Program-made: the position numbers and the translations under genes
Assembly (NCBI GenBank): GCA_020402945.1
Contig: JADBYQ010000029.1
Location: 1 to 64,000 of the forward strand
DNA length: 64,000 nt
Source of the DNA: Cytophagales bacterium
GTDB lineage: Bacteria; Bacteroidota; Bacteroidia; Cytophagales; Cyclobacteriaceae
Direction of reading: 5' to 3'
The notes under the pieces: model-generated
Told to the model about the DNA's origin: nothing
What the model saw: the letters and a program-made list of their open reading frames with translations, nothing else
The model's database searches: none
In this document: in pieces, positions 1 through 64,000 of the stretch
How positions within the stretch are numbered: the first letter of the stretch is position 1
Layout of the letters: the number at the start of each line of letters is the position of its first letter

Positions 1-324
1 AGTCGGGGTAAAGTTGCTGTTACTATACGCCAATAAGCCGGTCGTGGCATTCAATACGGTAACGGGGGCGTAGGTGGCACCGATGGGTACTGTAACGGTT
101 AGCTGGGTACTGGTAGCTGCTGTAACTGTGGCGGCCGTAGCCCCAAAGATAACAATGTTGTTGGCTGGCGTGGTATTAAAGCCTGTGCCAGTGATGGTAA
201 CCGTTGTGCCTGTTGCGCCAGAGGTTGGTGTAAAAGAGGTGATAGTAGGTGGTTGTGCTATAAGCACTGTGGGAAGCCACAAGATAACAAGGAGGGCAAA
301 AGAAGCGAGGGTAGATTTTTTCAT
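1..324 (-). CDS. Exported IPT/TIG-domain protein, N-terminal part (cut by window edge)
   Basis: Reading the minus strand from an ATG at 322-324 gives an open frame that runs off the left edge (108 codons). It starts with a lysine pair and a hydrophobic signal peptide ending near VLIAQ, then an IPT/TIG immunoglobulin-like unit recognisable from PTITSFTPTSGATGTTVTI, a GTGFN turn, and the closing STQLTVTVPIGAT segment. In Bacteroidota such units usually head large secreted proteins with FG-GAP/VCBS repeats or a type IX sorting domain, but that part lies outside the window. Function is unknown; cell-surface adhesion or carbohydrate binding is the general family expectation. Confidence 0.8.
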   Translation of the reverse strand, partial: MKKSTLASFALLVILWLPTVLIAQPPTITSFTPTSGATGTTVTITGTGFNTTPANNIVIFGATAATVTAATSTQLTVTVPIGATYAPVTVLNATTGLLAYSNSNFTPT

Positions 325-646
325 AAGCAGGAGTTAGGTTGTAAACCTATTGAAAACGCACGAGGGTGTCAATACCTATAAAGGAATATTTTTTTGATGT
401 GATAAAAGTTGTAGATGGCGGAAATTTTGAGTGGGCACTCTGGATAGCTTGATTTGATGGGGATTATATCCGCAAAAGTCAAAAAGTGTTGAACGGTTCT
501 TCCAGGGCATAAGTTGATTCGGTTACGTATTTGTGTCCTAAGTGTTAAGTATTCGGCAATTCGGATTTTTTGATTCATCATTAAAAATTGAGAGTGATAG
601 TAGGTGTGAAGAAGACCAACAGCAGGAGGTTCTATCCCATTAGGTA
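325..646. other. Intergenic stretch without a supported gene
   Basis: The stretch between the exported protein and the MITE-like element shows no ORF with recognisable protein character. A 96-codon minus-strand frame exists here but has no family resemblance and takes its first codons from the terminal repeat of the neighbouring element. It may hold the promoter of the minus-strand exported protein. Confidence 0.4.
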
Positions 647-820
647 GGGTGTATTTCAAATTGACGCGCCTTTTCTACCCTCACCCCATTGAGGTCCTAG
701 GTTCACGCAGTTCATCATCCCCTCTCCCTCGGGAGAGGGAGATACAAGCTATAGGGAATGGAAGAATTTAAATGGTTGAGGGCAATGAAGAAAACAACTG
801 CTATAATTTGAAATACACCC
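647..820. repeat. MITE-like element with perfect 16-bp terminal inverted repeats
   Basis: GGGTGTATTTCAAATT at 647-662 is repeated exactly in inverted orientation as AATTTGAAATACACCC at 805-820. Both ends are flanked by GTA, a possible 3-bp target duplication. The 174-bp interior codes for nothing, but contains a strong hairpin at 720-739 with 9-bp arms (CCCTCTCCC / GGGAGAGGG) and a 2-nt loop. Size, terminal repeats and absence of a gene fit a non-autonomous transposable element; no cognate transposase is in the window. Confidence 0.6.
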
Positions 821-847
821 GTAAGGTATAAACCCGCGATTCTATAC

Positions 848-855
848 TATTTTTG
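848..855 (+). promoter_or_regulatory. Putative -7 promoter element (TATTTTTG) of the DUF4258/antitoxin pair
   Basis: TATTTTTG matches the Bacteroidota -7 consensus TAnnTTTG exactly and lies about 20 nt before the ATG at 877, giving a very short leader. Confidence 0.45.
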
Positions 856-876
856 CATACTATAGGATGTGCTGTA

Positions 877-1166
877 ATGATTTGTAAAACTCTTGTTTTC
901 AGTGATCATGCTATTGATCAAATGTTTAAGCGTGCTATTTCGGTCGGGGACGTTAAACACGTAATTGAAACTGGAGAGTAATTAGAGAATATTTAGATGA
1001 CAAGCCTTACCCGAGCTATTTAATGCTCGGTCTTGCAAACTTCAAGAATCTGCACATTGTTGTGGCGAGCGATGAGGGGCTAGCTAAATGTATTGTGGTT
1101 ACGGCCTATGAAGCCACCACTGATGTTTGGGAAAGTGATTTTAGAACAAAAAAGAAAAAACCATGA
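877..1166 (+). pseudogene. DUF4258-type toxin, disrupted by a one-base frameshift
   Basis: From ATG 877 the frame reads MICKTLVFSDHAIDQMFKRA..VIETGE and stops at TAA 979-981. Shifting by one base at 979 resumes the family with IREYLDDKPYPSYLMLG..LHIVVASDEG..IVVTAYE and ends at TGA 1164-1166. The join is typical of DUF4258 proteins (GEVIxxYxDDKPYPSYL), and restoring one G (GAGGTAATT instead of GAGTAATT) heals the frame. DUF4258 is a small RelE/BrnT-like family usually paired with a zinc-finger antitoxin. The last codons overlap the downstream antitoxin start by ATGA, as in an intact operon. It is either a real inactivating deletion or a sequencing error. Confidence 0.75.
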
Positions 1167-1390
1167 ACTGCGTTTTATGCCATAATGGAGCAACGGAAAA
1201 AGGGCTTGTAACCGTAACCCTCGAAAAGAACCAGACCATTGTACTAATCAAGAATGTGCCCGCTGAAGTTTGTACCACCTGTGGCCATTATTATCTTTCG
1301 GATGAAATGACAAAGGTGGTCTTGCAAAAAGGGGGGGACGCGATCACCAAAGGAGCAGAATTGGAGGTCGTAAATTTAAAGGTTGCCTGA
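1163..1390 (+). CDS. YgiT/MqsA-type zinc-finger antitoxin
   Basis: A 75-residue protein starting MNCVLC with two CxxC pairs (CVLC at 3-6 and CTTC at 37-40), the layout of the YgiT-type zinc finger of MqsA-like antitoxins. The segment between them (IVLIKNVPAEVC) is the usual link before the second zinc knuckle, and LSDE follows. No separate HTH domain is present, so it resembles the short zinc-finger-only antitoxins that accompany DUF4258 toxins. It overlaps the upstream disrupted toxin gene by 4 nt (ATGA), implying translational coupling. By family expectation it neutralises the toxin and may autoregulate the operon. Confidence 0.8.
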   Translation: MNCVLCHNGATEKGLVTVTLEKNQTIVLIKNVPAEVCTTCGHYYLSDEMTKVVLQKGGDAITKGAELEVVNLKVA

Positions 1391-1445
1391 GTTCTTTTCA
1401 AGTATTTTGCCTTTCCGGCCAGGCAGGCAATCCCTCATCCCATAC

Positions 1446-1592
1446 CGTCATCGCGAGTGCCTGCGCTGGAAGAGGGAGGGACGAAGCGATCCCCTTCTCG
1501 AAGTTTGAATATCACTACTGGAGATTGCCTCCCTACCCGTAAGGCAGGCTTCGGCCCGACCACAAACCTCGCGCTCGGTGCTCGCAATGACG
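1446..1592. repeat. Intergenic repeat with 12-bp near-perfect inverted ends
   Basis: CGTCATCGCGAG at 1446-1457 mirrors CTCGCAATGACG at 1581-1592 with one mismatch. The interior has GAAGCGATC- and GAGATTGCC-type words seen in many Bacteroidota intergenic repeats and codes for nothing. It separates the antitoxin gene from the DUF4926 gene. Confidence 0.45.
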
Positions 1593-1632
1593 TTTCATCA
1601 TTGACGAGTTGCTATATAAAACGAAGAAGAAA

Positions 1633-1854
1633 ATGAAAAAAGTGGATTTGAAATTACTTGACACCGTGGCTGTTTTAAAAGACGTGCCACAAAAAAGAGT
1701 GGTTTTCGGGCAGGTGGGAACCATTGTGGAGAAATTGGCAGATGGTGTATTTGAGGTGGAATTTGCTGATAAGTTTGGGGAGACGATTGCGGGATTTGCC
1801 GTGAGCCAACAAGATCTAATGCTCGTTCATTATGAGATGGAGTTCAGCGAATAG
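1633..1854 (+). CDS. DUF4926 domain-containing protein
   Basis: A 73-residue protein from ATG 1633 (the frame also opens with TTG at 1609, but the ATG follows a purine-rich GAAGAAGAAA and fits the usual family start). LLDTVAVLKD, GQVGTIVE and GVFEVEFADKFG, then the C-terminal LMLVHY, are the hallmark of DUF4926, a small beta-barrel-like family often encoded beside toxin-like proteins and suspected to be an immunity or antitoxin protein. No partner is adjacent, so here it looks like an orphan. Confidence 0.75.
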   Translation: MKKVDLKLLDTVAVLKDVPQKRVVFGQVGTIVEKLADGVFEVEFADKFGETIAGFAVSQQDLMLVHYEMEFSE

Positions 1855-1944
1855 TAAAATACTAGAATTACCCACTTAGATTCATACCCACAGAAAGCTA
1901 AGATTGATGGCAACGGGTTGTTGGTGAATAGAAACAACTGCGAT

Positions 1945-1999
1945 AAATGACTTGTTCTCAAGTCATTTTATTACTATTTTTGACTTGAACCCAAGTCAA
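1945..1999 (+). promoter_or_regulatory. Twin palindromic operator around a TATTTTTG promoter
   Basis: Two palindromes share the half-sites TGACTTG-N4-CAAGTCA: the first at 1948-1965 (arms extend to 10 bp, 1945-1968), the second at 1981-1998 (arms 8 bp, 1980-1999). Their centres are 33 bp apart, about three helical turns. A perfect -7 element TATTTTTG (1974-1981) lies between and touching the second. The second palindrome ends 2 nt before the ATG of the ATPase at 2002. The geometry suggests an operator where a dimeric protein would block transcription or early elongation. Confidence 0.6.
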
Positions 2000-2001
2000 T
2001 T

Positions 2002-3195
2002 ATGCTGGATCGTCTTTTTACTTTTCAAGCCGCCTTGCTGAAACCTATCACCAACGAGTTTACCCGCACGCTTTCCCAATCCATCCATTGGAAGCAGCGG
2101 ATGCTGGGCATCAAAGGCCTGCGTGGCATCGGCAAAACCACGTTATTGCTGCAACATCTCAAGTATGGTTTAGCGGGCAAAGGACTTTACGTAACTGCTG
2201 ATCACCCCTGGTTTTATGATCATTCACTCCTTGACTTGGCCGAAGAATTCGAGAAAAATGACGGTCGCGCTTTGCTGATTGACGAAATCCACAAGTATCC
2301 TCAGTGGTCTACTCAATTGAAAAATATTTACGATGGACATCCAAGTCTACAGGTCATCTTCACCGCATCGTCTGCATTGGAAATACAAAAAGGCCAGGCT
2401 GATCTCAGTAGAAGGGTGTTATCTTATGAATTGACAGGGCTTTCGTTTCGGGAATACCTGCACTTTTTTCAGCACCAGGTTTATCCCATTTTCAGTCTAG
2501 AGGACATAGTAAAAAACCCGCAAGGCATAATTTCAGCGCTCACTTTTCCAAAAAAAATACTGCCTCTATTTAAAAATTATCTGCGCAACGGCTATTTCCC
2601 TTTTAGCTACCACGAGCCGGAAGGAGATTTTATTATTAAGCTAAATCAAGTACTTAATACTGTACTAGAAACCGACTTGGCCGCAATTGAACGATACACA
2701 GCTGGCAATGTGGTCACCATTAAAAAACTACTGGGCGTACTATCTGAATCCGTGCCGTTTACACCCAACATTGCTTCGCTCGCCAACAAAATGAAACTAG
2801 GGCGCGATACGGTCAACAACTTCATTCAACATCTAGAACGCGCGCGTTTATTCAATTTAATTTACCAACAACCAAAAGGAGTAGCCGCACTTCAAAAACC
2901 GGATAAGATTTATCTGGAAAACACCAACTTTGCTTTTGCGCTCAAAGATCAACCCGATGTGGGGAGCCTTCGTGAAACCTTTTTTTTCAATCAATTGCAC
3001 AATGCGGGTTATATGGTTTCCTTGCCAGCCTCAGGCGATTTTTTGATTAACAAAAAATGGACATTTGAAATAGGAGGATCAGCTAAAAAAGAAAGCCAGC
3101 TAAGAAATACAAAAAATAATTTTCTGGCCTTAGACGGTATTGAAAGTGCCTATCAAAACAGAATACCTCTTTGGCTTTTTGGATTTTTATATTGA
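2002..3195 (+). CDS. AAA_14/DUF4143-type ATPase
   Basis: A 397-residue P-loop ATPase. Walker A is GLRGIGKTT (39-47), Walker B is LLIDEIHKYP (91-100), and VIFTASSA (118-125) is the sensor segment. The C-terminal half contains a winged-helix-like stretch (about 225-290) and ends with the DUF4143-type terminal domain, where the usual PD-(D/E)xK-like residues appear degenerate (TFEIGG near 353-358). Such proteins are widespread in Bacteroidota and mostly uncharacterised. The start ATG follows immediately after a pair of palindromes that flank its promoter, suggesting autoregulation. It is unrelated in sequence detail to the second ATPase at 31801 but shares its architecture and palindrome arrangement. 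Confidence 0.8.
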   Translation: MLDRLFTFQAALLKPITNEFTRTLSQSIHWKQRMLGIKGLRGIGKTTLLLQHLKYGLAGKGLYVTADHPWFYDHSLLDLAEEFEKNDGRALLIDEIHKYPQWSTQLKNIYDGHPSLQVIFTASSALEIQKGQADLSRRVLSYELTGLSFREYLHFFQHQVYPIFSLEDIVKNPQGIISALTFPKKILPLFKNYLRNGYFPFSYHEPEGDFIIKLNQVLNTVLETDLAAIERYTAGNVVTIKKLLGVLSESVPFTPNIASLANKMKLGRDTVNNFIQHLERARLFNLIYQQPKGVAALQKPDKIYLENTNFAFALKDQPDVGSLRETFFFNQLHNAGYMVSLPASGDFLINKKWTFEIGGSAKKESQLRNTKNNFLALDGIESAYQNRIPLWLFGFLY

Positions 3196-3246
3196 AGGAG
3201 GAATTTATTACTCCTACGGCAGCACGTTGATTGCTAACTCTTCAAA

Positions 3247-4122
3247 TTATTTCCCCAACGCCTTCAACATCGTATCTCCAATAAGGGCAGGCGACTCTAC
3301 TACGTGTATCCCACACTCGCGCATGATTTTCATTTTGGCTTCGGCTGTATCGTCTGCACCACCGATGATTGCTCCGGCATGTCCCATTCTGCGTCCTGGA
3401 GGAGCTGTTTGACCAGCGATGAAACCCACTACCGGCTTTTTATTTCCGTTTTCTTTGATCCAACGAGCAGCAACTGGCTCATAGCTACCTCCGATCTCGC
3501 CAATCATGACAATCGCATCGGTCTCAGGATCATTCATTAATAATTCAACCGCATCCTTGGTTGGAGTACCAATAATCGGATCTCCGCCAATACCAATAGC
3601 TGTACTAATCCCTAAACCAGCCTTCACAATTTGATCGGCCGCTTCGTAGGTTAATGTTCCGGACTTCGACACAATTCCGATCCTCCCTTTCTTGAACACG
3701 AAACCGGGCATAATACCCACTTTCGCTTCTCCGGGTGTAATTACACCAGGGCAATTTGGCCCTACCAGTGTCACTTTTTTGTCTTTCACATATTGTTTGG
3801 CAATCATCATGTCCTTTACCGGAATGCCCTCCGTAATTGCTACAATTACTTTGATTCCGCCTTCGGCAGCTTCCATAATAGAATCAGCAGCAAATGCGGG
3901 TGGAACGAAGATGATCGAAACATCAGCCCCTGTTTTTTCAACAGCTTCTTTGACTGTATTAAACACGGGTCTGCCCAAATGAACCTGGCCTCCTTTGCCG
4001 GGAGTAACACCGCCCACTACGTTGGTGCCATACTCAATCATTTGACCTGCATGAAAAGAACCTTCTGAGCCAGTGAATCCTTGAACAATTACGCGGGAGT
4101 CTTTATTAACGAGTACGCTCAT
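3247..4122 (-). CDS. sucD: Succinyl-CoA ligase (ADP/GDP-forming), alpha subunit
   Basis: A complete 291-residue alpha subunit of the TCA-cycle enzyme that interconverts succinyl-CoA and succinate with substrate-level phosphorylation. [11 protein letters not shown] (15-25) is the CoA-binding segment, VGPNCPG the conserved central motif, and GHAGAIIGG carries the phosphorylated histidine (His248). The beta subunit gene sucC is not next to it, as is common in Bacteroidota. A TAnnTTTG promoter lies 21 nt upstream. Length and motifs are canonical. Confidence 0.95.
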
Positions 4123-4142
4123 AAAATAGTAGGGTTAGCTCA

Positions 4143-4150
4143 CAAAATTA
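4143..4150 (-). promoter_or_regulatory. Putative -7 promoter element (TAATTTTG) of sucD
   Basis: On the minus strand TAATTTTG fits TAnnTTTG and lies 20 nt before the sucD start codon. Confidence 0.45.
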
Positions 4151-4265
4151 GGATATTAAAGTTGTCGGGCAAATGAATTAATTGCTGCAAATTCGGAAGT
4201 AATCTTGAATCAGTAACCGGAGCAACCGAGGCAATTTTAATTTAGTCATTCGCTATATATGAGAA

Positions 4266-4298
4266 AGGCGTCAGACCGCTCGAAGCGGTCAGACGCCT
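4266..4298. terminator. Hairpin with 15-bp arms between a membrane protein gene and sucD
   Basis: AGGCGTCAGACCGCT (4266-4280) and AGCGGTCAGACGCCT (4284-4298) pair with one mismatch around a CGA loop. It lies just after the stop codon of the minus-strand membrane protein gene. There is no clear U-run, so it may be an intergenic palindromic repeat that acts as an mRNA 3' end stabiliser rather than a classical terminator. Confidence 0.45.
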
Positions 4299-4312
4299 AC
4301 TGCTTGCAAAAA

Positions 4313-4768
4313 CTACTTGATAAAATTTGGCAAAACGGCATGACCAAAAGAGTACACGGCAAAAGTGAATAAAGTAGACCAAAAAATGGCACTAATTAAC
4401 ATGTAAACAAGAATATTCTCACGCGGCTTATTAGTGCTGAGTGCCAAAAGGGTGCCCCCGATGGGTGTTAATATCAGCGGTGTAAAAAAGGCAATCCCAC
4501 CTAACCCATATTTTCGCATCAGGACTAAGAATTTCCTTCTCAGAATAGACGGATTCGCTGGTGGTTCAAAATAGCCCCGGAAAAAACGTCTCTTCAACCA
4601 ATCTCCAAAATAGGTAAAGGCTACCACGCTGATCATCATTCCCAAAATCGTAGATAAAGATGTAGTAAGCGGATGTAGTTTTAATGCGTAACCCTGTATT
4701 GGACCCAACACAAATTTCAAACAGCTCGAAAGCACTACTGGAATTGCCTTTAAAATCTCTTCAAGCAT
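4313..4768 (-). CDS. Small integral membrane protein (small multidrug export/COG2426-like)
   Basis: A 151-residue protein with about four hydrophobic segments: LSSCLKFVLGPIQGYAL, a TTSLSTILGMMISVVAFTYF helix, GGIAFFTPLILTPIGGTLLAL, and LISAIFWSTLFTFAVYSF. A basic cytoplasmic loop (RRKFLVLMRKYG) precedes the P-rich ILTPIGGT motif. This pattern resembles the COG2426 'small multidrug export' and distantly DedA-like proteins, but transport has not been shown for the family. Its stop is followed by a strong hairpin and its start is 12 nt after the stop of upp on the same strand, so the two are probably co-transcribed. Confidence 0.55.
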   Translation of the reverse strand: MLEEILKAIPVVLSSCLKFVLGPIQGYALKLHPLTTSLSTILGMMISVVAFTYFGDWLKRRFFRGYFEPPANPSILRRKFLVLMRKYGLGGIAFFTPLILTPIGGTLLALSTNKPRENILVYMLISAIFWSTLFTFAVYSFGHAVLPNFIK

Positions 4769-4780
4769 TTTATTTGCCGA

Positions 4781-5428
4781 TCATTTCTTTTTCCCAAAAC
4801 TCAAATCACCCGCATCACCCAAACCGGGTACAATGTAAGACTCAGCATTTAGCTTTTCATCAATAGCCACAGTAAAAAGTGAGAAAGGCACTTTCAACGA
4901 GTCCATTATTCTCTTAATCCCTTCCGGGGCGGCCACGAGTGCAGCAATAAAAACATGCGAAGGGTGACCATACTTTGACAGTTCATTAATCGATCGAATA
5001 AAAGAAAACCCAGTCGCCAACATCGGATCAATCAAAATGACTTGCCTTTTTTCAAGAGAAGGCATCGCCATGTAGCCTAACTCGATCGAGATTTCCTCTT
5101 TCCCTTCCTTTCGATAAGCACCAATAAAGCCAGCGTCTGAGGTATCAAAATAGTTTAAAAAACCTTGAAAGTAGGGCAACCCGGCACGCAGTACCGTTAG
5201 CAAAATGGGTTTCTCCTCTAGAAGCTGCATCTGTGTGGCCTTTAGTGGAGTTTGCACATTGGCCGAACGGTACGACATTTTTTTTGAGATTTCATACGCC
5301 ATAATTTCACCCAACCGAATCATGTTTGTCCGAAACCTAAGCCGATCGCCTTGCTGATTCACATCACGCAACTCTGCCAAAAAATGATTGGCCACCGAAT
5401 TTTGTTCACTTAAAACAAATACATCCAT
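4781..5428 (-). CDS. upp: Uracil phosphoribosyltransferase
   Basis: Salvage enzyme converting uracil and PRPP to UMP. From ATG 5428 the protein has 215 residues; an upstream in-frame start at 5482 was rejected because it would overlap the divergent peptidase gene and add residues unlike the family. The PRPP-binding loop is DPMLATG (134-140), preceded by VILI, and the C-terminal uracil-binding segment VPGLGDAGD is present. VLRAGLPYFQG is the conserved flexible-loop region. The divergent peptidase gene begins 60 nt away. Confidence 0.92.
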   Translation of the reverse strand: MDVFVLSEQNSVANHFLAELRDVNQQGDRLRFRTNMIRLGEIMAYEISKKMSYRSANVQTPLKATQMQLLEEKPILLTVLRAGLPYFQGFLNYFDTSDAGFIGAYRKEGKEEISIELGYMAMPSLEKRQVILIDPMLATGFSFIRSINELSKYGHPSHVFIAALVAAPEGIKRIMDSLKVPFSLFTVAIDEKLNAESYIVPGLGDAGDLSFGKKK

Positions 5429-5487
5429 AAATTCACTTTTATCTGTCGAAAATTTAAGATAAAGTTGTGGATAATGTTGCAAATAAA

Positions 5488-6435
5488 ATGAAAGTCACTT
5501 CGCAAAAAAGCACCAAACAAGACTGGAGCCTGCTAAAACACCTGTGTGAAATCCCGGCTCCGTCAGGGCATGAAAAACCGTTGAGTGATTTTCTACGACA
5601 GTGGATAAAAAAAGAAAAGAAAAAATGGAAGGTTCAGCCAACCATTGTGGCAGGTGAAGAATTTCAAGACTGCCTCATTTTAAAATTTGGAAAACCCAGA
5701 ACAGCCATTTTCGCCCACATGGATAGTATTGGCTTTACCGTTCGCTACTTTAATCAGTTGCTAAGCATTGGCAGTCCGGATGCCGAGATGGGAACAAAAC
5801 TCGTTGGACGCGATAGTCTCGGGCACATCGAATGTGAATTAGAGTTTGATAAGGAAGATCATGCGTTCTACAAATTTGGCAGACCCATCGACCGCGGCAC
5901 TTGTCTCACCTACAAAGTCAATTTTCGCGAAACGAAAGATTACATTGAAACCGCTTATCTCGACAATCGTCTTGGCATTTATAACGCCTTGCAGGTGGCG
6001 TCAACATTAAAAGATGGGGTCATCGTGTTTAGCTGTTGGGAAGAACATGGCGGTGGCTCAGTTGGATACCTGGCAGATTACATCTATCGGAAATGGAAAG
6101 TGAGACAAGCGTTAATTTCCGACATCACTTGGATTACAGAAGGTGTTGAACACGGCAAAGGAGTTGCCATTTCTTTGCGAGACAGAAATATTCCACGCAA
6201 GGGGTTTGTCGATAAGATTATTGCCATTGCCGACAAAAATAAAATTGACTATCAGTTGGAAGTAGAGGGAACTGGTTCGAGCGATGGGGGCGAGTTACAG
6301 AGGAGCCCTTATCCATTTGATTGGTGCTTCGTGGGTGCACCCGAACTGAACCCCCACACGCCCCTTGAGAAAGTACACAAAGGCGACATTGCTAATATGA
6401 TTCAATTATATACCTGCCTGATGAAAGAATTATGA
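5488..6435 (+). CDS. M42-like metallopeptidase (aminopeptidase/deblocking family)
   Basis: A 315-residue cytoplasmic protein from ATG 5488 (a GTG at 5467 is possible). IPAPSGHE is the usual N-terminal motif of M42/M20 enzymes. AHMDSIGF (76-83) carries the first metal-binding His and Asp, LDNRLGIYNAL the second Asp, and SCWEEHGGGSVG the catalytic and bridging Glu pair. GTGSSDGGELQRS resembles the dinuclear-site Asp motif and ELNPHTPLEKVH ends with the last His. All expected ligands seem present, so an active aminopeptidase of the PepA/FrvX type is likely. The protein lacks a signal peptide. Confidence 0.75.
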   Translation: MKVTSQKSTKQDWSLLKHLCEIPAPSGHEKPLSDFLRQWIKKEKKKWKVQPTIVAGEEFQDCLILKFGKPRTAIFAHMDSIGFTVRYFNQLLSIGSPDAEMGTKLVGRDSLGHIECELEFDKEDHAFYKFGRPIDRGTCLTYKVNFRETKDYIETAYLDNRLGIYNALQVASTLKDGVIVFSCWEEHGGGSVGYLADYIYRKWKVRQALISDITWITEGVEHGKGVAISLRDRNIPRKGFVDKIIAIADKNKIDYQLEVEGTGSSDGGELQRSPYPFDWCFVGAPELNPHTPLEKVHKGDIANMIQLYTCLMKEL

Positions 6436-6440
6436 TAGCC

Positions 6441-6971
6441 CTAAAAAGTAAATACTCGGCTAAGCATTGGCGAAGTTAAACTGCCGATGGTCGTAGGGAG
6501 TTGCTCAAATCTTCCATCGTTGAGAAAAAAGACGTTTGCCTTGCTGGTTTCAGGATGAATAATCCAATATTCCTTTATTTGAAATTGTTCATAAAGGTTC
6601 TTTTTGATTTTTAGATCGTAATTCTGATTTCCCTCTGACAAAACCTCTACGACTAAGTCGGGAACTCCATGTATGTGATCGCTGACAATTGACAAATTTT
6701 CGGCTTTCACAAACACAATATCAGGCTGCACCGAATTGGCCTCCTCGTCAAGGTACACATCAAAAGGTGCAACATAAACTTCTCCCAGGTGATTTTTCTC
6801 TACGTGTTCATAAAGCTGACTAAATAACTTACCAATGATACGTTGATGTTTTCGAACAGGTGACGGGCTCATAAAAATATTTCCATTTATCAATTCGGCA
6901 AGAGTTCCTTCTGGAAGCATTTTGTAAACTTCCATAATGGTGCGAGGGGGGCGTTCCACTACTTTATTCAT
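6441..6971 (-). CDS. Uma2 family (DUF820) restriction-endonuclease-like protein
   Basis: A 176-residue protein from ATG 6971, chosen because its start then aligns with the paralog at 44343 and because a promoter element lies 3 nt upstream. PPRTIMEVYKMLPEG, ELINGNIFMSPSP and KHQR open the Uma2 fold. VQPDIVFV and PDLVVEVLSE carry the PD-(D/E)xK-like residues, followed by KIKKNLYEQFQIKEYWIIHPE. Uma2 proteins have a nuclease fold, but a biological role is not established. It stands alone between convergent and divergent genes. Confidence 0.8.
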   Translation of the reverse strand: MNKVVERPPRTIMEVYKMLPEGTLAELINGNIFMSPSPVRKHQRIIGKLFSQLYEHVEKNHLGEVYVAPFDVYLDEEANSVQPDIVFVKAENLSIVSDHIHGVPDLVVEVLSEGNQNYDLKIKKNLYEQFQIKEYWIIHPETSKANVFFLNDGRFEQLPTTIGSLTSPMLSRVFTF

Positions 6972-6974
6972 AGT

Positions 6975-6982
6975 CAAATATA
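6975..6982 (-). promoter_or_regulatory. Putative -7 element (TATATTTG) 3 nt from the Uma2 start codon
   Basis: TATATTTG on the minus strand fits TAnnTTTG and ends 3 nt before the ATG, predicting a leaderless or nearly leaderless mRNA. Confidence 0.45.
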
Positions 6983-7041
6983 AAGAAACGTGAGGATCAA
7001 AAGAAAATAAGTAAGTTTGAAAAGGTCTAAATAGTAAACCC

Positions 7042-8397
7042 ATGGATGCTTCACGAAGAACTTTCTTAAAAACGACAGCAGCGGCAACTGTTGGCGCCAG
7101 CTTTATGCCATCTCTAGGATTTTCATCGGTCGCTGAGGAAAAAGTCAGGCTAGGGATTATCGGAGTAGGATTGAGAGGGCAAAATCATTTGGAACTTGCC
7201 TTGGCAAGACCCGATGTGGAGGTCGTAGCAATTTGTGATGTCCAACAGCGCATGATAGATCTCTGCCTTCCAATGATCGCCAAATCAGGCAAACGCAAAC
7301 CACAAATCATTTTGGACGGCCCTCAGGGATATAAGAAGTTACTGGAGAATAAAGACATTGATGCTGTTGTCATAGCAACTCCTTGGGAATGGCATACGGT
7401 AATGTGCCTAGATGCGATGAATGCCAAAAAACAAGTGGGCTGTGAAGTAATCACCGGAATGACGGTGGAAGAATGTTGGCAACTGGTTGACACTTCTGAA
7501 AAAACAGGCATGCATCTGATGATGCTAGAAAATGTCTGTTACAGGCGGGATGTAATGGCCGTTATGAATATGGTTCGCCAAAACATTTTTGGAGAACTCA
7601 TTCATTTACAAGGTGGCTATCAGCATGACTTGCGCGAAGTAAAGTTCAATGATGGAAAGAAACCTTATGGAGGTGGCGCGGAGTTTGGTGAAAAAGGATT
7701 TTCAGAAGCACAATGGAGAACCCAACATTCTGTAGATCGCAACGGAGATCTTTATCCAACTCATGGGATAGGGCCGATTGCGATGATGACGAATATCAAT
7801 CGAGGAAATAGATTTACTCAGTTGGTTTCCTATGCTACAAAAGCAAGAGGCCTGCATGAGCATATTGTAAAAGTAGGAGGCGAGAATCATCCCAACGCAA
7901 AAGTAAATTTCAAATTGGGAGATGTAGTTACCACCATGATTGAAACGGCCAACCAAGAAACTATTTTGTTGCAGCATGACACGAACTTGCCCCGCCCCTA
8001 CTCGATCGGCTTTCGGGTGCAGGGCACGAACGGAATTTGGATGGATGTGAACAAGTCAATCTATATTGAAGGCAGAAGCGAAAAGCCACATCGGTGGGAG
8101 GACGCTCAAAAATGGTTGGAACAACATGATCACCCATTATGGAAAAGATATGGCAATGATGCGGCTGGCGCAGGACACGGTGGAATGGATTGGTTTGTTT
8201 TAAATGCGTTTATCGAATCTGTAAAAAGAAAAATGCCACCTCCACAAGATGTCTATGACGCGGTAACCTGGAGTGCTATTACACCCTTGTCTGAAACATC
8301 GATTAAACAAAAAGGCGCCAGTGTCCGGTTCCCCGACTTTACGCGCGGAAAATGGAAAGAACGAAAAAATTCTTTCGCCATAGACGATTCGTATTGA
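7042..8397 (+). CDS. TAT-exported Gfo/Idh/MocA family protein, GH109-type (alpha-N-acetylgalactosaminidase-like)
   Basis: A 451-residue protein with a twin-arginine signal (SRRTFLKTTAAATVG, residues 4-18), so it is folded with its cofactor before export. GIIGVGLRG (38-46) is the Rossmann NAD-binding motif. The sequences GGYQHDLREVKF, QWRTQH, RNGDLYPTHGIGP (His241) and NINRGNRF match the GH109 group, which cleaves alpha-linked GalNAc by an NAD-dependent oxidation-elimination mechanism. GH109-like members often have other substrates, so the specificity is inferred. It is a stand-alone gene; hpt follows with its own promoter. Confidence 0.82.
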   Translation: MDASRRTFLKTTAAATVGASFMPSLGFSSVAEEKVRLGIIGVGLRGQNHLELALARPDVEVVAICDVQQRMIDLCLPMIAKSGKRKPQIILDGPQGYKKLLENKDIDAVVIATPWEWHTVMCLDAMNAKKQVGCEVITGMTVEECWQLVDTSEKTGMHLMMLENVCYRRDVMAVMNMVRQNIFGELIHLQGGYQHDLREVKFNDGKKPYGGGAEFGEKGFSEAQWRTQHSVDRNGDLYPTHGIGPIAMMTNINRGNRFTQLVSYATKARGLHEHIVKVGGENHPNAKVNFKLGDVVTTMIETANQETILLQHDTNLPRPYSIGFRVQGTNGIWMDVNKSIYIEGRSEKPHRWEDAQKWLEQHDHPLWKRYGNDAAGAGHGGMDWFVLNAFIESVKRKMPPPQDVYDAVTWSAITPLSETSIKQKGASVRFPDFTRGKWKERKNSFAIDDSY

Positions 8398-8437
8398 CAC
8401 TGTTTCTGAAAAAATTCTTCATTAGGCTGCCACCACC

Positions 8438-8445
8438 TATCTTTG
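8438..8445 (+). promoter_or_regulatory. Putative -7 element (TATCTTTG) of hpt
   Basis: TATCTTTG fits TAnnTTTG and lies 21 nt before the hpt start codon. Confidence 0.5.
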
Positions 8446-8466
8446 CAACTTGTCTAAGGCCAGCCA

Positions 8467-8994
8467 ATGCAGATTAGAGATTTAGAATTTGAAAAGTTTA
8501 TCGATTCAACATTGATTACCGATAAGGTTAAGGAATTAGCTGTTAGGCTAAACAAGGATTACGCCAATAAAACACCCGTATTGTTGCCGATCTTAAACGG
8601 CTCTTTTATGTTTGCTTCCGATCTGATGAAAGAATTGACCGTTCCTTGTAGGGTATCTTTTGTAAAAATCTCTTCCTACTTAGGTACCAACAGCACAGGA
8701 CAACTAAAAACACTGATTGGCCATGAAGAGAGCCTCTTCAATCAAGATATACTTATTGTCGAAGATGTTATTGACACTGGGCTTACCATTGAAAAAATCA
8801 TGCACGATTTACGTGAACTTGGCGCTAAGTCGGTAGAGACCGTTGCACTCTTACGCAAACAGTCGGCAAGAGAAAAAAAAGTAGACATCAAATACATTGG
8901 TTTCGAGCTGGAAAATGAGTTTGTGCTTGGCTACGGCATGGACTATGATGGTCTGGGAAGAAATTTGAAAGATCTCTATCGATCAATTTCCTAG
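8467..8994 (+). CDS. hpt: Hypoxanthine phosphoribosyltransferase
   Basis: Purine salvage enzyme making IMP (and usually GMP) from the base and PRPP. A 175-residue protein of canonical length with the PRPP loop EDVIDTGLT (99-107), the LPILNGSFMFASDL segment near the N-terminus and the flexible loop KISSYLGTNSTGQ. The C-terminal YIGFELENEFVLGYGMDYDGLGRNL is the base-binding end. It precedes adk and obg in the same direction, an arrangement common in Bacteroidota. Confidence 0.95.
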   Translation: MQIRDLEFEKFIDSTLITDKVKELAVRLNKDYANKTPVLLPILNGSFMFASDLMKELTVPCRVSFVKISSYLGTNSTGQLKTLIGHEESLFNQDILIVEDVIDTGLTIEKIMHDLRELGAKSVETVALLRKQSAREKKVDIKYIGFELENEFVLGYGMDYDGLGRNLKDLYRSIS

Positions 8995-9084
8995 TTACCG
9001 CGACTCTGCTCCATTTGTAAAATTGTCGAATTAAAGAATCATCGCTATCTTGCCTGTCTTTTCTTAAACCAAACCTTAGCAAGG

Positions 9085-9654
9085 ATGAAAAACTTAGTAC
9101 TCTTTGGCCCACCCGGAGCCGGTAAAGGAACACAGAGCGAAAAGCTTATTCAAAAATATGGCTTCGTACACATATCAACTGGGGATTTATTCCGATGGCA
9201 TACAAAAAATGATACACCTTTGGGCAAAAAGGTAAAAGAAATAATGAATAGTGGCGCTTTAGTTCCGGATGAAATCACGATCGCGATGTTGAAGGAAGAG
9301 CTAGACAAAAATCCACAGGCAAAAGGTTTTTTGTTTGATGGGTTCCCCCGCACCGTGCCGCAGGCAGAGGCGTTGGATCATTTCATGAAAGAAAATAATT
9401 CGGCCATTCATTTTATTGTAGCGTTGGACGTAACAGAGGAGGAAGTTCGGACGCGTATTGCAAAGCGCAGAACAACTGAAAACCGCGTGGATGACGAAGA
9501 AGAAAAACTAAACAAACGCATCACCGAATACTTCACTAAGACCGTCCACGTACTTCCCTTTTACGACAAGCAAGGAAGATTGAATACGGTACATGGGATC
9601 GGTGCGGTAGAGACTATTTTTGAGGACATTTGTAAAGTGTTAGACAAAAATTAG
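9085..9654 (+). CDS. adk: Adenylate kinase (short-lid form)
   Basis: Interconverts ATP + AMP and 2 ADP. A 189-residue protein with the P-loop [10 protein letters not shown] (8-17), HISTGDLFR for AMP binding, and FDGFPRT (84-90). The lid is short ([15 protein letters not shown]) and lacks the four zinc cysteines of the long-lid forms, as in other Bacteroidota. It sits 90 nt after hpt and 53 nt before obg. Confidence 0.95.
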
Positions 9655-9673
9655 TCTCAATTGTTTCCGGTTT

Positions 9674-9698
9674 CCAGTTACCGGTAACTAGCAACTGG
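9674..9698. repeat. Small hairpin repeat between adk and obg
   Basis: CCAGTT (9674-9679) pairs with AACTGG (9693-9698), enclosing the palindrome TTACCGGTAA. The surrounding 'CCAGTTACC..GCAACTGGCAAC' text is a low-complexity intergenic motif common in Bacteroidota genomes. Confidence 0.35.
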
Positions 9699-9707
9699 CA
9701 ACCAATT

Positions 9708-10697
9708 ATGTCCTCAGTTAACTTCATCGACTACGTAAAATTTAATTCACGCTCTGGCCACGGAGGCGCAGGCTGCAGGCATTTCCATCAGGAAAAATTT
9801 ATAGATAAGGGCGGGCCTAATGGTGGCGATGGCGGCCGGGGTGGTCACGTGATACTCCGTGGAAATTCGCAAATGTGGACGCTGCTCCACTTGAAGTATC
9901 GCAAGCATGTCTTTGCGGAAAATGGGCAAGCAGGACAAGGTCAAAACATGACGGGCGCTTTTGGCAAAGACCAGATTTTAGATGTGCCCCTTGGTACCAC
10001 CGCCAAACGATTTGAAACGGGAGAAATGGTGTGTGAAATCACCGAACACGGACAAGAGATAATCTTGTCACCAGGAGGACGTGGCGGAAAAGGGAATTCT
10101 CATTTTGCCACGCCCACGAACCAAGCACCACAGCATGCGCAGACAGGCGAACCTGGCAGAGATGAGTGGATTATTTTGGAATTGCGTTTACTGGCCGATG
10201 TAGGCTTAGTTGGGTTTCCTAATGCTGGCAAGTCGACACTTCTATCGGTTGTATCAGCGGCCAAACCGAAAATTGCCGATTACGCTTTCACCACGCTAAC
10301 GCCTAACCTGGGTGTGGTTGCTTACCGTGATGGGTTGTCGTTTGTGATGGCCGATATCCCGGGAATTATCGAAGGTGCTGCAGAAGGAAAAGGATTAGGT
10401 ATTCGTTTTTTAAAACACATTGAACGAAACTCGCTGTTATTGTTCATGGTACCTGCCGATGCGAAAGACATCAAACAGGAATTTGAAATTTTATTGAACG
10501 AATTGAAAAAGTACAATCCTGAGTTACTCGACAAGAAGCGACTGCTTGCCATCACTAAATCCGATTTGCTGGATGAAGAGTTAAAGCTTGCCATTCAAAA
10601 AGAGCTGCCGAAGAAAATCCCTGCAGTCTTTATTTCATCCCTCGCCAATCAAGGTATCACTGAGTTGAAGGATTTGATTTGGAAGAGTTTGCACTAG
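9708..10697 (+). CDS. obg: Obg/CgtA ribosome-assembly GTPase
   Basis: Essential GTPase of large-subunit ribosome maturation and stress signalling. The glycine-rich N-terminal Obg fold spans about 1-158 ([12 protein letters not shown] at 35-46). The GTPase domain has G1 GFPNAGKST (169-177), G3 DIPGIIEGA, and G4 TKSD. The protein (329 residues) ends after the G domain, without the variable C-terminal OCT domain found in Firmicutes, as is usual for Bacteroidota. Start ATG 9708 gives the conserved NFIDYVKF start. Confidence 0.95.
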
Positions 10698-10830
10698 GTG
10701 TCGCCCAGATTGGCCAAGTCAAATTGTCCTTGCTTAATACAATGCCTGGAGGCTCCCTTAAGTGCCTAAATGTCACAATTGCTCAATTGGCAAAATTCTT
10801 GTCTCTTTCCGCATCGTTTAACCGATAAAA

Positions 10831-11394
10831 ATGGAAAATACTGTTCATATGGAGCCCGAATTGCCAAAGCACGATGATTTGGCAACCGAAATGCCATCCG
10901 GCCAAAGCCCCGACCAAACCGAGCCTGAGAAGAAAGAAGCACAGCCCGATCCACTGAAAAAATTACAAGACGAATTGGCAGAAGCCAAGGACAAATACGT
11001 GCGCCTATATGCCGAGTTTGATAATTTTAGAAGAAGATCGGCCAAAGAGAAGTTGGAAATGATTCAATCGGCTAACGAGCAGTTACTCAAGTCGATGCTT
11101 TCCGTAACAGATGATTTTGAGCGTGCAGAAAAATCGTTCCAGGATAAAAACGACAAAGAAGCTGAAGGCTTCTTTTTGATTCAGAATAAATTCAAAAAAA
11201 TACTGGAGCAGTACAGTGTGAAGGCGATGGAATTTGGGAAAGCCACAGACTTCAACCCTGACCTACATGAAGCCATCACACAGATACCTGCACCCAATGA
11301 AAAAATGAAAGGTAAAGTAGTAGACGTGGTAGAGAAAGGATACTTGTTGAATGACAAAGTGATACGTTTTGCGAAAGTTGTTGTTGGGAGTTAA
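10831..11394 (+). CDS. grpE: Nucleotide exchange factor GrpE
   Basis: Exchange factor of DnaK. A 187-residue protein with an acidic disordered head (1-45), a long coiled coil beginning at LKKLQDELAEAKDKYVRLYAEFDNF and the beta domain, where the DFNPDLHEAI segment is the family signature. It is followed by dnaJ after 56 nt; dnaK is not in the window. Length and order are normal. Confidence 0.95.
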   Translation: MENTVHMEPELPKHDDLATEMPSGQSPDQTEPEKKEAQPDPLKKLQDELAEAKDKYVRLYAEFDNFRRRSAKEKLEMIQSANEQLLKSMLSVTDDFERAEKSFQDKNDKEAEGFFLIQNKFKKILEQYSVKAMEFGKATDFNPDLHEAITQIPAPNEKMKGKVVDVVEKGYLLNDKVIRFAKVVVGS

Positions 11395-11450
11395 AATTCT
11401 GACTTCTTAAATTCTATATTCTGACTTTCTTCTAATTCACTCCTCAACAA

Positions 11451-12578
11451 ATGGCAAAAAGAGATTTTTACGAAATATTGGGTGTTAGCAAAAACGCCTC
11501 TGCCGAAGAAATAAAAAAGGCTTACCGCAAAACGGCAATACAATTTCACCCCGATAAAAACCAAGGAGACAAAGCAGCCGAAGAAAAATTTAAGGAAGCT
11601 GCTGAAGCCTATGAAGTGCTAAGCGATGAGACGAAGCGCGCTCAATACGATCGCTTCGGCCATAACAGGCCAGGTTCGGGCGGGGGAGGGTATAGTTCGC
11701 ATGAGATGAACATGGAAGATATCTTTAGTCAATTTGGAGATATTTTTGGCGGAGGGGGAAGTGGCGGAAGTCCGTTTGACAGTTTTTTTGGTGGGGGTGG
11801 AAAATCACGCCAGCGCAAAGGGTCAAATTTACGAATCAAACTAAAAATGACGTTGGAAGAAATTGCCAATGGTATAGAGAAAAAAATAAAAGTTAATCGG
11901 CTCGTTCACGCTGAGGGAGTAACTTTCAAAAATTGTAGTACTTGCCAAGGCACCGGACAGGTGAGGAAAGTAGTGAACACTATGCTTGGTCAGATGGTGT
12001 CATCAAGCACCTGCCCTACTTGCAATGGTGCGGGACAAACCCTCGACAAACGCCCTCCTGGAGTTGACAATTCAGGGCTGGTTTCCAAGGAAGATCTTAT
12101 CACAGTTAAAATTCCGGCCGGTGTCAGCGATGGTATGCAGCTCTCCATGTCGGGAAAAGGCAACGAAGCGCCCGGTGGAGGCGTACCAGGAGATTTGCTG
12201 ATTTTGATAGAGGAAACGGAAGACAAAGAACTAAAGCGTGATGGCACAAATTTGATCTACGATCTGCACATAAGTTTTATTGATGCAACCCTTGGCACGT
12301 CCGTGGAGGTGCCTTCGATTGGAGGGAAAGTTCGCATTAAAATAGAACCGGGAACGCAGAGCGGTAAAATCCTGCGCCTACGAGGAAAAGGTCTTAAAGA
12401 CATTAACGGATATGGAACTGGCGATCAGCTTATTTACATCAATGTTTGGACTCCGAAAAAAGTTAGCAGCGAGGAAAAAGCCAAACTGGAAAGCCTTCGC
12501 AGCTCGGCCAATTTTCAACCCAGCCCTGACGCGAACGAAAAGGGATTTTTCGAGCGGATGAAAGAATATTTTGGATAA
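11451..12578 (+). CDS. dnaJ: Chaperone DnaJ with a reduced zinc domain
   Basis: Hsp40 co-chaperone. The J domain has HPD at 33-35, followed by a G/F-rich linker (74-120). The central cysteine-rich region holds only two of the usual four CxxCxGxG motifs: CSTCQGTG (162-169) and CPTCNGAG (188-195). By position they correspond to motifs 2 and 3, which form one zinc site; motifs 1 and 4 are replaced by VHAEGVTF and RPPGVDNSG. The C-terminal domains and the [10 protein letters not shown] segment are normal. At 375 residues the protein is otherwise full length. Reading frame and codons show no sign of damage, so the reduced zinc region looks genuine. Confidence 0.93.
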
Positions 12579-12692
12579 AAAAAATATAACTATTTACCCA
12601 TCAACCCGTATAACCTCTACTGTGCGTTATTTCCTTAACTGAAAATCGCTAGTGGTTATTAGATTTAGTGGTTAGGCTAAAAGTTATAGAAA

Positions 12693-13583
12693 GTGTTGAA
12701 GACCGTTCTATTCTGGGCAAGCATCGGGGCACATTTGGTCAGTTTTGGCCAAATCAAAAAGCAATTTTCTGTTGAGAAAGCTGAATCTTGCAACAAGGTA
12801 AATCTTTCATTGAAGGCAAAAACCGGAAACTGTTTTATCCGACCAAGTCAAAGCTCCGACTTTCTGAATATCTATAGTAATCAGGATTTGGAGCAATATT
12901 CGCATTCTTTTAGCAACGAGATCAAAGGCACAACCAGCGTGATCAAACTGGCGCTCGAACAAGAAAGTCAAAGGGGCGTTGGTAAAAAGATTTCTTATCA
13001 GGTTTTTGGAAGCGAGGTGACCCCGACTGAAAAATTTTGGAAAGTATACCTCACAGAAAACACTCCTTATTCACTCAGTTTAGACTATGGGCTGGGGAAT
13101 GCAAACATTGACCTGTCGGGGCTATCTGTCGAGAAACTAAAAATTAACACCGGCAGTGCAGATGTAAATATCACTTACAGCACTGGGATCGAAAACAAGG
13201 TAACGATGGATACATTCTTCATAAAAGTAGATATGGGTACCGTTAATGCTCAACATATTAATCTCGCAAGATCTAAAGTGGTTGTTGCTAACGTTGGGTT
13301 TGGAAACATGTACCTTGATTTTTCTGACAAACCCACAGCCAGCAATCACATTATTGGAAGTGTTGGCGCTGGCAACCTAGTGATTCAATTACCCAATGAC
13401 GAGGTACCCATAACGTTAAAAATAAACGACTCATGGCTTTGCAGTCTTAACTTATCCAAAAGCCTAAAAAAAGTGGGTACCAATAGGTTTGCCAACGCAA
13501 GCTATTCAAAGAATTCTAAAAACGCCCTGACCTTTGATCTGGATGTATCAATGGGCAAAATTATATTTAAAGACCCCAGGTAG
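12693..13583 (+). CDS. Exported protein of unknown function, beta-rich (DUF4097/LiaF-like pattern)
   Basis: A 296-residue protein beginning with GTG (TTG follows), a hydrophobic signal peptide (LFWASIGAHLVSFGQ), then a long beta-rich region with repeated short strands (GNANIDLSGLSVEKLKINTGSADVNI, VDMGTVNAQHI, VGFGNMYLDF, GSVGAGNLVIQL). This periodic pattern resembles the right-handed beta fold of DUF4097/LiaF-type 'toastrack' proteins, but I cannot assign a family firmly. It lies between dnaJ and an ABC exporter in the same orientation, with 187 nt to the latter. Confidence 0.6.
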   Translation: MLKTVLFWASIGAHLVSFGQIKKQFSVEKAESCNKVNLSLKAKTGNCFIRPSQSSDFLNIYSNQDLEQYSHSFSNEIKGTTSVIKLALEQESQRGVGKKISYQVFGSEVTPTEKFWKVYLTENTPYSLSLDYGLGNANIDLSGLSVEKLKINTGSADVNITYSTGIENKVTMDTFFIKVDMGTVNAQHINLARSKVVVANVGFGNMYLDFSDKPTASNHIIGSVGAGNLVIQLPNDEVPITLKINDSWLCSLNLSKSLKKVGTNRFANASYSKNSKNALTFDLDVSMGKIIFKDPR

Positions 13584-13770
13584 TTTTATATCTGTGCAAA
13601 CCTTGGTTAGAGAAATCTCAACCCAATACAGTAAACAAAACATTCGAAGAAATTCTTGCATTCGTGGCAATCTATAGGTCTTCGTTCCCTTCATCTAATA
13701 TTTTGAATTATTACGTTAGTTGTATTGTAATTCTATTGCTACTTTTAACACTAATACAAAAACCATACAC

Positions 13771-14715
13771 GTGAACGCACTCATCGCCAATGACATAACC
13801 AAAATCTACTCCGAACACACGGCACTAGATCATGTAAGCATCACTATTCCCGAACAAACCATTTTCGGACTTCTTGGCCCGAACGGTGCAGGAAAGACTA
13901 CACTCATCAGGATTATTAACCAGATCATTAATGCTGACAGTGGCGAAGTATTGATATTCGGTGAAAAACTTCGGGCCAATCATGTCGAAATTATTGGGTA
14001 CTTACCTGAGGAGCGTGGTTTGTACAAGAAAATGAAAGTGGGCGATCAATTATTGTATCTGGCTCAGCTAAAGGGACTCAGTAGGCACGATGCCATGGCT
14101 CGCATAAAAGTATGGCTCGAAAAATTTGAGATCAAGGACTGGTGGCACAAGAAGGTGGAAGACCTTAGCAAAGGTATGGCGCAGAAAGTGCAGTTCATCA
14201 GTACCGTTTTGCATGAGCCAAAATTGATTATTTTAGATGAGCCATTCTCTGGCTTCGATCCAGTAAATGCGCAGTTGATCACAGAAAAGATTCTGGAGTT
14301 AAAAGCCAACGGAAGCACCATTATTTTTTCTACGCACCGCATGGAGACGGTTGAATCTCTTTGTGATCATATTGCACTAATCAATAAGTCAAAGAAAATT
14401 CTGGAGGGCGCGAAAAAGCAAGTGAAGGAAAGTTATCGCTCTAACACTTTTTTGATCGAACACCGTGGAAATCATTTTACGTTGCCCGCTGAAAAATATG
14501 AAATCAAGTCGCAGACAAAAATAGAAGAAGATTTGTTTTCCACGACCATTAAAGCTGTTGACGGCATCAAAGGCAATCAGGTCATTCGCGATTTAGTAGA
14601 TATCACCGAGTTATACAGTTTTCAGGAGAAGCTGCCAACCATGGCTGATATTTTCATTGGATTGATCAAGGCCGATGGTGACGAAGCTTTGAGAAAGCAT
14701 TTACAAGAAGTATAA
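13771..14715 (+). CDS. ABC-2 type exporter, ATP-binding subunit (NatA-like)
   Basis: A 314-residue ATPase. The GTG at 13771 is preferred as start because the 17 upstream residues are not family-like. Walker A is GPNGAGKTT, the signature is LSKGMAQKVQ, and Walker B is LIILDEPFSGFDP; the H-loop is STHRME. The C-terminal extension of about 100 residues is typical of the NatA/CcmA group. The permease at 14817 lies 101 nt downstream and is the likely partner. NatAB-like systems export sodium, drugs or lipids; the substrate cannot be told from sequence. Confidence 0.85.
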   Translation: MNALIANDITKIYSEHTALDHVSITIPEQTIFGLLGPNGAGKTTLIRIINQIINADSGEVLIFGEKLRANHVEIIGYLPEERGLYKKMKVGDQLLYLAQLKGLSRHDAMARIKVWLEKFEIKDWWHKKVEDLSKGMAQKVQFISTVLHEPKLIILDEPFSGFDPVNAQLITEKILELKANGSTIIFSTHRMETVESLCDHIALINKSKKILEGAKKQVKESYRSNTFLIEHRGNHFTLPAEKYEIKSQTKIEEDLFSTTIKAVDGIKGNQVIRDLVDITELYSFQEKLPTMADIFIGLIKADGDEALRKHLQEV

Positions 14716-14730
14716 ATAAAAGCTTCAAAT

Positions 14731-14756
14731 CACAAGCTCTAGGTCGCAAGCTTGTG
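14731..14756. repeat. Short hairpin between the two ABC exporter genes
   Basis: CACAAGCT (14731-14738) and AGCTTGTG (14749-14756) are perfect 8-bp arms around a 10-nt loop, in a stretch of simple intergenic repeat text. Confidence 0.35.
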
Positions 14757-14816
14757 CGTGTTGTAAGAAGTTTGCGGCCTCAAACGATAGATCACTATTT
14801 ACGCTAAATTAGTAAT

Positions 14817-16145
14817 ATGAATAAAGTCTGGTTGATCATGCAGCGCGAGTTCTTAAACCGCGTACAAAAAAAATCGTTTCTCATCACCACCATCTTAGTT
14901 CCATTGATTTTTCCAGCCATCATCGGTGTGCTTGTTTACATCATGAAAAAGGAAGCAGAATCGGCTAAGGCTGACACAGTCCAAGTTGTCGATGAGAGCG
15001 GAAAATTTATTTTCGAGAATGGCAAACGTTTCGCATTTGTTCCTCTTTCCTTGTCGCTAGAGCAAGCCAAGAAGGCATACAACGAAACAAAAGATTTCGC
15101 ACTGCTGTATATACCTCCATTTGATCTAAACAAGCCAGATGGCATGGTGATGTACACCAAAGAAAACCCTAGCATTGAAAAAGTGGGAAATTTGGAATCG
15201 ATACTTCAAGATCGCATTCGAGATTTGAAACTGGAAGAATACAAGATTGACAAGGAAACCCTAAAGGGATTAAAGGTAGACATCAATCTTAAACAGATTA
15301 ATCTATCAGAATCGGGCGAAGAGAAATCCAGCAATTCAGGTATTCTCTATGGCTTGGGTTTTAGCTTGGGTATATTGATCTATATGTTTGTCTTGATTTA
15401 TGGCATTCAAATTATGCAAGGTGTAATTGATGAGAAGACCTCTAAGATTGTAGAAGTTATCGTCTCCTCGGTGAAACCATTTCAATTGATGCTAGGAAAA
15501 ATAATTGGAATCGCTTCTGTAGGTTTACTACAGTTTACAATTTGGATCATTTTAATCACGGTGCTTTCGACTGGGGTATTGGGGTACTTTGGTTTAAAAA
15601 TGCCTCAACAGCAGGCGATGGAAGAAGTGGCTAAGCAAATAGACAACGAAGAAGTAAAAGTAGCTATGGATCAACAGAGCTCTAAAACAACCGAGTTATT
15701 CAATAACTTCTTTCAACTACCGTTGGGTAAAATTGCGTTTGTTTTTGTTTTCTATTTCCTTGGAGGATATCTCTTATACGGAGCCTTATTTGCCGCTGTT
15801 GGATCAGCAGTAGAATCCATGCAAGAGTCACAACAATTCCAGTTTCCAATTACACTCCCTCTTCTTATCGGCTACTTTGGACTTTTTATGTTTATTCTAC
15901 GTGATCCCCACGGAAGTGTAAGTTTTTGGCTTTCGGTGATTCCTTTTACATCGCCAGTAGCTATGGTTGGTAGAATTGGATCCGGAGTTCCAGATTGGCA
16001 GCTAGCATTATCGATGGCATTGTTAATCGGTGGTTTTCTTTTTACAACTTGGATTGCTGGAAGGATATATAGAGTTGGGATTTTAATGACCGGCACGAAA
16101 GTAAGTTGGAAGGTGCTTCTCAAGTGGTTCCTTATGAAGGCGTAA
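14817..16145 (+). CDS. ABC-2 type permease (NatB-like)
   Basis: A 442-residue permease. One membrane helix near 20-45 is followed by a large extracytoplasmic domain (about 46-170), then a cluster of five to six helices from about 178 to 430. GVIDEKTSKIVEVIVSSVKPFQLMLGKI is the conserved cytoplasmic motif of the NatB/YhaP group. The extracytoplasmic domain and the long middle loop (LKMPQQQAMEEV...) are typical. It partners the ATPase just upstream; a strong terminator follows its stop codon. Confidence 0.85.
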   Translation: MNKVWLIMQREFLNRVQKKSFLITTILVPLIFPAIIGVLVYIMKKEAESAKADTVQVVDESGKFIFENGKRFAFVPLSLSLEQAKKAYNETKDFALLYIPPFDLNKPDGMVMYTKENPSIEKVGNLESILQDRIRDLKLEEYKIDKETLKGLKVDINLKQINLSESGEEKSSNSGILYGLGFSLGILIYMFVLIYGIQIMQGVIDEKTSKIVEVIVSSVKPFQLMLGKIIGIASVGLLQFTIWIILITVLSTGVLGYFGLKMPQQQAMEEVAKQIDNEEVKVAMDQQSSKTTELFNNFFQLPLGKIAFVFVFYFLGGYLLYGALFAAVGSAVESMQESQQFQFPITLPLLIGYFGLFMFILRDPHGSVSFWLSVIPFTSPVAMVGRIGSGVPDWQLALSMALLIGGFLFTTWIAGRIYRVGILMTGTKVSWKVLLKWFLMKA

Positions 16146-16170
16146 CCAAAAGTAACCAATCGATAAAATC

Positions 16171-16200
16171 AAATCCGGATCTTTTCATCCGGATTTTTTT
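16171..16200 (+). terminator. Rho-independent terminator after the ABC exporter
   Basis: AAATCCGGAT (16171-16180) pairs with ATCCGGATTT around a CTTTTC loop and runs into a stretch of T residues. Confidence 0.85.
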
Positions 16201-16218
16201 ACTAACTTCAATCCAGTT

Positions 16219-17436
16219 ATGGTCGGTAATCCCTCCTCATCTGGCTCGATGGAATTCTACAACGATAACACCAATCTAAAGTGGATTATTTTGGCCGTAT
16301 CAGTCATCATCAGCGGTGGAACAATTCTATTTACTAAAATACTCGTTGATCAGTTAAAAGAACGCGAGAAGAATCAAGTACAGCTCTTTGCAAAAGCGAT
16401 CGAGTATAGTAACAATGATACTGAGAATGAAATTCTCTTTATCACAGAAGAGATCATTTACAAAAACAACTCGATACCTACCATCCTGCTGGACGAAAAA
16501 AATAACATCACTTTCTATCGCAATATCGATATCGATTCTTCTTGGAGCAAAGGAGAACAGGCGCGGGTTCTAAAAGACGAGTTGGAAGATATGAAGAAAG
16601 CATATCCACCTATCGACATAGTTTTGAAAGACCCGATTAGTCAAGAAGTATTTGCCACGCAAAAAGTATATTATAAAAATTCTTTCCTGCTTGCCGAGCT
16701 CACGATCTTTCCTTACATCGAAACTTCGATCTTGGCAATTTTTGGATTTATCGCTTACTTGGCATTTAGTTATTCAAAGACTTCTGAACAAAATCGTGTT
16801 TGGGTAGGACTTGCCAAAGAAACTGCACATCAGATTGGCACTCCCCTTTCGTCATTAATGGCATGGATAGAAGTGTTGCGAGAAGATCCCGAACTAAAAA
16901 ATAAAAGTTTTGTAGACGAACTAGATAGGGATATTCGGAAACTACGGGTGGTCACTGAACGGTTTTCTAGTATCGGATCGACACCCGTGCTAAAAAAAGA
17001 AAACATTTTTCATCTGGTAAACAACGTTGTCAGCTATCTTCAGCCAAGACTTTCTTCAAAAGTAAAAATCGAAGTATACACATTGTCGGAAAATATTCAG
17101 GCCAACGTTCATGCACCTTTATTTGAGTGGGTGTTGGAAAACCTTTGTAAGAATGCAGTAGATGCCATGGAAAATACAGGCACAATTGCAATAAAGATTT
17201 TAAGAGGAAGCGACCGCAAGGTATTGATTGATATTTCTGACACGGGAAAAGGCATCCCAAAAAAGCTTATCCAAAGTGTGTTTAAGCCCGGCTTTACCAC
17301 GAAGAAAAGAGGGTGGGGGTTAGGTCTAGCTCTCGCTAAAAGAATTATAGAAATGTATCACGAAGGGAAAATATTTGTCAAATCATCAGACGAAGCCCAA
17401 GGGACGACTTTTCGTATTGTATTAAAAAGTGCTTAA
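16219..17436 (+). CDS. Membrane-bound sensor histidine kinase (orphan)
   Basis: A 405-residue kinase (start 16219, or ATG 16249). Two membrane helices (about 21-45 and 163-185) enclose a periplasmic sensor domain of about 115 residues. The H-box is KETAHQIGTPLSSLM with His204, the N-box ENLCKNAVDAMENTG, G1 DTGKGIPKK, F-box FKPGFTTKKRG and G2 GWGLGLALAKRI. There is no HAMP domain or receiver domain, and no response regulator is near, so its partner is unknown. It starts shortly after the terminator of the ABC exporter and thus likely has its own promoter. Confidence 0.85.
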   Translation: MVGNPSSSGSMEFYNDNTNLKWIILAVSVIISGGTILFTKILVDQLKEREKNQVQLFAKAIEYSNNDTENEILFITEEIIYKNNSIPTILLDEKNNITFYRNIDIDSSWSKGEQARVLKDELEDMKKAYPPIDIVLKDPISQEVFATQKVYYKNSFLLAELTIFPYIETSILAIFGFIAYLAFSYSKTSEQNRVWVGLAKETAHQIGTPLSSLMAWIEVLREDPELKNKSFVDELDRDIRKLRVVTERFSSIGSTPVLKKENIFHLVNNVVSYLQPRLSSKVKIEVYTLSENIQANVHAPLFEWVLENLCKNAVDAMENTGTIAIKILRGSDRKVLIDISDTGKGIPKKLIQSVFKPGFTTKKRGWGLGLALAKRIIEMYHEGKIFVKSSDEAQGTTFRIVLKSA

Positions 17437-17453
17437 CGGCTTAGGTTCCGTTA

Positions 17454-18341
17454 TCACAGGCTTTTCCATAAATAAAGTGTTGCGTACGCCTCCCAACCTT
17501 TGTACTTTTTAAAAATTCGTTTGACTTGATCTAAGGTCGGTTTCGATTTCATTTTTTTCAAATTCTTAATCGCATTGTGAACACCTGCGTCTTCTAACGG
17601 GAAGGCCTCCGGATATCGAAATGTTTTCATCAGTGCATAATTGGCCGTCCAGTTCCCAACTCCTTTTATACTCATCAATTTCTCCTTAGCCGCTTGAAAG
17701 GGCAGTTTCTTTAGTTTCTCCTTGGTGATCTCTCCACTCAAAAAGGCCTGAGCAATTAACACCACGTACTTGCTTTTTTGTCGTGAGAATTGAAGCGGCA
17801 AAAGGTGTTCATCAGAAAGGATTGAAACTACCTGTGGTGTGGGGAATAAATAGTATACCCTACCGTCAACAGTATGCTTTTCACCAAATTGCTCTACAAA
17901 TCGTTGTTTTAAGGTGTATGCAAACTGAAGATTAATTTGCTGACCTATCACCGCCCACACCAACGACTCAAACAAATCAGGTTGCCCAATGATGCGATAG
18001 CCAAAATATTCCTTTACTAATGGACCTAATAACTTATCATCCTTAACAAGGGCATAAAACGGTTTCAGGTCCGCATCCAGGTCAAACCATTCCTTAATAA
18101 ACAGAATAAGTTGTTCCTTTTCAGATTGTTGCAGTGGTATGCCGCTAACTACTCTTACTTGTAGTTGGTTGGATTTCTCTTGGATCAGTTCAAATACAAT
18201 TTTTTTTGATCCGATTTCAATCATTTTTGAAACGTGATTATCATCTACAAAATGCAAAAGCTCTTTTGGTGAACGTTGAAGAAACTCAACTGACCTTTTA
18301 AAACTGAACTCATCGAAAACCGGAATATGAAAAGACTCCAT
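17454..18341 (-). CDS. alkA: DNA-3-methyladenine glycosylase II (AlkA-like)
   Basis: HhH-GPD base-excision glycosylase that removes alkylated purines. A 295-residue protein with an N-terminal beta domain (1-110), VWAVIGQQINLQFA (the HhH-GPD core start), and the helix-hairpin-helix LMSIKGVGNWTANYALM followed by the catalytic aspartate in FPLEDAGV (Asp251). It neighbours two other alkylation-damage genes on the opposite strand (18495 and 18796), which fits a repair cluster. Confidence 0.85.
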   Translation of the reverse strand: MESFHIPVFDEFSFKRSVEFLQRSPKELLHFVDDNHVSKMIEIGSKKIVFELIQEKSNQLQVRVVSGIPLQQSEKEQLILFIKEWFDLDADLKPFYALVKDDKLLGPLVKEYFGYRIIGQPDLFESLVWAVIGQQINLQFAYTLKQRFVEQFGEKHTVDGRVYYLFPTPQVVSILSDEHLLPLQFSRQKSKYVVLIAQAFLSGEITKEKLKKLPFQAAKEKLMSIKGVGNWTANYALMKTFRYPEAFPLEDAGVHNAIKNLKKMKSKPTLDQVKRIFKKYKGWEAYATLYLWKSL

Positions 18342-18494
18342 ACCACAATACTAGAAAATTATTTTCCTATAAAAATACCGCATCACTAAAACAGCAAGAA
18401 TCGGGTTTTACAGATTCACGGTGAGCTCTACGTTTACCATATGATTGATTTGACATTGATTCGATGGGGCGAAACGTATCTTTCTCATTTGTAT

Positions 18495-18773
18495 ATGATC
18501 GCACATGAAAAACTAACAACGAGTGAGTTGGTCAGGCTCCTAAAAAGTAAAAAAATAGTATTAGCAGGAAACAAGAAGCTCAAAATCTATGGTTCGCTCG
18601 ACTGTCGATCGGGCAAGAGAATGAAAAAAATGAATCGTGTATTCTTTACAAGTCAAAAAGAAGCAACTGAATTAGGTTATCGACCTTGTGGCCATTGCAT
18701 GAAAATCGACTATGTGTTTTGGAAAGAGAGCAAGAAACAGGTTGAATCCGAGAGACGGAAACGCCAAATTTGA
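18495..18773 (+). CDS. Stand-alone Ada-type metal-binding domain protein
   Basis: A 92-residue protein from ATG 18495 (an upstream ATG at 18441 is less family-like). KLKIYGSLDCRSGKRMKKMNRVFF and LGYRPCGHCMK match the Ada methylphosphotriester-repair zinc domain. In Escherichia coli Ada the zinc is held by four cysteines (C-x3-C...C-x2-C); here the first (in LDC) and the final pair (PCGHC) are present, but the second position is Lys. It may therefore not bind zinc in the same way. It precedes the AraC-methyltransferase gene by 22 nt and probably forms an operon with it. Confidence 0.7.
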   Translation: MIAHEKLTTSELVRLLKSKKIVLAGNKKLKIYGSLDCRSGKRMKKMNRVFFTSQKEATELGYRPCGHCMKIDYVFWKESKKQVESERRKRQI

Positions 18774-18795
18774 TCCATCAAAAAATAATATCTTT

Positions 18796-19641
18796 ATGAT
18801 AATGATCGAAGACAAAATAAATTACCTGCGAATAGAGCAGGCTATTCAGTACTTGGAGAAAAACTTTCACCGCCAACCAGAGTTGGATGAGGTGGCGGAA
18901 AAAGTACATCTTTCTCCTTTTCATTTTCAACGAATCTTTACGGAGTGGGGGGGTATAAGCCCAAAACGTTTTCTCCAATTCCTGACTGTTGATTTTCTAA
19001 AAAGCAAATTAACGCAAACCAAAAATCTAGTCGATGCGGCAGAAGCAGCAGGGCTTTCGAGTCAATCACGTGTATACGATTTGTTTACCACATTGGAGGC
19101 TGTCACTCCGCAGGAATACAAAATGCGCGGTGCGGGCATACGAATAGAGTATGGCTTTCACGAAACGCAATTTGGACTTGCTCTACTTGGTGTTACTGAA
19201 CGAGGCGTTTGCTGGCTGTCGTTTATCACGACCGATGAAGATCCCAACTACGAACTTGAAAAAATGAAAGAACATTGGGATCACTCCATTTTTCATCATG
19301 ATCAAGAACTAACGGCCAGTATCACCGATTCCATTTTTGGTCAAAGATCTCCATCGAAAAAATTACATGTATTTGTTAAGGGCACCAACTTTCAAGTAAA
19401 AGTTTGGGAAGCTCTTTTGCGATTGCCCTTAGGAAGCGTAACTACGTATCAGGGAATAGCAGAGAAAATACAAAATCCAAAAGCGATGCAAACTGTGGGC
19501 TCCGCGGTTGGTTCCAACCACATCGCCTATCTAATTCCATGTCATCGCGTCATTCGCAAAGATGGAATTCTGGGAGAATACCGTTGGAATTCAACACGTA
19601 AAAAAAGCATCATCGGCTGGGAAATGGCAAAAGCGAGTTGA
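18796..19641 (+). CDS. AraC-type regulator fused to O6-methylguanine-DNA methyltransferase (Ada/Ogt-like)
   Basis: A 281-residue protein from ATG 18796. Residues about 8-105 form an AraC-type HTH (LDEVAEKVHLSPFHFQRIFTEWGGISPKRF). The C-terminal half is the suicidal methyltransferase: FQVKVWEALLRLPLGSVTTYQGIA, GSAVGSN and the active site IPCHRVIRK with Cys249. The N-terminal zinc domain of classical Ada is absent but is encoded by the gene just upstream. Likely function is direct reversal of O6-alkylguanine and regulation of repair genes. Confidence 0.88.
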   Translation: MIMIEDKINYLRIEQAIQYLEKNFHRQPELDEVAEKVHLSPFHFQRIFTEWGGISPKRFLQFLTVDFLKSKLTQTKNLVDAAEAAGLSSQSRVYDLFTTLEAVTPQEYKMRGAGIRIEYGFHETQFGLALLGVTERGVCWLSFITTDEDPNYELEKMKEHWDHSIFHHDQELTASITDSIFGQRSPSKKLHVFVKGTNFQVKVWEALLRLPLGSVTTYQGIAEKIQNPKAMQTVGSAVGSNHIAYLIPCHRVIRKDGILGEYRWNSTRKKSIIGWEMAKAS

Positions 19642-19684
19642 GGCAAGAAGCCTAATCTTCTTATATTGAAGACGATTCATTAAT

Positions 19685-20803
19685 ATGGAAAATTTTCAAC
19701 AACCCGCCTCTCAGATTAAACGTGTGCTACTCCCAGGTATTATTTTACAATCTGTCTTGATTGGTGGCGGTTATGCTACGGGGCGTGAGATTGTAGAATA
19801 CGGAGGAAAATTTGGAGCCAGTGGTTGGATCAGTGGGCTTGCTATCTTTTTTGGATTCTCCCTTATTTCTATTTTATCAATGGAGGCATGCCGTCAGTGG
19901 CAAGTGTATGATTACAAATCCTTGTTAAAAAAAATGGTTGGCAAAGGATGGATAGCCTACGAAATTACCTACCTGTTGTTGGCGATCTTGATCATCGCAG
20001 TGATGGCTGCCGCTGCTGGAGAAATATTAAATAATACGCTGGGTTTTAATCAATGGGTGGGTGTGATGTTAATTGTGGTGTTGGTTGGGTTTCTCAATTA
20101 CAAAGGAGATAAGGTGATCACCAAACTGGAAACGATTGGAACAATTGCTCTATTCAGTGCGTACATCATTTTTTCAATTGCCGTATTTAGCACCCGAGGT
20201 TCAGCGATTGCCGATGTGTTTACCAACTGGGATAGCAGCTATTTGCCAGATGCGCCACACTTCGGCCTGTTGGTTTGGACAGGGATTCTTTATGTTGGCT
20301 ATAACCTGGCTGTTTACCCTGCCTCGTTTTTTACCTATCGAAATATTCGTTCACGCAAAGAAAGTATTGCGGCTGGGTTTATTTCCGGTGCGCTGATGAC
20401 GATTCCATGGTTCCTCACCTACTTTGCTCTGCTATCTTATTACCCAAGTCAAGAGGTGCTGGCCTCTACTGTTCCCTGGCTTAAAATGTTGGAGCCTTTT
20501 CATACAGTAATGATTGTCATTTTTGGAGTGGTGGTGGGCTGGACATTAGTTGAAACCGCCACAGGAATGATTCACGCTTTCATTCATCGCATTGAAAACG
20601 AAGTTGCCGAGCGAAGTGCTGAACCCATGAAAAAGATTCACAAGGCGTATATTTCTACTGCCGCGTTAGTCGCTTCGCTAGTGCTCGCACAAGTCGGAAT
20701 CATTGATCTGGTAGCGAAAGGGTATGAAATGATGGCTTATGCAATGATCGCTGTTTATGGGTTACCGCTCTTGTTCAATTCAAAAAGGCTGCTATTTAAA
20801 TAA
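19685..20803 (+). CDS. YkvI-family membrane transporter
   Basis: A 372-residue integral membrane protein with about ten helices. RVLLPGIILQSVLIGGGYATGREIVEYG is the conserved first helix of the YkvI group within the LeuT-fold amino-acid transporter superfamily; the broken-helix GGGYATG is the substrate/ion-binding site position. Substrate is unknown. It follows the repair genes in the same direction and converges on the ethanolamine-type operon. Confidence 0.75.
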   Translation: MENFQQPASQIKRVLLPGIILQSVLIGGGYATGREIVEYGGKFGASGWISGLAIFFGFSLISILSMEACRQWQVYDYKSLLKKMVGKGWIAYEITYLLLAILIIAVMAAAAGEILNNTLGFNQWVGVMLIVVLVGFLNYKGDKVITKLETIGTIALFSAYIIFSIAVFSTRGSAIADVFTNWDSSYLPDAPHFGLLVWTGILYVGYNLAVYPASFFTYRNIRSRKESIAAGFISGALMTIPWFLTYFALLSYYPSQEVLASTVPWLKMLEPFHTVMIVIFGVVVGWTLVETATGMIHAFIHRIENEVAERSAEPMKKIHKAYISTAALVASLVLAQVGIIDLVAKGYEMMAYAMIAVYGLPLLFNSKRLLFK

Positions 20804-20891
20804 TACACATGATTGCTGTAATGGCGATTGGTTCGCCAACCTTAAAAGTGGTGAAGGGTAATCTGGCAGAGCTGCTGAAGAATGAGTAAGA

Positions 20892-22256
20892 TTATCCCCT
20901 CAAATGATACGCCTTCGTCTTCGTAAAAGCTCTTAATCCAGCATGTGAAAGCGTAGCCCCAAAACCCGAATGATTCCGTCCACTCCAGGGCAAGGCAGCA
21001 CTTACACGATCGCAGCAATTCCAGTAGCCAGTGCCTGAATTAATTTGTTCTAAAATATTCTCTGCCCGCGATTGGTTGTTAGAATAGACTGCTGCGGTCA
21101 ATCCGTATTCAGTATCCTTCATCAACTCAATAGCTTCATCATCACTCTTCACTTTCATGATGCCTATGATAGGGCCAAATGATTCTTCACGCATCATACT
21201 CATTTGATGAGTGGCATTGGTGATTACAGTTGGTTCGAAATAATATCCTGTACCGTCAATACGCTTTCCTCCCACCAGAACCTTGCTCCCCTTTTGAACG
21301 GCATCTTGAACCTGCGTTTCAAGAAAACTAAGTTGATCTTTTCTACTCAACGGACCAATGTAAACACCTGCCTCCGTTGGTTTTCCAATCTTCCATGATT
21401 TTACCTCTTTGATGAATTCATCAATGTATTGATCGTACACTTTTTCATGCACGTAAATCCGTTCCACCGCACAGCAACTCTGGCCGTTGTTGTAGAATGC
21501 TCCATCTGCCGTGCTGGCAGCAACTGCTTTTATGTCAGCAACATCATCAGCCACATACAATGGGTCTTTGCCTCCTAACTCCAGTTGGCAGGGCACCATC
21601 TTAGGCGCGACTTTCTCGTAAATGTATTTTCCGGTTTTGTAGGATCCGGTGAAAAAGTAACCATTAAATGGAAGCTCCAATAAAAGTTCACCTACACTTC
21701 TTGCGCCAACCGCAACATGAAACACATCGTTGGGTACACCAGCTTGCTTCAGAAGTCTTTCAATTTCCAATCCCGTTAACGTAGAATATTCAGAAGGTTT
21801 ATACATCACAGTATTCCCTGCCAACAAAGCAGGAACAAAAACATTTACCCCTACGAGGTAAGGGTAGTTCCAGGCTGAGATATTGCAGACTACCCCCAAC
21901 GGCTCGTATGAAATCCGTTCCGTGAGGTTTTCTTCTTGTGTCATCACCTCATCCGACAAATATTTTGCAGCATGATCGGTCAGCCATTTGATGCGCGCCC
22001 GAGCTCCATTGATTTCATTGCGAGATTGCTGCAGGGGCTTACCCACTTCCGATGTAAGGATAGAAGCCAACGATTCGATATTCATCTCCAACAAATCGGA
22101 AAAAGTTCGGAGAATTTCAGTTCGTTCTGCCAGTGTAACTTTTTGCCAATTGACTTGGGCAGCTTGCAACAACTTGAACTTTTGATTGACAGAATCAGGT
22201 GAATCTTCCTGAATATCTCGAATAATTTCTTCGGTAGTCGGATTAACGATTTTCAT
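20892..22256 (-). CDS. NAD(P)-dependent aldehyde dehydrogenase (predicted gamma-glutamyl-aminoaldehyde dehydrogenase)
   Basis: A 454-residue ALDH. The general base Glu226 (LELGGKDP) and the nucleophile Cys261 (NNGQSCCAVER) are present, as is SAWNYPY and the FTGSYKTGK nucleotide loop. It is the last gene of a minus-strand operon with a glutamine-synthetase-like ligase, an Fe-alcohol dehydrogenase and a C26 hydrolase. In that setting I infer that it oxidises a gamma-glutamylated aminoaldehyde to the acid, as PuuC does in the putrescine route. It starts 9 nt after the stop of the hydrolase gene. A succinate-semialdehyde or other specificity cannot be excluded. Confidence 0.85.
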   Translation of the reverse strand: MKIVNPTTEEIIRDIQEDSPDSVNQKFKLLQAAQVNWQKVTLAERTEILRTFSDLLEMNIESLASILTSEVGKPLQQSRNEINGARARIKWLTDHAAKYLSDEVMTQEENLTERISYEPLGVVCNISAWNYPYLVGVNVFVPALLAGNTVMYKPSEYSTLTGLEIERLLKQAGVPNDVFHVAVGARSVGELLLELPFNGYFFTGSYKTGKYIYEKVAPKMVPCQLELGGKDPLYVADDVADIKAVAASTADGAFYNNGQSCCAVERIYVHEKVYDQYIDEFIKEVKSWKIGKPTEAGVYIGPLSRKDQLSFLETQVQDAVQKGSKVLVGGKRIDGTGYYFEPTVITNATHQMSMMREESFGPIIGIMKVKSDDEAIELMKDTEYGLTAAVYSNNQSRAENILEQINSGTGYWNCCDRVSAALPWSGRNHSGFGATLSHAGLRAFTKTKAYHLRG

Positions 22257-22265
22257 TTTGTTGAT

Positions 22266-22961
22266 TTATAAATCTCTCACTTGATCTAGAAAACTTTTCT
22301 TAATGTTGGTCGTCAATGGGCTTGATTGATCGTTCATCCGCTCGGGATGCCATTGAACTAACATTAAATAAGGTCGGTTCTTAGGGTCCATTCGCTCTAA
22401 GCCTTCTATCACTCCGTCTTGGGAAAAGCAATTGGCCACCAAACCCCTGCCTACATGTTTCACCGATTGGTGATGGGCGCTGTTCACTTCTCCTTCTACT
22501 TTTGAAGAAATTTTGTTCATCTGACTATGTGGATCGATTGAGATAGTGTGATATCGATCTCTCCCCTCGCCAAATTTGGAGTGATTAAATTTTCCAAAAG
22601 ACGGTAGGTCGGGAATCAATGTGCCGCCAAAAAACACATTCGTGATTTGAAGTCCCCGACAAATGCCCAGCAAGGGTATATTATTTTGCTGGGTATAGTT
22701 AATTACACTTAAATCAAATTCGTCTCTTCTCTCATCTACATCATCCGGATAACAAAATTGCAGTAACTCGGGCTTGTTATAAAAACGAGGGTGAACATCT
22801 TCTCCCCCTGTTAACAAAACCCCGTGGCATTTCTTGATCTCCTCAAAGTCATTGAGTGCATAGCCTAACTTGATCACCTCCACATCTGCATCTTGAGATA
22901 TCCAGGCCGCATACTTGTCATATTTACTGCAATCAGCAACGCCTATCGTTATCTTTTTCAT
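22266..22961 (-). CDS. Class I glutamine-amidotransferase-like gamma-glutamyl hydrolase (peptidase C26, PuuD-like)
   Basis: A 231-residue hydrolase. LLTGGEDVHP, LGICRGLQITN (nucleophile Cys101), AHHQSVKHVG and VQWHPERM complete the Cys-His-Glu triad of the C26 family. PuuD in Escherichia coli cleaves gamma-glutamyl-GABA; here the likely substrate is the gamma-glutamyl acid produced by the adjacent dehydrogenases. It begins 2 nt after the stop of the alcohol dehydrogenase gene, implying tight translational coupling. Confidence 0.85.
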   Translation of the reverse strand: MKKITIGVADCSKYDKYAAWISQDADVEVIKLGYALNDFEEIKKCHGVLLTGGEDVHPRFYNKPELLQFCYPDDVDERRDEFDLSVINYTQQNNIPLLGICRGLQITNVFFGGTLIPDLPSFGKFNHSKFGEGRDRYHTISIDPHSQMNKISSKVEGEVNSAHHQSVKHVGRGLVANCFSQDGVIEGLERMDPKNRPYLMLVQWHPERMNDQSSPLTTNIKKSFLDQVRDL

Positions 22962-22963
22962 TT

Positions 22964-24112
22964 TTACAGCGCCTTCAAATACAACTGCTTAAAATCTTCT
23001 CTACTCACCGGTTTTGGATTATTAGGATGCGCAAAATCGGCAATGGCTAAGTCTGCCAAAGTTTCTATATGCTCAGGCTTGACACCAATCGCGCTAAGTT
23101 TATGAGGGATATTGATTTTCGAATTCAGGTCAAATAAATATTCAACAACCGCTTTACCGTATTGCTCCTTCAATTCCAGTGTACTTGCAATTCGTTTGAA
23201 CTTATTTTCAAATCCTTCGATGTTGAATTCCATCCCGTAAGGAATATTAACTGCATTCGCCAACCCATGGTGAGTATCGAGCAGCGATGAAAGCGGATGC
23301 GCTAATGAATGCACTACGCCTAACCCTTTTTGAAAGGCGATGGCACCCATCAACGATGCAATCAACATCTTGCTACGCGATTCCAGATCTGGTTTATTCA
23401 CCGCTGTTTCCAGCGATTGATGAATCAGTGATATTCCTTCCAACGCAATTCCTTCACAAAGCGGGTGCGGCATCTTTGCTATATATGCTTCCATGTTGTG
23501 AGTCAATGCGTCCATGCCGGTAGCAGCCGTGATGAACGCTGGAAGTTCCATCGTTAACAACGGGTCAGCAAAAATGATTTTTGCCAAGAGTTTAGGTGAA
23601 AAAAGAATTTTCTTTTGATGCGTTACATCATCTGCAATGATGGCACTGCGCCCGACTTCGCTGCCGGTTCCTGCGGTAGTAGGAATGGTAATAAAATGTG
23701 GTACTTCATTGGTCACAAATACATCGCCTCCAATCAGATCATCATACTTAAATAAATCCTCGCGGTGATTGATTCGTAAAAGTATGGCACGTGCCACATC
23801 GATGGCTGCCCCTCCGCCAATTCCAATGATGGAATCGCGTTTCGTATCGTCAAATACATCTGTGCCTTTGTACACGTCCGACTTCACCGGATTTTTATGG
23901 ATATCTGAAAACACTTCTACAGAAATATTCTTTGCCTTCAAACTCTCCACCATTTTTTTGAAGAATGGAAGTTGCGCTACGGTAGGATCAGTTACAACCA
24001 GCGGCTTTGATAAATTATTCTTAACGAGATAATCAGGCAACTCATTGCTGGAACCGGCACCAAAACGGATGGTGGTAGGAAAATTGTATTGATAGATTTT
24101 GTCGAAGGTCAT
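22964..24112 (-). CDS. Iron-containing alcohol dehydrogenase
   Basis: A 382-residue group III alcohol dehydrogenase. The N-terminal FGAGSSNELPDYL and PTTAGTGSEVGRSAII are the NAD-binding family motifs. Metal ligands are supplied by MDALTHNMEAYIA and GVVHSLAHPLSSLLDTHHGLANA. In operon context (ethanolamine-type permease, glutamine-synthetase-like ligase, aldehyde dehydrogenase, C26 hydrolase) I infer oxidation of a gamma-glutamylated amino alcohol. A decayed 5' fragment of a second such gene lies at 24731-24789, with a hypothetical gene between the two. Confidence 0.88.
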   Translation of the reverse strand: MTFDKIYQYNFPTTIRFGAGSSNELPDYLVKNNLSKPLVVTDPTVAQLPFFKKMVESLKAKNISVEVFSDIHKNPVKSDVYKGTDVFDDTKRDSIIGIGGGAAIDVARAILLRINHREDLFKYDDLIGGDVFVTNEVPHFITIPTTAGTGSEVGRSAIIADDVTHQKKILFSPKLLAKIIFADPLLTMELPAFITAATGMDALTHNMEAYIAKMPHPLCEGIALEGISLIHQSLETAVNKPDLESRSKMLIASLMGAIAFQKGLGVVHSLAHPLSSLLDTHHGLANAVNIPYGMEFNIEGFENKFKRIASTLELKEQYGKAVVEYLFDLNSKINIPHKLSAIGVKPEHIETLADLAIADFAHPNNPKPVSREDFKQLYLKAL

Positions 24113-24131
24113 CTTATATTATATTTATTAA

Positions 24132-24677
24132 TTAATCTACTATACCACTATAATACCTTATGTTAGGTAGCTCCTTCCTGGCGGGATCATCTATTCCACA
24201 AAAAGTTTCGATAACATTAATCATTTTTCTCCGATCCCAACCTCCGGTGTCAAATTGTCTTAGTACGCGTTTCCCTTTGGAGAAGATATCAAGCGTATAT
24301 CTATTTGACGACATCGGAATCACATTCATTTCGATTTTTGCTATTTTAAGTTCAATAGAAATTGACTTTTCAATTCCTTTATCAAAAAAATCAACAATCA
24401 TAATTCTATCACTAGTCGAAATTCTAAAGATAAAAATTGAGCCTCTTTTTACTTTAGGAATGACATAAATGGTCATAGGTATCAAGAAAGCAATTATTGA
24501 AAATAAGTAAACGTTTTGTGTTGTCTCAATTAAAGAAGATGTAAATAGTATTAAGAAAAAATTGAGCGAAAGAATATAGTAAAGACTAAATCTTACATGC
24601 TCCCAAATCCTTTCTTTAAATTTCGGTACTAAATCAATGTAGATTGCCTTATTAATTTGTAATTCGTCCTGTTTCAT
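24132..24677 (-). CDS. Hypothetical membrane protein, PH-domain-like pattern
   Basis: A 181-residue protein not recognised as a defined family. Two adjacent hydrophobic helices (ILSLNFFLILFTSSLI and VYLFSIIAFLIPMTIYVI, about 34-74) are followed by a soluble C-terminal half with beta-strand periodicity, as in membrane-anchored PH-like (bPH) proteins. The DNA is more AT-rich than the neighbouring operon genes. It separates the intact alcohol dehydrogenase from a 5' remnant of another copy and is probably a later insertion. Confidence 0.6.
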   Translation of the reverse strand: MKQDELQINKAIYIDLVPKFKERIWEHVRFSLYYILSLNFFLILFTSSLIETTQNVYLFSIIAFLIPMTIYVIPKVKRGSIFIFRISTSDRIMIVDFFDKGIEKSISIELKIAKIEMNVIPMSSNRYTLDIFSKGKRVLRQFDTGGWDRRKMINVIETFCGIDDPARKELPNIRYYSGIVD

Positions 24678-24730
24678 TTGCTATTTCCTATGGCGAATAT
24701 TTATCATCAATAACAATCAACGTTGCACGA

Positions 24731-24789
24731 GCCAGCACCAAACCGATGGTGGTGGGAAAATTGTACTGGTAGAACTTGTCGAAGGTCAT
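24731..24789 (-). pseudogene. 5' remnant of a second Fe-alcohol dehydrogenase
   Basis: From the ATG at 24787-24789 the minus strand reads MTFDKFYQYNFPTTI and, after one missing base, RFGAGS, nearly the same as the start of the intact gene at 24112. Most DNA differences are third-position changes (AAG/AAA, TAC/TAT, CAG/CAA, CCC/CCT), so the copy diverged as a functional gene before truncation. Nothing of the remaining ~360 codons is present. Confidence 0.75.
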
Positions 24790-24814
24790 AGTTCGTTAGT
24801 ACTAAATGAGGGAT

Positions 24815-25366
24815 TCATTTTCCTTTTGTTTTGAAACCAATTTCCTTTCTTGGTTCTTGGTCTTGGTTTAAAAGCTGCTTGAGCGCTTTAAAAATAATCT
24901 GAATTTCTTCCTCATGTTTTTTAGATTTTTCGTCATGTTGAAGAAGTTTTTTTTCGATCCGTTCCATCTTAATCAGCAGGTCTTGATGTGTAAGAAGCGT
25001 CTCCCTTATTCTTGTGAATATTCGGATTATTTGAATATTCACATCAATCGCTGTTTTGCTACCCAAAACGCTTGAAAGCATTGCCACACCTTGTTCTGTG
25101 AAACAAAATGGTGGATAACGTAAGCCTTTCTTGTCTTCTTTGGAGATGCCAAATTGGCTTCTCCAATCCTGGAGCTCACCTTGGCTCATCTCAAACATAA
25201 AATCCTCTGGAAACCGTTCAGAATTTCTTTTTACCTGCCTTTTCAATTGGCCAGTCTCGACCCCGTACATATCCGCCAAATCTCTATCCAACATCACCTT
25301 TTTGCCGCGGATGCGGTAGATTTTGTTGATAACGGTTTCGTCAGTAATAGCTATCGACTTACTCAT
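24815..25366 (-). CDS. ORF6N domain-containing DNA-binding protein
   Basis: A 183-residue protein with the ORF6N domain (VINKIYRIRGKKVMLDRDLADMYGVETGQLKRQVKRN, about 9-45), then RYPPFCFTEQGVAMLSSVL and a C-terminal coiled coil (ERIEKKLLQHDEKSKKHEEEIQIIFKALKQLL). ORF6N proteins are common on phages and other mobile DNA and are thought to bind DNA. It begins 5 nt after the stop of the glutamine-synthetase-like gene, within an otherwise metabolic operon, and is likely an insertion. Confidence 0.85.
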   Translation of the reverse strand: MSKSIAITDETVINKIYRIRGKKVMLDRDLADMYGVETGQLKRQVKRNSERFPEDFMFEMSQGELQDWRSQFGISKEDKKGLRYPPFCFTEQGVAMLSSVLGSKTAIDVNIQIIRIFTRIRETLLTHQDLLIKMERIEKKLLQHDEKSKKHEEEIQIIFKALKQLLNQDQEPRKEIGFKTKGK

Positions 25367-25371
25367 TGGTG

Positions 25372-26730
25372 CTAAATAATCTCAAAATACCTCTTGTACT
25401 CCCAATCCGTCACCGCTTTCAAATGTTGTCTCCACTCCCACTCGCGTGTTTGGGTAAAGTGTTCTACAAATTGCTCTCCCAAAATTTCTCTAGCCACTAC
25501 TGACTGTTTCATCTTCTGAGTGGCTTCATGAAGATTTCCTGGCAAGACACCATTAGAAAAATCCTTATACCCGTTTCCCACGGTGGCAGGTTGTTCTAAT
25601 CTCAATTTTTTCTTGATTCCGTACAGCCCAGAAGCCAACGCAGCGGCCATCACCAAATACGGATTTACATCCGCACCTATAACTCTCGTCTCTACCCGAC
25701 ATGATTTACTTCCGCTCGCCAGCACACGTAAAGCAACTGTGCGATTATCAATTCCCCACGTCAAAGTGGTGGGTGCCCAGGCGCCTTCTACCAATCGCTT
25801 GTAACTATTGATTGTTGGCGCATACATGGGAAGCAAATGTGGCATACAAAACAATTGCCCCGCGATATAACTCTTCATCGCTTCGCTCATGTGATGCTTG
25901 TCTTTGCCGTCATAAAAAAGATTCTTCTTAGCTGCTTTATTCCACAAACTCTGATGTACATGGCCACCACAGCCTGGAAGAGATTCACTGATCTTAGCCA
26001 TAAAGGTAGCCATGATGCCGTGCTTGTATGCAATCTCTTTTACAGCTGTTTTGAACAATGTCGCGCGATCTGCTGCTTCAATCAAACCTGCATACTGAAT
26101 CGCGGCTTCTAAAACTCCTGGGCCTGTTTCGGTGTGTAGTCCTTCAATAGGCACTCCAAACTTTTTTAGCAAATCAAACAAATCAGAGAAGAATGGGCTT
26201 TCTAAACTGGTTCGCAAAATAGAATACCCAAACATGCCCGGAGTAAGTGGCGTCAGGTTTTTATAATTTTTATCCTGTGCACTTTGAGGTGTTTCTTGAA
26301 AATTAAACCATTCGAACTCTTGCGCAAAGATGGGTGTAAAACCTTCGTGTTTTGAATCGGTATAGACTTTCTTTAATAATTGCCTTGGACAAACAAATGC
26401 CGGATTTCCTTTCGCGTCCATGATCTCTCCCAGAAAAAAAGGAAGATCATTCTCCCAAGGAATTTTTCGAAACGTAGAAAAATCAATTCTCGTAGGTGCA
26501 TCAGGATAACCAGTATGCCATCCAGTATAGGTTCCGTTATCGTACGCTACGTCATTGGCATCCCACCCAAAAGCCACATCACAAAAAGTCGTTGCGCCAT
26601 CTGTGAAAGAAAGGAATTTTTCTGCCGAAATATATTTGCCGCGCAATATGCCGTCAATATCTGCATAAGCAATCTTTACTTTTCCAGAGGGGTGATTTTT
26701 TACAAACTTAAAAATCTCTTGCGTAGTCAT
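25372..26730 (-). CDS. Glutamine-synthetase-like gamma-glutamyl-amine ligase (GlnA4/PuuA-like)
   Basis: A 452-residue protein of the type III-like/PuuA glutamine synthetase group. An upstream TTG (26739) is disfavoured relative to ATG 26730. The N-terminal beta-grasp domain contains AYADIDGILRGKYIS, the metal-site stretch is EFEWFN and TETGPGVLEAAI, and the ATP-site motif GCGGHVHQSLW is present. TLTWGIDNRTVALRV matches the substrate region. Next to an ethanolamine-type permease it is best read as a gamma-glutamyl-ethanolamide synthetase, although gamma-glutamyl-putrescine is an alternative. It overlaps or abuts the permease gene (6-nt gap). Confidence 0.85.
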   Translation of the reverse strand: MTTQEIFKFVKNHPSGKVKIAYADIDGILRGKYISAEKFLSFTDGATTFCDVAFGWDANDVAYDNGTYTGWHTGYPDAPTRIDFSTFRKIPWENDLPFFLGEIMDAKGNPAFVCPRQLLKKVYTDSKHEGFTPIFAQEFEWFNFQETPQSAQDKNYKNLTPLTPGMFGYSILRTSLESPFFSDLFDLLKKFGVPIEGLHTETGPGVLEAAIQYAGLIEAADRATLFKTAVKEIAYKHGIMATFMAKISESLPGCGGHVHQSLWNKAAKKNLFYDGKDKHHMSEAMKSYIAGQLFCMPHLLPMYAPTINSYKRLVEGAWAPTTLTWGIDNRTVALRVLASGSKSCRVETRVIGADVNPYLVMAAALASGLYGIKKKLRLEQPATVGNGYKDFSNGVLPGNLHEATQKMKQSVVAREILGEQFVEHFTQTREWEWRQHLKAVTDWEYKRYFEII

Positions 26731-26735
26731 GGCTT

Positions 26736-28043
26736 TCAAGAATTTTTGGAATTCCAGGCTTTAAAGATGCCATAACTTACTCCAATAATCAAAAAATAAA
26801 GGCCTGCTAACTCCAAATTAAAAATCGCCATTGCCACAAAAGAAAATGACGCAATGCCAAGGGCCACCAAAGGAAAAATGGGATAAAAAGGGACACGAAA
26901 AGGCCTGACCAGATGTGGTTCTTTCTTACGGAGCTGAATTAATGATAACATAGAGATATTATACAAAGTCAACGCACCAAATACAGCAACTGTGATTATC
27001 TCACCAGTCTTGCCAGTCAACAATGCCAATATGCCCAACCCCATATTTACAAGCAATGCATTGGCTGGTGTTTTAAACTTTCTATGAACCTTGCCTAAGA
27101 ATGATGGAGCATACCCAACTCGGCCAAATTCATAAGTCGACCGACCCGCTGCCAACATCAATCCATGAAAAGAAGCAATCAAACCAAAAATACCAACGAT
27201 TAGTAAAAATCGAAAATTCAAAGAATTGGCATCAACTACTTGCGCTAAAGCCAACGGCAAAGGTGAATCCGAAACCGTTCCGTTCGATTTAAAAACAATG
27301 GCTTCCCAACCGGCCACCCCGATTGAGCTAACAAATGTGACAATACACAAAATGACGAGTGTTGCTATTGCTGATCCAAACCCAACAAGAATTGTGCGCT
27401 TTGGATCAATGGCTTCCTCTGCCAAATTAGCGACTCCCTCAATTCCTAAAAAAAACCAAATCGCAAAAGGAATAGCCGAGAGCACACCTGCATAACCAAA
27501 TGGAAATGCATTCTGTTGCAAATGGCTAAGTTGAAATTTCGGGACTGTAAGCCCTGCAAAAAACAGCAACCCCATTACCGCAAGAATGGTAATCACCAAT
27601 TCAAAAGTAGCAGCCACTTTTACGCCTGAAATATTCAACGCAACAAAAATGAAGTAGGCAAGAATGGAGAAGAGTAAAACCGATATATCAGGAAAGAAAA
27701 TATTTCCATATGAACCGATGGCAAACGCAATAGCCGGTGGTGCAAAAATGAATTCGATGTTCTGTGCCATGCCTGTAATGAATCCAACATCTTTTCCAAA
27801 AGCACGATTGGCATAGTCAAAAGCTCCTCCTGACTTGGGGATGGCACAAGCCAATTCCGTGTAACTAAATGTAAATGTGATATAGAGAATGATGATAAAG
27901 AAAATGGCGATCGCGAGCCCAAGCGTTCCACCTTTCTCCAAACCTAAATTCCACCCAAAATAGTTTCCGGAAATAACGTAGCCAACGCCTAAGCCCCACA
28001 CCATCGCTGGCGTGAGTGAACGTTTGAGGTGAGGTTGTGACAT
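26736..28043 (-). CDS. APC-superfamily permease, ethanolamine-permease-like
   Basis: A 435-residue transporter from ATG 28043 (an in-frame TTG at 28082 is possible) with about twelve helices. The N-terminal LKRSLTPAMVWGLGVGYVISGNYFGWNLGLEKGGTLG, ELACAIPKSGGAFDYANRAFG and GMAQNIEFIFAPPAIAFAIG match, to my memory, ethanolamine permeases more closely than the putrescine importer PuuP. It is the first gene of the degradation block, 65 nt after the DUF5522 gene. A near-consensus promoter (-33 TTTTTG, 19 nt, TAATTTGG) lies just upstream. Confidence 0.8.
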   Translation of the reverse strand: MSQPHLKRSLTPAMVWGLGVGYVISGNYFGWNLGLEKGGTLGLAIAIFFIIILYITFTFSYTELACAIPKSGGAFDYANRAFGKDVGFITGMAQNIEFIFAPPAIAFAIGSYGNIFFPDISVLLFSILAYFIFVALNISGVKVAATFELVITILAVMGLLFFAGLTVPKFQLSHLQQNAFPFGYAGVLSAIPFAIWFFLGIEGVANLAEEAIDPKRTILVGFGSAIATLVILCIVTFVSSIGVAGWEAIVFKSNGTVSDSPLPLALAQVVDANSLNFRFLLIVGIFGLIASFHGLMLAAGRSTYEFGRVGYAPSFLGKVHRKFKTPANALLVNMGLGILALLTGKTGEIITVAVFGALTLYNISMLSLIQLRKKEPHLVRPFRVPFYPIFPLVALGIASFSFVAMAIFNLELAGLYFLIIGVSYGIFKAWNSKNS

Positions 28044-28108
28044 GAAAGGCTTTGGGTAAAAGAGTTCAACCAAATTAGCCAAAAATTCACAGGCATCAAA
28101 AACGAAGG

Positions 28109-28297
28109 CTATTTACTCTTTTTGTTTTTAAATCCGTTTGGACAATGGCGACAACCACTTTGACAGCAGTAGCCTCTTTTGAGATGAAAGGCTTCCGTAA
28201 AAACCATAAAACCGTTTTCCGCATAGAAATCTGGCGACTCATTCTTTTCAGAACCAGCGATCGCGTCCACTTTCGGATCAATTAGTCTCTTTGCCAC
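28109..28297 (-). CDS. DUF5522 small cysteine-rich protein
   Basis: A 62-residue protein ending in FHLKRGYCCQSGCRHCPNGF, the signature of DUF5522, a small Bacteroidota family with four cysteines and a His likely to bind metal or an Fe-S cluster. Its start is 3 nt after the stop of the TonB receptor gene, so the two are almost certainly co-transcribed. No function is established. Confidence 0.85.
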   Translation of the reverse strand: MAKRLIDPKVDAIAGSEKNESPDFYAENGFMVFTEAFHLKRGYCCQSGCRHCPNGFKNKKSK

Positions 28298-28300
28298 CTG

Positions 28301-30169
28301 TCAAAAATTATACTTCACCCCAACTACATAATTTCTTTCTTGGGTAGTAAAGCCGCAAACGCCAATAAACTTTTCATTTAACAGATTATTAATTAATCCA
28401 TAGATCGAAAATTTTCTATCAAACAATTCCTGCGAAGCAGAAAAATTGATTAGGTCATAAGCATTTAGCTTTACTTCGCTAGCCATAAAATTTTCATCGT
28501 AATATAAGTCAGTTCGTGCGCTTGTATGCAAATAAGTGGCTGTGAGAAGCGTGCCCTTGCCGACCCGATAGGTCGCACCTGCACCCCACTTTTCTTTGGG
28601 TATGCGGTAGAAAGACTTCTCATTGTCGCTGCTTTGGCTGGTATAGTCTGCACGAAAGCTGAGTACGTTACTAAAATGATAAGCAGCATCCACAGTAACA
28701 CCGCTCACTTTCCGGGTAGCGGCCAGATTTTCATAACGGGTAATGTAGCCGATCGTGTTTTGTTCATTTCGAAGAAAATTAACAGCACTGATGGAAAACT
28801 GGTTATTAGCAAAGCTCACTCCATATTCGTAGTTGACATTCTCTTCAGGTTTTAAATTTCTATTGCCAAAAGGCGAATACAGTTGATATAAACTTGGTGT
28901 AACAAACGAAGACGAAACCGAGCCGAAAAATTTAAGTTTTGAATCCGCAGCAATATTTACAGTCCAGGATGGATTCAGATTATACAACAACTTGCTCCCG
29001 TATTCGCTGTGTGTATTCAATCGGGTGCCAACGTGTAGTTGCAATCCTTTTTCGAAATCTAAAAATAAAGAAGTGTAAGGATCAACAATGATAAACCGGG
29101 TCGTGTCGATTGTGCTCACATTCTTCTCTCCGAATTTTAGTTGTTGAAAACTAACCCCACTCAATAGTTTGACATAACCACTTAGCTGATGGGTATGAAT
29201 TACTTCGGTAAAAAAATTACTCCCATCGTAAGCGGTCGGATACAAACTGGTAAATTCTCGGTTGTTACTCAGCTGTTGGGCTGTTAATTGTACACTTCCG
29301 TTGGTGTAGGTATAATACCCTTTGAAACCAACACGGATTTGTGATTGCACCAGACTATTGCTTGCATCTTGAAAGGCTCCATCATCATACTTCGCATCCA
29401 GCCAATCGGTGCCGCCAAAAATATCCAGTTTAAATTTTGGACTGAATTGGTAGCCCACTTTTAAAAATCCGTTTCTTCGGGTTATTCCATCTTTATCAAA
29501 ATTACCAGCACCATTTTTTTCAGTAGCAGCAGAAAAACCTTCTGATGAAAAGTTGTTGGCGAGCACTTGAAAAGTAAGCTTATCAGCCTTTCCATTCAAG
29601 TTCAAATTTTGCCCAAAGCTATTCCAACTTCCTGCATTCAAATCAATACTCCCATGCAATCCCGCTTTATCCGCATTTTTTGTTTGTATGTTAATAACTG
29701 ACGCTGCCGCACCCGATCCATAAAGCGTACTCAATCCACCTTGCAACACCTCCACATTTTTTAATTGATCGGTGGCTATGTAACGTAAATCATAAAACGC
29801 ATCAATGCCAGAAGGGTCATTCATAGGTATACCATCTACTAAAATCAACGTTTGCCGATTGCGCGCACCTCGCACATAGTAGTTAAGGTTAGATCCGGGC
29901 GTCCCAAAATTTCCATCCACTTGTATGCCAGCAAGGTTGTTGAGCAGATCAGAAAAATTTCTTCCCGGCTGTTCTCGTAGTTGCTGTTCACTTAAGCGCA
30001 AAATAAACTTGCCTGATTTTTCGATGGGCAAATCAAACTTAGTTCCAGTTACCACCACTTCCTGCAAAGTGCGCACGGAATCTTGCGCTTGCTGGGCAGT
30101 TGTTTTACTTGGCGCCAGCCACCAAAGGACAATTAGAGTGATTGCCCAGACTCTTTTTTCTTTCTTCAT
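28301..30169 (-). CDS. btuB: TonB-dependent outer-membrane receptor, cobalamin-type (BtuB-like)
   Basis: A 622-residue receptor: signal peptide (LIVLWWLAPSKTTAQ), TonB-box-like region, plug domain (LREQPGRNFSDLLNNLAGIQVDGN, LILVDGIPMNDPSG, VEVLQGGLSTLYGSGAAASVINI), then a 22-strand-like barrel ending in NYVVGVKYNF with terminal Phe. The assignment to cobalamin uptake rests on the cobalamin riboswitch directly upstream and the periplasmic-binding lipoprotein encoded divergently. It heads a minus-strand run that continues with DUF5522 and the permease. Confidence 0.85.
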   Translation of the reverse strand: MKKEKRVWAITLIVLWWLAPSKTTAQQAQDSVRTLQEVVVTGTKFDLPIEKSGKFILRLSEQQLREQPGRNFSDLLNNLAGIQVDGNFGTPGSNLNYYVRGARNRQTLILVDGIPMNDPSGIDAFYDLRYIATDQLKNVEVLQGGLSTLYGSGAAASVINIQTKNADKAGLHGSIDLNAGSWNSFGQNLNLNGKADKLTFQVLANNFSSEGFSAATEKNGAGNFDKDGITRRNGFLKVGYQFSPKFKLDIFGGTDWLDAKYDDGAFQDASNSLVQSQIRVGFKGYYTYTNGSVQLTAQQLSNNREFTSLYPTAYDGSNFFTEVIHTHQLSGYVKLLSGVSFQQLKFGEKNVSTIDTTRFIIVDPYTSLFLDFEKGLQLHVGTRLNTHSEYGSKLLYNLNPSWTVNIAADSKLKFFGSVSSSFVTPSLYQLYSPFGNRNLKPEENVNYEYGVSFANNQFSISAVNFLRNEQNTIGYITRYENLAATRKVSGVTVDAAYHFSNVLSFRADYTSQSSDNEKSFYRIPKEKWGAGATYRVGKGTLLTATYLHTSARTDLYYDENFMASEVKLNAYDLINFSASQELFDRKFSIYGLINNLLNEKFIGVCGFTTQERNYVVGVKYNF

Positions 30170-30314
30170 TTTTAAAAAAGTTTAAAGGTTTGAAAAAAGA
30201 ATAAAAGGCTGAAAATGAAACGATGAAAATGCACTGATAGGAACCTGCAGAATCCTGACACTACATTCTTCAAATGAATCACAGTCGCTTTTTACCCGAA
30301 GCACTGATATTAAT

Positions 30315-30475
30315 TGCATTTCGGCAGGTCTCCTGGCTCTCCACATTCGCTAACGCCTTCCCATCCGCCTAAGGCGGACAGTGGCTTAGATAGTTAGTTC
30401 ATTACGTGGACTACAGTTGCGGGAACAGCCCCCGAATCGAACGGGGTTCCCTTTTAATCTTCTGATGATGTAACT
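30315..30475 (-). promoter_or_regulatory. Cobalamin riboswitch
   Basis: Reading the minus strand: AAAAGGGAACCCCGTTCGAT, then GGGGGCTGTTCCCGCAACTG, GCCACTG (followed by a small stem CCGCC/GGCGG), GGGAAGGCG and the B12-box GAGCCAGGAGACCTGCCG. These are the ordered conserved elements of the adenosyl/methylcobalamin aptamer. It lies about 150 nt before the TonB receptor start, between a TATGTTTG promoter and the gene, so binding of B12 is expected to reduce expression of btuB and any read-through genes. Confidence 0.93.
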
Positions 30476-30500
30476 CAACAGAAAAACCGCAATACGGGCG

Positions 30501-30508
30501 CAAACATA
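30501..30508 (-). promoter_or_regulatory. Putative -7 element (TATGTTTG) of the cobalamin riboswitch transcript
   Basis: TATGTTTG on the minus strand fits TAnnTTTG and sits 30-40 nt before the first conserved riboswitch block. Confidence 0.5.
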
Positions 30509-30530
30509 ATAAATTCTGTAAACTTGTGGG

Positions 30531-31691
30531 ATGAAAACAGATTTTAGATTTGCGATTTTAGATTTTAGATTGGTGTTTACCTTGTGGTTTGCAGTTGGCA
30601 GTCTGCTTTCATGTAACAGCAAAAAAGACTCGGCTACAAATTCAGAAAATACTTCAGTTGCAAAATATGCCGTTGGTTTTAAAGTAACCCTTGTTGGCAA
30701 TTCTAAATTGGTTGAAGTCAAGCAACCTTACCAAAACGCGACTTCAGGCTATCAGTACTTATTAGTTCCAACAGGTGAAGAACCACCAACACATGATGAA
30801 ACAACACAAGTAATTACTGTGCCCGTAGAAAATATAGTATGCACCTCCACGACCCACATTCCCTTGCTCGACTATATCAACGAAACAGAAAAACTCATTG
30901 GCTTTCCCACCACGGACTATATCAGTTCAGAGAAAATGAGAAAAAGAATTGATGCAGGCTTGGTAAAAGACCTGGGCATCGACAAAGGCATGAACATTGA
31001 AATGCTCTATACACTCAAACCTTCACTTGTCATGGCTTACACCATGACCAAAGATTTAGGTCAACTTAAAAAAATCCAGGAGCTGGGCACCCCTGTAGTG
31101 ATCAACGCGGAGTATTTAGAAAAACATCCGCTCGGACGTGCGGAGTGGATCAAGTTCATGGCGCTCTTCTTCGGCAAAGAAAAAGAAGCTGATTCTGTTT
31201 TTGCTGAAATCGAAAAAGAATATTTGAGCACGCAGCAATTAGTGAACGAAGTAAAAACCAAACCAACCGTACTCAGCGGCATTGTGTATGGAGATGCCTG
31301 GTTCATGCCCGGTGGCCAAAACTACGCTGCCAAACTACTGAAAGATGCAGGCTGCGAATACTTGTGGGCGTCCGATTCGACCAGCGGTTTTTTGCAATTG
31401 AGTGTTGAATCTGTCTATGCCAGAGCAAAAGAGGCAGACCTTTGGATTGGAGTTGGTTCTTTCAAAAAATTAGAAGAAATCAAAGCAACAGAAGAACGAT
31501 ACGCGTTATTCAAGCCCTTCAAAGAACAGCAAGTCTATTCATATGACGCTCGAAAAGGCGCCAAGGGAGGTAGCGAGTTTTTAGAACTCGGCTACCTGCG
31601 CCCCGATTTAATTTTGAAAGACTTAGTGAAAATTGCACACCCAGAACTAATGCCTAGTTATGATTTGTTCTTCCACAAAAAATTGAACTGA
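30531..31691 (+). CDS. Periplasmic binding lipoprotein, BtuF-like
   Basis: A 386-residue protein with a lipobox (GSLLSC, Cys28) and a BtuF/FhuD-type two-lobed binding domain: TTHIPLLDYINETEKLIGFP, MNIEMLYTLKPSLVMAYTM, ELGTPVVINAEYLEKHPLGRAEWIKFMALFFG, and the terminal GYLRPDLILKDLVKI. The divergent cobalamin riboswitch and receptor suggest corrinoid binding, although related proteins bind heme or siderophores. The N-terminal codons 3-14 are encoded by a direct repeat (GATTTTAGAT motif) typical of non-coding DNA, so the true start might be further in. Permease and ATPase genes are not nearby. Confidence 0.78.
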   Translation: MKTDFRFAILDFRLVFTLWFAVGSLLSCNSKKDSATNSENTSVAKYAVGFKVTLVGNSKLVEVKQPYQNATSGYQYLLVPTGEEPPTHDETTQVITVPVENIVCTSTTHIPLLDYINETEKLIGFPTTDYISSEKMRKRIDAGLVKDLGIDKGMNIEMLYTLKPSLVMAYTMTKDLGQLKKIQELGTPVVINAEYLEKHPLGRAEWIKFMALFFGKEKEADSVFAEIEKEYLSTQQLVNEVKTKPTVLSGIVYGDAWFMPGGQNYAAKLLKDAGCEYLWASDSTSGFLQLSVESVYARAKEADLWIGVGSFKKLEEIKATEERYALFKPFKEQQVYSYDARKGAKGGSEFLELGYLRPDLILKDLVKIAHPELMPSYDLFFHKKLN

Positions 31692-31745
31692 GCTTTTTCC
31701 ACTAAGGTTTCACCATCAAAAGCTCCCAATCTATCATTTCAGAAC

Positions 31746-31797
31746 ATTTGACAAATTCGGAATCAGATTCCGGATTTGTCAAATTTCATTATCTTTG
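31746..31797 (+). promoter_or_regulatory. 39-bp palindrome plus TATCTTTG promoter before the second ATPase
   Basis: Arms of 19 nt (ATTTGACAAATTCGGAATC and GATTCCGGATTTGTCAAAT) surround a single A at 31765, with one mismatch. Five nt further, TATCTTTG (31790-31797) matches TAnnTTTG and ends 3 nt before the ATG at 31801, predicting a nearly leaderless mRNA. The palindrome covers the position of the -33 element, so a bound dimer would block the promoter. A copy of the same palindrome lies just after the gene (32969-33001). Confidence 0.7.
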
Positions 31798-31800
31798 CCT

Positions 31801-32964
31801 ATGGTCATTCGAGACGCCTCTACCAAGCTCCTTCAACTGGCAAAAAAATTTCCGGTTGTTGGCCTATTAGGCCCACGCCAATCCGGTAAAACCACCTTGG
31901 CAAAAGATTTATTTAGCAAGAAGCCCTACGTGAGTTTTGAAAATCAGGATACTGTATTACTTGCCCTCAACGACCCTCGTGCGTTTTTAAAACAATACAA
32001 AAACGGAGCGGTGTTTGACGAAATACAGCGCGCACCCCAATTGTTGTCCTACCTACAAGAATTAGTGGACAGCCATACTAAAAAATCAAACTTGTTCGTG
32101 ATAACGGGCTCACAAAACCTCCTCCTGTTGGAAAACATCTCTCAAACGTTGGCTGGGAGGATAGCCTTTATCCAACTACTGCCATTTAGCATTGCTGAAT
32201 TAGCAAAAACTTCTTTCAAAAAACAAGCACTTGATAGCTTCATTTTGAAAGGTGGTTATCCACGGGTCTACCAGCAGCGCATTGCGCCACGCGACTATTA
32301 CCCCAATTACTTGCTTACCTATGTAGAACGGGACGTACGCCAAATAAAAAACATCAGCAACTTAGGACTCTTTCAGCGCTTCCTTAAAGTCTGTGCCACG
32401 CGCGTGGGGCAACAGATCAATTATTCTTCTATGGCCAATGACTGTGGTATTGACCAAAAAACAGTACTGAACTGGCTAGGCATCTTAGAGGCGAGCTTCA
32501 TTGCAATTCGATTGCAACCGTTTTATAAAAACCTTGGCAAACGCTTACTGCAAATGCCCAAACTTTACTTTTATGACACAGGGCTTTGTTGCTCGCTGCT
32601 CGAAATTGAAAATGAAAAGCACTTGGCAAACCATCCGCTACGAGGAGCGTTACTAGAGAACCTGATCCTTCTTGAATTGCTGAAAGGTCGGCTTAATCAA
32701 GGCTTACGAAGTAATTTGTTCTACTGGCGCGATCGCACAGGCAACGAAATTGATATATTGATCGATCAACCGAGTGGCGCCATTCCCGTTGAGGTTAAAT
32801 CGGCATCCACTTTTAACTCAGATTTTCTGAAAGGAATCAACTACTGGCAAAAAATCAATCCCAAAGTAAAAACTAGTTATCTTGTTTTTACTGGCAAAGA
32901 CGGGGAAACGGACAGAACCAAGATTCTGAATTGGCGGAATTTGGATAAAATAAAGTCGAAATAA
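31801..32964 (+). CDS. AAA_14/DUF4143 ATPase with PD-(D/E)xK-like C-terminus
   Basis: A 387-residue protein from ATG 31801 (a TTG at 31795 lies inside the promoter). Walker A is GPRQSGKTT (24-32), Walker B AVFDEIQRAP (70-79), sensor FVITGSQN. A winged-helix-like segment covers about 200-245. The DUF4143 part ends with GNEIDIL and IPVEVKSAS; Glu316/Asp318, Glu331 and Lys333 fit a PD-(D/E)xK nuclease-like core. The gene is bracketed by two near-identical palindromes and stands alone. Family members are abundant, but their cellular role is not known. Confidence 0.85.
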   Translation: MVIRDASTKLLQLAKKFPVVGLLGPRQSGKTTLAKDLFSKKPYVSFENQDTVLLALNDPRAFLKQYKNGAVFDEIQRAPQLLSYLQELVDSHTKKSNLFVITGSQNLLLLENISQTLAGRIAFIQLLPFSIAELAKTSFKKQALDSFILKGGYPRVYQQRIAPRDYYPNYLLTYVERDVRQIKNISNLGLFQRFLKVCATRVGQQINYSSMANDCGIDQKTVLNWLGILEASFIAIRLQPFYKNLGKRLLQMPKLYFYDTGLCCSLLEIENEKHLANHPLRGALLENLILLELLKGRLNQGLRSNLFYWRDRTGNEIDILIDQPSGAIPVEVKSASTFNSDFLKGINYWQKINPKVKTSYLVFTGKDGETDRTKILNWRNLDKIKSK

Positions 32965-32968
32965 AAAA

Positions 32969-33001
32969 TGACAAATCCGGAATCAGATTCCGGATTTGTC
33001 A
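32969..33001. repeat. Second copy of the palindrome, downstream of the ATPase
   Basis: TGACAAATCCGGAATC (32969-32984), a central A, and GATTCCGGATTTGTCA (32986-33001) form a perfect palindrome with 16-bp arms. Together with the following AAT it repeats the upstream copy (31749-31784) over 36 nt with one difference. It begins 4 nt after the ATPase stop codon and lies 12 nt from the stop of a small convergent ORF. It lacks a U-run. Confidence 0.8.
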
Positions 33002-33013
33002 AATGTTCTTGTC

Positions 33014-33163
33014 TCATTTTTTCTTCAAATACACATTTCCATACTTTAACTCAAAGCGATATCCCGGGTCATTGCCAAGTTGAACGGTGAAGAGCGCATA
33101 AAAATCTTCATCTTTCCTGCGCGAAAACGGATGGTGAAAATTAGAGTAGATTTGAAAAGTCAT
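33014..33163 (-). CDS. Small hypothetical protein (49 residues)
   Basis: The minus strand from ATG 33161-33163 encodes 49 residues starting MTFQIYSNFHHPFSRRKDED and ending KYGNVYLKKK. The composition looks like real protein (mixed charged and aromatic residues), and the ORF ends right beside the palindrome after the ATPase. I recognise no family; it could be a fragment of a decayed gene. Confidence 0.4.
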   Translation of the reverse strand: MTFQIYSNFHHPFSRRKDEDFYALFTVQLGNDPGYRFELKYGNVYLKKK

Positions 33164-33183
33164 ATTATGGAACCAGAAATTTT

Positions 33184-33433
33184 ATTCTAAAACTGAAAAA
33201 ATTAGCAATATCCATCACATCCGTCATCTCAAGTTTCTGTTTCGGCAGGCGGTGGGCGAAACCGACAGACAGGAAATACCCTAATTCGAGGCCTGAGTTT
33301 CAAAAGAGGATATTGCCTCGTCTAAATTTCCACGCTACGAAACAGCAAAGTCAACCCGAAAACCCTGATTGCAAGCGCTAGCGTTCAAAAGTGAATAGCT
33401 CGAATTTAGTATTGGAATTTTCAGTTTCAGAAT
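33184..33433. repeat. Non-coding stretch with imperfect inverted ends
   Basis: ATTCTAAAACTGAAAAAATT at 33184 and its near-inverse, ending TTTTCAGTTTCAGAAT at 33433, bound about 250 bp of non-coding DNA with words common in Bacteroidota intergenic repeats. Inverted ends match only in part, so assignment as a mobile repeat is tentative. Confidence 0.3.
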
Positions 33434-33469
33434 TATTGCAATTTAAATAAAAAATAATACCTTCAAGTT

Positions 33470-34573
33470 ATGAAATGGCTTTTATCAACTTGTTTGCTGG
33501 GGTTATCTCTTTTGGCAAAAGGCCAATTTATTGTTGGAGCTGGTACCGCCATAAAATCCGAAGCCACGGCAACCTTGGTTACCAACCTGTCTATCACCAA
33601 TCAAAGCACTCGCACAGACCTTAGCAAATTAAAACTAGTTTTAGCTTCTGCTTCAACTCGAACCGAAACCTTTAGAACAACCGGAAATCCACTTTCGATA
33701 GGAAAACTGAGCATGAATGGTGGAAACTACACTTTGTTAGGGGATTTTACGGTATCAGATGAACTGGTTTTTACCTCGGGCAACCTAATCGTGGATAAAG
33801 TAGCTTCCGCTGGAACGCTCACCTACACAGGCGCAAAAGATTTGGACGGAAGTGATCAATCTTTTGTTAATGGCCGCATTTTTATTAAGGGTAGTAGCGG
33901 ACCTCGCACGTTCCCGATCGGCAACGCAAAAGGTTATTTTCCGGTGGCTATTGAAAATGGTGATGCCAATGTGCCCTTAGGGTTCGAAGTTGTGGCCAGC
34001 AACCCTAGCACGGTTGGATTCGCTACTTCACAAACAGTGAAAGGAGTCTTCCCTGATCATTTTTGGGAATTCTCCATTGGAGGCACCGGCAATAGCTTTG
34101 GAGGAAGTCTTCTGTCGTTGAGCAGCAACCTCACCTCTGATTTCTTTGTAGCTGATGGCGATCCGATCATTTTAGAAAAGGAAGGTGCAGGCACCATTGC
34201 TAGCCAAAAATCACTTGGCGGAAGCGTCAACTCCCCCTTTATTTCTGGCTCCAACCCAATGTCGGGATTGGGAAAATACTACGCACTAGCCAAAGCTGAT
34301 GTAGTAACAGTATTTATCCACAAATTGATTACACCAGATAAAGATGATCAAAATGATGCGCTGTTTATTGCAGGAATTGATGCCTATCCAGAAAATGAAG
34401 TGACATTGTTGGATCGTTGGGGGGTAGTAGTAGCGAATTGGAAAAATTTCAAAAATGATGAAAGCAAAAACTTTAGAGAGCTTGCCATCGGCAATTATAT
34501 ATGCATTCTCAAATATAAAAAGGGAGCAGATGAAATAAATGTAAAGCCTCAAATGATTACGGTGTTGAAATAG
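33470..34573 (+). CDS. Secreted protein with type IX (type B, gliding-associated) C-terminal sorting domain
   Basis: A 367-residue protein with a signal peptide (LLSTCLLGLSLLAKGQ), a beta-rich central part and a C-terminal CHU_C/gliding-motility-associated domain. The last ~85 residues (VFIHKLITPDKDDQNDALFIAGI..NEVTLLDRWGVVV..NYICILKYKK) carry the family pattern in which an N-P/D-x-DG-xND-F segment is followed by IFDRWG. This domain targets proteins to the type IX secretion system. A PorP/SprF-like gene follows after 6 nt, a pairing typical for this export route. Confidence 0.85.
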   Translation: MKWLLSTCLLGLSLLAKGQFIVGAGTAIKSEATATLVTNLSITNQSTRTDLSKLKLVLASASTRTETFRTTGNPLSIGKLSMNGGNYTLLGDFTVSDELVFTSGNLIVDKVASAGTLTYTGAKDLDGSDQSFVNGRIFIKGSSGPRTFPIGNAKGYFPVAIENGDANVPLGFEVVASNPSTVGFATSQTVKGVFPDHFWEFSIGGTGNSFGGSLLSLSSNLTSDFFVADGDPIILEKEGAGTIASQKSLGGSVNSPFISGSNPMSGLGKYYALAKADVVTVFIHKLITPDKDDQNDALFIAGIDAYPENEVTLLDRWGVVVANWKNFKNDESKNFRELAIGNYICILKYKKGADEINVKPQMITVLK

Positions 34574-34579
34574 TCTTGC

Positions 34580-35740
34580 ATGATTAGACCTTTACTATTA
34601 TTATTTCTGATCTCGGGTTTCGTTGCCAGCGGCCAGGACATACCTTTGTTCAGTCAAAAGCTTACGAATTCATTTATGTACAACCCGTCACTGGCGGGTA
34701 ATACATTTGGATCTATAACAGCCTCCTACCGAAGTAATTATTCGGGCGTATCGAACGCTCCTAAAAACTATTTTATCAGTGCCCACACACCCTTTGCCAA
34801 CCATCGGTTTGGATTTGGAGCGAACGTGTATCAAGAAGAAGTTGCTATTTTAAAAAACACCTACTACTCCGCGGCTTTTGCCTATCATCTGCCGTTCAAT
34901 AAATTCAGCAGATTGTCAATGGGCGTGGGGGCAGAATTCAATCAACTAAGATTCGACTACAATCCCGCAACAGACCCGTATATCACTAACGATTTTACTT
35001 ATCAGCGCTATGCAAATGGTGCCGGCAAAACTGATTTTTCATTCGGCCTGTCTTATCAAAATCGGTTTTTTAAAATGGGCGTTGCTGCCAATCGGCTGGC
35101 TACGGCTTGGCTTGAGCCAATCGATAAGAAACAATTATCAAACTACTATACGGGCTTCATTCAAGGCACCATACCCATTCGAGGTGGGGAAGATTTGTTA
35201 GAACCCTATTTTGCATTCCGCAAGTTTTCAGAAACCAACGACACCTACGATGTTGGTTTATACTATACTTACAACAACAAGATTACTGCTGGAGCTGCTA
35301 CTCGTGCCGGAAGCGTAATGAATTTTACGTTGGCATATCGGCTTAGCAAATATTTGTTAGTCGGCTATTCCAATGAGATCATCACTAGCCCTGTTGGTGG
35401 ATTCACTGGCACCTCCAACGAGTTTACGCTTCGTTATGATTTTAATGATCAGAATTACCAAAAAAGATTCAGTGCAGATTATAAGCAAGCACTCGCCTAC
35501 CGCAGAAAGGCTTTAACTACTGCCTCTATCCGCAGAACACCTGGCGGCCATACACCAAAGCAATTAGCAAAAGCACAAAAACGTGTGGCAGCTTTCTCTC
35601 CCAGCTCACGCTACCAAAACACAAAAAAACTGTCAATGGGTAAAAAGGTTTCTTCTCGAAAAAACATCAAGAAAAGAAAGCCGAGCTACAACAAGGCCAG
35701 AAAGAGTAAAGCTAAAGCGCCTTACAAACGCAGGCGATAA
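34580..35740 (+). CDS. PorP/SprF family type IX secretion membrane protein with basic tail
   Basis: A 386-residue protein: signal peptide ending near FVASGQ, PLFSQKLTNSFMYNPSLAG (the PorP/SprF signature), and a 14-strand-like outer-membrane beta barrel up to NEFTLRYDF (about residue 290). These proteins help export or anchor a partner with a type B sorting domain, here the gene directly upstream. Unusually, about 85 residues follow the barrel and are rich in Lys/Arg (KKVSSRKNIKKRKP..KAKAPYKRRR), a feature not needed for the barrel itself. Confidence 0.85.
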   Translation: MIRPLLLLFLISGFVASGQDIPLFSQKLTNSFMYNPSLAGNTFGSITASYRSNYSGVSNAPKNYFISAHTPFANHRFGFGANVYQEEVAILKNTYYSAAFAYHLPFNKFSRLSMGVGAEFNQLRFDYNPATDPYITNDFTYQRYANGAGKTDFSFGLSYQNRFFKMGVAANRLATAWLEPIDKKQLSNYYTGFIQGTIPIRGGEDLLEPYFAFRKFSETNDTYDVGLYYTYNNKITAGAATRAGSVMNFTLAYRLSKYLLVGYSNEIITSPVGGFTGTSNEFTLRYDFNDQNYQKRFSADYKQALAYRRKALTTASIRRTPGGHTPKQLAKAQKRVAAFSPSSRYQNTKKLSMGKKVSSRKNIKKRKPSYNKARKSKAKAPYKRRR

Positions 35741-35756
35741 ACGTAAGAATAATCCC

Positions 35757-36782
35757 CTACTTCGGTTTGTAAATCAAAAGCTGATCGTCAAAAACAAATT
35801 CACTTTTATCAATTCTGGCTTCCATTGTCGGGGCTTTGGCACCCTCTGTAAAAGTTTGTCGTGAGGTAAATACCCTGGCTTCATCCCACCAACCGCCATC
35901 TAAAAAAAGTTGTAGCGTTTGCGCTCCTCCTTCAACGATTACTGATTGAATATCTCTTGCAAATAAATCATTGACTAAATCCTTGATAAAGTCCTTCTCA
36001 CTGAGTTTCACAAAAACAAGATGACTTTTTTCTTCTTGCTTTAGCAGGTTATAGCAAACAGTATCTACTGACTGGTCAAAGAGATGCAATGTTTCGGGTA
36101 GACGTAAGAAGCGATCGATGACTATTCGTTTTGGGTTTCGTCCAGACCAGTCGCGCACGGTGAGCGATGGATTGTCGTGGGCAGCGGTGCTGGTTCCCAC
36201 CAAGACGGCATCTTCTTCACTACGCCATTTATGCACAAGCTGCCTCGAGTATTGATTACTGATCCACCTGGAATCATAGTTGGATCGCGCCAAAAATCCA
36301 TCAGCCGTCTGCGCCCATTTCAATATAATGTAAGGCCGTTGCTTTTTGATAAAGGTGAAAAAGCGCTGATTCAAATCTTCGCCCTGTTGTTCCAGCATTC
36401 CAGTCAGCACTTCAATTCCTGCCCTCCTCAACTTTTCTATCCCCTTCCCTGCTACCAAGGGATTCACATCTAAATTGGAAATCACAACTCTCTTAACCTG
36501 ATGCTGAACAAGTAAATCTGCGCAAGGTGGCGTCTTTCCGAAATGGGAACAGGGTTCAAGGTTAACATATACGGTACTGCCTTTCAGAAGATTCTGATCG
36601 CTAACTGAACGGATGGCATTCACCTCGGCATGTGCCTCCCCATATTTTTGATGCCAACCCTCACCAATAATTCTACTATCCGCAACGATCACGCAGCCTA
36701 CTCGGGGATTTGGGCTTACCGTGCCAATACCCAATTGAGCCAGCTCAAAGGCGCGTAACATAAATCGTTCGTCTGTTGTCAC
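35757..36782 (-). CDS. ribD: Riboflavin biosynthesis bifunctional deaminase/reductase RibD
   Basis: Catalyses deamination of the GTP-derived pyrimidine and reduction of its ribosyl chain. The start is taken as GTG 36782 (TTDERFMLRAFELA); an ATG at 36836 would overlap the divergent prmC start. The deaminase domain has SPNPRVGCVIV, HAEVNAI and EPCSHFGKTPPC (zinc ligands His, Cys, Cys). The reductase domain begins near KQRPYIILKWAQTADG and ends with VIVEGGAQTLQ. Length (341 residues) is normal. It is not in an operon with other rib genes here. Confidence 0.92.
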   Translation of the reverse strand: MTTDERFMLRAFELAQLGIGTVSPNPRVGCVIVADSRIIGEGWHQKYGEAHAEVNAIRSVSDQNLLKGSTVYVNLEPCSHFGKTPPCADLLVQHQVKRVVISNLDVNPLVAGKGIEKLRRAGIEVLTGMLEQQGEDLNQRFFTFIKKQRPYIILKWAQTADGFLARSNYDSRWISNQYSRQLVHKWRSEEDAVLVGTSTAAHDNPSLTVRDWSGRNPKRIVIDRFLRLPETLHLFDQSVDTVCYNLLKQEEKSHLVFVKLSEKDFIKDLVNDLFARDIQSVIVEGGAQTLQLFLDGGWWDEARVFTSRQTFTEGAKAPTMEARIDKSEFVFDDQLLIYKPK

Positions 36783-36828
36783 AGAATATAATTTACTTTG
36801 CAAAGGTAAGGATACAAGTAACATTGGA

Positions 36829-37665
36829 ATGATCAATTCAAAAACACTCTTTCAACAGCTCACCCAGCAAATTCATCTTGCAGAAGATCCGGATGAAATC
36901 AAGAGTATACTTTATTTACTTTTTGAAAAAGAATTTGGATTGAGACGGACGGACATTCTGGCAGAAAAAGAGATTTCATTTATTGATCAGGAAAGGATGG
37001 GCACCTTAGTCCAACGAATTAACAGCGAAGAACCCATTCAGTACATTTTAGAAGAAGCGGAGTTTTATAGCAGGAAATTTTGCGTAAACTCCTCCGTATT
37101 AATACCTCGGCCTGAAACTGAATTGATCATCCAACTGGCCAAAGCTGAAAGAATGCGGCCTTCTTCGATTTTAGATATAGGAACAGGAAGTGGTTGCATC
37201 GCGATAACCCTCGCGTTAGAATTTCCCACGTGCCATGTTCATGCTTTAGATGTCAGCAACAAGGCACTTACGATTGCTCGAACCAATGCGGAAACGCTGA
37301 ACGCTGTTGTCCATTTTTTTGAATCGGATATTCTCAAACAAACAATAGCGCTTGCTAATGTTGATCTCATCGTAAGTAACCCACCGTATGTGATGGAGAA
37401 AGAGAGGAAACAAATGAGCCGTAATGTTTTGGCCTACGAGCCTGAGCTCGCCTTGTTTGTGCCCGATAGTGAGCCACTTGTCTTCTACAAAGCCATTGCC
37501 CTGAAAGGGAAACAACTTCTTCGGCCAAAAGGAATCGTGTTGGTAGAGATCAACGAAAAGTTGGGCGAGGAAACGAATCACCTTTTTCAACAAGCTGGTT
37601 ATACTACCAAAATAGTAACCGATATAAACGGGAAAGATCGAGTAATACGAGCTGAGTTATGTTAG
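36829..37665 (+). CDS. prmC: Release-factor glutamine methyltransferase PrmC
   Basis: Methylates the GGQ glutamine of peptide-chain release factors. A 278-residue protein with a helical N-terminal domain, PRPETELI, the SAM-binding DIGTGSGC (116-123) and the catalytic NPPYV (184-188). It is divergent from ribD (46 nt apart), an order frequent in Bacteroidota, and its 3' end overlaps the convergent gene by 9 nt. Confidence 0.93.
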   Translation: MINSKTLFQQLTQQIHLAEDPDEIKSILYLLFEKEFGLRRTDILAEKEISFIDQERMGTLVQRINSEEPIQYILEEAEFYSRKFCVNSSVLIPRPETELIIQLAKAERMRPSSILDIGTGSGCIAITLALEFPTCHVHALDVSNKALTIARTNAETLNAVVHFFESDILKQTIALANVDLIVSNPPYVMEKERKQMSRNVLAYEPELALFVPDSEPLVFYKAIALKGKQLLRPKGIVLVEINEKLGEETNHLFQQAGYTTKIVTDINGKDRVIRAELC

Positions 37666-38238
37666 TTCTTCGCCTACCCAGAAGGATTTCGCGCTCTCTA
37701 GTTTCACTTTCCCATCTTGCATTGAAACAAGATGTTGATCTAAGTTGATCGATGTCGTTTGAACGATGGGATAAATTGACAATCGATTTCCCTGCGGCAA
37801 CCATTTTTCAAATCTTCCGGATTCAATATATACCCACCTCTTTTGATCGAAGAAAACCTCCACGTCCATGGAAGTAAACCGTTGAATTACTTCAAGATCC
37901 GCTAATCGTTCGACCAACACGTTAACGGCTTTGTAGTTCGAGGTTCTTAAAAAATCATACCCCACAGAAAGCGTATTCATTTCTTCCCTAAAAGTGATAA
38001 AGCGAATAGGAACCTGATCGGCCAAATTTACCGCCAATTCTTCTTGCTGCCCTTCCAAACAAAGCACCGCATCCATTTTGATTCCCCACCCTTGCACGGT
38101 GATTATCGCTTCAGCACTAACAATAACGGTAGGACTCCATTCTAGTAGTTCTTGAATTTTTTCGAATGAGATGGCTGTTGGATTGACTATCAACAGAGCC
38201 GGCTCCTGATCTTCCTTGACAAAATGGTGCGAGGACAT
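37657..38238 (-). CDS. Hypothetical protein, weakly thiamine-pyrophosphokinase-like
   Basis: A 193-residue cytoplasmic protein. An N-terminal alpha/beta part (LLIVNPTAISFEKIQELLEWSPTVIVSAEAI) precedes a C-terminal beta part (FEKWLPQGNRLSIYPI, VKLESAKSFWVGEE) in a layout like thiamine pyrophosphokinase. The catalytic Asp-rich GDxDS region of that enzyme is not seen, so activity is doubtful. The family assignment is a low-confidence guess. Confidence 0.5.
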   Translation of the reverse strand: MSSHHFVKEDQEPALLIVNPTAISFEKIQELLEWSPTVIVSAEAIITVQGWGIKMDAVLCLEGQQEELAVNLADQVPIRFITFREEMNTLSVGYDFLRTSNYKAVNVLVERLADLEVIQRFTSMDVEVFFDQKRWVYIESGRFEKWLPQGNRLSIYPIVQTTSINLDQHLVSMQDGKVKLESAKSFWVGEELT

Positions 38239-38276
38239 AAATTGAAATTATGAGGAGTCAACTAAATTGAAAAGAT

Positions 38277-39470
38277 CTATCGCTCAAAGAAACAGACCGT
38301 TCCGCCAACCCATGTTTTATCTTTGTTGTACTTCACACCGATCATGTCTCCACGGCTAAGTCGTGCCAGGTTGGTCACCAACTCGGGCCGTATTTTTCCC
38401 TCTTCCCAAACATAGAGAAGCCGAACTTCTGCCTTTACCAATCCGTCAACCGCTTGCACAATCGGCTCATAGTGCACCTTTCGTTGCAACATAAAATTAT
38501 GACGCTGGTCTGCCGGAATGGCTTCGATATCTTCCGCTTTAACGTGAAAAATGACTCCACTTCCTGAAAAGGAAAATAAAGGTTTCAATACATAATTCTC
38601 TAAGTCAGCTGGAATAGCAGATACCTGATGAAGGAATTGAGAATCTGGCACTGCAGCACCCTTTAAAAAAGGCATGGTGTATTTGCTGATTTTGAAGAAC
38701 CAATTCGGATGGCCGGCCCATTCAACATCTACATCTTCTGTCAAATGGAATTGCGTTTGCAAATCCTTTTTCTGTAACAGCTCGTCAAAAATCACCCGGT
38801 TATAAATTCGATGAATGGGAATTTCTTTACCCTCTTGCTTGTAGTACAATTTTTTATTGCGAATGATTACATCTCCAATATGCACCAATGGTGTTCCCAA
38901 ATGTGCCTTTGTAATCAAAAAATCAATCGTTGTATTTTGTTTCAACGGATCGATTTCAAGCAGTACTACATTTTCCGGATCGTGATCGTTTAAGATGTTT
39001 CTCTTGAGCAAATCCCAATACTGGCTTGAGGTTCGACCGAAATGAAAATTCCAATTGTCGTCAATTTGATAGTGCTCGCGAAATTTATTTCCGAGGAAAT
39101 CCTGATAGCCGAATAACGAAGGAAACCCCTGCATCTCAATAAGTTTCGGAACGAGCTCGTTAGTTTCTGTAGAGCAAATCGCAAAGTCTAACGCCAGGAA
39201 TAAAGTGTGATTTGTTTCGCGAGGCACGGCCAAAGCCACTGGCAAAGCTGCCGACATGCGATCTCGAAATCCCGGTTGAACAATAAAATCGATGATCTCA
39301 TTTGCACCGGATATCAGTTTGTCTTTAAACTCTTGGCCGACAAAAATGGGGGTTTCAGCAACACGAAAGGGAATTGCATGGCTATAGCTGGCATTCAGAT
39401 CGTCAAGGAAATCACGGTATTTTTTTTCTGAAAATTGCTTGTTGAAATGGTCCCGGGCTAACGCAATCAT
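38277..39470 (-). CDS. ATP-grasp-like amidoligase, uncharacterised
   Basis: A 397-residue protein. YVLKPLFSFSGSGVIFHV resembles the nucleotide-binding KP-x-GG-x-G strand-loop of ATP-grasp ligases, and VKAEVRLLYVWEEGKIRPELVTNLARLSRGDMIG the metal-site end. The remaining sequence is not one I can place; a permuted or glutathionylspermidine-synthase-like ATP-grasp is possible. Its start overlaps the preceding amidotransferase gene by 4 nt (ATGA), which links it firmly to the amidoligase cluster. Probable role is ATP-dependent amide bond formation on an unknown substrate. Confidence 0.55.
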   Translation of the reverse strand: MIALARDHFNKQFSEKKYRDFLDDLNASYSHAIPFRVAETPIFVGQEFKDKLISGANEIIDFIVQPGFRDRMSAALPVALAVPRETNHTLFLALDFAICSTETNELVPKLIEMQGFPSLFGYQDFLGNKFREHYQIDDNWNFHFGRTSSQYWDLLKRNILNDHDPENVVLLEIDPLKQNTTIDFLITKAHLGTPLVHIGDVIIRNKKLYYKQEGKEIPIHRIYNRVIFDELLQKKDLQTQFHLTEDVDVEWAGHPNWFFKISKYTMPFLKGAAVPDSQFLHQVSAIPADLENYVLKPLFSFSGSGVIFHVKAEDIEAIPADQRHNFMLQRKVHYEPIVQAVDGLVKAEVRLLYVWEEGKIRPELVTNLARLSRGDMIGVKYNKDKTWVGGTVCFFER

Positions 39471-40327
39471 ACGCCCACAGATTTTAGTGTTGGCTGTAGA
39501 GCCATCATGAGAAAGCGAGGTAGCACCGCGTGATTCGTTTGCATGATCTTATCGGGATCATTCAGATGATCCAACATTTCCCAATATTTCTTCTCCCCAT
39601 GTTTTTCTATCACCAGGTGTTTCTTGTCTTCGCGCAACAAATACATGCGCATACCCACTGCGTCTGCTTCGGGATGAAACTGTGTGCCGAAAAAAGCCTC
39701 ATCAAATCGGATGGCCATCACAGCTCGCTCCAGTTCCACTGTCGGGCGATACTTCTCGATACATAAAATAGCACCCCCGCGGGCTTTGATCTTCTCATCA
39801 TTCGGCTCTGTAATTTGATAGTCACGCGAGTCGACTGCCCAAAACGGATCGCCCAATGAACGTAGCAATGGATCATGTATTCCCTCAAAGGTTTTATGCA
39901 TCGGCATCACACCAAAAGAAGTAGATTTTCGTCTACTCACCAATCCATATCCATAGTACCTACAGTAAACCTGAAAGGAGTGGCAAATAAGAAGCACATG
40001 TTTTTTCCTGTCTGGATTGCGAAGATTGTGAGCTTGTATTTCATCCATCAAACTGAAATACTTGCTTTCCCAGTAAGAGCCTTCACTATCGATAGGACTG
40101 CCGGGTCCACCACTGGATATAAAGGCATCGTAACTAATATCTGGCACAGCACCCGTTAGTCGTGTTTCAAAAATGTCATACTTTAGGGGAAGATGAAAAT
40201 CCGCGCTCAATTCATCAATGAGCTGACGAATGCTGCGCATCCCTTCGTTGGCAGCGCCATCATAGAGGTCTAAAATGGCAACTCTTAAAACAGCGGAGTG
40301 TTCCAAAGTCTGATCTTTAATGATCAT
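39467..40327 (-). CDS. Class I glutamine-amidotransferase-like protein
   Basis: A 286-residue protein. ISSGGPGSPID is the oxyanion region, LLICHSFQVYCRYYG carries the nucleophile-elbow Cys, and FGTQFHPEAD the catalytic His-x-Glu, so the triad is complete. The C-terminal ~80 residues are an extension beyond the GATase fold. In context (two ATP-grasp-like ligases and a YbdK-like ligase) it might supply ammonia from glutamine or hydrolyse a gamma-glutamyl bond. Coupled by ATGA overlap to the next gene. Confidence 0.75.
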   Translation of the reverse strand: MIIKDQTLEHSAVLRVAILDLYDGAANEGMRSIRQLIDELSADFHLPLKYDIFETRLTGAVPDISYDAFISSGGPGSPIDSEGSYWESKYFSLMDEIQAHNLRNPDRKKHVLLICHSFQVYCRYYGYGLVSRRKSTSFGVMPMHKTFEGIHDPLLRSLGDPFWAVDSRDYQITEPNDEKIKARGGAILCIEKYRPTVELERAVMAIRFDEAFFGTQFHPEADAVGMRMYLLREDKKHLVIEKHGEKKYWEMLDHLNDPDKIMQTNHAVLPRFLMMALQPTLKSVGV

Positions 40328-40400
40328 TCAAATTTACAATAAAGTTAAGCCAGTTGGAAGATAAAAAGAGCGGATTTTGAAACTGTTTGTTGATCAATAA

Positions 40401-41498
40401 TTATACTCCTTCAAGCGTTTGGTGCGTGATGTAATCCACCACGTTGACTAAACTACCTGTTTCAGAGAAAATTTTCAATTGACGATCAGCTCCAGTGCCT
40501 TCTTTCAAGATGGTGTGAACATATTCAATCGCTTTTCGGCTACCCAAATCATCGACAACATCATCCACAAAGTCAAGTAACTCAACGATCAAAGCACGTG
40601 TATCTTTTCCTTGCTGCACACCAAAGTCAATCATTTTTCCGTCTAGTCCATAGCGTGAGGCCCGCCACTTGTTCTCATTAATAAGTGCTCTGCTATAAAG
40701 AATAAAACTCATGTTTTGTGTGCGTAACCGATAGAGCTTTACTACCAGCGCCTGAAAAATAGCAGTGATAGCAATCGTTTCCTCGACCAACATGGGTACA
40801 TCACAAATGCGGAACTCGATTGTATCAAAAAAGGGATGAACACGCACATCCCACCAAATTTTCTTGGCATTGTCAATGCAATTGGTGCGAATTAACAGAT
40901 TGACATAATTTTTAAATGCATCCCAACTCTCAAATTGATCAGGGATACCCGTGCGCGGAAACTTGTCGAAAACTTTTGTGCGAAAAGATTTAAATCCAGT
41001 ATTTCTGCCTTCCCAAAAAGGGGAGTTGGCAGAAAGCGCATACACGTGTGGAAGAAAATATCGGACGGTATTCATGATATGGATAGCCATATCCTTATCC
41101 TTGATACCCACATGCACGTGCAATCCAAAGATCAGATTCGATCGAGCCGCTTCTTGCATTTCGTTTACGATGGCATCATATCGCGGATTGGGCGTAATCA
41201 ATTGCGTGTTCCAATCAGAAAAAGGATGGGTACCTGAAGCACCTATTTGCAGATCGAGGCGAGCAGCCACTTCGGCTACGTGCCTGCGCAGGTTTCTGAT
41301 CTCAGCGCCAGCTTCATCCACATTTTTACAAATGTTGGTCCCAACTTCTACCACGGCTTGGTGCATCTCCGCCTTTACCTGATCGCCATAGGCTTTAGAA
41401 GCAAACTCTACTATTTTTTGGTCGTGTGATTTTAACTCCCTGGTGACAGGATCAATCACCATGTACTCCTCCTCTACGCCTAGTGTAAATTTTTCCAT
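40401..41498 (-). CDS. Carboxylate-amine ligase, YbdK/GCS2 family (COG2170)
   Basis: A 365-residue ligase of the glutamate-cysteine ligase 2 family. FTLGVEEEYMVIDP is the N-terminal ATP/metal motif, ARSNLIFGLHVHVGI, LPHVYALSANSPFWEGRNTGFKSFR and PRTGIPDQFESW follow in the usual order, and TIEFRICDVPMLVEE is the second metal motif. Related enzymes join glutamate to an amine or amino acid; YbdK itself has weak glutamate-cysteine ligase activity. It is flanked on the same strand by an ATP-grasp protein and an amidotransferase-like protein. Confidence 0.88.
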   Translation of the reverse strand: MEKFTLGVEEEYMVIDPVTRELKSHDQKIVEFASKAYGDQVKAEMHQAVVEVGTNICKNVDEAGAEIRNLRRHVAEVAARLDLQIGASGTHPFSDWNTQLITPNPRYDAIVNEMQEAARSNLIFGLHVHVGIKDKDMAIHIMNTVRYFLPHVYALSANSPFWEGRNTGFKSFRTKVFDKFPRTGIPDQFESWDAFKNYVNLLIRTNCIDNAKKIWWDVRVHPFFDTIEFRICDVPMLVEETIAITAIFQALVVKLYRLRTQNMSFILYSRALINENKWRASRYGLDGKMIDFGVQQGKDTRALIVELLDFVDDVVDDLGSRKAIEYVHTILKEGTGADRQLKIFSETGSLVNVVDYITHQTLEGV

Positions 41499-41549
41499 GA
41501 TCTTGTGTCCTCGCTCCTGTCTACTAGCAGGAACCGTTCGTTTAGATTC

Positions 41550-42587
41550 TTACTTTTTTGATTTTGCTTTTGTCTCCGGCTTTTTTGCATCGGCTACAGC
41601 CTCCTTCGTTTTCTCAGCAGCCTTTGGCGTAGCGGCCGTTGCACTCGCCCTGACCGCATCTGACACGAACGTGCCCCAAGTCAAGTTATCCTTGCCAGGC
41701 TTCTGTGCTTGCGCCCGCTCTATGGCCATTTTAGCAGCGTGTTCAACCACCCACTCAAAATTTTCCTGCCCAACAGATGTAACCTCCGCATCAGGTGCTG
41801 GATTACAAAAATCGATCGCATAGGGAATGCCATTACGCACTGCCATTTCTACAGTATTGAAGTCGTAGCCTAAAGCATTACACAAGAGCAAAACATAATC
41901 ATGGACTTGCTTCAATAACTTTGCGGAAGCCGGCCCGTTATTACTTTGGTATCTTAAATGGTGTGGATCGCGTGGCTCGTACTGCATAATGCGAACGTCT
42001 TTGCGCCCTAGGCAATAGCAACGGAAATAATCTTCAAAAATAATTTCTTCCTGCAACATCATCACCAATTGTGAAGTCTCACTGTAGGATTTAAAGAACT
42101 CATCCATGTTGTTGAGCTTATATACACTCTTCCATCCTCCGCCCGCATGCGGTTTCATGTAGGCAGGAAAACCAATGTGTTGAAATATCTTTTCCCAGCC
42201 CAACGGAAACTTCAGGTTGGCAAACGATGCATCACTGGTGTCTGTGGGACGCTCGTGAGAAGGTAGAAGCACTGTTTTAGGAACAGGAACACCCAGTTTT
42301 ACCGCCAATGCATTATTAAAAAATTTTTCATCTGCACTCCACCAAAATGGGTTATTGAGAACGGCTGTTCCACTGATAGCGGCATTTTTTAAATAGGCAC
42401 GATAAAATGGCACGTCCTGCGATATCCGATCGATGATCACGGCATAATCATCACCCACCCCCTGCTGCACCATATCAATAACGACAGGTTCCGCCTTAAT
42501 GTCCTTTAATCCTGCTTTATTAATACGCTCAACAAATGCTTCGGGAAATGAGCGCTCCATCCCGTGTAAAATTCCTATTTTTTTCAT
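41550..42587 (-). CDS. ATP-grasp family ligase with Ala/Lys-rich tail
   Basis: A 345-residue protein. It opens with KKIGILHGMERSFPEAF, includes NNPFWWSADEKFFNNALAVKLGVPVPKTVLLPS (the pre-ATP-grasp link), FPAYMKPHAGGGWKSV (phosphate loop) and VEMAVRNGIPYAIDFCNPAPD (metal-binding end), so an ATP-grasp fold is well supported. The final ~45 residues (ATAATPKAAEKTKEAVADAKKPETKAKSKK) are low-complexity Ala/Lys, resembling histone-like tails, of unknown use. It belongs to the cluster of amide-forming enzymes. Confidence 0.78.
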   Translation of the reverse strand: MKKIGILHGMERSFPEAFVERINKAGLKDIKAEPVVIDMVQQGVGDDYAVIIDRISQDVPFYRAYLKNAAISGTAVLNNPFWWSADEKFFNNALAVKLGVPVPKTVLLPSHERPTDTSDASFANLKFPLGWEKIFQHIGFPAYMKPHAGGGWKSVYKLNNMDEFFKSYSETSQLVMMLQEEIIFEDYFRCYCLGRKDVRIMQYEPRDPHHLRYQSNNGPASAKLLKQVHDYVLLLCNALGYDFNTVEMAVRNGIPYAIDFCNPAPDAEVTSVGQENFEWVVEHAAKMAIERAQAQKPGKDNLTWGTFVSDAVRASATAATPKAAEKTKEAVADAKKPETKAKSKK

Positions 42588-42711
42588 AGCGGTAAGTTTA
42601 GGTAAACGGAAAAAATCATTAGTTGAATGTAAGATTAGCTTTATGGATCGAAATAGTAAACTTAATTCTCACCTTTTTTTATTTGCCAAAACCGCATCAT
42701 TTCACGCTTGA

Positions 42712-43422
42712 TCACTTAATCAACGACAAATAATGGGGAAACATCTCTCGCCATACAGGCCAATCATGATTGGCACCGTGCCGAACATCGAGCCAATGGT
42801 GCATCCCTTTATTGCGTAAAATGCCTGCCATTTTCTCGTTGGCATCCCAACACATATCGTTAGTGCCCGTTCCCAGAACCGTAAACTGGTCCCACAAGAA
42901 TCCATCATTAGCGTCAGGCAGGAAGTCCGGGGGGTTGTTAAAAAAAACATTATCGTCATAATGACCATCTAATTGATCTTTGATATCAAAGGCAGCACCC
43001 ATGTTAAAAACATACTTGACAACTTCCGGATGCTTATAGGCAAAATTAGTTGCGTGGTAACCTCCAAAACTACAACCTGCTGTAGCTACCCTACCAACCC
43101 CTGTTTCGTTCTGAGCGAGTGGTATTAACTCATGAAGCAACATCTGATCATACCAAATGTGATTCTTTACCCTGTCGGCCGGGTGGATACCTTTGTTATA
43201 CCAGCTTAACTCATCGATCCCATCTACACAGTAAATTTTTACCAGACCCTCATCCAGAAACCAGTTAACGCTCTCGATCAATTTGAAATCTTTATTCTCA
43301 TAATACTTACCCATCGAAGTAGGAAATAGAATGACAGGATAGCCCCTATGACCAAATGCCAAAACATTAATGTGTTGGCTCAAACGAGGAGAATACCAGC
43401 GATGTAGATGTTCGTGAGGCAT
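42712..43422 (-). CDS. Esterase-family alpha/beta hydrolase
   Basis: A 236-residue cytoplasmic hydrolase of the esterase D/YbbA-like group. VILFPTSMG, the nucleophile elbow ATAGCSFGGYHATNFA, and the final HGANHDWPVWREMFPHYL carry Ser and His; the acid is probably the Asp in GTNDMCWDANE. It leads the minus-strand amidoligase cluster (125 nt before the ATP-grasp gene) and is divergent from a second esterase. Confidence 0.78.
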   Translation of the reverse strand: MPHEHLHRWYSPRLSQHINVLAFGHRGYPVILFPTSMGKYYENKDFKLIESVNWFLDEGLVKIYCVDGIDELSWYNKGIHPADRVKNHIWYDQMLLHELIPLAQNETGVGRVATAGCSFGGYHATNFAYKHPEVVKYVFNMGAAFDIKDQLDGHYDDNVFFNNPPDFLPDANDGFLWDQFTVLGTGTNDMCWDANEKMAGILRNKGMHHWLDVRHGANHDWPVWREMFPHYLSLIK

Positions 43423-43463
43423 AAGGCAGGGATTGAGTTGAGATTTACTACTTTTGATTTTTA

Positions 43464-43471
43464 TAAATTTG
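43464..43471 (+). promoter_or_regulatory. Putative -7 element (TAAATTTG) in the divergent esterase promoter region
   Basis: TAAATTTG fits TAnnTTTG and lies 27 nt before the GTG start of the plus-strand esterase, in the 75-bp space between the two divergent esterases. Confidence 0.4.
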
Positions 43472-43497
43472 GTAAAAAATTAATCTAAAGACAAACC

Positions 43498-44325
43498 GTG
43501 TCAGAACTGTCCACAATAAACAGCCAAAACATTGCCTATCGAGAAGAAAAAATAAAGGGTATTCACTCGAATTTGCTGAATAGAAATGTGGACGTCAACA
43601 TATTGACTCCTGTGGCACTAAATCTGCCAATCTATCCATTATTGTTACTTAACGATGGGCAAGATATGGACGGGCTGCGGGTGAAAAAAGCGGTAGAGGA
43701 GCTGGTTCAGAAACAACAAATACCACCGATTATCATTGCCGGTGTGGTAGCTGGTGATCGGCTTCAAGAGTACGGAGTGGCTTCCAGAAAAGACTACCTA
43801 AAACGAGGTAGTCGCGCAAAGGCCTATTCGACCTATATCGCTGGTGAGTTATTGCCTTTCCTAAAACATCAGTACCCTGTCTCCACAGACCCAGCACATC
43901 GAGTCATAGCTGGGTGCTCCATGGGTGGGCTTAGCGCCATGGATATCGCCTGGAATCACCCGGATCTTTTTGAAAAAGTGGGCGCGTTTAGTGGATCATT
44001 TTGGTGGCGAAAACGCAATAGCCACAGCATGTTCTATTCCGATCACCGCGATCGACTTATGCATCAGGAAATCCGGCATGGTAAAAAGAAAGAAAATTTG
44101 AAATTCTGGCTTCAAACAGGTGCACTGGATGAAATGGGTGATCGCAACAAGAATGGAATAATTGATTCTATTGATGACACACTAGACTTGATTGCCGAAC
44201 TAACAAAAAAAGGCTATCGCCCTTTTCATGATATTCAATATTATGAAATGAAAGATGGCAAGCACAACCTAGAAACGTGGGCTGAAGCGATGCCGGTGTT
44301 TCTGCAATGGGCTTTTGGAAAATAA
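43498..44325 (+). CDS. Esterase-family alpha/beta hydrolase (Fes/esterase D-like)
   Basis: A 275-residue protein, start GTG 43498. VNILTPVALNLPIYPLLLLNDGQDMDGL, the elbow VIAGCSMGGLSAMDIAWNHPDLF, and the DGKHNLETW end supply the Ser and His of the triad. It resembles Fes-type/esterase D hydrolases and lacks a signal peptide. The divergent position next to the amidoligase cluster and its functional similarity to the other esterase suggest it belongs to the same system. Confidence 0.78.
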   Translation: MSELSTINSQNIAYREEKIKGIHSNLLNRNVDVNILTPVALNLPIYPLLLLNDGQDMDGLRVKKAVEELVQKQQIPPIIIAGVVAGDRLQEYGVASRKDYLKRGSRAKAYSTYIAGELLPFLKHQYPVSTDPAHRVIAGCSMGGLSAMDIAWNHPDLFEKVGAFSGSFWWRKRNSHSMFYSDHRDRLMHQEIRHGKKKENLKFWLQTGALDEMGDRNKNGIIDSIDDTLDLIAELTKKGYRPFHDIQYYEMKDGKHNLETWAEAMPVFLQWAFGK

Positions 44326-44342
44326 TTTTGTAATTTCGAATC

Positions 44343-44879
44343 ATGCTTATTGAAATTCCATCTCCGCCACGCACCATTATAGAAGTATTTAAAATGCTTC
44401 CTGAGGGGACGTTGGCCGAGTTAATCAATGGACACATTTATATGTCACCAGCACCATCCAATAAACACCAGCGAGTTTTAAAAAAGTTTTTAAAGTTGAT
44501 GGACGATTTCATAATCAAAAATGACCTGGGAGAATTATTTGTTTCCCCAATTGATATATTTTTTGATAGTCACTCAAATGCCGTTCAGCCGGACCTTGCT
44601 TTCATTTCGAAAGAAAACCCAAATCAGCCGATGGACTTTGAACCCTTTCACGGAAGCCCAGATATTTTGGTAGAGTTCCTTTCTCCTAGCAACGAAAAAC
44701 ATGATCGTTTCGTAAAAAAAGATCTTTACGAAAAATTTGGCGTGAAGGAATATTGGATCATTGATCCGGATACCAAAGAAAGTTTCGTATTTCAATTGGT
44801 AGAAAACAAGTACATTTTATCAAAGCGAGATAATGGCCAACTTTTCTCCCCTCTCTTTAATCACTCGTTTACCATCTAA
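44343..44879 (+). CDS. Uma2 family (DUF820) restriction-endonuclease-like protein, second copy
   Basis: A 178-residue paralog of the protein at 6441-6971, sharing PPRTIxEVxKMLPEGTLAELINGxI and the MSPxPxxKHQR block. VQPDLAFIS and PDILVEFLSPSNEKHDRFVKKDLYEKFGVKEYWIIDPD carry the nuclease-fold acidic residues. It follows the esterase gene after 17 nt and precedes the HAD phosphatase by 3 nt, so the three may share a transcript. Confidence 0.82.
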   Translation: MLIEIPSPPRTIIEVFKMLPEGTLAELINGHIYMSPAPSNKHQRVLKKFLKLMDDFIIKNDLGELFVSPIDIFFDSHSNAVQPDLAFISKENPNQPMDFEPFHGSPDILVEFLSPSNEKHDRFVKKDLYEKFGVKEYWIIDPDTKESFVFQLVENKYILSKRDNGQLFSPLFNHSFTI

Positions 44880-44882
44880 GTT

Positions 44883-45494
44883 TTGTCGTCAATTAACAAC
44901 GTTATTTTCGATCTGGGCGGAGTGCTCATCGATTGGAACCCACGCTATCTCTATCGCAAGATTTTCAACACAGAAGAAGAGATCACCTGGTTTTTGGAAA
45001 ATGTGTGCACGCCTGAGTGGAACGACAAACAAGATGGCGGCCGTTCTTTTGAAGAAGCTACGAATGAACTGATTGCCAAATTTCCAGATCATGAATCAGC
45101 CATTCGCGCCTGGTATGGGCGCTGGCAAGAAACCATTGGAGGCCGTATTCACGAAACAGTAGAACTACTCGCTGAGATCAAGGAATCTAAAAAATACAAA
45201 CTCTACGCTCTCACTAATTGGTCTGCCGAAACGTTCCCATGGGCATTAGCCAACTTCGACTTTCTTCATTGGTTCGATGGCATTGTTGTTTCGGGTGTTG
45301 AAAAAACCAGAAAGCCGTTTCCCGAATTTTATCAAATACTTTTTGATCGATATCAAATCAATCCGGCACAAGCGATTTTCATTGACGACAATATCAAAAA
45401 CGTAGAGGGCGCTCTAAAAGTAGGATTGCCCACGATTCATTTTCAATCGGCAGACCAAACAAAAAGGGAGCTAGTAAAAGCAAAAGTGATTTAA
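44883..45494 (+). CDS. HAD-superfamily phosphatase
   Basis: A 203-residue protein beginning with TTG 44883, directly after the Uma2 stop. NNVIFDLGGVLIDWNP holds the nucleophile Asp pair region, LTNWSAETF motif II, RKPFPEFY motif III Lys, and IFIDDNIKNVEGA motif IV. The cap is the small helical C1 type. It is likely a YihX-like sugar-phosphate or nucleotide phosphatase; substrate unknown. A bidirectional terminator follows. Confidence 0.85.
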   Translation: MSSINNVIFDLGGVLIDWNPRYLYRKIFNTEEEITWFLENVCTPEWNDKQDGGRSFEEATNELIAKFPDHESAIRAWYGRWQETIGGRIHETVELLAEIKESKKYKLYALTNWSAETFPWALANFDFLHWFDGIVVSGVEKTRKPFPEFYQILFDRYQINPAQAIFIDDNIKNVEGALKVGLPTIHFQSADQTKRELVKAKVI

Positions 45495-45550
45495 CTGTTT
45501 TCACTTCAATTACGAGTTGTTCACAGAGAGGAGAAAGAGATTTAACTAAC

Positions 45551-45581
45551 AAAAAAGCCCCGCAATCAGCGAGGCTTTTTT
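45551..45581. terminator. Bidirectional terminator between the HAD gene and lpd
   Basis: AAAAAAGCCCCGC-AATCA-GCGAGGCTTTTTT forms a 6-7 bp GC stem with one mismatch flanked by A and T runs, suited to end transcription from both sides of this convergent pair. Confidence 0.85.
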
Positions 45582-45598
45582 AATAACTCAACTTAAGA

Positions 45599-46990
45599 CT
45601 ATAAATGAATCACTTCCCCATACGCAGCCGCGGCCGCTTCCATAATCGCTTCGCTCATAGTAGGGTGTGGATGCACGGTTTTGATTACATCATGGCCAGT
45701 CGTCTCCAACTTACGAGCTGATACCACTTCTGCAATCATCTCAGTTACATTCGCGCCAATCATATGCGCGCCTAACCACTCACCATACTTTGCATCGAAG
45801 ATCACCTTTACAAAACCATCACTGGCCCCAGCTGCTTTTGCTTTACCGGAAGCTGTAAACGGAAACTTACCCACTTTAATTTGGTAGCCTGCTTTCTTCG
45901 CAGCCTCTTCAGTATAACCCACGGATGCAATCTCGGGAGAACAATAAGTACAGCCCGGTATATTATTATAATTAAGTGGTTCAGGTTTTTTGCCTGCAAT
46001 ATTCTCCACGCAAATAATTCCCTCCGCTGAAGCAACGTGTGCCAATGCAGGGCCGTTGGTAATATCACCGATCGCATAAACGCCCGCTACATTTGTTTTA
46101 TAAAAGGCATCTACTATTACTTTTCCTTTTTCGTTCTTCACCCCTACTTCTTCTAAGCCAAGATTTTCTAAATTGGTAGAAACACCTACCGCAGAGAGCA
46201 CTACATCGGCTTCTATTTTAATTTCCCCGGTCGGAGTTTTTACTGTCGCTACACAACCCTTGCCACTCGTATCTACTTTCGTTACTTCAGAGCTAGTATA
46301 AATAGTAATTCCCGATTTCTTGAACGATTTTTCCAATTGCTTAGAAACCTCTTCATCTTCTACTGGTACAATGCGAGGCAAAAATTCTACGATGGTAACT
46401 TCTACGCCAATGGTATTGTAGAAATAAGCGAACTCCACCCCTATAGCACCTGATCCTACAACCAGCATTTTCTGTGGCTTGAAGGGAAGCACCATCGCAT
46501 CGCGGTAGCCAATGATTTTTTTGTTGTCTATTTTAAGTGCAGGTAATTCACGTGAGCGCGCACCAGTAGCTAATATAATATGCTTGGCATCGTAGTCCGT
46601 TTTCTTGCCAGCGGCATCGGTCACTTCTACCTTGCCACCTTTCTTTAACTTTCCATGCCCTTCAATCTGATCGATCTTGTTTTTCTTGAATAGAAATTGT
46701 ACACCCTTGCTCATGCCAGCAGCCACATCGCGACTACGTTTTACCATTGCCGCCATATCTGGCGAGGCTTCTTTCACATCAATTCCATAGTCTTTCGCGT
46801 GTCTTATGTATTCAAATACATTTGCGCTCTTTAGAAGCGCTTTTGTGGGAATGCACCCCCAATTCAGGCAAATTCCGCCCAATTCAGCCTTTTCAACAAC
46901 ACCCACTTTCATGCCTAACTGAGAAGCACGGATAGCTGCCACATAGCCTCCCGGGCCAGAGCCAATAACAATTACATCATAACTCGCCAT
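45599..46990 (-). CDS. lpdA: Dihydrolipoyl dehydrogenase (copy 1)
   Basis: E3 component of 2-oxoacid dehydrogenase complexes. A 463-residue flavoprotein with IGSGPGGYVAA (FAD), the redox disulfide CLNWGC (Cys41/Cys46), GSGAIGVEFA (NAD), AIGDI and the C-terminal HPHPTMSEAIMEA with the catalytic His. It is not clustered with E1/E2 genes. A second, different copy is at 62009-63409; the two likely serve different complexes. Confidence 0.93.
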   Translation of the reverse strand: MASYDVIVIGSGPGGYVAAIRASQLGMKVGVVEKAELGGICLNWGCIPTKALLKSANVFEYIRHAKDYGIDVKEASPDMAAMVKRSRDVAAGMSKGVQFLFKKNKIDQIEGHGKLKKGGKVEVTDAAGKKTDYDAKHIILATGARSRELPALKIDNKKIIGYRDAMVLPFKPQKMLVVGSGAIGVEFAYFYNTIGVEVTIVEFLPRIVPVEDEEVSKQLEKSFKKSGITIYTSSEVTKVDTSGKGCVATVKTPTGEIKIEADVVLSAVGVSTNLENLGLEEVGVKNEKGKVIVDAFYKTNVAGVYAIGDITNGPALAHVASAEGIICVENIAGKKPEPLNYNNIPGCTYCSPEIASVGYTEEAAKKAGYQIKVGKFPFTASGKAKAAGASDGFVKVIFDAKYGEWLGAHMIGANVTEMIAEVVSARKLETTGHDVIKTVHPHPTMSEAIMEAAAAAYGEVIHL

Positions 46991-47013
46991 AGAATTTGCT
47001 TTTTTAGAACGGC

Positions 47014-47021
47014 CAAAATTA
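47014..47021 (-). promoter_or_regulatory. Putative -7 element (TAATTTTG) of lpd copy 1
   Basis: TAATTTTG on the minus strand fits TAnnTTTG and lies 23 nt before the start codon. Confidence 0.4.
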
Positions 47022-47092
47022 AACCAAAATCTGATGTGGAAAAAAGATTAGTTTTGGGATCAAATTGTTGATTTCTCACACAAATTCAGTCT

Positions 47093-47839
47093 ATGAAACT
47101 ACTGCAAAATAGAACTGCGCTCATCACAGGCGCCTCCAAAGGAATAGGCAAAGCCATCGCGATCAAATTTGCCGAGCAAGGTGCCAACGTTGCCTTTACC
47201 TATTTATCAAGTGTAGAACAAGGCCAAGCGTTGGAGGCAGAACTGGCTGCCAAAGGTGTGAAGGCAAAAGGCTATCGCTCCGATGCTTCAGATTTCGCAC
47301 AAGCTGATAAACTAATCAATAATGTGGTGACTGAATTTGGCTCTCTGGATATTCTAGTGAACAATGCCGGCATCACGATGGACAATTTGCTGCTTCGAAT
47401 GACAGAAGAGGCGTGGGACAAAATCATCAACGTAAATTTGAAATCGTGCTTCAATACCGTAAAAGCTGCCTGCAAACCCATGATGAAACAAAAAGGAGGC
47501 TCCATTATTAACATGACCTCCGTTGTAGGGCTGAAAGGAAATGCTGGTCAAGCAAATTATGCGGCATCCAAAGCAGGTATTATTGGATTCACAAAATCAA
47601 TCGCGTTAGAGTTAGGTTCACGCGGCATCCGATCTAACGCCATTGCTCCTGGTTTTATCGAAACCGAAATGACAGGCAAGCTGGATGAAAAAACAGTGCA
47701 AAGCTGGCGCGATGCGATTCCATTAAAGAGAGGTGGTAAACCCGAAGACGTGGCCGATGCATGTGTGTTTTTAGCATCGGATATGTCGACTTACATTTCG
47801 GGGCAGGTTATACAGGTAGATGGAGGAATGCTGACATAA
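47093..47839 (+). CDS. fabG: 3-oxoacyl-[acyl-carrier-protein] reductase
   Basis: Second-step reductase of fatty acid elongation. A 248-residue SDR with GASKGIGKA (14-22), NNAGIT, the catalytic Ser in NMTSVVG, YAASKAG (Tyr/Lys), and the typical end VFLASDMSTYISGQVIQVDGGM. It matches FabG closely in length and ending. It stands alone, divergent from lpd. Confidence 0.9.
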   Translation: MKLLQNRTALITGASKGIGKAIAIKFAEQGANVAFTYLSSVEQGQALEAELAAKGVKAKGYRSDASDFAQADKLINNVVTEFGSLDILVNNAGITMDNLLLRMTEEAWDKIINVNLKSCFNTVKAACKPMMKQKGGSIINMTSVVGLKGNAGQANYAASKAGIIGFTKSIALELGSRGIRSNAIAPGFIETEMTGKLDEKTVQSWRDAIPLKRGGKPEDVADACVFLASDMSTYISGQVIQVDGGMLT

Positions 47840-47927
47840 AAAGCATTTTGTCTATCTACTTTTTCAATCTAAATGTATTACCAAACACTTGTGAGTAAAA
47901 CTTTCTTAACAAATTTTTAAGTAAGCA

Positions 47928-47959
47928 TTTGGAAACTCTACTAAACTAGTATACGTTTG
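47928..47959 (+). promoter_or_regulatory. Promoter of the methionine block (TTTG-20 nt-TACGTTTG)
   Basis: A -33 type TTTG (47928-47931) and a -7 element TACGTTTG (47952-47959) precede the SAM-I riboswitch by about 30 nt. Confidence 0.55.
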
Positions 47960-47990
47960 TGTCATCATAATCGGTGAAGCCAAAAGCCAA

Positions 47991-48098
47991 CCGATTTATA
48001 TAGAAGCGTGGAGAGAACAGGCTCTTTGAAACGCTAGCAACCCCGAAAAAGGTGCTAATTCCTGCCTCAAAGAAGGTCTTTGAGGAAATATAAACCGG
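47991..48098 (+). promoter_or_regulatory. SAM-I (S-box) riboswitch
   Basis: P1 is CCGATTTATA (47991-48000) with TATAAACCGG (48089-48098). Between are GCGTGGAGAGAACAGGC, TTTGAAACGCTAGCAACC and AAAGGTGCTAATTCCTGCC, the conserved core of SAM-I aptamers, and a P4-like CTCAAAGA/TCTTTGAG hairpin. SAM binding stabilises P1. The ATG of a short leader ORF begins only 1 nt after P1, so the helix could also mask its initiation site. Confidence 0.92.
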
Positions 48099-48099
48099 T

Positions 48100-48222
48100 A
48101 TGAAAATGAAAAGATTTATCATTCAGTCAATCACCCAAGGGAAACACCTCCTCCTAAATTTCTTTTATTCCATTCAATATCAACAGTGCAGCATGTGTTG
48201 TTGCTCTGTACGTTGTTGGTAA
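48100..48222 (+). CDS. Cysteine-rich leader peptide (40 residues)
   Basis: A short ORF from ATG 48100 to TAA 48220-48222, right after the SAM riboswitch. The first 29 residues carry no Cys; the last eleven are CSMCCCSVRCW, with Cys at 30, 33, 34, 35 and 39. This is the pattern of leader peptides that sense the supply of a charged tRNA, as described for polycysteine leaders in mycobacteria. The Cys codons overlap two RNA segments that compete for the same downstream partner. I know of no homolog. Confidence 0.55.
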   Translation: MKMKRFIIQSITQGKHLLLNFFYSIQYQQCSMCCCSVRCW

Positions 48223-48300
48223 TGATCGGTTGATCGTCCAACAACACACTAGCGCACGGCCTACCGAGTGACGGGTATGGTTATGGCTAAGTTTTCTTCT
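48194..48300 (+). promoter_or_regulatory. Predicted attenuator with mutually exclusive hairpins
   Basis: CAACAACACA (48239-48248) can pair with TGTGTTGTTG (48194-48203, over the CCC codons). Alternatively CCAACAAC (48238-48245) pairs with GTTGTTGG (48212-48219, over the last Cys/Trp codons), extended inside by ATGATC/GATCGT. The two helices cannot coexist, as in classical attenuation. A third weak stem (GCCTACC with GGTA-t-GGT, 48259-48281) precedes a T-rich run GTTTTCTTCT (48291-48300). Which state terminates is not clear. Confidence 0.5.
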
Positions 48301-48307
48301 ACGTTAA

Positions 48308-49678
<1,371 letters not shown>

Positions 49679-49752
49679 TTGGCTTCCTGCTGCATGTTTC
49701 AGGCTACAAGTAGTTTGAAGCATGTGGCCTGTAGCTTGTAATCAAAAAAAGA

Positions 49753-50847
49753 ATGATAAAATCAGAATCCATCTTTCATTTTGAAGAAGAGTTTGAGTTA
49801 GAGTCGGGGGCAAAGCTCCCCGGCTTTCAACTTAAATACACTACGTTAGGGCAGTTGAACAAAGACAGAAGCAACGTGGTTTGGATTTGTCATGCCCTCA
49901 CGGGCAGCTCTGACTTTACGGATTGGTGGAAAGATTTTTTCGTAGAAGGAAGCCCCTTTGACCCGCGCGATTATTTTATCATCTGTGCGAATACACTGGG
50001 TGGATGTTATGGCTCAACCGGGCCGCTGTCAATTAATCCTGCCACAGGCAAAAGCTATTTTCATGATTTTCCTCTGACTACCAATAGGGACATCATACAA
50101 GCGTTTGATCTGCTTCGACAAGATTTGGGAATTAACAAAGTCCACACTCTAATAGGTGGGTCGCTGGGAGGCCAGCAAACGCTGGAGTGGGCGATCGCGC
50201 AACCTTCGGTGTTTGATCACCTAATCGCTATTGCCTGCAATGCGCAACATTCGCCATGGGGAATTGCCTTCAATGAAGCCCAGCGGATGGCCATTGAAGC
50301 AGATGTCACCTGGAAAGAGAACGATGCAAGAGCAGGAATTGAAGGGATGAAGGCAGCTAGAGCGATGGGAATGATTTCTTACAGAACGTATGACACCTAT
50401 CTATCAACTCAATCCGAGAAAGGGATTGAAAAAATAGACAACTACAGAGCGGCTTCGTATCAAAAATACCAAGGCCAAAAACTAGCAAGTCGTTTTAACG
50501 CATTTACTTATTGGACACTTTCAAAAGCAATGGACAGTCACCATGTAGGTAGAGGAAGGGGTAGCGTGTCAAATGCATTGAAACAAATAAAAGCTAAAAC
50601 ATTGGTAGTAGGAATAGAGAATGATTTGTTATACCCAGTTCAAGAGCAAAAGTCTCTGGCAGACGCCATCCCCGGTGCTGTGTTTGAAGGACTCACTTCG
50701 CTCTATGGGCATGATGGATTCTTGGTAGAGTTTGATCAGTTTAAGAATATCGTAAGGAGATTCTTGCGTGCAGAAACAAAAAACAATGAACGAGTGTTGC
50801 AAGAAACACCGTACGACTTCAAATCATTAGAAGACTATAATCAGTAA
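49753..50847 (+). CDS. metX: Homoserine O-acetyltransferase
   Basis: A 364-residue alpha/beta-fold acetyltransferase. The nucleophile elbow is GGSLGGQQ with Ser137, HALTGSSD is the oxyanion region and FDPRDYFIICANTLGGCYGSTGP the MetX signature; the final GHDGFL carries the catalytic His. It produces the substrate of the upstream MetY. The start is 74 nt after metY and its stop is 3 nt before hom. Confidence 0.93.
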   Translation: MIKSESIFHFEEEFELESGAKLPGFQLKYTTLGQLNKDRSNVVWICHALTGSSDFTDWWKDFFVEGSPFDPRDYFIICANTLGGCYGSTGPLSINPATGKSYFHDFPLTTNRDIIQAFDLLRQDLGINKVHTLIGGSLGGQQTLEWAIAQPSVFDHLIAIACNAQHSPWGIAFNEAQRMAIEADVTWKENDARAGIEGMKAARAMGMISYRTYDTYLSTQSEKGIEKIDNYRAASYQKYQGQKLASRFNAFTYWTLSKAMDSHHVGRGRGSVSNALKQIKAKTLVVGIENDLLYPVQEQKSLADAIPGAVFEGLTSLYGHDGFLVEFDQFKNIVRRFLRAETKNNERVLQETPYDFKSLEDYNQ

Positions 50848-50850
50848 AAA

Positions 50851-52077
50851 ATGAAGAAAAAATTAAAAATCGGTTTGTTTGGTTTTGGTGTAGTAGGGCA
50901 AGGCCTTTATCATGTACTCAACGAAACACATGGTGTAAAAGCAGAGATCAAAAAGATATGCGTTAAAAACAAAGACAAGCAGCGCAATCTGGATAGCGCC
51001 ATTTTTACGTACGAAAAGAATGACATTCTCTTCGATCCTGACATTGACATTGTTGTCGAACTTATCGATGATGCCTCCGCAGCTTTTGAAATCGTAAAGG
51101 CAGCCTTGCGCAACGGTAAACATGTGGTTACCGCGAACAAGAGAATGTTGGCCGAAAATCTTCAGGAGATTTACTCTCTCCAGAAAAGATATGACCGTTC
51201 TGTTCTTTACGAGGGGTCGGTTTGCGGAAGCATACCTATTTTAAGAAATCTGGAGGAATATTATGACAATGATTTGATCACTAGTATTGAAGGAATTTTT
51301 AATGGCTCTACCAATTACATTTTAACGAAGGTCTTTGAAGAAAGAAAAAGTTATACAGAGGCGTTAAAAGCTGCACAAGATCTTGGCTTTGCCGAAAGCG
51401 ATCCCTCGCTAGATGTGAAAGGATATGATGCCAAATTCAAGTTGACGATCGCCATCGCTCATACGTTTGGCGTATTTGTCAAACCAGAGAAAATCATCAA
51501 CGTGGGTATTGATAAAATCTCTGCGGTGGATCTAAAGTACGCAAGGGAAAATAATCTAACCATCAAGTTGGTGGCACGTGCCTACAAGCTGGGGGGCAAA
51601 ATTGTTGGCTTTGTTGCTCCTCAATTCATTCCTTCCGACCACATGCTCGCTTCAGTTCGCAACGAGTACAATGCGGTCTTAGTGGAGGGTGCTTTTGCCG
51701 AGAAGCAGGTTTTTATTGGAAAAGGGGCTGGAGGTTACCCTACAGGTTCGGCTGTACTTTCTGACATTTCAGCCTTAACTTTTGATTATCGCTACGAATA
51801 CAAAAAGTTCACACAAGGCGAGGGATTCTCCTTCTCTAACAGCGCCAAAGTAGATGTTGTCATTAGTTTTAACGAAAAGTCAGCCATCTCACCCTCAGAT
51901 TTCGAGACTTTCAAAGGCGGCTACCAAGGAACCGGGCACCAGTATATGACCGGCTCAATCTCTCTTGAAAAACTACAATCACTATCGAAACGGGAGGATG
52001 TAAGTGTCATTCTGGCGCCCCAGTTGAACTTAGACGCTACTGAACAAAACGCGGCTAAAGAGGTTTTGGCCGTTTGA
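50851..52077 (+). CDS. hom: Homoserine dehydrogenase
   Basis: Reduces aspartate semialdehyde to homoserine. A 408-residue protein with the Rossmann motif GLFGFGVVGQG, VVTANKRMLAENLQEI, YEGSVCGSIPILRNL and the catalytic segment GIFNGSTNYILTKVFE..AAQDLGFAESDPSLDVKGYDAKFKL. There is no aspartokinase domain and the C-terminal ACT-like part appears reduced. It lies 3 nt after metX, completing a short homoserine-to-homocysteine block; a terminator follows. Confidence 0.92.
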   Translation: MKKKLKIGLFGFGVVGQGLYHVLNETHGVKAEIKKICVKNKDKQRNLDSAIFTYEKNDILFDPDIDIVVELIDDASAAFEIVKAALRNGKHVVTANKRMLAENLQEIYSLQKRYDRSVLYEGSVCGSIPILRNLEEYYDNDLITSIEGIFNGSTNYILTKVFEERKSYTEALKAAQDLGFAESDPSLDVKGYDAKFKLTIAIAHTFGVFVKPEKIINVGIDKISAVDLKYARENNLTIKLVARAYKLGGKIVGFVAPQFIPSDHMLASVRNEYNAVLVEGAFAEKQVFIGKGAGGYPTGSAVLSDISALTFDYRYEYKKFTQGEGFSFSNSAKVDVVISFNEKSAISPSDFETFKGGYQGTGHQYMTGSISLEKLQSLSKREDVSVILAPQLNLDATEQNAAKEVLAV

Positions 52078-52130
52078 TGAGTAGGTCAAAGCATCGATAA
52101 ATTCAAGAAGTTAAACAAATCGTTTACGGA

Positions 52131-52154
52131 GGCAGCCAAGTGGTTGCCTTTTTG
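52131..52154 (+). terminator. Rho-independent terminator after hom
   Basis: GGCAGCC-AAGT-GGTTGCC followed by a T-run (52149-52153) forms a 7-bp stem with one G-T pair. Confidence 0.85.
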
Positions 52155-52207
52155 CTTTTTGAAGCGATTTTTAAAGTGGGGAATTGATAGTTTTTACACC
52201 CGATTCC

Positions 52208-52215
52208 TATATTTG
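52208..52215 (+). promoter_or_regulatory. Putative -7 element (TATATTTG) of nqrF
   Basis: TATATTTG fits TAnnTTTG and lies 19 nt before the start codon; a TTG is found about 21 nt upstream of it. Confidence 0.5.
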
Positions 52216-52234
52216 TAGTCTTTAATTCCAATCT

Positions 52235-53530
52235 ATGTTAGCGATTACTTCCATTGTTGCATTTACGGCCATTATTCTTCTACTGGTAGCCCTTTTAATA
52301 TTTGCTCAAAAGCATTTAGTGCAGTCGGGACCAGTCAAAATCTTGATTAACGGAGAGAAAACGATAACCGTTTCGGCAGGCAGCTCACTTTTGACTACGC
52401 TGGCGAACGAAAAGATATTCTTGCCTTCTGCATGTGGTGGTGGTGGTACTTGCGCCATGTGCAAATGTGTGGTGGAAACCGGTGGTGGCGATGTATTGCC
52501 AACCGAAGTAGGCCATCTGACACGCGCTGAGCAGAAAGATCATGTACGGTTGGGCTGCCAGGTTAAGGTGAAGCAAGACCTAAATATTCGCATTCCGGAT
52601 GAAATTTTTGGAATCAAGAAGTGGGAGTGCGAAGTGGTATCAAATTATAACGTTTCCACCTTTATTAAAGAATTCGTGGTAAAACTTCCTCCCGGGGAAA
52701 CATTGAAATTTGAAGCAGGCGGTTATATCCAAATTGATGTTCCTTCAATTAAGGTAGATTTCAAAACAATGGATATCAAGCCCCATCCGGAATTAGGTCA
52801 CAGCAATCCTGATGTATTTAAAGGCGATTGGGATAAGTTTAAGTTGTGGGATCTGAAAATGAAAAACGAAGAGCCCATTTTCCGTGCTTATTCGATGGCC
52901 AACCATCCTGCAGAAGGCAATATTGTAATGTTAAATATCCGCATCGCTACTCCACCTTGGGATAGGGCGAACAACAAGTGGATGGATGTAAATCCGGGCA
53001 TTTGTTCCTCTTATGTGTTCTCTCGCAAGCCTGGCGATAAAGTTACCATCTCTGGCCCTTACGGAGAGTTCCATATCAATAAGACGCAGAGGGAAATGGT
53101 GTACATCGGTGGCGGTGCTGGTATGGCGCCACTACGGGCTCAGATTTTCCACCTCTTTCATACAGAGAAAACGAACCGCAAAGTTTCCTATTGGTATGGT
53201 GGCCGATCAAAGAAAGAATTGTTCTATACCGAGCACTTCCGTGAGATTGAAAAGAAGTTCCCTAATTTCCGTTTTCATATAGCGCTTTCTGAGCCCCTTC
53301 CCGAAGACAACTGGAAAGTAAGCAAGAGCTTGGAAGATCGTGAGAGCGATGGTTATACTGGTTTCATTCACAAATCATTGTTCGATAATTATTTGGCCAA
53401 TCACCCAGCGCCAGAAGATGTCGAATATTATTTGTGTGGCCCTCCGCTCATGAACGCAGCTGTTCTTAAAATGCTGGACGATATGGGAATCCCAAAAGAG
53501 AACGTGAGATTTGACGATTTTGGAGGGTAA
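52235..53530 (+). CDS. nqrF: Na+-translocating NADH:quinone reductase subunit F
   Basis: NADH-oxidising entry subunit of the sodium pump. A 431-residue protein with one N-terminal membrane helix ([21 protein letters not shown]), a plant-type 2Fe-2S domain ([15 protein letters not shown]), an FAD domain with RAYSMANHP, and an NAD domain with [13 protein letters not shown] and [10 protein letters not shown]. nqrA-E genes, normally just upstream, are not in the window; the upstream neighbour is hom, with a terminator between and its own promoter. The gene is intact and canonical. Confidence 0.93.
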
Positions 53531-53561
53531 GAGTTACCGCCTGATCATAAAAACAAGAAGG

Positions 53562-53582
53562 CCTCTGCAAAGAGGTTTTTTT
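53562..53582 (+). terminator. Rho-independent terminator after nqrF
   Basis: CCTCT-GCAA-AGAGG followed by seven T residues. Confidence 0.85.
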
Positions 53583-53654
53583 GTGTCCACCGCGATCTAC
53601 AAACGTGTAAAATACAGAGCTTTTTATGTATCGGGTTTTACCTATTTTTACACT

Positions 53655-53939
53655 ATGAATTTGAGTGAAATCAAGCAAGTGATATTTCCTGTCTTGAAGA
53701 AACACAAGGTAACCAAGGCTGGAATTTTCGGATCTTATGCCAAGAACAATTTTACTGAAGACAGTGATATTGATATTTTAGTCGAACATACATACCCAAT
53801 GAGTCTCCTTGATTTTATTGGAATCAAATTGGAGCTAGAGGATATGTTAAAAAAGTCTGTCGACTTAGTTGAGTACAAGGCAATAAAACCAGTTATTAAA
53901 GAAAACATTTTAAATAGCGAAGTGCGGATTTATGGCTGA
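53655..53939 (+). CDS. MNT-type nucleotidyltransferase antitoxin (MntA-like)
   Basis: A 94-residue minimal nucleotidyltransferase from ATG 53655. GSYAKNNFTEDSDIDILVE (26-44) is the GS-x10-DxD motif, with Asp38 and Asp40 as metal ligands. In MntA/HepT pairs this enzyme AMPylates the HEPN toxin on a tyrosine, silencing it. The last 8 nt overlap the start of the HEPN gene, as expected for an operon. The upstream frame could extend to 53511, but those residues run through the nqrF terminator and were excluded. Confidence 0.85.
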   Translation: MNLSEIKQVIFPVLKKHKVTKAGIFGSYAKNNFTEDSDIDILVEHTYPMSLLDFIGIKLELEDMLKKSVDLVEYKAIKPVIKENILNSEVRIYG

Positions 53940-54281
53940 GTCACGGTCTATATTGTTATACCTTACGGACATCATAGAATCAATTGATTTAATTGATCTC
54001 TACACAAAAGAGCTAGATCCCCATTTGTTTCTGAGCAGTCAGGAAAAACAAGATGCTATCATTCGAAGAATAGAGATTATAGGTGAAGCTGTTGGGAAAA
54101 TCCCAGATTCTGTTAGAACGCGTTATCCTGAGTTTCTTGGATGAAAATTAAAGGGATCAGAAATATTGCCATCCATCATTATTTTGGTGTGTCGCCTGAA
54201 CTGATTTGGCAAGTCGCCACAGTAGATATAAAAGAGCTTAGACCATGGGTCGAAAAGGCAATTCAAGAGATTAATAATTGA
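53932..54281 (+). pseudogene. HEPN-domain RNase toxin (HepT-like), split by a one-base frameshift
   Basis: The first frame (53932-54144) reads MAESRSILLYLTDIIESIDLI..AIIRRIEIIGEAVGKIPDSVRTRYPEFLG and then hits TGA. The second frame continues from 54141 with KIKGIRNIAIHHYFGVSPELIWQVATVDIKELRPWVEKAIQEI. The HEPN active motif RNIAIHHY (R-x4-H-x-Y, including the AMPylation tyrosine) lies after the break. Adding one G (TTGGATGGAAAATT) restores a normal HepT protein (PEFLGWKIKGIRN). Either the toxin is dead, or the 4-nt overlap (ATGA) allows a split product. A sequencing error must be excluded. Confidence 0.78.
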
Positions 54282-54283
54282 CT

Positions 54284-55444
54284 ATGGACTTAACCATTCT
54301 CTTCTCCCCCGTTCCCGAAGCCATTTACAACGAGAACTACCCAAACAACTCGTTTTACAAAAACATAAAAGCCTATACGGAAAAGATGCCCGACTTTAAG
54401 GGCATGCAACTGGCGATCTTTGGCGTGAAGGAAGAGCGAGGTACAGCGAGCAATATGGGTGCAGCAAAGGGCCCAGATGAAATAAGGAAGAAACTATACC
54501 AGCTAAAAAAAGGCACAGGCAATTATCGTATCGTTGATCTGGGAAACCTAAACACTGGAATAGATTTAGACGAAACCTATACTCGGATCAGCGAAGTATG
54601 TAGAATACTTTTGGAAAATAATGTGCTTCCTGTTATTCTGGGAGGCACACATGATCTGGACTACGGCCAGTATAAGGGGTACGAGGATATGCAAAAACTC
54701 GTCAGCCTGGTGAACATCGATGCATTCTTAGACGTAGAAGACGGCAAAGAAATAACACCTTCACGCCAACACATTCATAAAATACTTTTGCACGAACCCA
54801 ACTACTTGTTGAGCTATACACACCTGGCTCATCAAACCTATTTGGTTGACCCCATGTCTACGGCCATTTTAGAGAAATTATACTTTGAAGCCTTTCGCAT
54901 TGGGCAAATGCGCACCAACCTCACCGAAATGGAGCCAGCCATCCGCAATGCTGATCTTCTTTCTTTCGATATCACCGCAATTAAATCTTCTGATGCTCCG
55001 GGCAATGGCAACGCCCAACCATTCGGGCTGACAGGAGAAGAAGCATGCCAACTCTGTTGGTATGCAGGTATGAATGAAAAGTTAAGCTCTGCAGGTTTTT
55101 ATGAATATAATCCGGATGCAGATGATGCCCAGAAAAAAACAGCCTCGGTAGTTGCTACCATGATCTGGTATTTTATTGAAGGTTTTTATCACCGCAAAGG
55201 CGAACATAGTTTTAAGAGTAATGATTTTTTGAGGTATGTGGTCTCCATGCAGACAGATCCTGAAACCATTACGTTTTATAAAAGCAAGGTAACTGAAAAG
55301 TGGTGGATCGAAATTTCACAACATAAACCGGGTGCCCGTTACTTACGCAGCACCATGGTGCCATGCAGCTACAACGATTATCAAACCGCTACAAAAGGTG
55401 AATTGCCAGAAAGGTATATCGGTGCGCTGGCCAAAATAATCTGA
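54284..55444 (+). CDS. Arginase-fold (formimidoylglutamase-like) protein with an altered metal site
   Basis: A 386-residue ureohydrolase-fold protein. It follows the split HEPN gene, and ATG 54284 is preferred to TTG 54278. GGTHDLDYGQY holds the first ligand position, but the usual DAHxD reads NIDAFLDV (His to Phe) and the SxDxD motif reads SFDITAIKSSD (second Asp to Thr). Thus two of the six Mn ligands seem missing. ELTEMEPAIRNADLLSFD.. and TASVVATMIWYFIEGFYHRKGE fit a Bacteroidota-specific branch usually annotated as formimidoylglutamase. A non-hydrolytic or different metal chemistry is plausible. Confidence 0.72.
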   Translation: MDLTILFSPVPEAIYNENYPNNSFYKNIKAYTEKMPDFKGMQLAIFGVKEERGTASNMGAAKGPDEIRKKLYQLKKGTGNYRIVDLGNLNTGIDLDETYTRISEVCRILLENNVLPVILGGTHDLDYGQYKGYEDMQKLVSLVNIDAFLDVEDGKEITPSRQHIHKILLHEPNYLLSYTHLAHQTYLVDPMSTAILEKLYFEAFRIGQMRTNLTEMEPAIRNADLLSFDITAIKSSDAPGNGNAQPFGLTGEEACQLCWYAGMNEKLSSAGFYEYNPDADDAQKKTASVVATMIWYFIEGFYHRKGEHSFKSNDFLRYVVSMQTDPETITFYKSKVTEKWWIEISQHKPGARYLRSTMVPCSYNDYQTATKGELPERYIGALAKII

Positions 55445-55518
55445 TCTACATGAGTTATAGGAAAGTTACATGCAATCGCCCTTTGCACATTTGCTATTCT
55501 TCAAAGTTGCACTGACAA

Positions 55519-55770
55519 GTGGTAAAAACAGTGTTTGTGGGGACTCGAACCACCAACATCACAGACGGCAACATCACCGATGCAAAGATCAGCAGCAGCG
55601 GTATAACCACAGCAGGGAAAGTTTCGGGCTCGACCATCACTTCGGGTACCATCAATAGTGCTGTTTTAAAGTTTTATAATGCCGATAACCAACTCCTAAA
55701 AAAAAGGATACTCGAACAATTAACAAAGCGATTACTTTCGAAAACTTCTTTCAACTTGAACGGCTTTTAA
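55519..55770 (+). pseudogene. Fragment of a repetitive surface/tail-fibre-like protein
   Basis: An 83-codon frame (GTG start) encodes NITDGNITDAKISSSGITTAGKVSG.. and TITSGTINSAVLKFYN, a pattern of short beta-helical repeats seen in adhesins and phage-tail-like proteins of Bacteroidota. It has no signal peptide or N-terminal domain, and its end overlaps the convergent SDR gene by 39 nt. I take it as a decayed fragment; a small real gene is less likely. Confidence 0.35.
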
Positions 55771-56565
55771 CCCCAGTTTTTCTACAAGAGAAGGGATAAA
55801 TCGTCCGATTCTCCAGGTCAATCGCGCTTGCCCCGGTATCACGATTACTCCTTTGTTTTGCTGTATCCCATCTAAGGCCTCCTCTGCAAATTTATCAACC
55901 GGATAAGGTGGCCCACCTAGTGACGTAAGAAATCTCCTCATATCTGGTACCCATGGAACGGAGGGCAAATCTCTGGGATTGTCAGAATCCAGCAGCGGTG
56001 TTTCTATGGCAGCCGGACAAAGGACATTTACTTTTACACCATAATTTGCGGCTTCTAATCTCAAGCTAGTAGAAAAGCCTACCACAGCATGTTTGGTCAT
56101 GCCATAAGGCGTAAGAAATGGGGCTGGACCTAAGCCAGCAAGTGAAGCTGTATTGATGATGTAGCCAGCACCTTGTTTGATCATCAGTGGATATGCTGCT
56201 AAAGCTCCATTGATCACGCCTTTGATGTTGACGTCTATTATTCGGTCCCAATGCGATGCTGAAAGCTCCTGAACTTCTCCAGCGATTGCAATCCCTGCAT
56301 TGTTGAATATGAAGTCGAGATGGCCGTATTTTTCAAAGCTCGCTTTGATTATTTTTTCGACAGCACTCGCATCCGTTACATCTAAGCTAAATGAAGTCGC
56401 ACTATCACCACATTCCTCAGCCACAAGTTGTGCATTACTGAGATTAATATCAGTAACAATTACTTTGGTTCCTCTTTTGGTAATGGCTAGAGCAAGCGCC
56501 TTGCCTATACCAGAACCGCCTCCAGTGATTAGTGCCACCGCATCTTTCCAAATTGATTTTTCCAT
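55732..56565 (-). CDS. Short-chain dehydrogenase/reductase
   Basis: A 277-residue classical SDR. ITGGGSGIGKALA is the NAD(P) motif, FNNAGIA the second, and INTASLAGLGPAPFLTPYGMTKHAV holds Ser, Tyr and Lys of the active site. The C-terminal ~55 residues (GQARLTWRIGRFIPSLVEKLGL) extend beyond the minimal SDR and look membrane-peripheral. Substrate unknown. It lies alone, convergent to a gene fragment. Confidence 0.85.
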   Translation of the reverse strand: MEKSIWKDAVALITGGGSGIGKALALAITKRGTKVIVTDINLSNAQLVAEECGDSATSFSLDVTDASAVEKIIKASFEKYGHLDFIFNNAGIAIAGEVQELSASHWDRIIDVNIKGVINGALAAYPLMIKQGAGYIINTASLAGLGPAPFLTPYGMTKHAVVGFSTSLRLEAANYGVKVNVLCPAAIETPLLDSDNPRDLPSVPWVPDMRRFLTSLGGPPYPVDKFAEEALDGIQQNKGVIVIPGQARLTWRIGRFIPSLVEKLGLKAVQVERSFRK

Positions 56566-56918
56566 TTTCCTTTTTTAAATAAAATATTTCTACAAAATAT
56601 ACATTTTTTTACAGCATTTCAATTGGTAGTTTAACACGCCACGATTCTGGCAAAATGTTAAAAGGAACGTACTGGTGAGGCGGCAGAGATGGAAAGTGTG
56701 GTGATTGTGGTGCCAATTTTGTAGGGAAGAAAAGTATAAAGCCTTAACATTTTCTAAACCACATTAAAGAGATTCAATTATGATCCAATTAACGAAAATC
56801 TACTCGTTAGACTTACGCCTGACTCAAATGCAGAGATATTTTAGAGGAATTTTTGGCGAACATAGAGACGTAATTTAGCTGATACGGCTATGGGGAAGCT
56901 TCTCAATCGGACGTAATT
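56566..56918. other. Intergenic stretch, probably decayed coding DNA at the right end
   Basis: AT-rich DNA after the SDR start (56570-56610) should contain its promoter. Further right, short frames such as YDPINENLLVRLTPDSNAEIF (broken by stops) precede the caspase-like remnant, suggesting degraded gene pieces. No intact ORF was found. Confidence 0.35.
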
Positions 56919-57173
56919 GTGCGAAAGCTGCAATTCAAAACAAGAAAATATATTACTAGCGGAGGCAAAGAATATGTCTCTGATGGCGTGGCTGGTAGCC
57001 ATTCTCCATTTGCAAACCAACTCATTGCCGCACTTGATTCGCAAGGCTCAACGGATGGGCTGCTAACGCTAAGTGAGTTGATGACCTACCTAGAAAAATT
57101 AAAAACAGCTCCTCAGTTCGAAAAATTCGGCTCCAACAAACAAGGAAGTGAATTTGTGTTTGTGGTAAAATAA
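56919..57173 (+). pseudogene. C-terminal remnant of a caspase-like (peptidase C14) protein
   Basis: An 84-codon frame reads KTRKYITSGGKEYVSDG, HSPFANQLIAALDSQGSTDGLLTLSELMTYLEKL and ends GSEFVFV. This matches the end of bacterial caspase-like domains (TSGG..VSDG..HSxFAxxLL, xGxLTxxEL, GxFVF). The catalytic His and Cys, which lie further N-terminal, are absent, and the upstream DNA is broken by stop codons. It is a remnant rather than a gene. Confidence 0.6.
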
Positions 57174-57203
57174 GCCATTTTTGTAAGGCTTATTTTATTC
57201 ATC

Positions 57204-57941
57204 ATGAAATTCATTTATTTGTTCACTGTTGTAGCTTTTCTTTCGCTTATTGGTTGTTCTGAGAATAATCCCCAACGCATTGTTGATAACGTGATAGCCG
57301 CAGCAGGGGGTGAAAAGTATTTACACTCCACCATCGAATTTGATTTCAGAGGTCGGCACTATGCGGGTAACCGAGATGGCGGAAAATTTTCGTATGAACG
57401 CATTTTTAAAAATGAGAAAGATTCCACGCAAACTATCCACGATATTGTATCGAATGACGGGTTTAAAAGATTCATCAACGACACATTGACTACAGTACCC
57501 GATTCAATGGCGGTGAAGTACACCTCTTCTGTAAACTCAGTCCTTTATTTTGCACTGTTACCTTATGGATTGAATGATGCGCCTGTCAATAAAAAATTCT
57601 TAGGCGAAACAACCATTGATGATAAAACCTATTATAAAATTGAAATCACCTTTAACAAAGAAGGCGGTGGCGAAGATCATGACGATCGATTTGTCTACTG
57701 GATCAATACCTCTGATTATACGATTGGCTTTCTGGCCTATTCCTATGCAGAAGATGACGGCATTGGCTATCGCTTGCGAAAGGCGTATAATTCCAGAAAA
57801 GTAAATGGTATCTTATTTTCAGATTATATCAACTATGCCCCAAATGGAAAAATTCAACTGGAAGATCTAGAAGAACTTTACAAGAAAGATGAATTGAAAG
57901 AATTGAGTCGAATAGAAAACACAAACATCCGAGTAAGATGA
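57204..57941 (+). CDS. DUF6503-like lipoprotein
   Basis: A 245-residue protein with a lipobox (SLIGC, Cys18) and a beta-rich LolA-like domain: IVDNVIAAAGGEKYLHSTIEFDFRGRHY, FKRFINDTLTTVPDSMAVKYTSSVNSVLYFALLPYGLNDAPVNKKFLGE and YYKIEITFNKEGGGEDHDDRFVYWINTSDYTIGFLAYSYAEDDG. These match the Bacteroidota DUF6503 family, of unknown function, expected on the periplasmic side of a membrane. It overlaps the following small membrane protein by 4 nt (ATGA). Confidence 0.75.
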   Translation: MKFIYLFTVVAFLSLIGCSENNPQRIVDNVIAAAGGEKYLHSTIEFDFRGRHYAGNRDGGKFSYERIFKNEKDSTQTIHDIVSNDGFKRFINDTLTTVPDSMAVKYTSSVNSVLYFALLPYGLNDAPVNKKFLGETTIDDKTYYKIEITFNKEGGGEDHDDRFVYWINTSDYTIGFLAYSYAEDDGIGYRLRKAYNSRKVNGILFSDYINYAPNGKIQLEDLEELYKKDELKELSRIENTNIRVR

Positions 57942-58186
57942 CCGTTGCCGATTGGATTGGATCAATAGGCGTAAGTATTTTGTTGGTTGCTTTTCTGTTA
58001 AATCTATTAAAGAAGATAGCGCAAGACAGCCTGTCTTATGTGGTCATGAACTTGATAGGCGCTTTACTTGCCGGCCTCGCTTCGTGGATGATTAACTACA
58101 CTCCTTTTATTATTCTTGAAGCGGTTTGGGTATTGGTTTCGATGATGAGCTTAGTCTCCATCATGAGAAGGCCTTCAATCAAATAA
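57938..58186 (+). CDS. Small CBU_0592-family membrane protein
   Basis: An 82-residue protein with three hydrophobic helices (WIGSIGVSILLVAFLLNLL, VVMNLIGALLAGLASWMI, PFIILEAVWVLVSMMSLV), the pattern of the CBU_0592 family. Function unknown. It is translationally coupled (ATGA) to the DUF6503 lipoprotein gene and convergent with the NRAMP-like gene, whose stop codon directly abuts it. Confidence 0.7.
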   Translation: MTVADWIGSIGVSILLVAFLLNLLKKIAQDSLSYVVMNLIGALLAGLASWMINYTPFIILEAVWVLVSMMSLVSIMRRPSIK

Positions 58187-59446
58187 TCATTTTCGATACA
58201 GGAGAAAGCCTACATATCCTGTGGTTAACACTGACACGGCTGCCATTAAACTAAAATGACTAGATGTTAATTGTAAAGCGGTAACGATTGCCTTATCAAT
58301 ATTGTTTAACCCAATGAGTAAAACGCTTCCCAGTATCAACAACAAAATAATATTATACCAACCGGCATGTCGAGCATTTTCAGGGACTAAGTTTCTATCA
58401 TTTACAATTAAGATTAAGAATCCGGTGATCAAGGGAAGGATCAATCCGTTCAACGCTTGAACAGTAAGAATCACCGGAATGGGTTTTACTCCGCTAATGC
58501 CAAAAATAAATCCAATCAGCAACACTGCTCCCCAAACCAGTCGCACCGTATTTTTCTTTTCGGCACCAAACACGCTTGTTGCTATGATGGAAGCCGCATA
58601 GGGCGAAGTGATCGCTGAAGAAAATCCGGCTGCAAACAGCCCAATGCCCAACGCATAGACACCGACCATTCCAATCTTCCGTTGAAACTCATTCGCTAAT
58701 CCTGAAAAGGAAGAAAAATTTCCGACCAACGTTCCTGCCATCAAAATCCAGATCGTAATCAGCCCACCAATCAAAACAGAAATGGTCAATCCAATTCGCA
58801 TCAATGGAATCGTCTGACCTTTGCTAATACCAGAGCCAAGAAATAAATTGTACGGAACAATGGTAGTACCCACTAACCCAAGGGTAAGCAATGCCGAACC
58901 CTCCGGAATAGAGGGGATAACGCTTGAAAAAATAAGTTCAGAAAAAGTAAAATTTCCATTTAGAGCAAGTAATAGAAATGCAACACCCATCATGCCCACT
59001 AAAACGGTCATGATCGTAGAAATCCATTTTCCCTGACCGCTCCAAAGCACCCAAGCTGCCACCAATGCCAATAGAATGGTATAAACTTTTCCGTTGCCTT
59101 CGAATAGCAAAAGCAATCCTGCTGTTCCCCCTAAAATATTTCCGGCTTCATAGGCGGCACAACCAAGTACCACAGAACCGCCCACTAACCACTTGATCCA
59201 AAATCCTTTTTGCTCTCCAAATTTTTTCTCAATAGCACCTCCTAACGACAAACTGGTTGCAATCGTAATGCGCGCAGAAACTTCTTGCAACACAATACAC
59301 GCGATGGTCGCAAACACTACGGCCCATAAAAGTTGCAATTGAAATTGTGATCCTGCCGAAACGGCTGTAGTAACTGTACCCGGCCCAATGAACGCTGCCG
59401 AAATAACTGACCAAAGAATAACGCTGGAAATTTTAGAGCGATTCAT
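58187..59446 (-). CDS. NRAMP-family transporter lacking the canonical metal ligands
   Basis: A 419-residue protein with eleven helices. Helix 1 reads GPGTVTTAVSAGSQF (21-35), aligned with DPGNxxTDxxAGA of classical NRAMP, so the metal ligands Asp and Asn are Gly and Thr. Helix 6 reads TIVPYNLFLGSG (VPYN 197-200) in place of MPHN, so the Met ligand is Val. The fold is clear, but Mn/Fe transport by the usual site is doubtful; such variants may carry other ions or lie outside metal transport. It lies 51 nt after the YncE/phosphatase gene on the same strand. Confidence 0.8.
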   Translation of the reverse strand: MNRSKISSVILWSVISAAFIGPGTVTTAVSAGSQFQLQLLWAVVFATIACIVLQEVSARITIATSLSLGGAIEKKFGEQKGFWIKWLVGGSVVLGCAAYEAGNILGGTAGLLLLFEGNGKVYTILLALVAAWVLWSGQGKWISTIMTVLVGMMGVAFLLLALNGNFTFSELIFSSVIPSIPEGSALLTLGLVGTTIVPYNLFLGSGISKGQTIPLMRIGLTISVLIGGLITIWILMAGTLVGNFSSFSGLANEFQRKIGMVGVYALGIGLFAAGFSSAITSPYAASIIATSVFGAEKKNTVRLVWGAVLLIGFIFGISGVKPIPVILTVQALNGLILPLITGFLILIVNDRNLVPENARHAGWYNIILLLILGSVLLIGLNNIDKAIVTALQLTSSHFSLMAAVSVLTTGYVGFLLYRK

Positions 59447-59497
59447 CCGTGCAACAATGCCATGAACAAAGGGTCCCTCAATATCAAAATCGAAGCA

Positions 59498-61921
59498 TCA
59501 ATCATCCTCCTCTATTTCACTCACTTTAACAAAAGCAGCATGCCTTGGGGCAGGGCATTTCGTTGCTGATCCTTTTATGGCATACCAAAGCACTTCATTA
59601 AAGGCATCATCCGGAATGCTGTCTTCTTTCCTAAAATCAAATTGTTCACTCTTTCGTTGCCATTCATTGAAAGCAGTATTACGTTCAGAAAGATCTATTT
59701 CTGGAATAATAGATTTAAAAACTGAGCTATTTGGTGTGTCAGTAAAACTCCTCCACAAAGTTTCAGCTGCTGCATCATATTGACTCATGGGCGGTAGTCC
59801 TAAGATTTGCTCAATCGTTCGAAGCACTGACGCAGTCGAATACATGGTATGGTCAACAAATTGACGCTTTACAAATCCACCTGCCACATACAACGTGCTT
59901 CGATGTGCATCCACATGATCTGGGCCATTTTGCGCATCATCCTCTACGATAAATACTGCACTCTCACTCCAGATTTTACTTTTGCTCAAGTGCTCTACAA
60001 ATAGGCCTACCGCATAATCGTTATCGGCTACATGCGCTTTAGGTGTAGGCTTGCCGAGTCTGAGACCTTCGGTATGATCGTTGATGATTCGAAGTGTGTT
60101 GAGTTGTGGCACTTGATTGATCGCCAAAAGAGAATCAAAATCCTTCTTCCATTGATAGTAACGAACTGTGTCCCTGACTGATTCATCCCAACCGGTATAC
60201 TTCGCACAAACATGTCCTATCAACGAAGGAATGTTGGCCTTTCCTCCATCTGCAAACTCGCCATACGTGCGATAGCTAACTCCTTGTCTCTTGCAAAAAT
60301 CCCACAGGTAGCCATTCTTGTTGTTAGCAATGGCCCGATTGCCTTCAGCATCATAAGATCCGCCTCGTCTACCATAACTTGTTACCCACGTTTTTTCCAG
60401 ATAGTCTGTGGCATAGGCACCGAGACTCCAATTGTGTCCGTCTGCGCTCACTTCACCATTGACATAAAAATTATCAAACAAAACAAATTGCTTTGCTAAT
60501 GCATGTTGATTGGGCGTGACTTTCTTGCCAAACAAAACCAAAGAAGAATCTCCGTTTCCTTCTGGCACATCACCGAGTACCTGATCATAGGTTCGGTTTT
60601 CTTTAATCACATAAAATACATACTTAATCGGTGACTTATCCCCACGTTTCATTGGTATTGGATTCCCTGCCATTCCTTTTGATTCGGTCTCGGATTCTTT
60701 GTTATAAGGTGTGTTGCCATAAACTGCCTGAGAATAAACTGCAAGACCTTTTTCGTCAGGTACAGGAATAATGCTTAATGTGCCCTTAAATAGTCCTCCT
60801 ATATACTGCACTTCCACAGGTTTTTTAGCATCCCCTTTTTGGTAGGCAACGTCTTGCTTTTTCTTGACCGGGCTAGGGCCGTTCGGATTGGCCAAAGAAG
60901 ATGCCCCTTTCCCATTGGTAACTAAAATCTGGTTGCCAATCGTTCGCACGCAAGTCGGATACCAACCAACCGGAATAAATCCTCTGCTCTGCGAGTTGCC
61001 CGGTTTTGAAAAATCAAAAACCACCAAACAGTTGTTGTCTGCATTGGCGATGTAGAGTGTCTTTTCATCTTCGCTTAATGCTACACTATTCGTGGTAGAG
61101 CCACTAGGCGCATTTGGATAAAGTGCCGTATTTAAAACTTCAATCACTTTATTACTTTTTACATCGATGACAGAAACAGAATTGTCGTTGGCATTGGCCA
61201 CCAATAGATAGGTTCCCTTTTTAGTCAAGACCATATCATTGGGATTGTCACCAACAGGTATTTCCGTGATGATGGTAAGTTGTTGGGTATCCAAAACAAC
61301 AACCTTATCGCAACCCCAACATGAAATGTAAAGTAACTTTTTATCCGGTGATAAGATACAGGTATAGGCTTCTCCTTTTAGTTCGATTCCTTTTATCGTG
61401 CTTTTGGTTTTGGTATCTACTACATACAATGAATTATTTTCCTTGGTCACCACATACAGCCGATTTGCCTTATCATCTAATGCCAAGCCCGCAATCGAGA
61501 TCTTTTCAGGCCAGGGCTTACCAATGATGATCGTATCTTTAATAACAAGCTTTTGCGCCTTGATATCGTAACGCACAATCCAATTGTCATTTCCCCCTGA
61601 AGCATAAAGGGTTTTTGAATCATCGCTAAACACAAGGCCAAGCCAAGCCTTGCCAATTTCTTTGGTATCTAGCACTTGACGTGCTTTTGTATCCATTAAC
61701 TGAATGGATTGCGTACTCTGTCCATTGTTGGTTACAGCAATGTATTTTTTATCAGGAGCGATCGCGATATTAAGAGGAAGATCGCCCAGTGGCATACTTT
61801 CACCTGCAGGGCTTAAGCTCCACCCATTCGGGAGCGTGATTCTTTTAGATTGCAGTTCAGATGCTGTTTGACCAAAAAGTAAAGCTGGACTGAGACAGAA
61901 AAGCAAAACTAGTTTTCTCAT
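59498..61921 (-). CDS. YncE-type beta-propeller fused to an alkaline-phosphatase-superfamily domain
   Basis: An 807-residue exported protein. A signal peptide (LVLLFCLSPALLFGQ) precedes a seven-bladed propeller with repeated NxxYVxxxxxNxxxVxD units (about 45-340). The C-terminal half (about 420-780) is a phosphoesterase-like domain: FYVIKENRTYDQVLGDVPEGNGDSS, FDNFYVNGEVSADGHNWSLGAYATDYLEKTW and SAVFIVEDDAQNGPDHVDAHRSTLYV, with Asp/His residues in metal-ligand positions. It is known from Bacteroidota genomes as a bifunctional fusion; substrate unknown, probably a periplasmic phosphodiester or phospholipid. Confidence 0.82.
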   Translation of the reverse strand: MRKLVLLFCLSPALLFGQTASELQSKRITLPNGWSLSPAGESMPLGDLPLNIAIAPDKKYIAVTNNGQSTQSIQLMDTKARQVLDTKEIGKAWLGLVFSDDSKTLYASGGNDNWIVRYDIKAQKLVIKDTIIIGKPWPEKISIAGLALDDKANRLYVVTKENNSLYVVDTKTKSTIKGIELKGEAYTCILSPDKKLLYISCWGCDKVVVLDTQQLTIITEIPVGDNPNDMVLTKKGTYLLVANANDNSVSVIDVKSNKVIEVLNTALYPNAPSGSTTNSVALSEDEKTLYIANADNNCLVVFDFSKPGNSQSRGFIPVGWYPTCVRTIGNQILVTNGKGASSLANPNGPSPVKKKQDVAYQKGDAKKPVEVQYIGGLFKGTLSIIPVPDEKGLAVYSQAVYGNTPYNKESETESKGMAGNPIPMKRGDKSPIKYVFYVIKENRTYDQVLGDVPEGNGDSSLVLFGKKVTPNQHALAKQFVLFDNFYVNGEVSADGHNWSLGAYATDYLEKTWVTSYGRRGGSYDAEGNRAIANNKNGYLWDFCKRQGVSYRTYGEFADGGKANIPSLIGHVCAKYTGWDESVRDTVRYYQWKKDFDSLLAINQVPQLNTLRIINDHTEGLRLGKPTPKAHVADNDYAVGLFVEHLSKSKIWSESAVFIVEDDAQNGPDHVDAHRSTLYVAGGFVKRQFVDHTMYSTASVLRTIEQILGLPPMSQYDAAAETLWRSFTDTPNSSVFKSIIPEIDLSERNTAFNEWQRKSEQFDFRKEDSIPDDAFNEVLWYAIKGSATKCPAPRHAAFVKVSEIEEDD

Positions 61922-62008
61922 AGTAAAAGGATTACTCGATAAAGTTACCTTTTCTTTTCAAACTCTGGATTACGTGAAAGTTATGATTTGGCCGCCTGCA
62001 TCGTGTGG

Positions 62009-63409
62009 CTACAAATGAATAGGTCGATTTGCCGTAGCTGCGAGACATGCTTCTTTTACTGCTTCCATGTAGGTCGGATGCGCATGACTCATACGTGAAA
62101 CGTCTTCTGCAGATGCTCTATATTCCATCGCTACAACTCCCGCAGCAATCATATCTGCAGCGCGAGCTCCAATGATGTGTATCCCTAAAATCTCGTCCGT
62201 TGTTTTATCAGCTAACACTTTCACCAGTCCATCTAAATCCATAGAAGCTCTGGCGCGACCCAGCGCCTTATACGGGAAGCTTCCGGTTTTATACGCCCGA
62301 CCTTGTTCTTTCAACTGCTCTTCGGTGTAGCCCACACTGGCAACCTCTGGCCAGGTATAAACGACTCCCGGAATTAATAGGTAATTGATGTGTGGTTTTT
62401 GACCCGCAATTTGTTCGGCTACCAATACACCTTCCTCCTCTGCTTTATGTGCCAGCATCGCACCACGCACTACATCGCCAATGGCGTAGATGTTATCCAC
62501 TTTTGTTTTGAGGTGGTCATCAACAATCACTTTACCTTTATCTAATTCTATTCCAACTTTATCAAGACCTAGTCCATCTGTGTACGGTCTCCGTCCTACA
62601 CACACTAAACAATAATCTCCTTTTAGTTCGATAGAAGCTCCTCCTGCTCTAGGCTCAGCTTTCAATACTACTTCCTTGCCTTTATTTTCTACGGCTGTTA
62701 CCTTATGACCAAGATAAAATTCCATTCCCAGTTTCTTGGTAGCCTTCTGAAGCTCTTTGCCCATCGTACTATCCATCGTTGGAACTAAGCTATCCAAATA
62801 CTCGACCACAGAAACCTTTGATCCGATACGGGCATACACAGAGCCAAGCTCCATTCCAATCACTCCTCCACCAATAATAATCAAGTGTTTTGGTATCTCT
62901 TGAAGTTCTAATGCTTCTGTACTAGAGATAATTCTTTTCTTGTCAAATGGAGCAAAAGGAAGCGCTGTCGGTTTTGAACCCGTTGCAATAATTATTTTCT
63001 CTCCGGTAATAGTAGCTTCTTTCCCGTCCGCTGAAGTTACTTTAATGGTGTTCTTGTCTACGAAAGATCCGACTCCTGTATGTACTTCAATTTTGTTTTT
63101 CTTCATTAAAAATGCAATGCCTTCCACGTTCGCCTTCACTACACCCGCTTTGCGCGTGATCATCTGTTTGATATTAGCTTTCGGCTCAGAGATATCAATG
63201 CCGTGCTCTTTAAAAGTATGAGCTGCATTATGAAAATGTTCAGACGAATCAAGCAATGCTTTCGATGGAATACATCCGACATTCAAACAGGTTCCTCCAA
63301 GCGTATTATACTTTTCGATGATGGCTACCTTCATGCCCAATTGCGCACAGCGGATGGCTGCGACATAACCTCCGGGGCCTGAACCAATGACGATGACGTT
63401 GTATTGCAT
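62009..63409 (-). CDS. lpdA: Dihydrolipoyl dehydrogenase (copy 2)
   Basis: A 466-residue flavoprotein E3: IGSGPGGYVAA, redox CLNVGC (Cys41/Cys46), GGGVIGMELGSVYARIG, YAIGDVV and the catalytic HAHPTYMEAVKEA. It is more similar in motif detail to E3 of the 2-oxoglutarate or glycine-cleavage type, whereas copy 1 has CLNWGC, but this cannot be decided from motifs. It is preceded closely on the same strand by a gene of unknown function (7 nt from its stop), possibly by chance. Confidence 0.92.
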   Translation of the reverse strand: MQYNVIVIGSGPGGYVAAIRCAQLGMKVAIIEKYNTLGGTCLNVGCIPSKALLDSSEHFHNAAHTFKEHGIDISEPKANIKQMITRKAGVVKANVEGIAFLMKKNKIEVHTGVGSFVDKNTIKVTSADGKEATITGEKIIIATGSKPTALPFAPFDKKRIISSTEALELQEIPKHLIIIGGGVIGMELGSVYARIGSKVSVVEYLDSLVPTMDSTMGKELQKATKKLGMEFYLGHKVTAVENKGKEVVLKAEPRAGGASIELKGDYCLVCVGRRPYTDGLGLDKVGIELDKGKVIVDDHLKTKVDNIYAIGDVVRGAMLAHKAEEEGVLVAEQIAGQKPHINYLLIPGVVYTWPEVASVGYTEEQLKEQGRAYKTGSFPYKALGRARASMDLDGLVKVLADKTTDEILGIHIIGARAADMIAAGVVAMEYRASAEDVSRMSHAHPTYMEAVKEACLAATANRPIHL

Positions 63410-63416
63410 ATTGAAT

Positions 63417-63881
63417 CTATTTTAAAAAATCTTCTAACCTTCTCATAGTTTCATTTTTTCTCAGAATCTCCGAAATGAAATTTTTAAAAAATTCAAATTT
63501 TTGAGTGTTTCTCCTCATAGTCAAATATTCGTTCAATCGCTTTGTGTCACTAGGTATCTGATCCGAATGTGTGTCACTATCTTTTGCCAGTTGAATAATA
63601 AATTTTTCTAACCTTGGGCGAATAATTACAAGTTTGTTCTGGCTGTCGGTATCCAAACATAGGATTAGAAACGGATTCTTAAATACAATTCTGTCTAACA
63701 TACGTTTTTCATAAAGAGGCTTCCCACTATTCGGATCCTCATCCACGATGCCTATTGATTTAGTGACTTTTCCGAGCATATTGCATACCTCGCCCTTGCT
63801 AAAAGCATGCTTCACATCCCTCGACTTTACACCAAGTGCCTTTACCAATGCTTCATCACCGTAACACTCCAAATAAATCAT
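63417..63881 (-). CDS. Hypothetical protein, possible partner of an ATPase
   Basis: A 154-residue protein. MIYLECYGDEALVKALG, a short acidic strand, and FLILCLDTDSQNKLVIIRPRLEKFIIQLA resemble the small TOPRIM-like/DUF4435-type proteins that follow AAA ATPases in some defence or nuclease pairs, but I cannot confirm a family. It starts within the stop codon of the upstream gene (ATGA overlap), so it is part of a two-gene unit that continues beyond the window. No membrane segments. Confidence 0.45.
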   Translation of the reverse strand: MIYLECYGDEALVKALGVKSRDVKHAFSKGEVCNMLGKVTKSIGIVDEDPNSGKPLYEKRMLDRIVFKNPFLILCLDTDSQNKLVIIRPRLEKFIIQLAKDSDTHSDQIPSDTKRLNEYLTMRRNTQKFEFFKNFISEILRKNETMRRLEDFLK

Positions 63882-64000
63882 CTTGCAATAAACTTATCGA
63901 GGTTTAAGAATACATTGGAATCTAAATCAATCATTTCCTCAACTTCATCAATAGTCGAAACGGGTCTGATTTGCGTTTGATGATTATCATTCATCCAAAT
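63878..64000 (-). CDS. C-terminal end of an upstream gene (cut by window edge)
   Basis: The minus strand from the right edge reads 40 codons (starting IWMNDNHQTQIRPVSTIDEVEEM and ending NLDKFIAR) to TGA at 63878-63880. The overlap ATGA with the next gene marks a real operon. The family is not recognisable from this piece; an AAA ATPase is one possibility given the neighbour. Confidence 0.5.
   Translation of the reverse strand: MWMNDNHQTQIRPVSTIDEVEEMIDLDSNVFLNLDKFIAR

Follow-up and report, generated by a model that had tools for sequence, protein, structure and literature searches.

Introduction

Short leader ORFs in which runs of Cys codons lie close to the stop codon have been described in Actinobacteria (mycobacteria, Propionibacterium and Bifidobacterium), where they stand before cys or cbs genes; in the part of that report available to us, they are said to have no conserved terminator, and Rho is suggested as the agent (PMC1262725). 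Cys-responsive attenuators have been published for mycobacteria, and the same bacteria have riboswitch-linked upstream ORFs (uORFs), namely those of the B12 riboswitches (metE, ppe2) and of the Mbox riboswitch (pe20). The Mbox riboswitch is described, in the accessible text, as controlling its small ORF, with Rho ending transcription. The Bacteroidota, in turn, are described in the sources available as largely devoid of Shine-Dalgarno sites.

Riboswitch-linked uORFs and poly-Cys leaders are known; what appears to be new is a SAM-I riboswitch joined to a Cys leader, which is the arrangement analyzed here upstream of metY-metX-hom. The initial annotation of the window, that is, of the whole 64,000-nucleotide stretch of DNA presented above, knew of no earlier description of this coupling. 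In agreement with it, no report of SAM-I with a Cys leader was among the matches listed in a full-text search, most subscription journals being outside its reach.

Results

Layout of the locus

The features of the locus are collected in Table 1. The match to RF00162 covers the whole model, positions 1-108 of 108, which places the aptamer in the SAM-I family. Its P1 stem is extendable by the pairing of 47990-47992 with 48097-48099, such that the extended P1 reaches the base preceding the AUG of the leader ORF. The placement of the aptamer right against an ORF start, proposed from the sequence at the outset, proved right: RF00162 spans 47993-48096, the extended P1 goes up to 48099 and the AUG is at 48100. 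So did the description of the ORF, which has 40 codons, no Cys in codons 1-29 and all five Cys within the last eleven, the C-terminal end reading CSMCCCSVRCW. Profile matches confirmed that the operon is metY-metX-hom; for metX the best-scoring model is TIGR01392, with a score of 345.9, below its cut-off of 500.

Table 1. Features of the SAM-I/metY locus in the window (coordinates are those of the window).
Feature	Position	Strand	Remarks
Putative Bacteroidota-type promoter	47928..47959	+	TTTGG 47928-47932, TACGTTTG 47952-47959
5' anti-P1 hairpin	47970..47995	+	Predicted; ATCGGT 47970-47975 with ACCGAT 47990-47995
SAM-I riboswitch aptamer	47993..48096	+	RF00162, 76 bits, gathering threshold 44.4
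Extended P1, 3' strand (TATAAACCGGT)	48089..48099	+	Pairs with 47990-48000, one A-C mismatch; ends at leader AUG
Leader ORF	48100..48222	+	40 codons, five Cys in last eleven; same placement and Cys run seen in relatives
Alternative pairing	48194..48248	+	48194-48203 complementary to 48239-48248
Hairpin A, last codons and stop	48212..48245	+	Predicted; 48212-48219/48238-48245, plus 48222-48227/48232-48237
Hairpin B, loop with GTGAC	48249..48291	+	Covariation in relatives
metY, O-acetylhomoserine sulfhydrylase	48356..49678	+	TIGR01326, 673.5 bits, cut-off 495.1
metX, homoserine O-acetyltransferase	49753..50847	+	NF001209, 332.9 bits, cut-off 331
hom, homoserine dehydrogenase	50851..52077	+	NF004976, 335.9 bits, cut-off 205

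The putative promoter was called with what we take to be the Bacteroidota consensus, and stretches resembling it are present in relatives; a sigma-70 promoter scan returned nothing on the plus strand here. The window also has a cobalamin riboswitch at 30306-30506 on the minus strand (101.4 bits).

Recurrence of the Cys leader at metY loci

The loci compared were our own choice from among the matches listed: 196 loci, 195 of them with a metY match, 189 distinct and 160 with SAM-I upstream, the latter located with nhmmer, the model having been built from 74 aptamers that come mostly from these same loci. Leader ORFs were defined as having 12-90 codons and ATG starts only, and Cys leaders as having at least three Cys in the last 12 codons; the start had to lie within 30, 70 or 90 nt of the aptamer, depending on the count. 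With the 30-nt limit, 99 of the 160 SAM-I/metY loci have a Cys leader, vs 20/8000 for dinucleotide shuffles and 1/160 for the reverse strand, so that the conservation in relatives on which the initial annotation had staked its proposal holds for both the ORF and the Cys codons. With the 90-nt limit the count is 102/160. In the first survey, SAM-I was found upstream by Rfam in 73/80 metY loci (the best 80 of 585 confirmed) and, adding the window, 54/74 loci had a Cys-leader ORF with its ATG at most 70 nt from the aptamer.

Cys leaders were found in Chryseolinea, Chryseosolibacter, Parachryseolinea, Cesiribacter, Marivirga and Fulvivirga, as well as in Hymenobacter, Mucilaginibacter, Solitalea, Pararhodonellum and many MAGs; Algoriphagus is mostly without them. 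Outside the order of the window, one of the 18 loci examined has a Cys leader (L207), and therefore the leader is not phylum-wide. Of the SAM-I/metY loci without a Cys leader, 39/58 nevertheless show an ATG at 7-12 nt past the aptamer (4.4 expected), and therefore the link between riboswitch and ORF is wider than the Cys run.

Some loci depart from this layout. In some Chitinophagaceae and at other loci, a Cys leader near metY was seen with the SAM-I end at least 460 nt upstream (L088, L117 and L141) or with no SAM-I found (L099, L187, L189), so the two modules can come apart. At L186, L232, L238, L242, L341, L350 and L353, SAM-I is followed by very short leaders like MLYxQQCMPxxAY with one or two Cys, in which the sequence rather than a run seems to be kept.

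Conservation of the Cys codons

In the 102 leaders, Cys accounts for 45.8% of the last 12 codons vs 1.8% of those before, and 74 leaders have Cys as the terminal codon. The last 12 codons are likewise enriched in Met (8.7% vs 2.0%), often beside the Cys run, and Met sensing is possible. Codons were compared in 36 leader pairs, ten of which are clear homologs in our judgement. In these ten pairs, 47 of 64 Cys codons are identical, 8 show TGT/TGC changes and 9 other changes; the figures for Cys codons over all 36 pairs are 252, with 70 synonymous and 50 other changes. The non-Cys codons of the ten pairs differ 106 times at positions 1 and 2 and 85 times at position 3, as would be expected of a leader body that is only weakly constrained. 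A run of sensed codons kept while the rest of the ORF drifts is the hallmark of a Cys attenuator, and the persistence of the Cys codons in a body that appears to be under such weak constraint favours codon sensing.

The peptide itself is poorly conserved. Used as a protein query against 98 genomes, it found its own copy as the only significant match, all others having E >0.05; a close relative outside this set (L064) has a leader peptide 80% identical. Beyond the Cys run, the leader peptides are mostly unrelated and the Cys spacing varies.

A hairpin 5' of the aptamer predicted to compete with P1

The RNA 5' of the aptamer contains a strand complementary to the 5' end of P1, for which the bases from P1 to the AUG are a second possible partner. 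In the window, the competing strands are 47970-47975, 47990-47995 and 48095-48099, the last of which touches the AUG. The P1/AUG layout was compared in 143 and the hairpin counted in 145 of the 160 SAM-I/metY loci, the rest lacking complete aptamer ends or an anchor motif. Relatives have a layout like the extended P1 of the window. Folding predicts the anti-P1 hairpin, formed with the P1 extension, in 90/99 Cys-leader loci and in 36/37 leader-ORF loci without a Cys run (mean z -2.1 and -2.4). Together these make 126/136 leader-ORF loci, vs 4/9 others (z -0.7). The rule is loose, as 15/22 loci of the GATAAG class (see below) pass too with weaker hairpins (mean -4.8 vs -9.5 kcal/mol); 15/16 TATAAA-end loci also pass. 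The extra P1 pairs are modestly above a swapped-locus control (4.79 vs 4.09 for Cys leaders, 6.30 vs 5.17 for others). Since the 5' hairpin is a potential competitor of an extended P1 that abuts the leader AUG, SAM most likely blocks translation of the leader.

Specificity among SAM-I loci

The genome of the window has four SAM-I loci. Neither the one before a metB/CGL-like gene, which has a strong terminator, nor the one before metH has a Cys leader; the labels metH, metB-like, metF, metK and metX, beyond the profile-typed genes, are those we presume from N-terminal sequence. The remaining one (L004/L260, contig C45) is a second SAM-I with a Cys leader, which ends in KCCCC and stands before a YceI gene (PF04264). 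The gene that follows reads, by eye, like a thioredoxin-type lipoprotein, and we know of no sulfur role for these genes.

A further 39 SAM-I loci were compared, including one before metY (L284) and one that repeats another (L299, which repeats L024). P1 ends are of two main kinds, GATAAG/GATGAG and TATAAA. At non-metY loci with GATAAG/GATGAG ends, at least three terminal Cys were found in 0/23 and 0/20; at loci with TATAAA ends, in 5/16 (L270, L284, L289, L296, L299). The genes at TATAAA-end loci include metX, metY, a PAPS reductase (PF01507), an NhaC-like transporter, an HPP protein (PF04982) and one metH. The association with P1 ends has exceptions: at two Hymenobacter loci (L138, L142), a GATAAGT end goes together with a Cys leader before metY. 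At L276, L279, L280, L289 and L299, SAM-I was seen ahead of metX-like genes, and the leaders there terminate in CC or CCC.

The RNA between the leader and metY

The two alternative pairings of 48238-48248 (CCAACAACACA) claimed in the initial annotation are exact, as this segment is complementary to 48194-48203 (10 pairs), over the Cys triplet, and to 48212-48219 (8 pairs), over the last Cys codon. RNAfold favours the pairing with 48212-48219, as a hairpin across the stop codon, and the RNAalifold consensus fold picks the Cys-triplet alternative helix, which has no covariation in the alignment of relatives because its columns hardly vary. Hairpin A, over or just past the stop codon, appears in 10/10 single folds (the window and nine relatives), with z from -0.05 to -2.74 and energies mostly close to shuffles. 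In the window, 12/200 shuffles fold as well for 48190-48300 and 2/200 for 48204-48300; the predicted hairpins alone appear only modestly unusual.

Hairpin B was evaluated in 21 loci picked by the conserved loop, with a structure derived from single folds before the counting on alignment A2, and thus chosen after looking. Its cells are 84.2% paired, 28 of them changed on both sides vs 11.5 (sd 3.7) in shuffled alignments and at most 9 when slid; two of five measures are not above shuffles (both-side-changed pairs, 7 vs 5.0, reached by 73/500; pair types, 15 vs 15.4). RNAalifold on A2 found three pairs. The loop letters GTGAC are present in 20/21 aligned loci, and the lower stem differs in L084. 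Hairpins A and B belong to one clade only, other clades having different hairpins there. Two candidates were discarded: a second uORF starting inside hairpin B, the ATG of which is not kept in all relatives, and an Rfam family in 48098-48360, where a relaxed threshold gave one match of E 2.1, taken as chance.

A terminator scan of 47800-48500 gave 0 matches. The window has a U-rich stretch behind hairpin B, a tail that many relatives have not kept, and a U-tract after the leader is not conserved among relatives. Weak terminator-like matches occur in 26/102 leader regions vs 10% in shuffles, and 10 of the 26 use the Cys codons as T-run; the rule that detects them is a weak positive control, since it found 6/22 in the terminator-type class. 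The mutually exclusive terminator and antiterminator of an attenuator were not found here. Between the leader stop and metY, C is more frequent than G in 92/93 loci vs 32/63 control flanks of other genes (p 6e-16), so that the uORF is followed by C-rich, G-poor RNA as in Rho leaders. The same bias is found in loci without a Cys run (0.128, n=32) and in the leader ORF itself (96/99); the first 100 metY codons show it weakly (mean 0.041, with positive values in 95/102). RNA with C over G resembles Rho loading sites. Because of this bias and of the missing conserved U-tract, our best guess is that a Rho-type attenuation would act between the leader and metY.

The cysteine route

Of the 27 genomes examined, 16 combine CysK above cut-off with a cysE-like match, which scores 158-177 bits and never attains the curated 210.65; the other 11, that of the window included, have cysE at 60 bits or less and no CysK above cut-off, their best CysK-type match being mostly 302-325 bits. 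In the window's genome, no cysE match exceeds 49 bits; its best CysK-type match is a cystathionine beta-synthase (510.7 bits, cut-off 510.25), and the second is SbnA-like. Over 138 genomes with a metY locus, taking E below 1e-99 as CysK present and counting G089 (no match) and G153 and G170 (not among the matches listed) as without, a Cys leader is found in 41/46 genomes without CysK vs 49/92 with it (Fisher 2.2e-5, kinship ignored). One locus in this comparison lies at a contig end (L301), and one genome with CCCC ahead of the last 12 codons (G244) was counted as having no Cys leader. By genus-and-CysK unit, the figures are 25/30 vs 16/35 (p 0.002, not tree-corrected). The link is a correlation, and 49 genomes with CysK also have the leader. 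Were MetY the chief point at which sulfide enters, homocysteine would be the source of cysteine, and a joint control by SAM and cysteine would be expected.

Discussion

We propose, with somewhat better than even confidence, that the region upstream of metY-metX-hom is a two-input leader that reads SAM and cysteine. SAM binding would stabilize the extended P1, whose 3' strand lies against the leader AUG, such that the leader would not be translated. Without SAM, the hairpin at the RNA 5' end would take the 5' strand of P1 and the AUG would be free. The translating ribosome would then reach the run of Cys codons against the stop, pause there if charged Cys-tRNA is scarce, and cover the beginning of hairpin A together with the C-rich stretch that follows. 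RNA neither translated nor covered would be terminated before metY, most likely by Rho, and expression of metY-metX-hom would peak when SAM and cysteine are both low. Of the dual logic first suggested for this locus, the coupling stands, since it recurs across genera with the Cys codons kept, and the anti-P1 hairpin and the extended P1 fit a block of the leader start by SAM. The selection of one of two hairpins by a stalled ribosome has fared worse, as there is no conserved U-tract terminator and the Cys-triplet hairpin is without covariation.

A broader formulation, which we offer tentatively and at rather less than even chances, is that one ORF is read twice as an AND gate for sulfur amino acids. 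SAM would gate initiation through the 5' anti-P1 hairpin, and Cys, perhaps Met, would gate elongation; the leader would be common in the order of the window and present in other Bacteroidota orders, its Cys half being kept above all where MetY is also the entry of cysteine.

Translation of the leader might instead open the metY start or allow reinitiation there, without early termination. The hairpins between leader and gene would suit such a mechanism, and expression of the mycobacterial ppe2 is stated, in the portion of the report available, to need translation of its riboswitch-linked uORF. However, the leader stop is at least 75 nt from the metY ATG (median 133), which is far for coupling, an unsystematic look noticed no conserved pairing with the metY start, and the C-over-G bias speaks against it, such that we consider this version unlikely. 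Attenuation at an intrinsic terminator, switched by the Cys-triplet and last-Cys-codon hairpins, is less likely still: both pairings are possible, hairpin B of the window has its U-rich stretch and terminator-like matches exceed those of shuffles, but the scan of the window was empty, the U-rich tail is missing in many relatives, over a third of those matches have the Cys codons themselves as T-run and the alternative helix does not covary. Cys clusters bind metal and a copper-responsive uORF has been published, as far as its available text tells, but that the peptide acts itself via Cys, e.g. by metal or thiol binding as a nascent chain or small protein, is highly improbable for peptides that are mostly unrelated beyond a Cys run of varying spacing, and that run abuts the stop as codon sensing would predict.

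The two-input leader, if true, would be a natural two-signal gate in which a metabolite sensor and a ribosome sensor act on one short ORF, and it would explain why SAM-I before metY is often ~250 nt from the gene. One genome has different leaders behind one aptamer class. Regulatory wiring would be tied to pathway wiring, that is, to the presence or absence of CysK, which is testable across species.

The closest relatives of this arrangement are the actinobacterial poly-Cys leaders, with which it shares a Cys-codon run near the stop and no conserved terminator; unlike here, the accessible text of that report mentions no riboswitch, concerns another phylum and other genes and calls the mycobacterial ORFs leaderless (PMC1262725). 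The mycobacterial B12 and Mbox leaders likewise couple a riboswitch to a small upstream ORF, but the ligands are others and the available descriptions mention no amino-acid codon run. The uORFC-8-2 motif before cysS of Rhodobacterales, as presented in the available text, has two tandem Cys codons in the leader of a cysteine-related gene, whereas it has an intrinsic terminator with a U-run, no riboswitch, and belongs to alphaproteobacteria (PMC8632094). Finally, the translational mode described for SAM-I, in the part of the report at hand, has the 3' side of P1 carry the ribosome binding site (PMC2258182), as the leader start is placed here; in contrast to that mode, the start is that of a leader ORF and not of the enzyme, and the competing hairpin is 5' of the aptamer.
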